Positions 1 to 36,431 of a DNA stretch of 36,431 bases are shown one piece after another. The position numbers and the translations under genes were made by a program. Position 1 is the stretch's first letter; each line of letters starts with the position of its first letter. Origin of the DNA: a virus; IMG/VR virus record IMGVR_UViG_3300035190_000542, positions 1 to 36,431 of that record; one strand, 5' to 3'. The notes beneath the pieces are model-generated. The model did not search any database. It was not told the origin of the DNA and was given only the letters and a program-made list of their open reading frames with translations.

Positions 1-127
1 GGCCACTCGCGGATCAGGGCGTCTTGCTCCTGCGATCCGGCCTCGATCTCGTCGGGGATAACGGCCCAGGTCGTCGGGTAATCAAGCCACTTGTCGCACC
101 ATTCGTAATAGGCGGGCCAGTTGACGG
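1..127. repeat. Contig-end direct repeat, left copy
   Basis: Bases 1-127 are identical to 36305-36431. The repeat lies inside one open reading frame that stays in frame through the join. A length of 127 equals the largest k-mer commonly used by de Bruijn assemblers, so the likely explanation is a circular assembly graph cut open, not a true terminal repeat. The unique genome would be 36,304 bp. Confidence 0.97.
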
Positions 128-302
128 CTTTGCCGGACTTCCACTTGGAAAACGCGCCGTTGTCCAGCATCACGGACTGCCCGATTTGATGGCACACGGC
201 GACCTGATCGGGCCTCATGTGCGAGACGCAGAAGTGCTTGCCCGCCAAGGTCAGCAGGGTCGCGTTCGGCGTAATCGGGGTGCCGTGGTAGCAGATGGTC
301 AC
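1..302 (-). CDS. dpdA: TGT-like DNA deazaguanine transglycosylase (DpdA-like), N-terminal part, split by contig ends
   Basis: Joined to 35914-36304 this gives a protein of 230 aa. It begins with GTG at 302-300, which overlaps the TGA stop of the QueD-like gene; no clear Shine-Dalgarno is seen, so translational coupling is likely. The core motifs of tRNA-guanine transglycosylases appear in order: LDNGAF (about 46-51, Asp47), VIPDE (81-85, Asp84), GANGEY (132-137), HMLRG (167-171) and SVDST (183-187, Asp185). In TGT the equivalent Asp residues bind the base and form the covalent intermediate. The protein is much shorter than bacterial TGT (about 370 aa), as is known for phage DpdA relatives, which exchange guanine in DNA for a 7-deazaguanine such as preQ0. 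A C-terminal CPPTWCGREAH could bind metal. The partner QueD-like gene just upstream supports the role. The exact base and the DNA target are inference. Confidence 0.8.
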   Translation of the reverse strand, partial: MTICYHGTPITPNATLLTLAGKHFCVSHMRPDQVAVCHQIGQSVMLDNGAFSKWKSGKAVNWPAYYEWCDKWLDYPTTWAVIPDEIEAGSQEQDALIREW

Positions 303-613
303 AGAGTGATGGTGGTGCCGCATGGGACCGCCCCTTTCCGCCAAACGTCGATGCGCTTGATGTCGTCGCCCATCAGTTGCGCGATGGCCCTTGCGACGCC
401 GTAGTTTGTCGGCTCGCACACGTCGTCCAGCAGCCGGTGATCGAACGCGGCTTCCAGATATTGCCGAAGACGCGCGTTCATGAACCGCGCATCCTTTGGC
501 GGCGACGCGGGCCAGAACACGCGGACAAACCATGTGTGACCGTGGACTTGCTCGGCGTATTCGCCTTTGTGCGCGGCATCGAACGAGCTGTCGGTGAAGT
601 CCAGCGCGGTCAT
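299..613 (-). CDS. queD: QueD-like 6-carboxytetrahydropterin synthase homologue, 104 aa
   Basis: QueD/PTPS proteins convert 7,8-dihydroneopterin triphosphate to 6-carboxytetrahydropterin on the route to preQ0. The sequence shows the zinc-ligand pattern FDAAH (11-15) and HGH (24-26), then FDHRLLDD (57-64), PTNYGVARAI (68-77) and a C-terminal VWRKGAVPCG. At 104 aa it is slightly shorter than usual. The stretch between AAH and HGH is short and lacks the catalytic Cys normally found a few residues before HGH, and the usual Glu in the C-terminal strand is not evident, so activity may differ from canonical QueD. A GGGAG Shine-Dalgarno precedes ATG 613. The stop overlaps the GTG of the transglycosylase, and the start overlaps the upstream small gene by 4 bp. 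Fold family is confident; reaction is less so. Confidence 0.78.
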   Translation of the reverse strand: MTALDFTDSSFDAAHKGEYAEQVHGHTWFVRVFWPASPPKDARFMNARLRQYLEAAFDHRLLDDVCEPTNYGVARAIAQLMGDDIKRIDVWRKGAVPCGTTITL

Positions 614-702
614 GCTGCTTCTCCCGTGGCGCGGGCGAGCGCGGCGTAGATGGCTGCCAGTTCAGCGGAAAAGTCTGCCCAGTTTTGTTTTGCGTCGGTC
701 AT
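610..702 (-). CDS. Small protein of unknown function, 30 aa
   Basis: ATG at 702-700 lies one base after the TGA of the membrane protein gene, and its TGA overlaps the QueD-like ATG (ATGA). The peptide is Ala-rich and probably helical (ends AALARATGEAA). No function is recognised. The tight stop/start spacing on both sides is the main support. Confidence 0.55.
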   Translation of the reverse strand: MTDAKQNWADFSAELAAIYAALARATGEAA

Positions 703-703
703 A

Positions 704-904
704 TCAAGCAATCCAAAAGAGCGAGAGAACACCAGCCACCACGGCCAGCAGGATGAGGCTGCGAGGGCGGAACACCTCGGCCAAGGCTCGGAACCACAGC
801 GGCACCTCGTCAGCAGCACGGAAATCCCAGCCACGATGCGAAGCCTGGTCGGTCATCATTGCGGCGTGGCGGCGATGGTCTGTGTAGTCGGAACGGTCAA
901 TCAT
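704..904 (-). CDS. Small tail-anchored membrane protein, 66 aa
   Basis: The N-terminal 45 residues are polar and rich in His, Arg and Asp; the last 18 residues (SLILLAVVAGVLSLFWIA) form one hydrophobic segment that runs to the C-terminus. This predicts a C-tail-anchored inner-membrane protein with its bulk in the cytoplasm. ATG 904 overlaps the TGA of the gene upstream (ATGA), so it is translated within the leftward operon. No family is recognised. Confidence 0.7.
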   Translation of the reverse strand: MIDRSDYTDHRRHAAMMTDQASHRGWDFRAADEVPLWFRALAEVFRPRSLILLAVVAGVLSLFWIA

Positions 905-1119
905 TGCGGACCTCCAAGAACCTCAGAGGCATCAAAGTCTAGGATGTTTCGGTATACGGAATATTCGCTCGTTTTGAACTCGGGTTGCTCGGATATGATG
1001 CGTTCGGCGTCTTCTTTGTCCAAAGCCCACACGATGCGCGAAAAATCTTGATCTTTGTGCCCATCGTTCATGTAGGTTGAAACTCGCAAAGTGAACGAAC
1101 AAAGAAACAATTTTTTCAT
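901..1119 (-). CDS. Hypothetical protein, 72 aa
   Basis: Begins MKKLFLCSF and contains a mixed helical/strand sequence (DKEDAERIISEQ, SEYSVYRNIL). Both ends use 4-bp ATGA-type overlaps with neighbours, which supports translation. The flanking bases 1030-1130 are more AT-rich than most of the window. It resembles small phage host-takeover genes only by position; function is unknown. Confidence 0.65.
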   Translation of the reverse strand: MKKLFLCSFTLRVSTYMNDGHKDQDFSRIVWALDKEDAERIISEQPEFKTSEYSVYRNILDFDASEVLGGPQ

Positions 1120-1304
1120 TGGTCTTCTTCCCCTTGTTTGGAAGCCGCTGCCATTTCAGCAAACTGGCTTGCCCATGAATGAATAATCTCGCCCATTGCC
1201 TTGTTAGAACGAGCGTTGTCGTTCCATACGGCTTCCAGCTTGGAGCCTTGGCGGGGGCGAACTGCAATCGGGTTTGGCTGCTTCATGGGTCTTAGTTTAC
1301 TCAC
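1116..1304 (-). CDS. Hypothetical protein, 62 aa
   Basis: A GTG start at 1304 is preferred because AGGGA stands about 7 bases upstream; an in-frame ATG at 1286 has no good ribosome site. The protein is Gln/Lys/Ala-rich, with a likely helix (KAMGEIIHSWASQFAEMAAAS) in its second half. The stop overlaps the start of the next gene. No function is recognised. Confidence 0.65.
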   Translation of the reverse strand: MSKLRPMKQPNPIAVRPRQGSKLEAVWNDNARSNKAMGEIIHSWASQFAEMAAASKQGEEDQ

Positions 1305-1317
1305 GGCTTGTCCCTAG

Positions 1318-1674
1318 TCAACGTTTATTTTCCAGCGATGCCAAAAGCTGCTGCCGTTGAGCCGCTGCCTTGTCGCAAGCGTCTTTCAATTCGGACAGCG
1401 TCGGGAAAAAGTTTGGCTTGTCGGTGCGATAGATAAACCGCTCCACCACCGCCTTGGCTACATCAGCCGGGAACCTGGCTAGGCAGTCTGCATAAAGCCG
1501 CAGGATAAGCCTCAAGCTGTTCTCGCTGTCATTCCGGTGCGCTGTGACCGCGTGGAGCGTTGAAACGTGTTCTTCGCACCGCTGGACCGTTGCTGGCGTC
1601 ATGGCGCTGTAGGTGGCCTCCAAGGCCCTAGAACGGTTGTCCTGTGTCAGACCCTCGAACAAATACCCTGTCAC
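1318..1674 (-). CDS. Replication-associated helical protein downstream of DUF1376 gene, start uncertain
   Basis: The conserved-looking part is SAMTPATVQ, LHAVTAHR, LRLYADCLARFPADVAKAVV and FFPTLSELKDACDKA. Proteins of this shape are common directly after DUF1376 genes in proteobacterial phages and prophages, where a helicase-loader-like or primosome role is suspected but not shown. The frame stays open up to 1917, but that extension lies over the DUF1376 C-terminus, whose own sequence is family-like, so the real start must be close to 1628. GTG 1674 (118 aa) is used here; TTG 1623 or ATG 1602 (94 aa, GGAGG 14 bases upstream) are alternatives. End is firm, start is not. Confidence 0.65.
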   Translation of the reverse strand: MTGYLFEGLTQDNRSRALEATYSAMTPATVQRCEEHVSTLHAVTAHRNDSENSLRLILRLYADCLARFPADVAKAVVERFIYRTDKPNFFPTLSELKDACDKAAAQRQQLLASLENKR

Positions 1675-2440
1675 TGTCCGTTGGTATCCACCCGTCACCG
1701 GATACGTCAGGCTGATTTGCGGCTGCGGCACGATCCCCAAGGAGGATGTCAACCATTGAAGCAGGTTTCTGTCTGTGTCCTCCGGCGCTTGGCTTTCCAG
1801 CTTGGCTAGGACTGCGGCGGTTGCGGCACCACGTTCTCCATGTTGCAGCCCAGTCGAGTTTGACGCCTCCCGCACCAGGTCTGGCAATCCAGTAATCACG
1901 GAACTGATCGGCTTCACGGCGTGTCTCCTCGGCGGTCATGTTTTGGTTAGCGGCGAATGTCAGGTCGGCTTCCGTTAGCTTCCAATCGAAAGGCAATCGA
2001 GAGCCTTTCTTTTGAGAAGGTGTAACCTTCTCTTTCTTTAACTCTGGTTCTGGTTCTGGAGAATGCTTAAGCAATCGTGAAGCATTTGCTGACGCCACCT
2101 TGTTAGATTTCAATGCTTTAGCCCGCGCACCGGCTTTCCCCGACGCTGATCTTTTTGATGATTTTTCTTCAGCAATTGCGAGTTCTGCGGATAGCCTGCG
2201 CTGCGTAAATCCACCCTCGCAAGGCGTGAAAAACGCCAAAACGTCTGCGCTGATTTTGTGCCAGCGGGACACGGTTAGCCCTGCTATTCTAGCCAGCTTT
2301 TCGGGGTTGTCCGGCAAGACACCTTCAGACCGCCACATGGTCATGAGCAGGAGCAGATACGCCCCGTGCTGTTCGGTTGTCAGGTGCCTCGTGTCGCCCA
2401 GATAGTCAGCGACATAAAGCTGCATAAAGGGGACGCTCAC
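1628..2440 (-). CDS. DUF1376 replication initiation-like protein, 270 aa
   Basis: The N-terminal domain PFMQLYVADYLGDTRHLT (4-21) followed by EQHGAYLLLLMTMWR is the classic start of DUF1376, a winged-helix type domain of phage replication proteins. A Lys/Pro/Glu-rich linker (about 100-145) follows, then a C-terminal helical module with FRDYWIARPG and KLDWAATWRTWCRN, as in primosomal/initiator-type phage proteins. The start is GTG 2440, overlapping the TGA of the small gene upstream (GTGA). Such proteins are thought to bind the origin and recruit host helicase. The last about 60 residues are less family-like and overlap the next gene in another frame. Confidence 0.88.
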   Translation of the reverse strand: MSVPFMQLYVADYLGDTRHLTTEQHGAYLLLLMTMWRSEGVLPDNPEKLARIAGLTVSRWHKISADVLAFFTPCEGGFTQRRLSAELAIAEEKSSKRSASGKAGARAKALKSNKVASANASRLLKHSPEPEPELKKEKVTPSQKKGSRLPFDWKLTEADLTFAANQNMTAEETRREADQFRDYWIARPGAGGVKLDWAATWRTWCRNRRSPSQAGKPSAGGHRQKPASMVDILLGDRAAAANQPDVSGDGWIPTDSDRVFVRGSDTGQPF

Positions 2441-2553
2441 GGCATCGCCCGAAGGCTTGCGCGTTGTAACGGAAGACGGTAAAACCGCATAGTCAGTGGC
2501 TCCTGTGGAAAGCCGTTGATGTTTTGCGGGTCAGACTCAGCCCTGATCCGCAC
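2437..2553 (-). CDS. Small basic protein, 38 aa
   Basis: GTG at 2553 with AAAGG four bases upstream opens a frame of 38 residues (contains DPQNINGFPQEPLTMRFYRL) whose TGA overlaps the GTG of the DUF1376 gene (GTGA), the same coupling used across this operon. It is Arg-rich and ends LRAMP. No family is recognised; coupling and composition are the only support. Confidence 0.5.
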   Translation of the reverse strand: MRIRAESDPQNINGFPQEPLTMRFYRLPLQRASLRAMP

Positions 2554-2595
2554 CGACCTTTATCCGCTATTGACACAACAAGATCAAGGCGGACA

Positions 2596-2679
2596 ACAAG
2601 GGAACGCGGCGGGGATTTGCTCCCCCTTGTAACCGTCGCGAATATGGAGGCCCGGTGATGCTTTGCGCTCGCCGGGCCT
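2596..2679. other. Two adjacent hairpins in noncoding gap
   Basis: Between 2554 and 2682 no gene fits. The gap holds ACAAGGG (2596-2602) paired with CCCTTGT (2624-2630), and AGGCCCGG (2648-2655) paired with CCGGGCCT (2672-2679). The second starts a few bases after the stop codon of the gene at 2683. Read on the plus strand it is followed by a T-rich tail (TTTATCATTCTT) like a terminator; read leftward the tail is weak, so here it may be an attenuator, an RNA-processing site or part of an origin. Confidence 0.5.
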
Positions 2680-2682
2680 TTA

Positions 2683-3060
2683 TCATTCTTCCCAAACGCT
2701 AAACATTGAAGGCCGCTTGGCAGGGACCGGCCTGGTTTTAACAGGTTCAGGTTCCGGCGTAGAAAGATGGTCACCCCGTTGAAACGCAAGGGCTAGGGCA
2801 TAGACAAAACGTTCGTCCGCTGCCCGTTGCCGTGCCTCCGCCTCGCGCTCTTTATCAAAGCCGCTGGCATACTCGTTCATCAAAACGGAACGGCCTAAAT
2901 CTTTGTGCCACGCGATGTTCAGGGTCCGCGCTCGTTCGCGGATGACGTATTCTGTTCGGCCCAGCTTCTCGCCAATCTCAGCGGGGGTGAAGCCCATCTT
3001 TTTCATTTTGCGGAGCGTGTTATCCTGAACGGACGTGAAGAAATTCCTCGGTTGCCTCAT
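2683..3060 (-). CDS. HTH-type DNA-binding protein, 125 aa
   Basis: Start at ATG 3060, which overlaps the stop of the HNH gene (ATGA). Residues about 10-45 (NTLRKMKKMGFTPAEIGEKL, then GRTEYVIRERARTL) read as a helix-turn-helix of the Myb/SANT or GcrA-like kind, followed by an Ala/Arg/Glu-rich helix and a Pro/Lys tail. It may bind phage DNA as a regulator or replication accessory. The frame continues upstream, but that part overlies the HNH gene. Confidence 0.75.
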   Translation of the reverse strand: MRQPRNFFTSVQDNTLRKMKKMGFTPAEIGEKLGRTEYVIRERARTLNIAWHKDLGRSVLMNEYASGFDKEREAEARQRAADERFVYALALAFQRGDHLSTPEPEPVKTRPVPAKRPSMFSVWEE

Positions 3061-3545
3061 TGTTTCGCCCTTTCGGCCCGGCGCCTTTGCATTCGTTCTC
3101 GACTGCAAGCCTTGCAATATCGCCAGCCCTTGTGGCTGTAAGACGATAAATTTTCTGCTGTTAGGGCGTGACCGTTTACGCAATGCGTTTTGGCTGCATT
3201 TTTCGCACAAAAAGTATTGCCGCGAAGGCTGTTAACGCCAGGTGTAACCACTTCCAAGTGGCTTGGGTTAACGCATTGCGTAGTGCGGCAAAGGTGGTCA
3301 ACGTGATGGCCATAAGGAATTTCGCGACCGCTCCAAAGCACGGCAATTCTTGATGCAGGCCTTGTGTTGCCGCGAAAATGAAACGCGCCATAACCGCCGC
3401 GCCGCAATGTCCCCGTCCACAACCAACAGCCATCGCCGCGATTTTCTGGCAATCCGCGCTCAAACTGTAAAACTTCTTTTTCTGTCATGTCGGGAAACAG
3501 CGCGACACATTGCATCGCGGTTCTCGGTTTTTCACGCTGTTGCAA
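3057..3545 (-). CDS. HNH endonuclease, 162 aa
   Basis: The HNH core is HHVDHLCRTTQCVNPSHL (80-97), with His84, Asn93 and His96 as expected metal and catalytic residues. WLWTGTLRRGGYGAFHF (41-57) precedes it, as in free-standing phage HNH_3 type homing nucleases. A second Cys/His group, HCVNGH and YCKAC near the C-terminus, likely binds zinc. It cuts or nicks DNA; a homing role is possible but no intron is seen around it. It overlaps the upstream gene by 14 bp. Confidence 0.88.
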   Translation of the reverse strand: MQQREKPRTAMQCVALFPDMTEKEVLQFERGLPENRGDGCWLWTGTLRRGGYGAFHFRGNTRPASRIAVLWSGREIPYGHHVDHLCRTTQCVNPSHLEVVTPGVNSLRGNTFCAKNAAKTHCVNGHALTAENLSSYSHKGWRYCKACSRERMQRRRAERAKQ

Positions 3546-3894
3546 AACTGCCCCCTAATCTGGCGCTAACCATCGCCCGCTCATAACTTTTGGCGAGAGC
3601 ATAGAACGCAAAGTCTGGCCCGTGATGCCTAATCAGCACGGCCTGAGAGTAGGTCTGCCCATTCCGTTCACAATGAGCGCGAACCCCGTGCAAAATCGTG
3701 GTGTGGTCGCGACCGCCAATCCGCCGGGCAATCTCAGGATACGAGACGTGCGGGCATTCGACAAAGGCGCGGTAATAAGCCTCTTGGCGCGGCTTCGTAA
3801 TGTGCCGACTGCGGTTCTGACCTTTTAGCGCAGCGATGGTTAGGCCGTAATCCTCGGCTACTTCCTGCAAGATGTTGGCTACTGTTTGTCTCAT
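3532..3894 (-). CDS. DnaA domain IV-like DNA-binding protein, 120 aa
   Basis: Residues about 10-75 match the DnaA C-terminal DNA-binding domain: VAEDYGLTIAALKGQNRSR, then KPRQEAYYRAF and the signature GGRDHTTILHGV (60-71) that contacts DnaA boxes. The AAA+ ATPase and other DnaA domains are absent, so it cannot act as a full initiator. It may bind DnaA-box-like sites on the phage origin, or compete with or recruit host DnaA. It sits between two HNH genes in the replication cluster; overlaps of 4 and 14 bp tie it to both. Confidence 0.87.
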   Translation of the reverse strand: MRQTVANILQEVAEDYGLTIAALKGQNRSRHITKPRQEAYYRAFVECPHVSYPEIARRIGGRDHTTILHGVRAHCERNGQTYSQAVLIRHHGPDFAFYALAKSYERAMVSARLGGSFATA

Positions 3895-4259
3895 GTGTTC
3901 CCCTTAAAAGGCCGCTTTGGCCATGTGGTTTTTGTCTTTTGGAACGGGCGGGACGGGATTGACCCGCCTTTGATCGCCCGCCTTGCCTGCTGGCCCGTCT
4001 CACGGCCTTGGCGCTTGGCTTTGGCAATCCTTGTCACGTCACCGCCGGTCTTATCCGTCCGGTGGCAGGTTTTGTGGACCAGCCTTAAGTTCTCGTCGCT
4101 GTCGTCAAACCCTAAAGCCCACGGAATAATATGGTCTAGCTCATACGCTTCACCGGCATGGACCTTTTGCTTGCAAATGTCGCAAATGCCACCGTCACGG
4201 GCGAACAGGCGCAAGCGGCGAGCCTTTGACATGGACGGCCTGGGTGGCGCTGCTGTCAT
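3891..4259 (-). CDS. HNH endonuclease, small, 122 aa
   Basis: Shows CDIC (26-29), ELDHIIPWALG (40-50), DENLRLVHKTCH (55-66): the zinc-supported HNH fold with Asp42-His43, Asn57 and Cys65-His66. The C-terminal 40 residues are basic (KAKRQGRETGQQARRAI, WPKRPFKG). In phages small HNH proteins of this type lie beside RusA or terminase genes and may help resolve or cut DNA. The start at ATG 4259 overlaps the RusA stop; Met10 is an alternative. Confidence 0.87.
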   Translation of the reverse strand: MTAAPPRPSMSKARRLRLFARDGGICDICKQKVHAGEAYELDHIIPWALGFDDSDENLRLVHKTCHRTDKTGGDVTRIAKAKRQGRETGQQARRAIKGGSIPSRPFQKTKTTWPKRPFKGNT

Positions 4260-4618
4260 ATTTCCACCACGCTAATCCTAATGCTCATTAATCCGCCCCT
4301 GATCGGCTCACCAAACGCAATCGAAGGCGTGTTGAAAAGGCTGTCATCAACCCCGAGGGCGTCAGCGATGCCGTCTAGATAGGGTTTAAGCGCGGCCACG
4401 CAGTTATCGCAATCGATGGCGTTGCGGGTCTTAGGATAGACTGTAACGGCGATGTCAAACCGACTATTGGGCAAAATCAAAATGTCACTACGGTAATGAA
4501 TGGCGGCATTCCGTCCCCAGATGCGGTGCGCCTTCACAGCGCGAGCCTTCTCAGCCCAATGAGAGCGACCATTTGGCCACAGGATTTTAGCCGGAAATGG
4601 CAACGTCAGTTCGATCAT
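4256..4618 (-). CDS. rusA: RusA-type Holliday junction resolvase, 120 aa
   Basis: RusA is a homodimeric, Mg-dependent nuclease that cuts four-way junctions made in recombination-dependent replication. The active-site cluster is visible: Asp69, Asp71 (AIDCDNCVAAL, 67-77) and Asp91 in LGVDDSLF (88-95), with KPYLDGIADAL between. The N-terminal FPAKILWPNGRSHW matches the family start, and length 120 is typical. It works with the ERF and NinB proteins of the rightward arm. Overlaps of 4 bp on both sides. Confidence 0.92.
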   Translation of the reverse strand: MIELTLPFPAKILWPNGRSHWAEKARAVKAHRIWGRNAAIHYRSDILILPNSRFDIAVTVYPKTRNAIDCDNCVAALKPYLDGIADALGVDDSLFNTPSIAFGEPIRGGLMSIRISVVEI

Positions 4619-4878
4619 TGCCGCCCCTCAAGTTTAAGTTCCTCAATCGACAGGGCGCGGAGGGCTGCATAAATCGGTGCGCGGGCTTTCTTTTGCTGGA
4701 CGGCCTTCCGCAGTTCGTCTTTTAGCGCGTCACGCTGGCGAGCGATTGCGGCGAGCCGCCGGGCCTTCTCCCCGGCGCTCGTATAGAAAGAATGAGCCTG
4801 CCAATCGTCATGCTTTTGCGGCGTGGGCTTGCGGTGAAAGCCGTAGTTTTTGAACAGGCGTGTGATGGCCTCTAACAT
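4615..4878 (-). CDS. Hypothetical basic helical protein, 87 aa
   Basis: Starts at ATG 4878 (MLEAITRLFKNYGF), one base after the HTH gene stop, and ends overlapping RusA. It contains a long charged helix (EKARRLAAIARQRDALKDEL) that may form a coiled coil. The frame extends upstream but that part is antisense-like and overlies the regulator. Function unknown; early operon position only. Confidence 0.7.
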   Translation of the reverse strand: MLEAITRLFKNYGFHRKPTPQKHDDWQAHSFYTSAGEKARRLAAIARQRDALKDELRKAVQQKKARAPIYAALRALSIEELKLEGRQ

Positions 4879-4879
4879 T

Positions 4880-5074
4880 TCACTTGCTCCGATATTGAAT
4901 GACGGTGACGCGCTCGACGCCAACCATGTTGCAAAGCTGTTCTGTCGGTGCGCGGTGGCCTCGCAGAACGTCGCTAAGGACGGTCTGATTGACGCCATGT
5001 GCCTGGCACCACTCCTTGCGCTTGCCGTCTCCGACAAGCCGTTTAATGGCCTTGATGACCTGTTCTTTCGTCAT
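4880..5074 (-). CDS. HTH (Cro/CI-like) transcriptional regulator, 64 aa
   Basis: A single helix-turn-helix domain: KEWCQAHGVNQTVLSDVLRG (about 19-38) fits the Xre/Cro pattern, with short flanking helices. It is the first gene of the leftward arm; AGGAGG stands just before ATG 5074. Its place next to two opposed promoters suggests that it controls the early switch, as Cro does, or only down-regulates early genes. There is no integrase, so a lysogeny role is not supported. Confidence 0.85.
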   Translation of the reverse strand: MTKEQVIKAIKRLVGDGKRKEWCQAHGVNQTVLSDVLRGHRAPTEQLCNMVGVERVTVIQYRSK

Positions 5075-5103
5075 GTGTCCTCCTGATAGTGTCGCAACGG
5101 TAA

Positions 5104-5117
5104 GCGAAGAAAATCGC
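5104..5117. promoter_or_regulatory. Candidate operator palindrome
   Basis: GCGAAGAAAATCGC is an imperfect dyad (GCGA/TCGC arms, 6-bp centre) downstream of the leftward -10, inside the leader of the HTH gene, where a Cro-like protein could bind. Only one copy was noticed, which limits confidence. Confidence 0.3.
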
Positions 5118-5124
5118 ACTGTCG

Positions 5125-5153
5125 AGTAAAAAGATTGCTTGACGGTCTGCCAA
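5125..5153 (-). promoter_or_regulatory. Candidate leftward early promoter
   Basis: On the minus strand TTGGCA (5153-5148) is followed after exactly 17 bases by TTTACT (5130-5125), matching sigma70 -35 and -10 boxes at 5/6 and 4/6. It would start transcription about 45 bases before the HTH gene and drive the whole leftward arm. Confidence 0.55.
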
Positions 5154-5167
5154 GCGCCGTGTTTTAT
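5139..5167 (+). promoter_or_regulatory. Candidate rightward early promoter
   Basis: TTGACG (5139-5144), a 17-base spacer and TTTTAT (5162-5167) match sigma70 boxes at 5/6 and 4/6. The expected start point (about 5173-5175) coincides with the first bases of the closing helix of the structured RNA. Its -35 lies inside the leftward promoter, so the two are face-to-face and should interfere. Confidence 0.55.
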
Positions 5168-5172
5168 GGTGC

Positions 5173-5412
5173 GTGTAGCGGATGGCGCTAGGGGTAACAG
5201 CCCAAGGCGAAATCCGGGGAAAGTGAACGCGCCCTTTCGGCGGATGAACAAAGTAGCGAGGCAAGTCCGGTGGCCAAGCGCCGCAAACCGGAACCCGGTA
5301 ATCCGGGGTAGCGAAACGGGATTTGGGATCGAAAGGAATTAACCAGCGAGGCCGTCGATTGCGCGGCTGACGAGTCACAAACGAACGGGCTGGCTTTGGC
5401 CATCCGCTACAC
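5173..5412 (+). ncRNA. Candidate structured RNA, about 240 nt
   Basis: This gene-free stretch is closed by a perfect 14-bp helix: GTGTAGCGGATGGC (5173-5186) with GCCATCCGCTACAC (5399-5412). Nested inside are CAGCCC 5198-5203 / GGGCTG 5387-5392; ATCCG 5212-5216 / CGGAT 5241-5245 enclosing GAAAG 5219-5223 / CTTTC 5234-5238; TCCGGT 5266-5271 / ACCGGA 5287-5292; CCCGG 5294-5298 / CCGGG 5303-5307 with a TAAT loop; and GCCG 5351-5354 / CGGC 5364-5367. Single-stranded parts are rich in GAAA and AGCGA. A predicted promoter places the RNA 5' end at the first helix base; the 3' end is 16 bases before the next start codon. It could be a leader (riboswitch or translation control) or a free RNA. It is not recognised as RNase P, tmRNA or a group I intron. 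Folding was by eye. Confidence 0.65.
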
Positions 5413-5428
5413 AACAAGGGAGAACGAC

Positions 5429-5776
5429 ATGACACCGTCAAAGGAACTGCTAAAGCTGGACGACAGGATGTGGGAAGCACATCAGGAATACGCCCACGAA
5501 AACGATAAGGACTGGGCCAACGCTGACGAACTGCGCGAGGACGGCCTCGCAATCGGTGCAGAGGCTTACAAGCTCAACCCCGACAACGATTACGAACACG
5601 ACGCAGGCGATTGGGAATTTTACATCGAAACCGCATTGAATCAGTTTTACCCGCATCAACAATCGCTGGTCGGAGCCGCAGCGTATTACCGCGTCAAAGA
5701 GTGCGCGGAGGAAGCCGCTGCTAACGCTAACAAGGCTCTGGCGATGGCCGCTGACATTACAGGAGCCGCAAAATGA
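5429..5776 (+). CDS. Hypothetical acidic early protein, 115 aa
   Basis: ATG 5429 follows GGGAG; an in-frame start at 5396 would lie in the structured RNA and is rejected. The protein is strongly acidic, with many Asp/Glu/Asn (DNDYEHDAGDWEF), and helical with Ala-rich C-terminus (EEAAANANKALAMAADI). It is the first gene of the rightward arm, a place where phages often carry host-directed or DNA-mimic proteins; that is only a possibility. Its stop overlaps the next ATG. Confidence 0.75.
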   Translation: MTPSKELLKLDDRMWEAHQEYAHENDKDWANADELREDGLAIGAEAYKLNPDNDYEHDAGDWEFYIETALNQFYPHQQSLVGAAAYYRVKECAEEAAANANKALAMAADITGAAK

Positions 5777-5940
5777 GAGACGCGCAACGAGCAAAAAGAC
5801 ACGCCAAAACGGAAGCGTCGTTTGCGAAATCCCGCCTAATCGACATCCTTAAGACGTTGGAAAATACGCCGGGATGTATGACGGAGGCTAACCGCCTGTC
5901 GTCGATTATTGCTCGGCTCGAAGCGTGGCAGGTGTCGTGA
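5773..5940 (+). CDS. Small basic helical protein, 55 aa
   Basis: ATG 5773 overlaps the previous TGA (ATGA), and the stop shares a base with the following ATG (TGATG). The sequence is basic and helical (RDAQRAKRHAKTEASFAKSR, then RLSSIIARLEAWQVS). No family is recognised. Confidence 0.65.
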   Translation: MRDAQRAKRHAKTEASFAKSRLIDILKTLENTPGCMTEANRLSSIIARLEAWQVS

Positions 5941-6236
5941 TGGCTAAGCGTTACACCTTCACGACCTGCCTCTCGTTTGGAACGGACGGCGAGGCAGATT
6001 TTTGCGAATTTGACGTTACGGTGTCGTTTGCCTTCACGCTGGGCCGCGCTGCTGCCCCGCCCGCATACGACCACGGCGGATTGCCCGCAGACCCGCCGGA
6101 GATTGACGACATTTGGGTTGAGGCTATCGACGGTCGCCCTGTTACCGCTGGCGATTGGAGCACTATTAACGCAATCCTAGACCAGTTTGCGACTGGCGAT
6201 TTTGACGAAGCCATGATGGATGAGGTGACGGAATGA
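5940..6236 (+). CDS. Hypothetical protein, 98 aa
   Basis: ATG 5940 (MAKRYTFTTCL) shares its A with the previous TGA. The N-terminal half looks like beta strands (FCEFDVTVSFAFTLGRAA), then a Pro-rich turn (GGLPADPPEIDDIWVEAI) and an acidic end. The PPEIDDI.VEAI.G motif recurs in small early phage proteins, but no function is known to me. Confidence 0.7.
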   Translation: MAKRYTFTTCLSFGTDGEADFCEFDVTVSFAFTLGRAAAPPAYDHGGLPADPPEIDDIWVEAIDGRPVTAGDWSTINAILDQFATGDFDEAMMDEVTE

Positions 6237-6409
6237 AAGACCTTTACATTGAAGAATATGACCGCCTTGTCAGCCTTTATGTGGAACAGGGCATGACGGA
6301 GGTGGACGCCCGCGCATTAGCTGAAGACGAGGCTTATGACGCAGCGTGTGACCTTATCGCTGACAGGGCAGACAATGCCCGTGATGCCGCTAAAGACAGG
6401 GACTTGTGA
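6233..6409 (+). CDS. Small acidic protein, 58 aa
   Basis: ATG 6233 overlaps the previous stop by 4 bp; the TGA at 6407-6409 shares its last A with the next ATG. It is acidic and Asp/Ala-rich (ALAEDEAYDAACDLIADRAD), predicted helical. Function unknown. Confidence 0.65.
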   Translation: MKDLYIEEYDRLVSLYVEQGMTEVDARALAEDEAYDAACDLIADRADNARDAAKDRDL

Positions 6410-6630
6410 TGACTGACCGCGCGCTTGCTAAATACAAAGAGTGCCGCTTGTGGCTGGACGACGGTGGCATCTACCGACCCGCGACAACCTTTGCCGTCCG
6501 AATGATGGCGCGAATGTTTGAAAACCGAACCGACCATAACGCAACGCGATACGTCCGCGATTGTCGTATGGCTCTGGCAGAATATGAAAAGGCAATGGAG
6601 GAAGCCCTATGCGAAACAGTGAAAACCTAG
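6409..6630 (+). CDS. Hypothetical protein, 73 aa
   Basis: Start at ATG 6409 (MTDRALAKYKECRLWL); a GTG three bases earlier is less likely. It is mixed charged with a helical C-terminus (YVRDCRMALAEYEKAMEE). It overlaps the ERF gene by 22 bp. Function unknown. Confidence 0.65.
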   Translation: MTDRALAKYKECRLWLDDGGIYRPATTFAVRMMARMFENRTDHNATRYVRDCRMALAEYEKAMEEALCETVKT

Positions 6631-7289
6631 CCAGTATCAGCCCCGCGCTGGTCAAGGCGATTAACGCCATTGAGGGCGTGAAAAAGGGAGCGGCTAACCC
6701 GTTCTTCAAATCCAAATACGCCAATCTCGAAAGCGTCATTGAAGCCGCGCACGATGCACTAGCGGCTAATGGGTTGGCGGTGATGCAGGGGCCAGGTCCG
6801 ATGGACGGGAATTGCATCACCCTGACCACGCGCCTGATCCACGAAAGCGGCGAGTGGATTGAGACAGACTTTTCGCTGCCTGCTGGCAAGATGGACCCGC
6901 AAGCGGCGGGGTCGGCAATCACCTATGCCCGTCGATATTCTCTGATGGCTATGCTGAATATGCCCGCCCTTGATGATGACGGGGAAGCGTCTATGCCCCG
7001 CAGCACCAAGCCCGGCGAGCCTAAGAACCCAAATGTTAGCGTTCACCCTGAAGGCCCGGACTGGTATAAAACCGAAGGCGCTGGAATGAGCGCAGCCAAG
7101 GCCAAAGCCGAAGGGCTAGGCGAAAAGGTCAACCAGTGGCTTGGCGACCTTGAGACGATTCCAACCGTTGCCGCGCTGCGAGACTGGGCAGATCAAAACG
7201 GCGACACCATCCGCACCATGCCTAAAGGCTGGCGCATTGAAGTCCGCGAGGCATTTGATCGTCGCGGACGTGAACTGGGAGCAATGTAA
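6609..7289 (+). CDS. erf: ERF-family single-strand annealing protein, 226 aa
   Basis: ERF proteins coat single-stranded DNA and anneal complementary strands in phage recombination and circularisation. The family start ISPALVKAINAIEGVKKGA, the NPFFKSKYANLESVI block (about 32-46) and AGSAITYARRYSLMAMLNM with DDDGEA (about 100-128) are clear. The C-terminal third is a Lys/Ala-rich linker plus a small helical domain (VNQWLGDLETIPTVAALRDW). Followed directly by a small SSB-like-tip protein and NinB, forming a recombination module that RusA in the other arm completes. Confidence 0.93.
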   Translation: MRNSENLASISPALVKAINAIEGVKKGAANPFFKSKYANLESVIEAAHDALAANGLAVMQGPGPMDGNCITLTTRLIHESGEWIETDFSLPAGKMDPQAAGSAITYARRYSLMAMLNMPALDDDGEASMPRSTKPGEPKNPNVSVHPEGPDWYKTEGAGMSAAKAKAEGLGEKVNQWLGDLETIPTVAALRDWADQNGDTIRTMPKGWRIEVREAFDRRGRELGAM

Positions 7290-7555
7290 TGGCGTATGAG
7301 CAAAAGCCGGGAGACATTGCCGTCTTCAAAGAGCGCGAAAAGCGTAACGATAAAGCGCCAGATTGGCGCGGTAACCTGATTGTCCCTGAAGGCGCCAAGC
7401 CCGGCGACAAGCTGGAAGTGGCGTTCTGGGCCAAAGGCGACAGCGGGACGATGCTGGCAGGGTCCGTTAAGTTCCCGCAACAGCGTGACGCTGGCCCCGC
7501 GCGAGAAGCCCCGCCACAGCGCGGCGCTAGGTTTGACGACGACATTCCGTTTTAG
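7289..7555 (+). CDS. Small protein with SSB-like acidic tip, 88 aa
   Basis: The C-terminus is FDDDIPF, the acidic peptide by which single-stranded DNA-binding proteins recruit repair enzymes. The body (GDIAVFKEREKRNDKAPDW, NLIVPEGAKPGDKLEVAFWA) reads as short beta strands and could be a small OB-like barrel, but is shorter than standard SSB and follows a pattern also seen in uncharacterised DUF proteins. Position right after ERF (TAATG overlap) supports a role in ssDNA handling. The SSB assignment is inference from the tip and context. Confidence 0.6.
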   Translation: MAYEQKPGDIAVFKEREKRNDKAPDWRGNLIVPEGAKPGDKLEVAFWAKGDSGTMLAGSVKFPQQRDAGPAREAPPQRGARFDDDIPF

Positions 7556-7558
7556 GCC

Positions 7559-7951
7559 GTGTCTGACCGTGCCGTTGTAACCCTGCGTTCACAAGCTGAC
7601 CGAGACAAGGCCAGCAAGTGGGCGCAGGGCGTCACCATAGGCTCAAAGGTAGTCTTTCATGGACCAGGACGAACGATCCCGCAAAACGACGCCCTACACG
7701 CTGCCATTCGCGACATTGCCCGACAGAGGGATTATCATGGCCTCAAGCTACAGGACTGGGAATGGAAACTGCTGTTTCTGGACGCCTTGGACCGTGAAAT
7801 CCGAATGCTACCTAACCTCGACGGCACGGGGTTCATCAATGTGGGAAAATCCACAGCGTCACTAAGCAAAGAAGAGTTTTCAGGGCTGCTTTCGATTGTT
7901 TACGAGTGGGGCAACCGAAACGGCATAAAGTGGAGTGACCAGCCAGAGTGA
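7559..7951 (+). CDS. ninB: NinB-family recombination protein, 130 aa
   Basis: Contains RSQADRDKASKWAQG near the N-terminus and FHGPGRTIPQNDALHAAI (about 33-50) followed by the WEWKLLFLDAL segment, the hallmark of NinB (lambda Orf), which binds ssDNA and helps load recombinase or annealing protein in place of RecFOR. Start is GTG 7559 just after the previous stop. It forms a module with ERF. Confidence 0.9.
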   Translation: MSDRAVVTLRSQADRDKASKWAQGVTIGSKVVFHGPGRTIPQNDALHAAIRDIARQRDYHGLKLQDWEWKLLFLDALDREIRMLPNLDGTGFINVGKSTASLSKEEFSGLLSIVYEWGNRNGIKWSDQPE

Positions 7952-8115
7952 CCCGATTTGAAAAAGCAGACAGGTTAGCGGCGGTGATATTCCGCAGCCT
8001 TCCCAGCATGACATCCCGCCTAGCCCAAGGCTCGCACCGTCTAGCCAAAGAGATAGCGGTTGATGTGCTGGACGAATTGGAGCGGATCGAGCGAGTTGAA
8101 AAATCATGTTTATAA
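7948..8115 (+). CDS. Small helical protein, 55 aa
   Basis: GTG 7948 overlaps the NinB stop (GTGA). The sequence is helical with basic N-terminal half and acidic C-terminal half (VDVLDELERIERVEK). It overlaps the next gene by 10 bp. No function is recognised. Confidence 0.55.
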   Translation: MTRFEKADRLAAVIFRSLPSMTSRLAQGSHRLAKEIAVDVLDELERIERVEKSCL

Positions 8116-8675
8116 TCGGATCATTTGACCGCTTTTTCCACGGCTACATCCGCAAGGAATACACGCGCGACCTGGAAGACGGACACGGCCATTATCTCCC
8201 GTGCGTCATTCACGGCCTGAGAGTGGTGCAAGGGAAGTTGCTAGAGTTCCAATGCGTCCTGACCGAGTATGGCGCCGGGGCTGGGTTCCTCGCTCCCATT
8301 GAGGCTTTTTGCTGGAAAATACCCGACAAACCCCGCGCTCCAAATGAGTCGGTGGATTACACATACGTCCAGCCGTGGGATTGCTTCTCAAGCGAATTTG
8401 GCGTTCATGCGTTTGAGTTCAATCGGCGCATGAAGGCGCAGATTCTGCCAGATCGACGCGGTGCCAGGTATCGCTTCTCAATCGATTTCACCGGCTCATC
8501 GCTGGCCGACATGAGCGAGCAGCACAAGCACTTGCACGTTATGGAGCTGGATGACGGCACGATAGGCGCGTTCCCTAACAATCGCGTTTTGTGGGTTGAG
8601 CCTGCTATGTGGGCAAAACCGTTTGAGGACCGGCCTGATTTCCAAGCCCTGTCTGGCGAATGGATGGCGGAATAA
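8106..8675 (+). CDS. Hypothetical phage protein, 189 aa
   Basis: Begins MFIIGSFDRFFHGYIRKEY and contains strand-rich, Trp/Phe-rich sequence (PWDCFSSEFGVHAFEFNRR, YRFSIDFTGSSLAD, NNRVLWVEPAMW). The repeated short hydrophobic strands suggest a soluble beta fold. No catalytic motif is evident and I do not recognise the family, although the codon pattern and conserved-looking start support a real gene. It ends the first early block; an inverted repeat follows. Confidence 0.75.
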   Translation: MFIIGSFDRFFHGYIRKEYTRDLEDGHGHYLPCVIHGLRVVQGKLLEFQCVLTEYGAGAGFLAPIEAFCWKIPDKPRAPNESVDYTYVQPWDCFSSEFGVHAFEFNRRMKAQILPDRRGARYRFSIDFTGSSLADMSEQHKHLHVMELDDGTIGAFPNNRVLWVEPAMWAKPFEDRPDFQALSGEWMAE

Positions 8676-8680
8676 GAAAA

Positions 8681-8711
8681 TACGCAAAAAACGCTCAAGG
8701 GGTATTGCGTA
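8681..8711. promoter_or_regulatory. Inverted repeat in short intergenic gap
   Basis: TACGCAA (8681-8687) and TTGCGTA (8705-8711) form a perfect 7-bp dyad with a 17-base centre, in the 46-bp gap before the gene at 8722. The symmetric, AT-edged arms look more like a protein-binding site than a terminator, as no T tail follows. Confidence 0.4.
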
Positions 8712-8721
8712 ACATCTGCCT

Positions 8722-9060
8722 ATGTGCGAGAACCAGTCATCGGCGCAGGGCAATCAAGCACTAGCCGGACGGATTAAGCAGATGGCCCTCAAGACCGACA
8801 AGCTAACCGCTTCTGAACTGGCTCGGCTCCCCAACGTGCCGATCTTTAACGAACTGCAAGGCGCTACCCTTGCAGCTAAAGCTCGCACAGGTCGCCGCTA
8901 CAGCGTCAGCGCCGCCAAGCGCCGCTATCACGTTCAAATCCTTTCCTTTGCGCTAAATGGCAAAGGCGACACAACGGGCGGTGCCGACATTGAAAAACTG
9001 GCCGATTTCGCCATTTCGGACATTGATCACGTTATTGCCTATCTGGACCGCGTGGCGTGA
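8722..9060 (+). CDS. Hypothetical protein, 112 aa
   Basis: ATG 8722. Mostly helical, with a basic central part (AKARTGRRYSVSAAKRRYHV, about 51-70) that could touch nucleic acid, and an acidic C-terminus (ADFAISDIDHVIAYLDRVA). It ends in GTGA overlap with the methyltransferase-like gene. Function unknown. Confidence 0.7.
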   Translation: MCENQSSAQGNQALAGRIKQMALKTDKLTASELARLPNVPIFNELQGATLAAKARTGRRYSVSAAKRRYHVQILSFALNGKGDTTGGADIEKLADFAISDIDHVIAYLDRVA

Positions 9061-9671
9061 GGGTGCTTGTCGCTTGCGAATACAGCGGAACCGTCCGTGA
9101 CGCATTTCGCGCTCATGGCCATGATGCCATGTCGTGCGATCTATTGCCGACCGACGCGCCCGGACCTCATTACGAAGGCAGTGTTTTAGACATTTTGGAT
9201 GACGGCTGGGATTTAATGATAGGCCACCCGCCTTGCACTGACTTGGCGGTTAGTGGGGCCGCATGGTTTAAGGAAAAGATAGCAGATGGTCGGCAAGCGG
9301 CGTCATTGGCGTTTGTCAGGGCATTAATGGATGCGCCTATTCCGCGCATCTGCATTAAAAACCCTGTTTCGGTTATCAGCAGTCACATTCGCAAGGCCGA
9401 TCAGGTCGTCCAGCCGTGGATGTTTGGGCACATGGAACAGAAAGCGACCTGCCTTTGGCTTAAGGGCCTGCCGCCCCTGCGTCCAACTGCTATGGTTTAC
9501 AGCGAAATGATGCTGCTGCCGAAAAGAGAACGTGAGCGCCTGCACTACCTTCGGCCAAGCCCGACCCGTTGGAAAGAGCGAAGCAAAACCTTTCAAGGCA
9601 TTGCTAACGCGATGGCCGATCAATGGGACGGAACATGGAGTGACCCCCAAATGAGCTTGTTTGCCGTATGA
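9057..9671 (+). CDS. Cytosine-C5 methyltransferase-like protein, 204 aa
   Basis: The N-terminus VRVLVACEYSGTVRDAF (1-17) is an SAM-binding motif I, then HYEGSVLDIL (38-47) and WDLMIGHPPCTDLAVSG (51-67), which contains the PPC motif whose Cys60 would attack cytosine. The later ENP/ENV-type motif reads CIKNPVSVI (99-107): the usual Glu is Lys101. The rest, WMFGHMEQKATCLWLKGLPP (121-140), is typical of a short phage family usually named cytosine methyltransferase. Length 204 leaves little room for a target recognition domain. GTG start overlaps the previous TGA. It may be inactive, altered in chemistry, or work on another pyrimidine. Confidence 0.75.
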   Translation: MRVLVACEYSGTVRDAFRAHGHDAMSCDLLPTDAPGPHYEGSVLDILDDGWDLMIGHPPCTDLAVSGAAWFKEKIADGRQAASLAFVRALMDAPIPRICIKNPVSVISSHIRKADQVVQPWMFGHMEQKATCLWLKGLPPLRPTAMVYSEMMLLPKRERERLHYLRPSPTRWKERSKTFQGIANAMADQWDGTWSDPQMSLFAV

Positions 9672-9850
9672 CCCCCGCTGAATACCGCGCCGCCCTCGCA
9701 ACCCTCGGCCTGTCACAACAGGCTGCGGGCCGGTGGCTCATGGTCAGCCCTAAGACCGCCCAGAACTACGCCAAGCTAGGCCCTAGCGGCCCGGCTGCTG
9801 TAGCTATCCGCATGGCATTGCAGCACGGCTTGACCCGCCAGGACCCTTAA
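9668..9850 (+). CDS. Small HTH protein, 60 aa
   Basis: MTPAEYRAALATLGLSQQAAGR followed by LMVSPKTAQNYAKLGPSGPA is a one-domain helix-turn-helix of the Xre type often found near terminase genes of proteobacterial phages. The second helix of the HTH is VSPKTAQNYA. It may regulate late genes. Start ATG overlaps the previous stop by 4 bp. Confidence 0.82.
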   Translation: MTPAEYRAALATLGLSQQAAGRWLMVSPKTAQNYAKLGPSGPAAVAIRMALQHGLTRQDP

Positions 9851-9918
9851 GGCATTATTCATCCCGCTCTACGGCCCCGCTACGGCTTAAGCCTAGACGC
9901 AAACCAGACTGAGGACAC

Positions 9919-10305
9919 ATGGCAGGCGGTCGCCCCTCCAAATACAGCGACAAGCTGGCAGAGGAGATTTGCCGTCGTCTCGGCAAGGGTGAGCCAATGG
10001 CTCGCATCTGCGATGACGACCATATGCCAAGTTACAACACCATCTGGCGATGGGAGAACGAAAACGCTGAGTTTCGTGAGCTTTCCGCCCGCGCGAAACA
10101 GAATGGCACTCATTTCCTGGCTGACGACACGCTGCGGATCGCGGATGATGACACCATCGACACGCAACGCGCCAAGCTCATGATTGACACGCGGCTGCGC
10201 TTGATTGGCAAGTGGAACGCCAAGGCTTACGGCGACAAACTGCAACAGGAAGTCTCTGGCCCTGATGGCGGCGCTTTGTCGGTTACATGGCTGAAACCAG
10301 AGTAA
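9919..10305 (+). CDS. terS: Terminase small subunit, 128 aa
   Basis: Begins MAGGRPSKYSDKLAEEICRR, a common start of small terminase proteins with an N-terminal HTH (GEPMARICDDDHMPSYNTIW). The middle is helical (ARAKQNGTHFLADDTLRIAD, then QRAKLMIDTRLRLIGKWNAK), matching the oligomerisation region, and the end KAYGDKLQQEVSG is typical. It recognises the packaging site. The 68-bp gap upstream (9851-9918) holds no gene and may be near the pac site. It overlaps the large subunit by 19 bp. Confidence 0.9.
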   Translation: MAGGRPSKYSDKLAEEICRRLGKGEPMARICDDDHMPSYNTIWRWENENAEFRELSARAKQNGTHFLADDTLRIADDDTIDTQRAKLMIDTRLRLIGKWNAKAYGDKLQQEVSGPDGGALSVTWLKPE

Positions 10306-11606
10306 TCCCCTACGCCCCTCGCCGGGTGTTTTTGCCGTTCCATAATCGGACGCAACGCTTTGCCATCGGGGTGGCGCACCGTCGCTGCGGTAAGACGGTG
10401 GCTTGCATCAATGACATGATCCGCAATGCGGTGGTGTCCGATAAGCCCCACTATCGAGCGGCCTATCTTGCGCCATACCTGAAGCAGGCTAAGGACGTGG
10501 CATGGGAGTATCTGAAACGATACAGCCAGCCGATCTGGGCAAAGCCGCCAAACGAGAGCGAGCTATACGTTGAGCTAATCGGCGGCAAGCGCATCAAGAT
10601 ATACGGCGCTGACAACCCCGATGCCCTGCGTGGTGGCTACTTGGATGATGCCACGCTGGACGAATACGCTGACATGTATCCCGGCATCTTCGGCTCAATC
10701 ATCCGCCCGATGTTGGCTGACCGGCAAGGCACAGCTACGTTCATTGGGACGCCGAAGGGGCGCAATGCGTTCTTTGACCTGTTCGAGCGGGCTAAGACCG
10801 ACCCAGACTGGTTCCCGTTCTTTCTGCCTGCTAGCGAGACAGGCATCTTGCCGCAAAGCGAACTGACCGCCGCCGCAAGGGAAATGACGCCAGAACAATA
10901 CGAACAGGAGTTTGAGTGTTCGTTCGAGGCGGCAATCATTGGCGCTTACTACGGTAAGGACATGGCTGAGAGCGAGCGGGCTGGACGGATCACAGACGTT
11001 CCGTATGACCCTGCGCTGCCGGTCTACACGACATGGGATTTGGGCATCGGAGACAGCACGGCGATCTGGTTCTGGCAGGCGCTTGGCGGTGAGATACGGG
11101 TAATAGACTTCTATGAGGCCAGCGGCGAAAGCATCGAGCATTACGCCAAGGTGTTGCAGGCCAAGCCCTACAAGTATGAGGCCGATTGGGTGCCGCATGA
11201 CGCAAGGGTCAGGGAACTAGGCACGGGCCGCACCAGGATCGAGACGATGCTGACGCTTAAGCTCAAGCCCAAGCTGGTTCCTAACCACAAGGTGCTGGAC
11301 GGCATTAACGCAGGCCGCGTTCTGTTGCCGCGTATTTGGTTTGACCGTGAGAAATGCAAGGCCGGGCTGGAATGCCTGCGCCAGTATCGTGCGGACTATG
11401 ACGATAAGGCTAGGGTCTTCCGTGATGGGCCTAAGCACGATTGGACCAGCCACGCGGCTGATGCGTTCCGATACCTTGCAATGGCCTATCGTGAGATTAA
11501 GCCGGAAGCCAAAGCGGCAGACGCGCCAATCAAGGGCATCCGCGATATGACATGGGATGACCTGTTAGCTAACCAGCCGGTGCATACGGGTTACGAACGC
11601 GCATGA
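10287..11606 (+). CDS. terL: Terminase large subunit, 439 aa
   Basis: ATP-driven DNA packaging motor and headful/end nuclease. Walker A is HRRCGKT (31-37); Walker B is ATLDEY (122-127) with catalytic Glu126; motif III-like TFIGTPKGRN follows (151-160). The RNase H-like nuclease domain shows TTWDLGIGDSTAIW (248-261) with Asp251 and, near the end, DWTSHAADAFRYL. Length 439 is normal for podophage-type terminases. It packages into the portal encoded next. Confidence 0.96.
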   Translation: MAETRVIPYAPRRVFLPFHNRTQRFAIGVAHRRCGKTVACINDMIRNAVVSDKPHYRAAYLAPYLKQAKDVAWEYLKRYSQPIWAKPPNESELYVELIGGKRIKIYGADNPDALRGGYLDDATLDEYADMYPGIFGSIIRPMLADRQGTATFIGTPKGRNAFFDLFERAKTDPDWFPFFLPASETGILPQSELTAAAREMTPEQYEQEFECSFEAAIIGAYYGKDMAESERAGRITDVPYDPALPVYTTWDLGIGDSTAIWFWQALGGEIRVIDFYEASGESIEHYAKVLQAKPYKYEADWVPHDARVRELGTGRTRIETMLTLKLKPKLVPNHKVLDGINAGRVLLPRIWFDREKCKAGLECLRQYRADYDDKARVFRDGPKHDWTSHAADAFRYLAMAYREIKPEAKAADAPIKGIRDMTWDDLLANQPVHTGYERA

Positions 11607-11643
11607 TCGTTCTATCGACAAGCGGACCCGCGCACGATATGTT

Positions 11644-11664
11644 CCCCTGAACGCTTGCGAGGGG
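11644..11664 (+). other. Hairpin covering the portal ribosome site
   Basis: CCCCT (11644-11648) can pair with AGGGG (11660-11664), which is also the Shine-Dalgarno of the portal start at 11667. The fold would limit portal translation until opened; stability is modest because of the 11-base loop. Confidence 0.35.
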
Positions 11665-11666
11665 CT

Positions 11667-13751
11667 ATGCTTCCCGACGAACCTGAAAATCAAGACGGCA
11701 TTGACCTCGTTACCAAATGGATTGAGGAAATCAATCTGTCTGAGCGCGAGTTGCAGCCGTGGTGGAAGACTGGCGACATCATCGTCAGGCGCTACAAGAA
11801 CGAGAACCGCGCCCGTGGTGGTGGCCGTCCGTCTGTAGGCTATGAGCGTCGTCGCTTTGCTATCCTGTGGTCCAACGTCTCGACCCTTCAGCCTGCCATC
11901 TATGCCAAGCAGCCGGTGCCGATAGTGGATCGTCGCTACCGTGACGAAGACCCAGTCGGCAAGATTGCGTCTGACGTGCTGGAAAGGGCGCTTGGCTTCA
12001 GCCTAGACCAGTATGATTTTGACGGACGCGTGAAGCTCTGCGTTCTGGACTATCTGCTGCCGGGTCGAGGCCAAGTGTGGGTGCGCTACATCCCGCATAT
12101 GCGCGAGGTCAACGCAGAACAGGATTACGAACTAGGCGAAGGCGTTCAGGACGATGACGACACCGAGGTTGGTGAGGTCGAGACGCCGGAAGCCACCGAG
12201 GAAGTGGTTTACGAGGAAGTCCAGTGCGACCACGTCTCATGGAAAGACTGGCTGACTAACCCGGCTCGTGAATGGGCTGAGGTTCGTTGGGTTGCCCGCC
12301 GCGTCTATATGACGAGGGCGGAACTCACGGAACGCTTTGGCAAGGACATGGCCAAGAACGTTCCTATTACGACGACCTCGACCGGCACGGACACGGCCTC
12401 GGATGCCCAGAAGCAGTCCAGTCAGACGGGCGAGGTCTATGAGATTTGGGACAAGCCCACCAAGATGGCCTATTGGGTCTGCAAGGGCTACACGGGCGGG
12501 GTGCTGGACAAGCGCGAAGACCCGCTGGGGCTGACTAACTTCTTCCCATGCCCGCCTCCGCTCAATGCCACGACGGCCAATGACAGCACGATCCCAGTTG
12601 CCGATTACGTCCAGTATCAGGACCAGGCCGACGAACTGGACGAACTGACGGCCCGCATTGGCAAGCTGCAAGATGCGCTGCGGATGGTCGGTGTCTATGC
12701 CGGTGAAGCTAACCGCGAACTGCAACTGGTGTTCTCGCCGGGCAACGAGAACAAGCTAATCCCAATCGACACGTTCGACCTGTGGAAAGAGAAGGGCGGC
12801 GTTCGCGGCCTTATCGAGTGGGTGCCGGTCGATATGGTCATTCAGGTGCTGAAGGGCTGCTACGAAGCCCGCTCGCAAGTCCTGAACGACATTTACCAGA
12901 TCACCGGCCTGTCGGACATTATCCGGGGCGAGAGCAATCCTAACGAGACGGCAACGGCTCAACGGATGAAGGGCCAGTGGGGTTCGCTGCGTGTCCGTGA
13001 CCGCCAACGCGACCTGCAACGGTTCTGCCGTGATGCTATCCGGCTGAAGGCGGAAATCATTGCGGAGCATTTTAGCATTGACACGCTGAAAGCTATGACA
13101 AACGTCAAGCTCCTGACGGCGGCGGAAAAGCAGCAGATTGAACAAATCATGCCGCTGATCCAGCAAGCGCAACAGTCGGGGATGCCTATCCCGCCCGGCT
13201 TGGCTCCTGACCCGGCTATGCTGGAACTGATGGCCCAACCGACGTGGGAAGAGGTGCAAGCCCTTCTCCGTGATGACGCGCTGCGTTCGTTCCGCATCGA
13301 CGTTGAGACTGATTCGACCGTTCAGCCGGATGAGAACGCGGCCAAGATGGCCTTTACCGAGTTCACCAGCGCTATTGTGGGCCTAATGTCAGCGGCGGCG
13401 AGCATCGTCCCGTCTGCGCCTTACACGGCTCCGCTGTTTGCTGAGGTGCTGAAGCAGGGCGCCCGCACGTTTAATGTCAGCCGGTCGATGGAAGACGTGA
13501 TTGACAAGGTGTTTGAGCAGGCAGAGGCCGCACCGCCTGTTCAGCCTCAAGGACCGCCACCGCCTGACGAAAGCGCAATGCAGGTGGAACAACTCAAGTC
13601 GCAGACGGCCCAGATGCAGGCCCAAATCGAGCAGCAGCGGACACAGATGGAAGGCCAGCTTGGCATGGCTGAACTTAACCTAAAAGGCCAAGAGCTTCAG
13701 GTGAAGGCTGCGGCCCTCTCCCGTGACCCAACCCCTCAAGGAATTGCATAA
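11667..13751 (+). CDS. Portal protein, 694 aa
   Basis: The portal dodecamer is the DNA entry and exit ring of the head. The N-terminal part PWWKTGDIIVRRYKNE and RRRFAILWSNVSTLQPAIYA (about 30-80) and the later QITGLSDIIRGESNPNETA (about 413-431) are portal hallmarks, with the long C-terminal helix and a Gln-rich coiled coil (QVEQLKSQTAQMQAQIEQQR) at the end. At nearly 700 aa it is of the large podovirus kind. ATG 11667 is chosen over TTG 11655 because GAGGGG directly precedes it. Confidence 0.9.
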   Translation: MLPDEPENQDGIDLVTKWIEEINLSERELQPWWKTGDIIVRRYKNENRARGGGRPSVGYERRRFAILWSNVSTLQPAIYAKQPVPIVDRRYRDEDPVGKIASDVLERALGFSLDQYDFDGRVKLCVLDYLLPGRGQVWVRYIPHMREVNAEQDYELGEGVQDDDDTEVGEVETPEATEEVVYEEVQCDHVSWKDWLTNPAREWAEVRWVARRVYMTRAELTERFGKDMAKNVPITTTSTGTDTASDAQKQSSQTGEVYEIWDKPTKMAYWVCKGYTGGVLDKREDPLGLTNFFPCPPPLNATTANDSTIPVADYVQYQDQADELDELTARIGKLQDALRMVGVYAGEANRELQLVFSPGNENKLIPIDTFDLWKEKGGVRGLIEWVPVDMVIQVLKGCYEARSQVLNDIYQITGLSDIIRGESNPNETATAQRMKGQWGSLRVRDRQRDLQRFCRDAIRLKAEIIAEHFSIDTLKAMTNVKLLTAAEKQQIEQIMPLIQQAQQSGMPIPPGLAPDPAMLELMAQPTWEEVQALLRDDALRSFRIDVETDSTVQPDENAAKMAFTEFTSAIVGLMSAAASIVPSAPYTAPLFAEVLKQGARTFNVSRSMEDVIDKVFEQAEAAPPVQPQGPPPPDESAMQVEQLKSQTAQMQAQIEQQRTQMEGQLGMAELNLKGQELQVKAAALSRDPTPQGIA

Positions 13752-14101
13752 TGGCTAACGAACCCTGGAATGAAGTAGCTTACAACTTTTTTCAACGCGC
13801 TATTTCCGGCATTCCCGGTTCTGGCGGCGCAACGCATTGTCACGCTGATCAGCAAGTTGTCACAGCTACAGCCGCTGCGTTGACGACCACGGCGCTTTCA
13901 AATGGCCTAACGATTAAGGCGAAAAGCACGAACGCTGGCCCCGTGTTTGTTGGAGCCGCTGGCGTAACGGCAACGAACGACGGCTCCGGAAACGGTTTTG
14001 CGTTGCAAGCTGGGGAGGCAATTAGCATCCCGGTCACCACTAGCGCAAACGTCTATATCATCGGAACGCTGAACGACATCGTCTATGTGATCGGAAGCTG
14101 A
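13751..14101 (+). CDS. Probable minor structural protein, 116 aa
   Basis: Rich in Ala, Thr, Gly and Val, with alternating short strands (TIKAKSTNAGPVFVGAAGVT, AGEAISIPVTTSANVYIIGT). The pattern fits a small beta-sandwich head decoration or fibre-base protein. It overlaps the portal stop (TAATG). No family is recognised by name; the role is inferred from place and composition. Confidence 0.65.
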   Translation: MANEPWNEVAYNFFQRAISGIPGSGGATHCHADQQVVTATAAALTTTALSNGLTIKAKSTNAGPVFVGAAGVTATNDGSGNGFALQAGEAISIPVTTSANVYIIGTLNDIVYVIGS

Positions 14102-14102
14102 C

Positions 14103-14708
14103 ATGAGCATTCCTCAGTTTCACCCGGCCTCGCCGGTTCCGGTTCCGCCCTATATCGCCGGGCGCTGGTATCCGACCGGCATCGGAGCCACCAACGCAGG
14201 GCTTGCTGTCGCAACTGCCGTCGTGCGCCTATACGCCTTCACCATCCGCGCGCCGATCACGGTTTCGACCCTGCTGACCCGCGTGTCCGTCGTCGGGCTT
14301 GGCTCGTTCCAATTGGCTATTTATGCCAACAACACCGCTACGGGGCGTCCTACGGGCGCAGTTCTGGCGCGGACGGGTGATATGTCCAGCACGGTCGCAA
14401 CGGCGGTAACGGGAGACATTACCGGCGCAGACGTGACGCTTTATCCGGGCATTTATTGGGCGGCGACGAACGTGGACGCGACATCGGCTACGACCACTTT
14501 TCAAACCCTCAACTCCAACAACTCGGAGTCTACAACCCTGTTCGGGGCGGCGACGCCGACCACGGCGACCGGATCGACCACAACCTCGCTGGTCACTCTT
14601 ACGACGCCGATGGCCTATAACACTTGGGACACCATGACCGGCGCGACCTTTACGGAAGTGGCGGGCGGTAATACGGGTGCGGCGTTCATCTGGCTGTTGG
14701 CGGCGTAG
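14103..14708 (+). CDS. Probable virion surface or decoration protein, 201 aa
   Basis: Starts MSIPQFHPASPVPVPPYIAG. It is Thr/Ala/Val-rich with a jelly-roll-like strand pattern (FQLAIYANNTATGRPTGAVL, LYPGIYWAATNVDATSATTT). The phrase about choosing values such as GSFQLAIYAN recurs in phage proteins with carbohydrate-binding or decoration roles, but I cannot name a family. Sits between portal and scaffold genes. Confidence 0.65.
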   Translation: MSIPQFHPASPVPVPPYIAGRWYPTGIGATNAGLAVATAVVRLYAFTIRAPITVSTLLTRVSVVGLGSFQLAIYANNTATGRPTGAVLARTGDMSSTVATAVTGDITGADVTLYPGIYWAATNVDATSATTTFQTLNSNNSESTTLFGAATPTTATGSTTTSLVTLTTPMAYNTWDTMTGATFTEVAGGNTGAAFIWLLAA

Positions 14709-15037
14709 TGGCTAGGGCGACATATCGGGTCTGTCGTTCATGTGGCGATATACATGAGGTTTCGGCATGGCCGCGACAGTGCCTAGAACAGTTCCGCAAG
14801 GCCCGGTCCAGTCTGCCCATGCCTGCCATCCGGTCGGACGGCATGGACCCGATAGTAAACCACGCCAACGGGCTGATGTATGATTCTCGGTCTGCTTACG
14901 AGCGAGCCGTGAAAGATGCGGGATGCGTAATCGTTGGCGATGACAAGCTAACGCCAAGCCCACGGCCTGTGCTGTCTGACCGTGAGCTTAAGCAGGACAT
15001 CAAGACGGCGATTGATCAGGTGGAGGCCAGACTATGA
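14708..15037 (+). CDS. Zinc-ribbon-like small protein, 109 aa
   Basis: GTG 14708 overlaps the previous TAG. The N-terminus carries a Cys pair and a nearby lone Cys (VCRSCGDIHEVSAWPRQC), probably a zinc site. MDPIVNHANGLMYDSRSAYE is a recognisable phrase of small phage proteins encoded before scaffolds. C-terminal helix ELKQDIKTAIDQVEAR. Its stop overlaps the scaffold start. Confidence 0.75.
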   Translation: MARATYRVCRSCGDIHEVSAWPRQCLEQFRKARSSLPMPAIRSDGMDPIVNHANGLMYDSRSAYERAVKDAGCVIVGDDKLTPSPRPVLSDRELKQDIKTAIDQVEARL

Positions 15038-16056
15038 GCGACATGGAAGACGACATTCGGGCTGCAATGGCTGAGGTTAGCGGTATCGCGCCAGAACCGG
15101 CGCCCGTTGAGGAAGTGGCTGCGCCGGAAGCGGTTATTACCGAGGCAGAAACGCCCCACGATGACGGCGAAAAGCCAGCAGACGGGCGTGTAAGAGGCCC
15201 TGACGGCAAGTTTATTGCCAAGGCGCCAGAAATGGTGCAAGATACCCCCGACCAGCCCTCGGAGGCAGTCGCGGACCCTGCTGCAAAGCTCGCCATCCGC
15301 GCCCCGGCTTCGTGGTCACCTGCGGCTAAGGCTACGTTCGATAAACTGCCACCGGAAGTGCAACAGGCTGTTGCAAAGCGGGAACAGGAGATCGATCACG
15401 GACTGCGGCGCAAGTCTGAGGAAGTGAAGCGGTATGAACCGCTGGAACAAGTGCTTGCCCCTCGCCGCGCTCAATGGGCCGCGCAAGGGATGGATGAAGT
15501 TCACGCGGTCAAAACGCTACTTGCAGCACAAGACCTGCTTGAAAAGAACCCGATGCAAGGCCTTGAGTTTCTGGCCCGTTCGTATGGCGTGAATTTGAAC
15601 ACGGCCCAGCCGCAGGGACAGCCATACCAGGCCCAGCCCGCGCGAGACAGCCACCCCGAGATTGCAGCCCTTAAGCAGCAACTCCAAGTCCTGCAAAGCC
15701 AAGTCCAGACGGCGCAGACCGCGCCTATCGTCAGCCAAATCGACGCCTTCCAGAACGATCCGGCCAACCTGTATTTTGAGAACGTCCGCGACGACATGGC
15801 GGTCCTCTTGCACAACGGGAAGGCATCGGACCTGAAGGAAGCGTATGAAATGGCTTGCTGGATGAGGCCGGATATTCGCCCGTTCCTGCAAACAGCGCAG
15901 GCCCCGGCGGCTCCCGTGCAAGGCAAGGCGGCGCAGGCGCGACGGGCGGCTGTCAGTGTCACCGGGTCTCCGGGTCAAACCCGTATTCCCAAGTCCAATG
16001 GATCAATCGAGGACGACATCCGCGCAGCTTTTGAAGAAGTTGCCGGTGCGGCCTAG
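15034..16056 (+). CDS. Scaffolding protein, 340 aa
   Basis: Internal assembly protein that shapes the procapsid and leaves before packaging. The sequence is acidic, Ala/Glu/Gln/Pro-rich and helical, directly upstream of the coat gene as is usual. The central block SWSPAAKATFDKLPPEVQQA and KREQEIDHGLRRKSEEVKRY is a known scaffold phrase. A Gln-rich coiled coil lies at about 205-230. The two ends share a motif: EDDIRAAMAEVSG (5-17) and EDDIRAAFEEVAG (326-338). Confidence 0.87.
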   Translation: MSDMEDDIRAAMAEVSGIAPEPAPVEEVAAPEAVITEAETPHDDGEKPADGRVRGPDGKFIAKAPEMVQDTPDQPSEAVADPAAKLAIRAPASWSPAAKATFDKLPPEVQQAVAKREQEIDHGLRRKSEEVKRYEPLEQVLAPRRAQWAAQGMDEVHAVKTLLAAQDLLEKNPMQGLEFLARSYGVNLNTAQPQGQPYQAQPARDSHPEIAALKQQLQVLQSQVQTAQTAPIVSQIDAFQNDPANLYFENVRDDMAVLLHNGKASDLKEAYEMACWMRPDIRPFLQTAQAPAAPVQGKAAQARRAAVSVTGSPGQTRIPKSNGSIEDDIRAAFEEVAGAA

Positions 16057-16066
16057 GAGAACTTAA

Positions 16067-17038
16067 ATGACCTCCCCGAATCTTTCGGAAATCGCAACCA
16101 CGACTCTGCGTAATCGCACGGGTAAGCTGGCTGACAACGTTACCAACAACAACGCGATTCTGTCGCGTATGAACCGTCGTGGCACCATCAAGCCGGTGTC
16201 CGGTGGCCGCACCATCCTGCAAGAACTGGAATACGCTGAGAACGTCACTTATCAGCGTTATTCGGGCTACGAAGTCCTGAACATCTCGCCTAGCGACGTG
16301 TTCACTTCGGCTGAGTTTGATTGGAAGCAAATTGCTGTCAACGTGACCATGAGCGGTCTTGAGCAACTGCAAAACTCCGGCGTTGACGCCATCATTGACC
16401 TGCTGGCCTCGCGTATCAAAAACGCGGAAAAAACCATGCAGAACGGTGTGGCTGAAGACCTCTACTCGAACGGCACGGCTTCGGGCGGTAAGCAAATCGG
16501 TGGCCTTCAGCTCCTCGTGGCTGACGACCCCACCACCGGCACTGTCGGTGGCATCAACCGCGTGAACTGGAACTTCTGGCGTAACCAAAAGTTCCAAGCG
16601 ACTTCGGACGGTGGTTCGGCTGCCTCGGCTGCCAACATCACCCGCTTCATGAACACGCTGTATCGTCGTTGCTCGCGTGGCACCGACAAGCCGGACCTCA
16701 TCCTGTGCGATGACAACTATTTCGCATTCTATGAGTCCTCGCTGCAAAGCATCCAGCGCGTCACCAGCCCGGACGAAGCCGACGCCGGTTACGTCTCGCT
16801 GAAGTTCAAAGGCACCGACGTGGTGTTCGACGGTGGTTTCGGCGGGGCTTGCCCGACCAACCATATGTATATGCTGAACACCGGCTACCTGCACTGGCGC
16901 CCTCACAAGGACCGCAACATGGTCCCGCTGGAAGAAGTCCGTTCGATCAACCAGGACGCTATGGTCAAGCCTATCGTTTGGGCTGGCAACCTGACCCTCT
17001 CGAACGCCTTCCTCCAAGGCGTCCTGTTCCAAACCTGA
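16067..17038 (+). CDS. Major capsid protein, 323 aa
   Basis: HK97-fold coat protein by position and sequence: RNRTGKLADNVTNNNAIL (N-terminal arm), GGRTILQELEYAENVTYQRY (about 46-65), FDWKQIAVNVTMSGLEQLQN (about 85-104), and the C-terminal AMVKPIVWAGNLTLSNAFLQ. This belongs to the family of coat proteins of about 320 residues seen in several podophages. Codon use is strongly biased to C-ending codons relative to neighbours, as expected for the most expressed gene. GGAGA precedes the ATG. Confidence 0.93.
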   Translation: MTSPNLSEIATTTLRNRTGKLADNVTNNNAILSRMNRRGTIKPVSGGRTILQELEYAENVTYQRYSGYEVLNISPSDVFTSAEFDWKQIAVNVTMSGLEQLQNSGVDAIIDLLASRIKNAEKTMQNGVAEDLYSNGTASGGKQIGGLQLLVADDPTTGTVGGINRVNWNFWRNQKFQATSDGGSAASAANITRFMNTLYRRCSRGTDKPDLILCDDNYFAFYESSLQSIQRVTSPDEADAGYVSLKFKGTDVVFDGGFGGACPTNHMYMLNTGYLHWRPHKDRNMVPLEEVRSINQDAMVKPIVWAGNLTLSNAFLQGVLFQT

Positions 17039-17062
17039 TCCCCCTAGAAAGGAGCCACTAAC

Positions 17063-17350
17063 ATGGCATCGACTGCTGCTACGGTCTTCTCGACCATTCC
17101 GACTGTGGGGATTGATCTGGACGACAAGTCCTCGACCCCGGCCTTCGCCGTCAACACGACTGTTCGTGCTAACGACGCTCGCCTTCACCTCTACGCCCGT
17201 GCTTCGGAGGCTCTGTCTTCGACTGCAACCATCCTGATCGGCACCAACGGCTCTGCGTCGTCGGATTCCGGTTCGGCTGGCTTTACGGTCAACACCACGG
17301 GCGGTGTCGCCGCTGGCCAATACTTTTGGGCCAAGCGCACCGCTATCTAA
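17063..17350 (+). CDS. Probable head decoration protein, 95 aa
   Basis: Immediately downstream of the coat gene, with AGGAG before ATG. Ser/Thr/Ala/Gly-rich, beta-strand pattern (AFAVNTTVRANDARLHLYAR, SAGFTVNTTGGVAAGQYFWA). Its coat-like codon bias suggests high expression. It lies before the strong terminator and so shares the coat transcript. Decoration is an inference. Confidence 0.7.
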   Translation: MASTAATVFSTIPTVGIDLDDKSSTPAFAVNTTVRANDARLHLYARASEALSSTATILIGTNGSASSDSGSAGFTVNTTGGVAAGQYFWAKRTAI

Positions 17351-17363
17351 GCCTCTCGCCTGC

Positions 17364-17427
17364 CCTAGCCTCCACTGGGGTTAGGTGTTAGCTTAATGGC
17401 CTCGGGGTTCGTCCTCGGGGCCATTTT
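17364..17427 (+). terminator. Rho-independent terminator after the capsid genes
   Basis: Two hairpins follow the stop. First: CCTAGCC (17364-17370) with GGTTAGG (17379-17385), one G-T pair. Second: AATGGCC (17395-17401) with GGCCATT (17419-17425), continued inside by CGGGG (17403-17407) with CCTCG (17413-17417) and a TTCGT loop, then TTTTGCT. It should partly insulate coat expression from the genes downstream. Confidence 0.82.
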
Positions 17428-17441
17428 GCTATGGAGGTAGC

Positions 17442-18875
17442 ATGATTAACGTTGTCAGCGTCCGCGTCGGAACTAAGTACGGAATTGAGTACGTCACCAA
17501 GCTGCATGACGGCATCGCTCGGCATTTGGACGAAGAGCAGCGCCATTGGTGCCTGACGGACAGGCCGGACGAACTGCCAGAAGGCATTACGGCTATCGCG
17601 CACAATCCCGATTTGCCGGGTTGGTGGCAAAAGTGCTTCCTGTTCTGCGAAGAAGCGATGCCGTGGGAGCTTGGCGACGAGGTTCTGTATATGGACCTTG
17701 ACGTATGCGTGACCGGCAGGCTTGAGGAACTGCCGCACGGCATCATTCAGGACTGGCATTGGCCGACCTATAACAGCAGCGTGATGCGCTGGCAGTATGG
17801 CGACCATTCCGACATCTGGACGTGGTTTGAGCCGGAGTTTATCGACCTGCCGTCTGATACCCTGCAAGGTTTGCTGCCTGAAGGCCAAGTGAACGGCGGG
17901 GATCAAGAATGGATCACGCAAATCAGCACATGGGACACGTTTCCCGCTGATATGTTCGTGTCATACCGGAATGCGGTATCATGGCCCCCTGAGACGGCTA
18001 AGGCGGTTATCTTTCATGGCCAGCCTAAGCCGCATGAAGTGACTGAAGGGTGGGTGCCAGGTGTCTGGCGCGTCGGTGGTTACACGGCCATGCCAGAGCT
18101 AAGGGGCATGAACGTAACGCATGATTTTGCTTATGCCAACGTGCGGACAAACGTGCAGCGGGATTTGGCGTGGTTCTCCGGCTTTGGGGATCAGGATAAG
18201 GCTTGCGTCATTGTCGGTGGCGGCCCCTCGCTTGCGGACGGTGTGCAGGCCATCAAGGACCATCGCAGACGCGGTGCCAAGATTATCAGCGTCAACAATG
18301 CAATGCGGTATCTGATCCAGCACGGCCTGACGCCAGACGGTCACGTCATGCTGGATGCGCGGGAAGAAAATCTACACATGGTCGAGGATGCGCCAATGTC
18401 CGTGCGCTATTTTTTGGCCTCGCAGGTTCATCCGTGCGTGTTTAATGCGCTTTCGGGGCATGATGTTGTGCTGTGGCACAATGCGATGGGTTCTGGTGAG
18501 GAACTTATGGACATTATCAAGCCGTGGTTTGACGAAGGCCCAGACCAGAAGCCGTGCGTTCTAGTGCCTGGTGGGGGAACGGTCGGGCTTCGCGCTATCA
18601 ATCTGGCGTGGCTGTCGGGTTACAAGAAAATACACCTTTATGGTTTCGACAGTTCGTATGCCGAGGGTTCACACCATGCCTATTCGCAAAGCCTGAATGA
18701 CGGTGAAGCGACAATGGATGTTGTGCTGGGTGACAAAACATACACTTGCGCCCGCTGGATGATTAGGCAGGCGATGGAGTTTCAGCAGCAGTTTTTGTAT
18801 CTGCGCGACCGTGGCGTTAAGGTCATTGCCCACGGGAAGGGCCTGATCCCAGACATGGGAAGGTTGCTGGCGTGA
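17442..18875 (+). CDS. Glycosyltransferase-DUF115 fusion protein, 477 aa
   Basis: Residues about 1-215 form a nucleotide-sugar transferase domain: GWWQKCFLF (60-68) and DEVLYMDLDVCVTGRLEEL (79-97) with the metal-binding DLD at 85-87, and VNGGDQEWI further on, as in GT8-like enzymes. Residues about 250-477 form a DUF115-type domain with CVIVGGGPSLADG near 255, SVNNAMRYLIQHGLTPDGHV, and KKIHLYGFDSSYAEGSHHAY. DUF115 is linked to motility-protein glycosylation and pterin or sialic-acid-type transfer. The fusion lies between the capsid terminator and the tail genes, so it may modify virion proteins or host surface sugar. Domain identity is solid; acceptor unknown. Confidence 0.83.
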   Translation: MINVVSVRVGTKYGIEYVTKLHDGIARHLDEEQRHWCLTDRPDELPEGITAIAHNPDLPGWWQKCFLFCEEAMPWELGDEVLYMDLDVCVTGRLEELPHGIIQDWHWPTYNSSVMRWQYGDHSDIWTWFEPEFIDLPSDTLQGLLPEGQVNGGDQEWITQISTWDTFPADMFVSYRNAVSWPPETAKAVIFHGQPKPHEVTEGWVPGVWRVGGYTAMPELRGMNVTHDFAYANVRTNVQRDLAWFSGFGDQDKACVIVGGGPSLADGVQAIKDHRRRGAKIISVNNAMRYLIQHGLTPDGHVMLDAREENLHMVEDAPMSVRYFLASQVHPCVFNALSGHDVVLWHNAMGSGEELMDIIKPWFDEGPDQKPCVLVPGGGTVGLRAINLAWLSGYKKIHLYGFDSSYAEGSHHAYSQSLNDGEATMDVVLGDKTYTCARWMIRQAMEFQQQFLYLRDRGVKVIAHGKGLIPDMGRLLA

Positions 18876-19051
18876 ACCAATACCATGAGCGAAACGACAA
18901 CGAGCGGCGCAAAGCGTGGGCTACGCTCAAATGGTATCCTGAGCGGCTGACGGACGCTGACCGTGCGTTGTTGCTGCTAGATGAGCCGGACTTCTACCAT
19001 CCGGTAGACGCTCAACGGCACCTATATGACGAAAAAGGTTTTGCAAAGTGA
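18872..19051 (+). CDS. Small charged protein, 59 aa
   Basis: GTG 18872 overlaps the previous TGA; the TGA overlaps the next GTG. Rich in Arg/Glu/Asp and Trp/Tyr (ERRKAWATLKWYPERLTDAD, LLDEPDFYHPVDAQRHLYDE). Lying between two sugar/methyl-transfer genes suggests an accessory role, but nothing in the sequence shows it. Confidence 0.65.
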   Translation: MNQYHERNDNERRKAWATLKWYPERLTDADRALLLLDEPDFYHPVDAQRHLYDEKGFAK

Positions 19052-19626
19052 AACAGATTAACGGCCTTTGGTGGCCCGACTTTGACGTTCAATGCCGCGC
19101 GGTGGTGATTGACGAGTGCGCCGCTGCAATGCCCCTTGTCCTGCCGTTGGTGGCTGAGAAGCGGGTGTGTGTGCAAGCTGGTGGCAATGTTGGGGTGTAT
19201 CCGCTGGCGCTGTCGAAGGTGTTTGGTCAGGTCATCACGTTTGAGCCAGATGAGGACAATTTTGAGTGCCTGCACAAGAACGTCACATATGACGAAGCGC
19301 TTGTGTATTTTGGGGCGCTAGGGGCGGAACCTGGCTGGTGTGCGGTTCAGCGCATCGACACGGACAATTGCGGTTCGCACAAGACGCTGCCGGGGTCGGC
19401 TATCCCAGTTCAAACGATAGATAGCCTGAACCTCGACCAGTGCGATTTGATCTGGCTGGACATCGAAGGTGCCGAGGCTGACGCCATTAAAGGCGCACTA
19501 GCGACAATTGAGAAGTTTTCGCCTATCATAGTCCTCGAAGAAAAGGGACTAGGCCCGAAAGCCGATCTGCCCGGTTATTCTAGCGTGATGCGGATTGGAA
19601 ATGACACTGTGTATCGGAGGACATAG
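19048..19626 (+). CDS. FkbM-family SAM methyltransferase, 192 aa
   Basis: Rossmann-fold methyltransferase: VCVQAGGNVGVYPLAL (about 41-56) is motif I, ITFEPDEDNFECLHKNV (about 63-79) binds the ribose, and DLIWLDIEGAEADAIKGA (about 133-150) is the FkbM signature. FkbM enzymes typically methylate hydroxyls of sugars or small molecules. Overlap with the preceding genes (GTGA) makes a three-gene cluster with the glycosyltransferase fusion; methylation of the transferred sugar is a plausible joint role. Confidence 0.87.
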   Translation: MKQINGLWWPDFDVQCRAVVIDECAAAMPLVLPLVAEKRVCVQAGGNVGVYPLALSKVFGQVITFEPDEDNFECLHKNVTYDEALVYFGALGAEPGWCAVQRIDTDNCGSHKTLPGSAIPVQTIDSLNLDQCDLIWLDIEGAEADAIKGALATIEKFSPIIVLEEKGLGPKADLPGYSSVMRIGNDTVYRRT

Positions 19627-20148
19627 ATGGATTATGTAGCGCCAGACGGACGGGACCGGATCATTCCGCGTTTCCATATCAAGCCGGTTCGTAACAACTT
19701 TCTGTCAGAGAAAGAGGGCCGCGAGGTCTGGGCTGACGTTGAGTATGTGGAACTCATCGTGCCGGGCGATAACAAAAATATCGTTGACGTTGCCGTGAAG
19801 GAAGAACACCGCGACCGTTGGCCCACCAAATACGCTGCGTTCAAGGCTAACATGGAAGCCCCTGAAAGCGGGACACCGCTAGAGGAATGGGCGGGCGTGG
19901 GCCGCAGTCAGGTGATTGAGCTTAACAGCGTCCATATCCGCACCGTTGAGGCTCTGGCGGGCCTGTCTGACGCCCAGCTTGCCAAATGCGTCCCGATGGG
20001 TGGTCAAGCCCTTCGTGCCAAGGCGCAGCGGTTTATCGAACAGACCGAGGCCGAAAAGCCGCTTGCTGAAATGACGCAGCGCATTCGTGAGCTTGAGGAA
20101 AAACTGGCACTGGCTCTGGAAGCCAAAATTGAGAAGGAAGTGGCATGA
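19627..20148 (+). CDS. Hypothetical structural-region protein, 173 aa
   Basis: Starts MDYVAPDGRDRIIPRFHIKP after GGAGG. The N-terminal half is strand-rich (VWADVEYVELIVPGDNKNIV), the middle resembles a short helix-hairpin (TVEALAGLSDAQLAKCV), and the C-terminus is a coiled coil (QRIRELEEKLALALEAK). This layout is common to a podovirus family of unknown role found just before tail-adaptor genes. Confidence 0.72.
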   Translation: MDYVAPDGRDRIIPRFHIKPVRNNFLSEKEGREVWADVEYVELIVPGDNKNIVDVAVKEEHRDRWPTKYAAFKANMEAPESGTPLEEWAGVGRSQVIELNSVHIRTVEALAGLSDAQLAKCVPMGGQALRAKAQRFIEQTEAEKPLAEMTQRIRELEEKLALALEAKIEKEVA

Positions 20149-20474
20149 GCGGTCTTGAACGCGACGTGATGTATAAGCCTGGCGCTACCTTCTACAAGGA
20201 AGGCAAGTTCCTGATGTTTCGCTTTCAGGCCGATTCGTCGTCGGTCATTGGCCCGCGTGTAGCTACAGACGCTGACAAGGCGGCGCATGGCGCGGAATAT
20301 GATATGTATCTCAAGACGGCGTTCAATAACGCGCCGATTGAAGCGTTTGATCACGACGGGGTGGATGGTCCCGGCGGTGTAGCCCAACCTGTCAGCGACG
20401 ACCAAACGGACGTTGTGGCGGAACATGAAACCATCCCCGCCTTTAAGAAGCGCGGGCGTCCTGCAAAGGCTTAA
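20145..20474 (+). CDS. Hypothetical structural-region protein, 109 aa
   Basis: ATGA overlap with the previous stop. Begins MSGLERDVMYKPGATFYKEG; central part rich in Asp/Gly/Val and a basic C-terminal tail (FKKRGRPAKA) shaped like an AT-hook (GRP) core. No family is recognised. A head or connector accessory role is guessed only from place. Confidence 0.7.
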   Translation: MSGLERDVMYKPGATFYKEGKFLMFRFQADSSSVIGPRVATDADKAAHGAEYDMYLKTAFNNAPIEAFDHDGVDGPGGVAQPVSDDQTDVVAEHETIPAFKKRGRPAKA

Positions 20475-20477
20475 CCA

Positions 20478-21182
20478 ATGGCGATGAACCTTCTTCAAAT
20501 TGTCCAAAGGGCCTGCCGCCTTTTGTCCATTCCCGTGCCTACGGAAGTCGTCAACTCGACTGACGCGCAGGTCCAGCAGCTTTACGCACTAGCCAATGAA
20601 GAAGGCGACGAACTGTCAGGCACCTATGATTGGCAGGTGATGCGAAAGCAGCATCTGTTTAATACGGTGGCAAGCGCGGTGCAGGCGAGCGCAGTTCCGT
20701 CGGACTTGGACCATTTTATCGCTAACTCGTTCTTCAACAGGACGACAATGCGTTACATTTATGGGCCTATCACCCCGCAAGAGTGGCAGGCTATCCAAGC
20801 GCAGCCGCAACTCAATCGCGTGTTTCTGGCGTTCATTGAGCGGGATAATCAGTTTCTAGTTACCCCGACGCCAGCCGCAGGGCAGGCCATTGCGTATGAA
20901 TACATTACGACAAATTGGGCCAAATCGGCTGCCGGTTCGGCGCAATCGTCATTCCTCGCTGACACAGACCTGACGTATCTGGATGACAAGCTGTTCCCGC
21001 TTGGCCTCCGCTGGCGGTTCCTGAAGTCCAAGGGACTGGATTACGCGGAGGATTTCCGCACTTATCAGGGCGAACGTAATCAGCGCATGGCCCGTGACGG
21101 CGGTAACACGATTATCGACAGCACGGGCGGCAACTATTACGGTTGGTCAACGAACATCCAAGAGGGCGGGTTCCCTGGATGA
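20478..21182 (+). CDS. Tail adaptor / head-completion protein, P22 gp4-like, 234 aa
   Basis: Helical protein MNLLQIVQRACRLLSIPVPT ... DAQVQQLYALANEEGDELSG ... YDWQVMRKQH, then the strand segment RVFLAFIERDNQFLVTPTPA and LFPLGLRWRFLKSKGLDYAE. This order is seen in podophage adaptor proteins (gp4-like) that join the portal to the tail needle or nozzle. Neighbouring genes for a stabilisation protein and ejection proteins agree. Confidence 0.78.
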   Translation: MAMNLLQIVQRACRLLSIPVPTEVVNSTDAQVQQLYALANEEGDELSGTYDWQVMRKQHLFNTVASAVQASAVPSDLDHFIANSFFNRTTMRYIYGPITPQEWQAIQAQPQLNRVFLAFIERDNQFLVTPTPAAGQAIAYEYITTNWAKSAAGSAQSSFLADTDLTYLDDKLFPLGLRWRFLKSKGLDYAEDFRTYQGERNQRMARDGGNTIIDSTGGNYYGWSTNIQEGGFPG

Positions 21183-21373
21183 TCCTGTTCGTCACCATTT
21201 CCGACACCAAAAACCAAGAGACGCAGCGCAAGAAGATTAACTCGCTGCTGTCAGTGTATGCGCCCGGCTATGGTTCAGCCCTGCCAGCCGCTGCGGATAG
21301 CCCAGACGGTCGGTTGTTCTATATTGGCGCACAAGGCTATCAGAACCGTTCCGGGGCATGGGTGGCGATATGA
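21179..21373 (+). CDS. Hypothetical protein in tail module, 64 aa
   Basis: ATG 21179 overlaps the previous TGA (ATGA); a further upstream frame start lies inside the adaptor gene and is rejected. Sequence MILFVTISDTKNQETQRKKI and GRLFYIGAQGYQNRSGAWVA. Its stop overlaps the start of the next gene. Unknown function. Confidence 0.65.
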   Translation: MILFVTISDTKNQETQRKKINSLLSVYAPGYGSALPAAADSPDGRLFYIGAQGYQNRSGAWVAI

Positions 21374-23058
21374 GACAAGCGGCGCAGCGATACGGTCGCC
21401 AGCCTTTACGGTCGGTAACTCAACAGCGAGTGTCTATCGGACGTGCTGTTCCGGCTCCGGTTGGTGGATGGGACGCTCAATCGCCATTGGCTGATATGCC
21501 GCCTGAGAACGCGGTCATTCTGGACAACTTTATTCCTCGCGCTGGCTATGTGGAACTGCGTAAGGGTTATGTGCCGTGGCAGGAGGGTATGCCGCTTCCG
21601 ACTGAATCGCTTTTGGTCTGGCGTGGTGGTGTCGCTACGACGGCGGACGACATTTTTGCAGCGGCTGGCGGTTCAATTTACGACGTAAGCAATCAAAACG
21701 GCTCGCCCGTTGAGGTGTTTTCCGGTGCTGGCAATGCTCGCTGGCAATGGATTAACTTTGCCAACGACGCTGGCACGTTCTTGATTGCGGCAAACGGCTC
21801 CACTGATCCGGTCTATTACGACGGTTCTACGTTTGCCTCTACGGTCATAACTGGCTCGGCTGGGGTCATTACGCTGGACCCGCGCACGTTGGTCGATGTG
21901 ATGGACCACAAGGGGCGCTTGTTCTTTGTGCAAGAGGACAGCCTTCGGTGCTGGTTCCTTGAGCCGTTTGCCATCCAAGGCGCGGCTAACCTGCTGGACC
22001 TCGGCCCGATTTTTGACAAAGGCGGGTCAATCCTTTGCCAAGCGACTTGGACGCTAGACGGTGGTTCCGGTGCCGATGATCTGGCGGTGTGGGTCACTAC
22101 GCAGGGTCAGGTGGCTGTGTATCAGGGCCTTGACCCTTCGGATGCAAACAACTGGGCATTGGTTGGCGTCTATGACATTGGCCTGCCGTTGTCGCGCCGG
22201 TCGCTGATTAAGTATGGTTCTGACCTGGTAGTGCTTACGACCAACGGTGTCGTTCCGCTTTCTCAGGCGCTGAAACTGGACCGCGCACAAGAGAACCTTG
22301 TAGCGCTGACGCAGAAAATCCAGAACGCATTTCAGCAATCGACGACCAAATATCGCAACAACTTTGGTTGGGAAGGTGCGCTGTATCCCAAGGGGACGCT
22401 GGCAATCTTTAACGTCCCGACAGCCAACCTGACGCGGTCGGAGCAGTATGTGCAGAACGTCCAAACGGGTGCGTGGTGCCGGTTTACGGGCATTGATGCG
22501 TTCTGTTGGGCTGTGGCCAATGACCAAATGTATTTTGGTGCGGCTGATTCTGTCTGTCTGTGGGATACTGGCTTTGCGGACAACACGACCGGCATTGTTG
22601 GCGACATTAAAACGGCCTTTAACTATTTTGGCACTCGCGGAAGCCTGAAGAAGTTTGAGATGATCCAACCGGTATTGCGGATCAGCGCAGACCTAGCTCC
22701 GGCAATTGAAATTGTTACGGACTTCAAAGAAAAGGTGCCAACCGCTGTCCCGACCACGATTAGAACAACGGGCGGGCGTTGGGATACGGGCCTTTGGGAT
22801 GTAGCGGTTTGGTCGGAGGCTGTGCAAACGCGCGATAGCTGGACCAGCGTGACCGGCATTGGCTACTGCGGTGCTGTGCGGATGCGTGTAGCGCCAAACG
22901 CTACGCTCTACATTGACCTGGGCGTGGATGACGATACGTCTCTGGCCTATGAGGCAGACGGCATTATTGCGATGCAAGCGGCGCGAAACACTAACGCGCC
23001 GTGCGAGATTATCGCGTTCAATCTAAAATACGAAAACCAGACGGGCGGGCAGCTTTGA
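21370..23058 (+). CDS. Tail hub/stabilisation protein, P22 gp10-like, 562 aa
   Basis: Starts MRQAAQRYGRQPLRSV, then the marker VGGWDAQSPLADMPPENAVI (about 31-50) and LDNFIPRAGYVELRKGYVPW (about 51-70), typical of podophage proteins that seal packaged DNA (gp10-like) and bind the adaptor. The middle holds beta-propeller-like repeats (GRLFFVQEDSLRCWFLEPFA; YGSDLVVLTTNGVVPLSQAL), and the end is a beta domain. The true start is ATG 21370, overlapping the previous stop. Confidence 0.85.
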   Translation: MRQAAQRYGRQPLRSVTQQRVSIGRAVPAPVGGWDAQSPLADMPPENAVILDNFIPRAGYVELRKGYVPWQEGMPLPTESLLVWRGGVATTADDIFAAAGGSIYDVSNQNGSPVEVFSGAGNARWQWINFANDAGTFLIAANGSTDPVYYDGSTFASTVITGSAGVITLDPRTLVDVMDHKGRLFFVQEDSLRCWFLEPFAIQGAANLLDLGPIFDKGGSILCQATWTLDGGSGADDLAVWVTTQGQVAVYQGLDPSDANNWALVGVYDIGLPLSRRSLIKYGSDLVVLTTNGVVPLSQALKLDRAQENLVALTQKIQNAFQQSTTKYRNNFGWEGALYPKGTLAIFNVPTANLTRSEQYVQNVQTGAWCRFTGIDAFCWAVANDQMYFGAADSVCLWDTGFADNTTGIVGDIKTAFNYFGTRGSLKKFEMIQPVLRISADLAPAIEIVTDFKEKVPTAVPTTIRTTGGRWDTGLWDVAVWSEAVQTRDSWTSVTGIGYCGAVRMRVAPNATLYIDLGVDDDTSLAYEADGIIAMQAARNTNAPCEIIAFNLKYENQTGGQL

Positions 23059-23522
23059 GGCTAGTTTCCGGCCCGTTCTCTCCACTGGTCGCTCAATGGG
23101 TAGCAGACCAGATTGGGCATGGAATGGACTGGGGGCCATGCGAGGCCATCGGAGTGGTCGATAAGCACGACAATCTCATTGGCGGTGTCGTTTTTAATCA
23201 ATATCAGCCCCAATATCGCAACATTGAGGTTAGCTTTGCCGCTAATCGGTCCAACTGGTTGACGCCTTCGCTGGTCACAGGTATCTTGCGTTATCCGTTC
23301 CAGCAATTAGGGGCGGCGAGAATCACCAGCCTGACGCCAAAGCGTTTGCGTCCCGCTCGCCAGTTTCTCTCAAAGTTTGGTTTCAAACATGAGGGGACTA
23401 TCCGGCGTGGTTATGGTGATGATGATTGCATCATATCCGGTCTCCTCGAAAGCGAGTGGCGTGTTCACCGTTTCAACAAGGACCGTGTAAGTGAGCAAGC
23501 CCCGGCCCCCAGCGGCTCCTGA
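23055..23522 (+). CDS. GNAT-family acetyltransferase, 155 aa
   Basis: TTG 23055 overlaps the previous TGA (TTGA) and is the best coupled start. EAIGVVDKHDNLIGGVVFNQ and RNIEVSFAANRSNWLTPSLV are GNAT strands; YPFQQLGAARITSLTPKRLR and KFGFKHEGTIRRGYGDDDCI are the usual GNAT C-terminal region. Acetyl-CoA dependent N-acetyl transfer is expected; the target is unknown. Similar enzymes sit between gp10-like and ejection genes in other podophages. Overlaps the next gene by 32 bp. Confidence 0.85.
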   Translation: MRLVSGPFSPLVAQWVADQIGHGMDWGPCEAIGVVDKHDNLIGGVVFNQYQPQYRNIEVSFAANRSNWLTPSLVTGILRYPFQQLGAARITSLTPKRLRPARQFLSKFGFKHEGTIRRGYGDDDCIISGLLESEWRVHRFNKDRVSEQAPAPSGS

Positions 23523-24561
23523 TCCCGTCCAGCTTGCCAACGCTCAAAGCGCGGCAAACACCGCGACTGCCCGTGAGCAGCAGCGGCTAAACATGGTGAA
23601 TACGTCCGGTCCCCAAGGGACCGTGCGTTATATCGCTGACCCGTCTGCACCTGGTGGCTATCGTCAAGAGACGGCGCTTAGCCCGCTTGAACAACAAAAC
23701 TACGAACGCTCGACTGGCGTTTACGGTAGCGCCCTAGACACCGCAGGCCAGCAGATTGGCCGCGTGAACACGGCGCTTGGGCAAGGCCTGAACACCGAGG
23801 GCCTGCCAGAACTGCAAGGCTACAACGCGCCTGACTTTGACCGCCAACGGTTTGAGGATTCGGTTTATGCTAGCCAGACCCGTAGGCTCGACCCGCAGTT
23901 TGAGCGGCTTGAGAGGTCGCAAGACGCACGTCTTGCCGCGCAGGGCCTTGGAGCGAATAGCGAGGCAACGCGAAACCTACGAACTGATTTTGCTAGAGAT
24001 AGAGCTGACGCATACGGAGAGGCAGCAAACCAAGCCATCCAAGCCGGTGGTGCGGAACAATCTCGCGCTATTCAGCAGGCCATTGCGGGCGGGACATTCG
24101 GTAATCAGGCGCGGACGCAGGGCCTCCAAGAGCGGGCTTACGTCCAGAACCAGCCGCTTCAGCAGCTTCAAGCCCTGCTAGGCACGGGCCAGGTCGGTAT
24201 GCCCCAAGGCATCCAATACAGCCCGACCGGCGTGGGCCAAACGGACGTTCTGGCGGCTAACCAGATGAGTCAGAACCAACTTAACCAAAACTATCAGGCC
24301 CGCGTGGGTCAACAGAACGCACTGATGAGCGGTCTATTCTCGCTCGGTTCGGCTGGCATCGGTGCGTCTGACCGTCGCCTCAAACGTGACATCAAGCGCG
24401 TTGGCACGATGGCTAACGGCCTGCCGGTTTACGAATACCGCTACGTTTGGGGCCGCAAGCGTCACGTTGGTGTCATGGCGCAGGACGTTCTCAAGGCTGG
24501 CATCGATGCGGTGGTCCGTCACTGGACGGGCTTCCTCATGGTCGATTACGGGAAGCTCTAA
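23491..24561 (+). CDS. Internal virion protein with C-terminal S74-like tail, 356 aa
   Basis: GTG 23491 start. Residues 1-290 are Gln/Ala/Asn-rich and helical (QLANAQSAANTATAREQQRL; QNQLNQNYQARVGQQNALMS), like podophage ejection proteins. Residues about 293-356 begin SDRRLKRDIKRVGTMANGLP and continue RKRHVGVMAQDVLKAGIDAV, matching the start of the peptidase S74 intramolecular chaperone domain, with Ser293 where the self-cleavage Ser lies. The domain is shortened (about 64 residues) and no fibre precedes it. Confidence 0.82.
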   Translation: MSKPRPPAAPDPVQLANAQSAANTATAREQQRLNMVNTSGPQGTVRYIADPSAPGGYRQETALSPLEQQNYERSTGVYGSALDTAGQQIGRVNTALGQGLNTEGLPELQGYNAPDFDRQRFEDSVYASQTRRLDPQFERLERSQDARLAAQGLGANSEATRNLRTDFARDRADAYGEAANQAIQAGGAEQSRAIQQAIAGGTFGNQARTQGLQERAYVQNQPLQQLQALLGTGQVGMPQGIQYSPTGVGQTDVLAANQMSQNQLNQNYQARVGQQNALMSGLFSLGSAGIGASDRRLKRDIKRVGTMANGLPVYEYRYVWGRKRHVGVMAQDVLKAGIDAVVRHWTGFLMVDYGKL

Positions 24562-26172
24562 ATGGCCCGCGCTCCCATGCCTGCCCCGCAGATGATCGAA
24601 ACGCCAGCGATGCGCCGTAGCGCAATGCTGGCTAAACTGCTTGAGGAACAGCGCCAGCCCGTTGAGATTAAGGGCGGCTACGGCGAACTGGCGGCTAGGC
24701 TTCTCGGTCAAGGCATTGCGCAGTTCAGTGCTAACCGTGCAGAACGGGCTGTGCGAGACGAACGCGAGGCGACGCGCGAGGCGTTTCTGGCTGGACTGCC
24801 TGTCGCGCCAGAAGCGGCTGCAAGCGGTCCCGCTTTGGCAGCCGCGCTTGTAGCGCCCGTGGTCAACAACACGCAAGACGCGCAGCAAGCCGGCATTGCG
24901 CCGGTCGCGCCAATCATGGGTTCGGCGCTTCCTGATGCCGCTCCGGCTGGTATGCCTGCCGCACCTATGCCGATGGCCGATGTTCCGCCTATGCCGCAAA
25001 TGGTTCCGGCACCGACAATGGCACCGGCTCCGCCCCCGATGGCACCGCAGGCCCCTGCCCAACCGCAAATGCCGCCACAACTTGCCGCATACGTTCGGCA
25101 ACTGGCACAAACGGATTTGGCGGGCGCTCAGGCCGTTTACGGCAACTGGCAACAGCAACAAGCCATGATGTCGCAATTGCCAGAAGCAATCCGCAACGAC
25201 CCTGTTGCTGCATGGGCCGCTGTTAACGACCCCGCGTCTCTCGCGGAAAGTTTCGGAATGCGCTATCGCCCGATCACAACGGCGGAAGGAAGCATAACCG
25301 CCTATGGTCCTGGCTCTGGTGATACGCGTATCGCCGCGCCCGTAATCGAGCGGTTTGATGATCGTTTCGGCGTAATCGACCCGCTTAACACGCGAGCGGG
25401 TGTGCAATATACCGCGCCTCGCGGCATGACCGCCGCTGAAAGCACCGACCTTTATAGAGTTCAAAATCCGACCGTTCCGGCTAACAGCCGCGTAGTGAAT
25501 CTACCCACGGGCCAAACGTTGGCTGAAGGTTATATTCCGCCGGAGATTGCCAATGTCGCACCGGGTGGAGAAGCGTTGGTGTTCAATCAGGGTCAGCTTG
25601 AGAGCCGCGTTGGCAGCACTCAGGCCCGACCGCTTTCAGATGCGGACCAAAGCGCCATTGCGCGAGCCGATCTCGCTATAACGCAATCAGACCAAGCGTT
25701 GAACCGCGCTACACGATTGGTTGACCAAATTGCAAGGGGCGAACTTCGGCTGGGAATTATTGAGCGCGGTGGTGCTGCGCTTGAGTCGGCAGCGGGCCGG
25801 GCCAGCCCCAACGCTCTGGCTATCAAAGATTTGGAGCAATGGGCTAAACAGGCTCGCGATGCCATTCTTGCGGCCAATACCGGCGTTCAAACTGACCAAG
25901 ACGCCGTCAGGGCATTGGATAACGTGCTTGCAAGCATGAACGACGAGGGGCTGGTTCGGCAGTATCTAAATCAATTCATCACGGCGACTTCCGCGACTAA
26001 AGCCGCGTTGCAACGCGATATTACGCGCCGGGGGGGCGACCAAGGCCAGCCGGTCAATGGGGGTTCCTCAAGCGAAAACCTGCCCCCCGTCGGGCCGGAA
26101 GGCGCGCGTGTGCGTAGCCGCAGCAACGGAACGATCATGGTCAGCCGTGGTGGCCAGTGGGTGCCCGAATGA
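24562..26172 (+). CDS. Internal virion (ejection) protein, 536 aa
   Basis: Helical, Ala/Gln-rich. A Pro/Met/Ala-rich linker occupies about 120-175 (PMADVPPMPQMVPAPTMAPA), followed by a globular part with RYRPITTAEGSITAYGPGSG. A long helix with LAITQSDQALNRATRLVDQI and LDNVLASMNDEGLVRQYLNQ follows, and a basic tail ends RGGQWVPE. This second of three ejection-type genes likely crosses the envelope during DNA entry. No enzymatic motif is seen. Confidence 0.8.
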   Translation: MARAPMPAPQMIETPAMRRSAMLAKLLEEQRQPVEIKGGYGELAARLLGQGIAQFSANRAERAVRDEREATREAFLAGLPVAPEAAASGPALAAALVAPVVNNTQDAQQAGIAPVAPIMGSALPDAAPAGMPAAPMPMADVPPMPQMVPAPTMAPAPPPMAPQAPAQPQMPPQLAAYVRQLAQTDLAGAQAVYGNWQQQQAMMSQLPEAIRNDPVAAWAAVNDPASLAESFGMRYRPITTAEGSITAYGPGSGDTRIAAPVIERFDDRFGVIDPLNTRAGVQYTAPRGMTAAESTDLYRVQNPTVPANSRVVNLPTGQTLAEGYIPPEIANVAPGGEALVFNQGQLESRVGSTQARPLSDADQSAIARADLAITQSDQALNRATRLVDQIARGELRLGIIERGGAALESAAGRASPNALAIKDLEQWAKQARDAILAANTGVQTDQDAVRALDNVLASMNDEGLVRQYLNQFITATSATKAALQRDITRRGGDQGQPVNGGSSSENLPPVGPEGARVRSRSNGTIMVSRGGQWVPE

Positions 26173-28310
26173 GGCAGCAGCAAAGCGAATGGGAGGTTTT
26201 GCCTCCGGTATCCGCGCCTCGCGCCCCATCTCAAGGCGAATGGGAGGCGCTTCCGCCTTCTCGCACACGCCCACCACGGCCCGCACAACAGCGCCCGCAA
26301 TCTGCGCCACAGGCCGCACCGGCTCCCAAGCTAAATGAACTTGGTATCACAGACGCGGAAGAACGCGACGCGCTGATTGACCAAGGATACACGCCGGAAG
26401 AAGCCGACCGCGTGATGCAGGAAAACTATGTTGCTCGCGCTGGGCCGGTCGTTGGGTATGGGGTTGCCCGTGAAGAAGAACTTGGCCCGCAAGACACGCC
26501 AGAAAGCCTTCGCGCACAGGGTTATGAACTAGACCCCGCAACAAACCGATGGGCGCGGGTTGTGGGCCGTCAACAGGCACCTGGTGTGGCTCCGGCGTTG
26601 CTTCCAAAGGTTCAAGAACTTGCGGCCCGTAATGCCGCTGAAGCTCAAATGGCCGGAAGCAAGGGCGGTCTTGCGGATCGCATTCGTGCGCTTTCGTCGG
26701 GCATGAGCTACGGCCTTTCCGACGAACTTGAACGCGCGTTGGTGGAAGCGCAGACGCGAGGCGAAAACCTCAACCGACGCATTCTTGGCGAAGAAATTCC
26801 TTATACGGCAGAGCAATACGGCGAGGCATACAGCGATGTCGCGCGAGGCAACACGCAGGATTTTGCCCGCACCCGCCCGCTTCAAAACTTTGCATTGCAG
26901 TTGGCCGGTGGCGCGGTTGCGCCAGGTATGGTTCCTGCTGGAAATTATGTAGCGCAAGGGACAACGGGCGGCATTCGCGCAGGCCGTGCCGCTGGCGTTG
27001 GCGCTGGCATTGGTGGAGCGACCGGCTTTGGAACGGCTGAAGGCGACTTTGCGGATCGCTTAGAGGGCACCGCAATTGGCGCTGGCGTTGGCGCACTTAC
27101 CGGCGCAGCGGGTCAACGAGTTGTTGACCGTTTTGCGCGTGGCGCTGTTGGCGCAGACACGACGGCTGCCCGTCAGCTTTCGCGCGAAGGAGTTCAGCTT
27201 ACGCCGGGCCAAATGCTGCAAGAGACGCCCTTGATTGGTGGGTTTCTTCGCGGCACGGAGGACCGACTGGCGGGAATGCCGCTCATTGGTGATGCCATTC
27301 AAGGTGCCAGAACGCGAGGGCTTGAGACGGCCAATATCGCAGGAGCGCAACGCGGGCTTACGCCCATCGGGGAAACTATCCCGCCAAAAATTGCTCCCGG
27401 TTATGAGGCTGTCGAATACGTTCAAGACCGGCTCGGGCAGGCATACGCGGACGTTCTCTCGCGTGTATCTCCAACCATTGACGCGCCGCTTGACACCGGC
27501 ATTGCTGAAATTCTTGCAGATGCGCCCGCGTCAATGGGTGAAGCCCGCGCTCGCCAGTTGGCGGAAATCTTGTCGTCCCGCGTGATGCGTAACGTCGATC
27601 CCGAAACGCGTCGTATTTCTGGCGAAGAATTTAAGCGTATTGAGACGGTTCTTGGCCAGCAACAGCGCGAACTTTCTCGTTCTGTCGATAGCGACCAACG
27701 TGCACTTGGATTGGCGCTTGGCGACATTCGCAGCGAATTCCGCGATGCGCTCGCGCGTCAATATCCCGCCGAAGCTCCACGCCTTCAGCAAATCAATACT
27801 GGATATGCAAACCTTGTCCGCATTGAGGATGCAACGGGAACCGCTGGCGCTATGCAACGCGGCGGCGTTTTTACGGCTACGCAACTTGCCAACGCCGTTC
27901 GTCGCAACACCGGAAGCCGTTCACAGCGCGGTGCCGGAACCGGCTTGATGCGCGACCTGGCTACCAATATGGGCGAGGTTTTGCCGTCCACCGTCCCTGA
28001 TAGTGGCACAGCCGGTCGCGCTGGACTCGCAGCCCTTTTGGCGGGCGGTTATTATCTCAAGCCCGAAATCGCAATTCCAGTTATCGCGGGCGTCGCTCCC
28101 TACACCAAAATCGGCCAAGCTCTAATCAATTTGATTTATCGATCTACTGACCCTGAACAGGCCAGACCAGCCTTGGCCGAAATGGCGCGGCTGGCGCAAC
28201 AGAATCCGGAACTTCAGCAATACTACGCTCAAGCCGCTGAACACGTTGCTCGGCTCGCTCTGCCCGACGCTCAGAATCCACCACAACCCACGCTGCAAGT
28301 GCAGCAATGA
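26169..28310 (+). CDS. Large internal virion (ejection) protein, 713 aa
   Basis: ATG 26169 overlaps the previous TGA. The N-terminus repeats EWEVLPP (7-13) and EWEALPP (24-30). A long Pro/Gln segment follows. A Gly/Ala-rich hydrophobic region at about 260-320 (GVGAGIGGATGFGTAEGDFA; GTAIGAGVGALTGAAGQRVV) looks able to enter membranes, as in podophage ejection proteins that build a channel. The C-terminal half is helical (RRISGEEFKRIETVLGQQQR). Antisense to its end lies a possible minus-strand gene. Confidence 0.82.
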   Translation: MRQQQSEWEVLPPVSAPRAPSQGEWEALPPSRTRPPRPAQQRPQSAPQAAPAPKLNELGITDAEERDALIDQGYTPEEADRVMQENYVARAGPVVGYGVAREEELGPQDTPESLRAQGYELDPATNRWARVVGRQQAPGVAPALLPKVQELAARNAAEAQMAGSKGGLADRIRALSSGMSYGLSDELERALVEAQTRGENLNRRILGEEIPYTAEQYGEAYSDVARGNTQDFARTRPLQNFALQLAGGAVAPGMVPAGNYVAQGTTGGIRAGRAAGVGAGIGGATGFGTAEGDFADRLEGTAIGAGVGALTGAAGQRVVDRFARGAVGADTTAARQLSREGVQLTPGQMLQETPLIGGFLRGTEDRLAGMPLIGDAIQGARTRGLETANIAGAQRGLTPIGETIPPKIAPGYEAVEYVQDRLGQAYADVLSRVSPTIDAPLDTGIAEILADAPASMGEARARQLAEILSSRVMRNVDPETRRISGEEFKRIETVLGQQQRELSRSVDSDQRALGLALGDIRSEFRDALARQYPAEAPRLQQINTGYANLVRIEDATGTAGAMQRGGVFTATQLANAVRRNTGSRSQRGAGTGLMRDLATNMGEVLPSTVPDSGTAGRAGLAALLAGGYYLKPEIAIPVIAGVAPYTKIGQALINLIYRSTDPEQARPALAEMARLAQQNPELQQYYAQAAEHVARLALPDAQNPPQPTLQVQQ

Positions 28311-28377
28311 CTCCCAACATCCACCCGCCTGTAAACGGCACGGCAAGAATGACGGCTAGAACGATGTATCGGGACAT
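28144..28377 (-). CDS. Possible antisense membrane/coiled-coil protein, 77 aa
   Basis: Starts MSRYIVLAVILAVPF; two hydrophobic stretches (about 4-15 and 20-34) are followed by DSERRAERAEQRVQRLERSI, a typical coiled coil, then a Pro-rich end. This order, membrane then coiled coil, is that of small spanin-like or holin-associated proteins and is unlikely to arise as a chance mirror of an ejection gene. Against it: 167 bases overlap the plus-strand gene, and the ribosome site (GCGG) is weak. It would be the only minus-strand gene in the late region. Confidence 0.42.
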   Translation of the reverse strand: MSRYIVLAVILAVPFTGGWMLGVIAALAAWVVVDSERRAERAEQRVQRLERSIAEVPDSVAPAAPFRPRLVWPVQGQ

Positions 28378-28406
28378 AACCGCAGCATACACCAAAGGAG
28401 GCCCGA

Positions 28407-29585
28407 TTGGCTAGAAACGGGTCGGGGAGCTATTCGCCCCCATCAAACACATGGAACCCTGCGGTTCCTGAAACCGCTATCCTGTCGGACGATTGGAACG
28501 CCACGCTTGCGGACCTTGCGACGGCGCTGACGCAATCGCTGGCATCTGATGGTCAAACGCCAGCGGCTGCGGTTATTCCGTTTGCCCAAGGCATCCGCGT
28601 ATCCGATGGCCTGATTACGGCTCCGTCAATCGCGGTGATTGGAGATGTGGATACGGGCTTTTATTTTCCGGCTGCTAACTCGGTAAGCCTGGTGTGCGGC
28701 GGTGTGTCTGTTCTGGCCGCGACAACGGCAGGCGTGACCTTCCCGCTTGGTGTAACGTTTGCCGGAAACCAGACCGTCACCGGAAACCTGACGGTCAACG
28801 GTAACACGACCATTGGCAATGCTGGCGCAGATACGTTGTCGGTTGTAGCTACTGGCACGTTCACCGGAAACCAGACCTTTAACGGCACGGCTACCTTCAC
28901 TTCGACTGTGACCGTTCCCGACGCATCGTTCACGAATGCCAAACTGGCGACGGTTGCCACGGCTACGATCAAGGGCCGAGTGACTGCTGGCACGGGTGCG
29001 GTAGAAGACCTGACCGGGACGCAGGCAACGACGTTGTTGAGCGCGGTTGTGGGTGACAGCGGCTCGGGTGGCACCAAGGGCCTAGTTCCTGCCCCTGCTG
29101 CCGGTGATACGGCTGCGGCTCGCTTCCTTAGCGCGGCTGGCACGTTTGCGGCGGCTGTCCCGGTCGGTTCCATCACGATGTATGCGGCCAATACGGCCCC
29201 AGCTGGCTGGCTGGAATGTAACGCGGCGGTGGTGTCGCGCACGACTTATGCCGGTTTGTTTGCGGCCATTGGCACGACGTTCAATACAGGCGGCGAGGCT
29301 GGCACTGATTTCCGACTGCCCGATATGCGCGGCGAGTTTGCCCGTGGCTGGGATAACGGGCGGGGCATTGACCCAGCTCGCGCGTTCGGTTCGGCGCAGG
29401 CTGATGAGCTTGAGGCTCACGTTCACTCGGTTACGCCTCCTGCCGCAAACGATGATACGGCGTCGGGTTTGACCTCGACCGGAACGGGCGGTTCAGAAAC
29501 CATTACGCCATACAACACGGCATCGACTGGTGGCACCGAGACGCGCCCGCGTAACATCGCCCTCATGTTTATTATCAAGTTCTAG
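28407..29585 (+). CDS. Tail fibre with collar domain, 392 aa
   Basis: TTG 28407 follows AAGGAGG by 5 bases, and the sequence MARNGSGSYSPPSNTWNP is a known fibre N-terminus that supports this start. Residues about 100-220 are Thr/Val/Asn repeats (VTGNLTVNGNTTIGNAGADT). From about 252, PVGSITMYAANTAPAGWLEC and DFRLPDMRGEFARGWDNGRG are the phage tail collar domain, with the C-terminal TRPRNIALMFIIKF typical of the family. It attaches the virion to the host or other fibres. Confidence 0.9.
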   Translation: MARNGSGSYSPPSNTWNPAVPETAILSDDWNATLADLATALTQSLASDGQTPAAAVIPFAQGIRVSDGLITAPSIAVIGDVDTGFYFPAANSVSLVCGGVSVLAATTAGVTFPLGVTFAGNQTVTGNLTVNGNTTIGNAGADTLSVVATGTFTGNQTFNGTATFTSTVTVPDASFTNAKLATVATATIKGRVTAGTGAVEDLTGTQATTLLSAVVGDSGSGGTKGLVPAPAAGDTAAARFLSAAGTFAAAVPVGSITMYAANTAPAGWLECNAAVVSRTTYAGLFAAIGTTFNTGGEAGTDFRLPDMRGEFARGWDNGRGIDPARAFGSAQADELEAHVHSVTPPAANDDTASGLTSTGTGGSETITPYNTASTGGTETRPRNIALMFIIKF

Positions 29586-29594
29586 GGAACTAAA

Positions 29595-31823
29595 ATGGTC
29601 GACACGCCCCGCAAGACTTTTCCTGAACTTCAAGCCCTATCTGCCCCGCTGGTCGATAGCGACGTGGTGGCTGTTTACCGCTCGCCTGGTCCTGCCAAGC
29701 GCACAACGGCTTCCGTGCTTAAGACGTATGCCCAGACCGGCCTTGGCACGATGGCGACGCAGAACGCAAACGCTGTGGCTATTACGGGCGGGTCGATCAC
29801 CGGCATCACCGATTTGGCCGTGGCTGACGGTGGCACGGGAGCGTCAACGGCCCCGACTGCGCGGACCAACCTAGGCGTTCCTATTTATGGGACCATTGCA
29901 CTTGCCGAAGCGGCGACCATTGCCGCCGAAGTCAAGTCTATTCAAACGCATGGCCGGACCTCGGCGGGCGTTGGCGGCGGAAACTATGTCCGAACCTCGC
30001 TGGTCACGATTACGGCAGCAAGCGCGCCCGCTGTTGCCTATTTCCGTTCGACCGATCGCTTTATGCCGGACGGTTCAACCGACGCCACCAATGGCGGCTA
30101 TTGGCTGTTGACGGGTCCGGTTCTCAACGCAGAAGCCCTTAACATCGGTTCGGGCGGTGATGATGCGGCCCGGCTGGTCACGGCTATGACCTACGCTGCC
30201 GGAAAGAAGGTAGTCGTCAACACCGGAACGACCGTCACGCTCTCGACCAACGCCACGGTCACGGCCACGGCGGTTGATCTGGACTTCGCTCCCGGCTCGC
30301 TCCTGAACCCCACGGGGGGGCGATTGCTGTTCCAAGCGGCGCTTTCCAGCCTCCCAGCGCTGGGCGCAAACATTGCCGAGAATGATAACGTCATTACTTT
30401 TGCGACGGCTCACGGCCTTGCGGTGGGCGACGTGTTCGGCGTTTACAATCCGACCGATTATAGCTGGTCAAACTATCGGACCAACGACCGCGCCGGGGCC
30501 ATGTATCGGGTGGCGGCGGTTCCTTCCAGCACGACGGTTCGCATCTATGGTCTGGCTGACTACGCTGCGACATCGGCGGCTTTCACCTGTCATAAGATCA
30601 CCGGCACGAAATGCCACGTCAACGGCCTGAAAACCGGAGTGTCTGGCGTCAACATCCCCCTGTGGGTCGATGGTTATGCCAACGTAGAAATTGACGACTA
30701 CGACTTCCCGATAAGCACTCCAGCCGAAACCAATATAGAGGTTTTCCGCTGCTTTGGCGTCTTGCTCGGCAAGGGTCGGTCCGACACAAACACGGGGGAC
30801 AGCTACCCCATTGCCGTCAGCAACTGTTACAACGTCATTTCATTTGCCCCGATCAATCTGCAATCCACCCGACACTCGCTCGGGCTTGGCGGGCGCGACG
30901 GGACGCTGTGTATCCCGACAACAAACGTCCAGGTATTCGGCGGCGTTATGGTCAATGACCAGATCAACGACCAAGGGTCTGCGGATACACATAGCAACTG
31001 CCGTCGCGTCACGTTTAACGGCGTGTCGATGCTTTCCGCCAATATCTCGGGCGAAGACATCACGCTGAATAACTGTGTCATTTACGGGCGCAAAGCGGAC
31101 GGCAATGCCTCCTTCACCAACCAGCCTCGCGGCGGCTACATCACGTTCAATGACTGCCGGTTCGTCAGTTACACGACCGGGACAAACTTCGGTCTGATAC
31201 ATTTTTCGTTCACGAACGATATGCTGTCGCGCGCTCTGACGGTGAACATCAACAATCCGATTTGGGAGGTCCGGTCGAACGTGGCGCAAGCGCGGTTGAT
31301 CTGGCTCGCCTTCACTAACGGAACGCCTCCGACGAAGGCCATTGAAATTAATGTTCGCAATCCTCGCTATGAAGCGTCGGCGGCTGCTTATGCGTTGTTT
31401 GAAATCTCGTCGTCGGATAACCTGACGTCAATCTTGAGCGCCAACGTCTATGGCGAGCAGCAGGGAACGCCCCCGACATATACTTTCAACGGCGGGACGG
31501 TGGCGAACAGCGGGTGCATCCTTAGGTATCCGCAGCGCCCCGACAACTTCACAACTTACAGCGACGTAAGCCCAACCCTTAGCGGGGTGACGGGCGGGCT
31601 GAACCATGTGTTTACGGGGACGCTGACCGCTGACCGGACGGTGACGCTTCCGACCGACGTTTACACGCTGATGAAGAACACCCGATATGTGATTTACCGC
31701 ACGGCTGGTGGGGCGTTCAATCTGACTGTTTCGTCCGTCGCTTACGTTCTCGCACAGAACAAATGGGTCGAAGTTCAGTGGAACGGGTCCGCGTGGTCCG
31801 TCATCCGTGCGGGCGGAACGTAA
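29595..31823 (+). CDS. Tailspike / receptor-binding protein, 742 aa
   Basis: N-terminal head-binding block PRKTFPELQALSAPLVDSDV and DLAVADGGTGASTAPTARTN (about 75-95) is shared by many fibre and spike proteins. The main part, about 200-640, has the strand-turn pattern of a beta-helix (VNGLKTGVSGVNIPLWVDGY; GVSMLSANISGEDITLNNCV; INNPIWEVRSNVAQARLIWL). The C-terminal domain includes GTLTADRTVTLPTDVYTLMK. This architecture fits a trimeric spike that binds or cuts surface polysaccharide. No clear catalytic pair was located. Confidence 0.83.
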   Translation: MVDTPRKTFPELQALSAPLVDSDVVAVYRSPGPAKRTTASVLKTYAQTGLGTMATQNANAVAITGGSITGITDLAVADGGTGASTAPTARTNLGVPIYGTIALAEAATIAAEVKSIQTHGRTSAGVGGGNYVRTSLVTITAASAPAVAYFRSTDRFMPDGSTDATNGGYWLLTGPVLNAEALNIGSGGDDAARLVTAMTYAAGKKVVVNTGTTVTLSTNATVTATAVDLDFAPGSLLNPTGGRLLFQAALSSLPALGANIAENDNVITFATAHGLAVGDVFGVYNPTDYSWSNYRTNDRAGAMYRVAAVPSSTTVRIYGLADYAATSAAFTCHKITGTKCHVNGLKTGVSGVNIPLWVDGYANVEIDDYDFPISTPAETNIEVFRCFGVLLGKGRSDTNTGDSYPIAVSNCYNVISFAPINLQSTRHSLGLGGRDGTLCIPTTNVQVFGGVMVNDQINDQGSADTHSNCRRVTFNGVSMLSANISGEDITLNNCVIYGRKADGNASFTNQPRGGYITFNDCRFVSYTTGTNFGLIHFSFTNDMLSRALTVNINNPIWEVRSNVAQARLIWLAFTNGTPPTKAIEINVRNPRYEASAAAYALFEISSSDNLTSILSANVYGEQQGTPPTYTFNGGTVANSGCILRYPQRPDNFTTYSDVSPTLSGVTGGLNHVFTGTLTADRTVTLPTDVYTLMKNTRYVIYRTAGGAFNLTVSSVAYVLAQNKWVEVQWNGSAWSVIRAGGT

Positions 31824-31827
31824 GCTA

Positions 31828-32121
31828 ATGACCCTTGAACCTGGCCACCTCATCACGCTCGGCTTCGCGGTCGTCGCGGTCATCATCTGGCTGGTGCGGC
31901 TGGAAGGCCGCGTAAACGGCAAAGCGACAACCGATCAGGTCGCGGCTGTGTCAGCGCAGATCGGCACGACCGCCGCTGTCGTCGCTACGTTGCAAGCCAA
32001 GGACGCCTCGCATGACAATACGCGCGACGAGGTCATCCGGTTGCAAGAGCAGATTAAGCACCTGACGGACTTGATCGAGCGCCTGCTGCCGCTGCCAACC
32101 CACCGAAAGCCCGCGTCATGA
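31828..32121 (+). CDS. Membrane/coiled-coil lysis-cassette protein, 97 aa
   Basis: ATG 31828 is chosen over an upstream in-frame start inside the spike gene. One membrane segment (LITLGFAVVAVIIWLVRL, about 8-25), then a long coiled coil (TTDQVAAVSAQIGTTAAVVA; DEVIRLQEQIKHLTDLIERL). Stop overlaps the holin start. An i-spanin-like or holin-antagonist role is possible; a separate Rz pair exists downstream, so the function stays open. Confidence 0.78.
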   Translation: MTLEPGHLITLGFAVVAVIIWLVRLEGRVNGKATTDQVAAVSAQIGTTAAVVATLQAKDASHDNTRDEVIRLQEQIKHLTDLIERLLPLPTHRKPAS

Positions 32122-32363
32122 CCAACGCAGACGATCCACTGCCCGAGCCTTCGTTCCACTGGCGGCGCTGGGTGACGATTGGCTATGTGTCCGTCACCCT
32201 GATCCTTCTCGCCGTCATCGTTTGGAAGCTATCAGACGGCGGTCCGTTGCGGGACATCGCACTGGCCTTGATTGGCTCGCAGGCGTTCTTCGCGCTCCTC
32301 TACATGGGCGGCGCGTCGGCTGCTGATCTTGCCCGCATCATCGCAAGCTGGAAGAAGCCATGA
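32118..32363 (+). CDS. Holin-like protein, 81 aa, two membrane segments
   Basis: Two hydrophobic helices: WVTIGYVSVTLILLAVIVW (about 18-36) and IALALIGSQAFFALLYMGGA (about 47-66), separated by a short charged loop, with a basic C-terminus (ASWKKP). The size, topology and place just before the endolysin (ATGA overlap) fit a class II holin that makes the inner-membrane holes for lysis. Confidence 0.82.
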   Translation: MTNADDPLPEPSFHWRRWVTIGYVSVTLILLAVIVWKLSDGGPLRDIALALIGSQAFFALLYMGGASAADLARIIASWKKP

Positions 32364-32785
32364 CCTATGCGCTAGGCCCCCAATCCCGCGCCCGCTTGCA
32401 GGGCGTTCATCCCGATTTGGTTAAAGTGGTCGAGAGGGCCATTGAACTGACGGATCAGGACTTTATGGTTCTAGAGGGCGTTCGGACGCCAGCGCGCCAA
32501 AAAGAGCTTTACGCTCAAGGCCGCACCGCGCCTGGCCCAAAAGTGACATGGACCCTGAATAGCAACCATTTCATCAACCCTAAGACGGGTTTCGGACACG
32601 CCGTCGATCTTGTGCCCTTCCCGGTGGATTGGTCACACACCAAGCTCGACGTGGTTAGCAAGGCCATGTTTGCGGCGGCGTGGGAACTGGGCGTTCCGAT
32701 TCGGTGGGGAGCCGACTGGGATCGAGACGGAAAGCCGCGCGAGAAGGGCGAGACGGACAGCCCCCACTTTGAGCTTCACCGTTAA
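32360..32785 (+). CDS. Endolysin, M15-type peptidase, 141 aa
   Basis: Peptidase M15 (VanY/L-alanyl-D-glutamate peptidase type) cuts the peptide stems of peptidoglycan. QDFMVLEGVRTPARQKELYA (33-52) leads to the zinc site: SNH (68-70), FGHAVDLVPF (78-87) with Asp83, and DSPHFEL (133-139) with His136. Asp131-133 and Glu138 region completes the pocket. There is no signal peptide, so export through the holin is expected. Short for the class but complete. Confidence 0.92.
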   Translation: MTYALGPQSRARLQGVHPDLVKVVERAIELTDQDFMVLEGVRTPARQKELYAQGRTAPGPKVTWTLNSNHFINPKTGFGHAVDLVPFPVDWSHTKLDVVSKAMFAAAWELGVPIRWGADWDRDGKPREKGETDSPHFELHR

Positions 32786-33225
32786 TGCGCGTTTTCCGCA
32801 TCATTACCCCGACCGGCTGGCTTATTATTGCGGCGGTTGCGGTGGTGCTGTTTGGCTTGGCCGGGTTAGCTAGACCTAGCTTCCTCGGTTTCAAGTTCGA
32901 CCCGTTTGGAATCGACGCCAGAAAGTTAGACCAACTGACGGACCAAGTTTCCGTCATGGAACGCGAAGCTATTGGTAACGCAGAGGTCGCAGCGGCTACA
33001 CAAACATTTCACACGCGCGAGGTTGTAATCCGCGAACTTTCGCGTCAGGCTGAAATAGAAGCGAGGACAGCACCAGATGCTGAGACGCCCCTTACTCCTG
33101 ACCGCGTGGGCCGCTTACGGGCTGCTGATAACCGGTTGTGCAGCGCATACCCCGCAATCTGCCCCAATCCTGACGCTGCCGCAAGCGGCGCGGACGCCGT
33201 GCCAGTTGCCGATGATGCCCGATAA
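32785..33225 (+). CDS. Rz-like inner-membrane spanin, 146 aa
   Basis: N-terminal membrane anchor (GWLIIAAVAVVLFGLAGLA, about 11-29), then a periplasmic helix region (ARKLDQLTDQVSVMEREAIG; EVVIRELSRQAEIEARTAPD). The C-terminal part includes LCSAYPAICPN. The lipoprotein partner is encoded within its 3' part in the +1 frame, the classic Rz/Rz1 layout. TAATG overlap with the endolysin. Confidence 0.87.
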   Translation: MRVFRIITPTGWLIIAAVAVVLFGLAGLARPSFLGFKFDPFGIDARKLDQLTDQVSVMEREAIGNAEVAAATQTFHTREVVIRELSRQAEIEARTAPDAETPLTPDRVGRLRAADNRLCSAYPAICPNPDAAASGADAVPVADDAR

Positions 33226-33376
33226 CCCAACTATTTCTGACCTTGAGGTTACGCACGACGCTAGGGGCCTTATGCTGGCCGTGTGCGACGGTCGGAGAGA
33301 TTTAGCGGTCCAAGCCTTCGACGCACAGTCTCGCGCGTTGGCACCCCCTTCCCGCCCGTTCTGGCGCTTTTGGTGA
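33077..33376 (+). CDS. Rz1-like outer-membrane spanin lipoprotein, 99 aa
   Basis: Signal peptide MLRRPLLLTAWAAYGLLITG followed by the lipobox LITGC (Cys21), so it would be lipid-anchored in the outer membrane. The body is Pro-rich at first (HTPQSAPILTLPQAARTPCQ), as in Rz1, and continues to a globular end. It starts inside the Rz-like gene in another frame and extends 151 bases past it. Together they fuse the membranes at lysis. Confidence 0.9.
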   Translation: MLRRPLLLTAWAAYGLLITGCAAHTPQSAPILTLPQAARTPCQLPMMPDNPTISDLEVTHDARGLMLAVCDGRRDLAVQAFDAQSRALAPPSRPFWRFW

Positions 33377-33382
33377 CCTGAC

Positions 33383-34453
33383 ATGGCCCAGCCTTCCCTT
33401 TCCCGTGAAGTTGCGCTTGAGACAGTTGAGCGCGTTGAGGAAAAGTTAAGGGAAGGATTTCGACCTATCGGAATGGGTGGGGCGGGACCAGGTGCGGCAT
33501 CCGCTGCTGCTGATGCGTGGGGCATCTCACGCGGGACCATGAATGGCAGATTGGCGTCGGCCAAACTGCATTACGGGCTAGAAGCGGACGATACGCTTTA
33601 TCGGCCTCGCCAGTATCAGCATCGACAGCCGGGCGCCCCGGCTATGGTCTCGCAGGACCATATCAAAGAACCAATTCCAGACGGTGATCCGGTTCTGGTT
33701 TGCGTCATCGGTGATGCGCACGACAGCCCGCACCTCCCAAACAAAGAGCGGTTTTATTGGCTAGGCCGGTTTGCGGAGGAACATAACGTCGATTGGGTTG
33801 TGTCCGTTGGCGACTGGATGACGATGGATTGCTTTTCATCGTTCAATGACCGGGCGACGTTTGAAGGCTTTTCCAAGCCAACGTTTGAGCAGGAACTAGC
33901 CAGCTTTCACGCATCGCAGAAAGAGTTCCAGCGGGGGCTTGGGAAGCTAAAGCCGCGCAAACTGATCACGTTCGGCAACCACGAACATCGCGCATGGCGA
34001 TACGACAACTTTCATCCAGACGGCATTTCCCACGCGCACATGGTAGAGGAAGCCTTCCTGCAATGGGGCTGGCGAACGTCCATTTATGGCGAGTATCGGT
34101 TTATTGACGGGGTGGGTTTTACGCACATTCCGTTCAATGGACGCGGCAAGCCCCTAGCCCAAGGGCAACACGCTAATAAGGCGATGTGCGACACGATCCA
34201 CGGGGACGACCACAGGGCCACGCAGATCACGGAACACAAGTCCGGGCCATTCCGCACCCCTACCGTCTATTCAGCCGCCACAGCCCTGCCTAACGGCTTC
34301 ATTGAAGGCTTCGCCAACAAAGGCGGCGGAACCTGGCGCTCTGGCGTCTGTTTGGCAAAGATATGGGGCGGTCACGTCCGGTCATGGTGCTTTGAGGAAA
34401 TGAGCCTGCTAGAGCATAGATACGGCAAAAAGGCCGCGCCGGATGCGCCTTGA
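33383..34453 (+). CDS. Metallophosphoesterase with N-terminal HTH, 356 aa
   Basis: Calcineurin-like fold: CVIGDAHDSPH (107-117; Asp111, His113), VVSVGDWMTMD (139-149; Asp144), ITFGNHEHR (about 193-201; Asn-His pair) and later GVGFTHIPFNGRG supply the two-metal site ligands. Residues 36-60 (GAASAAADAWGISRGTMNGR) look like a helix-turn-helix, so it may bind DNA or recognise repeats. Such proteins are frequent in phages; the substrate (phosphomonoester, nucleotide or DNA end) is unknown. It is the penultimate rightward gene. Confidence 0.87.
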   Translation: MAQPSLSREVALETVERVEEKLREGFRPIGMGGAGPGAASAAADAWGISRGTMNGRLASAKLHYGLEADDTLYRPRQYQHRQPGAPAMVSQDHIKEPIPDGDPVLVCVIGDAHDSPHLPNKERFYWLGRFAEEHNVDWVVSVGDWMTMDCFSSFNDRATFEGFSKPTFEQELASFHASQKEFQRGLGKLKPRKLITFGNHEHRAWRYDNFHPDGISHAHMVEEAFLQWGWRTSIYGEYRFIDGVGFTHIPFNGRGKPLAQGQHANKAMCDTIHGDDHRATQITEHKSGPFRTPTVYSAATALPNGFIEGFANKGGGTWRSGVCLAKIWGGHVRSWCFEEMSLLEHRYGKKAAPDAP

Positions 34454-34622
34454 ACCGTTCTCTCTCCTGCTAGGCATCGCAGCCGCTCGCGCCCTTAATC
34501 GCAAGGCGTCGGCAAAGCGAGCAAGATGGGCCGCGCACATTGGCAGACCCTTCCCGCGTTCCGTTACGGACTTGCGCCCAGACCCCGGCACTCTTGACGA
34601 TGCCGACATTGAGTTAGGCTAG
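34443..34622 (+). CDS. Small basic protein, 59 aa, last rightward gene
   Basis: ATG 34443 overlaps the metallophosphoesterase by 11 bp. Arg/Ala-rich first half (LLLGIAAARALNRKASAKRA), then an acidic end (PDPGTLDDADIELG). Its stop lies only 6 bases from the stop of the first convergent minus-strand gene. No function recognised. Confidence 0.6.
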   Translation: MRLEPFSLLLGIAAARALNRKASAKRARWAAHIGRPFPRSVTDLRPDPGTLDDADIELG

Positions 34623-34628
34623 ACGGCT

Positions 34629-34712
34629 TTAACGCTTCCGATCTGCCCAAAGCCACAACTGACAGAACACAGCCGTAGCAATCCAAAACCCGGCGAGAAG
34701 CAAGTCGGTCAT
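34629..34712 (-). CDS. Tiny membrane peptide, 27 aa, last leftward gene
   Basis: ATG 34712 shares its A with the TGA of the gene upstream (TGATG). The peptide MTDLLLAGFWIATAVFCQLW ending WADRKR is one hydrophobic helix with a basic end, i.e. a probable single-span membrane peptide. Too short to name; coupling and composition support it. Confidence 0.5.
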   Translation of the reverse strand: MTDLLLAGFWIATAVFCQLWLWADRKR

Positions 34713-34906
34713 CACAGTCCAATCTTTTTCAGTTCGTCTGCGATTGAAGGGGGTTCTGGCCATGTTTTGTGCCAGTCAGCGGCTTTGAGTGCAGCGGCAC
34801 GGCTCCGATAGTTCTGTCCGCTGCTATGCCAAATGCCGTTTTGCGTGAGCGTGAAAGACCAGCGGTCGCCTACTTGCCCCAGCTCGGTGTGCCATGTGTC
34901 AGGCAT
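34712..34906 (-). CDS. Hypothetical protein, 64 aa
   Basis: ATG 34906 (MPDTWHTELGQVGDRWSFTL) overlaps the upstream stop by 8 bp; a TTG at 34954 is also in frame but lies in the zinc-rich gene. Trp/Thr/Ser-rich with a helical end (AAALKAADWHKTW). Function unknown; resembles small Ea-type phage proteins only by location. Confidence 0.7.
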   Translation of the reverse strand: MPDTWHTELGQVGDRWSFTLTQNGIWHSSGQNYRSRAAALKAADWHKTWPEPPSIADELKKIGL

Positions 34907-35459
34907 GGTCCACCCTTGTGCGGGCGTCGGTTTGAGTTTTGCCGGAAAGACCAAGCGTGGCTGCGTCTTCTCCTGTAAGGGCGGCTCGGGTGCGGTTGTA
35001 ATCCACGGTTATGGCCGCGATGGCGTTGGCGCAGTTGCGTTTGGTGTCGGCGCATTGCGGGCAGCGTTCGCCCCGCCCGGTCATCACACCGATCCGCGCG
35101 TCGGCTTCCTCCAAAGCCCCCCGCAGTCCCTCTATCTCAGCGGCTTGGCGTTCAAGGGTGTCGGCTGCTTTGGGGCCATCGGGGTTGCGATACCAGCTGG
35201 TCGTCACGCCATCGTGTCCGCTGCTTTCGACAGCCCGCAACGCCTTGCACTGACCGGCTATGTCAGGGGTGCTGGCCGGTTTGTTGGCTTTAACCTTCTC
35301 TGGGTTTGCTATCCACTCCTGATAAGAACTTTCGCAATCGGGACACGGCTTGCCGTCCACTTCCCCTGCGCCGCCGTTGCAGACGTTGTTCCCGCACGTC
35401 CCGCAAAGCGTGATGTGACATTTGCATAGATCGCAGTATAACCATTTATGAGTGACCAT
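34899..35459 (-). CDS. Cys-rich zinc-ribbon, Ea22-like protein, 186 aa
   Basis: AAGGAG precedes ATG 35459. The first 42 residues hold eight cysteines (C9, C12, C14, C19, C22, C27, C39, C42), a double zinc-ribbon. The middle includes TLERQAAEIEGLRGALEEAD, the Ea22-like coiled coil, and RCPQCADTKRNCANAIAAI adds a second Cys group. Such accessory proteins of leftward operons are of unknown function. Its stop is read into the next gene. Confidence 0.78.
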   Translation of the reverse strand: MVTHKWLYCDLCKCHITLCGTCGNNVCNGGAGEVDGKPCPDCESSYQEWIANPEKVKANKPASTPDIAGQCKALRAVESSGHDGVTTSWYRNPDGPKAADTLERQAAEIEGLRGALEEADARIGVMTGRGERCPQCADTKRNCANAIAAITVDYNRTRAALTGEDAATLGLSGKTQTDARTRVDHA

Positions 35460-35494
35460 GCTTATCTCCTTCTTCTATCTGGTGAAAATTGTCA

Positions 35495-35917
35495 TCACTC
35501 CTTCCCTGTATCGGTAGGGGGAAGGGCTGCCATGATGGCGTCGGCGGATTCATCGCGTCTCCACGAAGTCCGCCGCTGACCATGAAGCCACGCCTTGTCA
35601 AGCTCGTCCAAGACCCGCTCTCTCACCCCTACCGGAACGACAGGGGATGCGTCGTCTGACACAGCCGCATTGAGCCGCTTTTCAAAGTCGCCCCACGACG
35701 CGGGGTCGTCAGCGTCCAGCCACGCCATGACGACAGCCTTGATCTCGTCGGCTGTCTTTGGAACGACAGGGGGTGCGTAGAGGGGGGTTCCGACTGGAAC
35801 GGCGTTTGCTCGAAAGACCGCCATTGTGAAGCCCGAAGTCCCCGGCATGGCGCTTACGGTGCCCACCGCCTCCCCCTCTGGTGCAGGGGTGCGGGCCTCC
35901 ATATCGTCGGGGGTCAT
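35495..35917 (-). CDS. Hypothetical protein, Ea22-like segment, 140 aa
   Basis: ATG 35917 overlaps the stop of the transglycosylase gene (ATGA). FRANAVPVGTPLYAPPVVPK is a phrase common to Ea22/DUF551-type phage proteins. The rest is helical (VRERVLDELDKAWLHGQRRT; DESADAIMAALPP). No enzymatic motif. It lies between the modification gene and the zinc-ribbon gene. Confidence 0.72.
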   Translation of the reverse strand: MTPDDMEARTPAPEGEAVGTVSAMPGTSGFTMAVFRANAVPVGTPLYAPPVVPKTADEIKAVVMAWLDADDPASWGDFEKRLNAAVSDDASPVVPVGVRERVLDELDKAWLHGQRRTSWRRDESADAIMAALPPTDTGKE

Positions 35918-36431
35918 GCTGCTGCCTCAAAAAGATCAGGGTGAGCCTCACGCCCGCACCATGTCGGCGGGCACTGAGCGGAATCCCAACGGTCGGCCAT
36001 TGCGCGAGCCGTTCGGTGCGGAAGGTGGTGGTTCTGCGCTACGTCAGTCGAGTCCACGGACGCAAACGGCCACGGAAACTTGGTCAGCTGCATCCCGCGC
36101 AGCATATGGACGTTTGGGGTCCGGCGATGACGCTTTGCCAGCTCGTTCCAGACCGCATCCATTCGAGCGGTAAAGGCCGGGGACGGGATAGCGGAATACT
36201 CGCCGTTCGCCCCAAAGCAGATGCGCGGCCACTCGTCGGCAAGGCGCAACGCCCGGTCAATCGGTTCGTCCATGTGCCAGACCGGAGCGCCACGGTTGCC
36301 GTGCGGCCACTCGCGGATCAGGGCGTCTTGCTCCTGCGATCCGGCCTCGATCTCGTCGGGGATAACGGCCCAGGTCGTCGGGTAATCAAGCCACTTGTCG
36401 CACCATTCGTAATAGGCGGGCCAGTTGACGG
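35914..36431 (-). CDS. dpdA: TGT-like DNA deazaguanine transglycosylase (DpdA-like), C-terminal part, split by contig ends
   Basis: Continuation of the gene at 1-302; bases 36305-36431 repeat 1-127. The frame is open from 36431 down to the TGA at 35914 and lines up in phase with the GTG at 302, giving 230 aa in total when the duplicate is counted once. This part carries VIPDE, GANGEY, HMLRG, the SVDST nucleophile-type motif and the C-terminal CPPTWCGREAH. Any annotation of the linear contig would show a shorter protein beginning MDEPIDRALR at 36273 and miss the first aspartate motif. Confidence 0.8.
   Translation of the reverse strand, partial: VNWPAYYEWCDKWLDYPTTWAVIPDEIEAGSQEQDALIREWPHGNRGAPVWHMDEPIDRALRLADEWPRICFGANGEYSAIPSPAFTARMDAVWNELAKRHRRTPNVHMLRGMQLTKFPWPFASVDSTDVAQNHHLPHRTARAMADRWDSAQCPPTWCGREAHPDLFEAAA

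Follow-up and report, generated by a model that had tools for sequence, protein, structure and literature searches.

An exchangeable non-coding cassette of no known family at the expected start of a phage early transcript

Introduction

Phage morons, the optional genes of phage genomes, normally encode proteins, and helices at the 5' terminus of the ompA type stabilise the mRNA that carries them. Among non-coding elements in phages, the HK022 put RNAs are about 70 nt long, form two stem-loops and lie near both early promoters, with two copies per genome; they bring about protein-independent antitermination through RNA polymerase (PMC9378689). RNA-based counter-defence in phages is represented by Racrs (PMC10651486). 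RppH and RNase E depend on single-stranded 5' ends, so that secondary structure at the 5' end stabilises mRNA (PMC3997798).

Here, we analyse 36,431 nucleotides of viral DNA, positions 1 to 36,431 of IMG/VR record IMGVR_UViG_3300035190_000542 (hereafter, the window), which carry a discrete, exchangeable, non-coding module of no known family in the leader of the rightward early operon. A preliminary description, made from the letters of the window, had presented this stretch as a candidate structured RNA of about 240 nt, possibly a regulatory leader for the first early operon or a free phage RNA.

Results

The cassette is optional and occupies one exact site

Relatives were recruited by two proteins, the first early one (5429-5776) and a conserved one encoded upstream on the minus strand (4618-4881). 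The resulting comparison set comprises about 33 related phage contigs from IMG/VR in which the early leader can be read. The features of the region are as follows.

5139-5144, plus strand: -35 box TTGACG of the rightward early promoter, kept in about 30 relatives
5162-5167, plus strand: -10 box TTTTAT, with N17 spacing to the -35 box, as in relatives
5173-5412, plus strand: cassette, carried by the window, L013 and L038; other relatives lack it
5173-5186, plus strand: left arm of the terminal inverted repeat, GTGTAGCGGATGGC, the 5' strand of closing helix P1; the same in all three copies
5173-5232, plus strand: 5' block common to both alleles, with only 4 substitutions over ~60 nt
5187-5208, plus strand: predicted hairpin P2 (GCT..GGGT AACA GCCC..GGC), within the conserved 5' block
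5233-5381, plus strand: inner segment, weakly alignable with allele B (L038)
5382-5412, plus strand: 3' block CGAACGGGCTGGCTTTGGCCATCCGCTACAC, 31 nt, identical in the window and L038
5399-5412, plus strand: right arm of the terminal inverted repeat, GCCATCCGCTACAC, the 3' strand of P1
5413-5422, plus strand: Shine-Dalgarno block AACAAGGGAG, kept in nearly all relatives; the putative mRNA 5' end in cassette-free phages
5429-5776, plus strand: first early gene downstream, encoding a 115-aa protein with no Pfam or PHROGs match

Three of the ~33 phages (the window, L013 and L038) carry the cassette, and about 90% of the relatives lack it. The early leader is empty in about 30 of them and typically reads TTGACG-N17-TTTTATGG…/AACAAGGGAG (slash, junction); in nearly all relatives the leader is short, and its typical form is TTTTATGGTGGC, then AACAAGGGAG. 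The nearest relative without the element, L002 (first protein 92% identical), aligns on both flanks and lacks exactly 5173-5411, joining 5172 to 5412, so the coordinates first given for the element were right to within one base. At the same site, L013 holds a copy identical to that of the window at 236 of 238 bases, and L038, first met via its neighbouring gene, holds a 269-nt second allele (allele B), 29 nt longer overall. The window and L038 agree over ~60 nt at the 5' end and over the final 31 nt, and the middle is barely alignable. All three copies have the same orientation.

The cassette of the window is 240 nt long and non-coding. The perfect 14-bp closing helix of the preliminary description is present, its strands being 5173-5186 and 5399-5412, and is the sole exact inverted repeat of at least 14 bp whose arms lie within 600 nt of each other anywhere in the 36-kb window; an exact inverted repeat of that length and spacing arose in one of 20 dinucleotide shuffles. 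In L013 the last two bases of the right arm are TT instead of AC, leaving 12 Watson-Crick pairs and removing the outermost two. Another exact inverted repeat, of 13 bp (3177-3189/3270-3282), lies in the leftward early region.

Exact scans of IMG/VR, including scans with a conserved 16-mer, with the inverted repeat and with internal sequence, returned no copies beyond L013 and L038; other 16- and 17-mer matches there were chance, and so was L016. Annotated phage and plasmid records held no copy, a seed search of 84,980 GTDB genomes confirmed no copy of allele A, and a covariance model derived from the window, L013 and L038 copies gave no further strong match among 30 related records. A weak model match in L038 (685-898, E 0.0007) falls on the minus strand of a neighbouring stretch and was set aside as noise.

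The cassette fits between a conserved promoter and the Shine-Dalgarno block

The promoter predicted in the preliminary description stands just upstream as TTGACG-N17-TTTTAT and is strongly conserved in relatives; a generic sigma-70 scan listed no promoter at this position, because the -10 box lacks an A at position 2. Judged from the promoter, +1 would be expected at 5173-5175, the first bases of the helix. The cassette thus begins at the expected +1 and stops just before the conserved Shine-Dalgarno block, and the early mRNA would open with its ~240 nt. The proposal of an early-operon leader therefore holds: its place between these two marks is exact, and the relatives reveal a discrete module.

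The gene for the first early protein, which is small and acidic, occupies a highly mosaic slot (window and relatives L020-L038); relatives place one of several differing small genes directly after the same promoter and AACAAGGGAG block. Promoter and block look as if they were recombination joints. A host search with the first early gene gave no match in 84,980 genomes.

The cassette and its neighbouring genes vary independently

Third codon positions of the first gene and the core genes terL, portal and capsid are 56-85% identical between the window and L013. Despite these divergent genes the cassettes of the two phages are 99% identical, and this disparity points either to a recent exchange of the cassette or to strong selection on it. 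Neither the repressor-side module nor the first gene varies in step with it. The right junction of L013, CTAC-TT-AACAAGG, resembles the TTAACAAGG leader of L036, and tentatively this may reflect transfer of the cassette into a different flank, a reading that rests on two bases.

No early-region gene of the window is confined to carriers, and a protein partner dedicated to the cassette is accordingly not in evidence. An HNH endonuclease gene in the leftward early operon (3891-4259, minus strand) occurs in cassette-free relatives too and is therefore not linked to the cassette.

Elsewhere in the window, a DNA methyltransferase-like gene (9057-9671, plus strand) is common to L038 (96%) and was not found in the other compared relatives. 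By its terminase (10287-11606, plus strand) the phage falls closest to Rhodoferax phage P26218 and to HTVC010P-like pelagiphages, at <50% identity, and a partial gene at the left end of the record (3-533, minus strand) matches a PHROGs family of queuine tRNA-ribosyltransferases.

The closing helix accounts for the stability of the fold

The minimum free energy (MFE) fold of 5173-5412 reaches -101.5 kcal/mol (z -3.69), and the inner helices drawn earlier appear in it. With the 14-bp arms, the fold z is -3.3 to -3.7; without the 14-nt arms it falls to 0.0 (window), 0.01 (L013) and +1.05 (L038), the genome background having a mean of -0.18 and sd of 1.0. The reverse strand, having the same arms, folds at z -2.4 to -2.8 (-2.77 for 5173-5412). 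Since the excess vanishes once the arms are removed, the inner helices stand at chance level, such as any sequence of like composition would form, and the 14-bp closing helix accounts for all of the unusual stability. The at least five nested inner helices of the preliminary description, although found in the MFE fold, do not exceed chance, and a structured RNA built on them is not supported, the interior of each of the three copies being as stable as its shuffles. One inverted-repeat pair can thus be enough for a strong fold z-score, which should not be taken as a multi-helix RNA.

P1 shows no compensatory change, and most pairs of P2 are kept in L038 with clear compensation absent. With effectively two alleles, which give little power, a home-made Sankoff-type alignment was matched by shuffled middles in 65 out of 100 runs, and no significant result came from placing the window helices on sequence similarity alone. 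That alignment had suggested hairpins common to both alleles and changed in compensation (for example, positions 95-98/116-119 of the element against 93-96/114-117 of the L038 element), which are not counted because shuffled middles score equally. Conservation of the inner structure is therefore not claimed.

The cassette belongs to no known RNA class and encodes no conserved protein

That the element matches no nameable RNA class was confirmed: the Rfam 15 covariance models (including group I/II introns, RNase P, HEARO and riboswitches) gave no match in the window at the gathering score, the search at E up to 10 gave a sub-threshold isrB match only, on the opposite strand, the L038 allele had no Rfam match, and tRNA/tmRNA searches found none in the cassette. 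Short motifs noted by eye (GAGGCAAGUCCGG; in L038, CGGUAAGAG) had suggested RNase P, an idea dropped because Infernal gives no RNase P match. A retron ncRNA, which would have a1/a2 inverted repeats with a reverse transcriptase beside them, was rejected too: inverted repeats are present, but the scan of large window proteins showed no such enzyme.

The earlier view that no convincing reading frame covers the stretch also stands, as none is conserved between the two alleles, and a conserved protein was looked for and not found. An antisense frame is open in both alleles (79 and 89 codons), but it is not preserved between the two, and one allele is 29 nt longer. The cassette contains no terminator-like site (U-tract), nor does it pair with the Shine-Dalgarno block in a conserved way, this block being fully open in L038. 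Both expression platforms of a riboswitch or attenuator leader, a terminator and conserved Shine-Dalgarno sequestration, are thus lacking, and a classical one is unlikely.

Discussion

We tentatively favour, at somewhat less than an even chance, an accessory, non-coding, horizontally exchanged leader cassette whose effect on the early transcript would be in cis and would most simply consist in hiding the 5' end of that transcript in a helix. Transcribed from the conserved early promoter, the cassette would supply the 240-270 nt with which the early mRNA begins, +1 being placed from the promoter, and the closing helix would bury the mRNA 5' end and leave the Shine-Dalgarno block outside. The likeliest effect would be to shield the early mRNA against decay that depends on its 5' end or, in broader terms, to modify early transcription; protection is the simplest because RppH and RNase E need single-stranded 5' ends, and a terminator- or ribosome-site-based switch would be less likely than either. 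The discrete presence or absence of the cassette, its exact placement, its complementary arms and its exchange between phages are observed, as is the lack of an attenuator and of conserved Shine-Dalgarno pairing; transcription, the +1 and the whole of the functional step are inferred. In favour of the leader are the exact empty site in L002, the empty leader of about 30 relatives, the one site shared by two differing alleles, and what these have in common, a helix that joins the two ends and starts level with the expected +1, together with the adjoining ~45 nt, the arms being identical and the interior divergent. The 99% identity of the cassettes of the window and L013, and the lack of a carrier-specific early gene, count for it as well. 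Against it, the interior is at chance level, so nothing demands a role at the RNA level beyond the terminal helix; about 90% of relatives manage without the cassette; a simple 5' clamp would not require 240-270 nt, or the conserved ~45 nt beside the left arm; and P1 lacks compensatory change and is short of the two outermost Watson-Crick pairs in L013.

Conserved ends with a divergent middle would also suit an RNA acting in trans, an 'RNA moron' that would be the first early product, be processed from the mRNA and hit a host target, for example a defence system, with the ends as scaffold and the middle as the target-facing part. Such an accessory role agrees with carriage by 3 of ~33 relatives, with the first position behind the early promoter and with allele exchange independent of repressor type and first gene, and Racrs show that RNA-based counter-defence exists in phages (PMC10651486). 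However, the cassette has no promoter, terminator or recognised processing site of its own, its interior is not unusually folded, and genome and Rfam searches gave no host RNA counterpart, so we find this explanation somewhat unlikely. An accessory phage RNA of a new kind is an equally doubtful reading: a non-coding module between +1 and the Shine-Dalgarno block with a fixed scaffold and an allele-specific core, its RNA the first early product. If true, an exchangeable module would slot into an existing early operon, touching neither +1 nor the Shine-Dalgarno block.

A fold excess that comes wholly from the arms, on both strands, recalls instead a non-autonomous, MITE-like mobile DNA element, in which the 14-bp repeats would be transposase ends, the interior filler, and the +1 position one tolerated insertion spread later by recombination. 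The perfect terminal inverted repeats (14 bp in the window, 12 bp in L013), the missing coding capacity, the conserved ends, variable interior and precise empty site all agree with this, but no copy has a target-site duplication (GGTGC/GTGTAG and CTACAC/AACAAGG against empty GGTGCCAACAAGG), and every copy lies at the early-leader site, with none elsewhere in IMG/VR by exact 16-mer, inverted-repeat and internal scans. The missing duplication and single insertion site thus disfavour a mobile element, which we consider unlikely; no allele-A copy was confirmed in 84,980 genomes, and the window proteins scanned include no transposase or recombinase. An invertible switch, with the repeats as recombination sites flipping the 240-bp segment, would explain inverted repeats flanking a short segment beside a promoter, yet all three copies have one orientation and no serine or tyrosine recombinase is among the window proteins scanned, which leaves it very improbable. 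By position only, a put-like effect on RNA polymerase is possible, the nascent leader binding the host enzyme and allowing readthrough of downstream terminators: the cassette lies just downstream of the early promoter, as does HK022 putL (PMC9378689), no protein partner was seen, and long genes rightward of it run in its direction. It is, however, 3-4 times longer than put and without the two-hairpin put fold, has no second copy on the leftward early transcript, is lacking in relatives with a similar early operon, and is followed by terminator-like sites that are not above shuffles; we judge antitermination of this kind improbable.

Compared with described systems, the cis-acting leader that we favour shares with HK022 put a non-coding nature, a proposed action in cis and a place in a phage early leader directly behind the promoter, but it differs in its 240-270 nt, its one long end-to-end closing helix, its single copy and its optional presence in the group. 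Like ompA-type 5' helices, it would bury the 5' end in a helix from +1 with the Shine-Dalgarno block predicted to stay outside; unlike them, the helix closes a 212-nt interior and not a short loop, and stabilisation is a proposal. As a non-coding RNA candidate in a phage genome it resembles GOLLD, ROOL and other large phage-associated RNAs, although it is smaller, matches no Rfam family and is without covariation support. With MITEs and other non-autonomous insertion elements it has in common its short, non-coding make-up, perfect terminal repeats, conserved ends, variable interior and exact empty site, and it departs from MITEs in having no target-site duplication, a single insertion site and no known autonomous partner. 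It is uncommon for a non-coding block with two alleles to be gained or lost as a unit exactly where transcription is inferred to start, and closely related phages with and without the leader offer a clean natural comparison.
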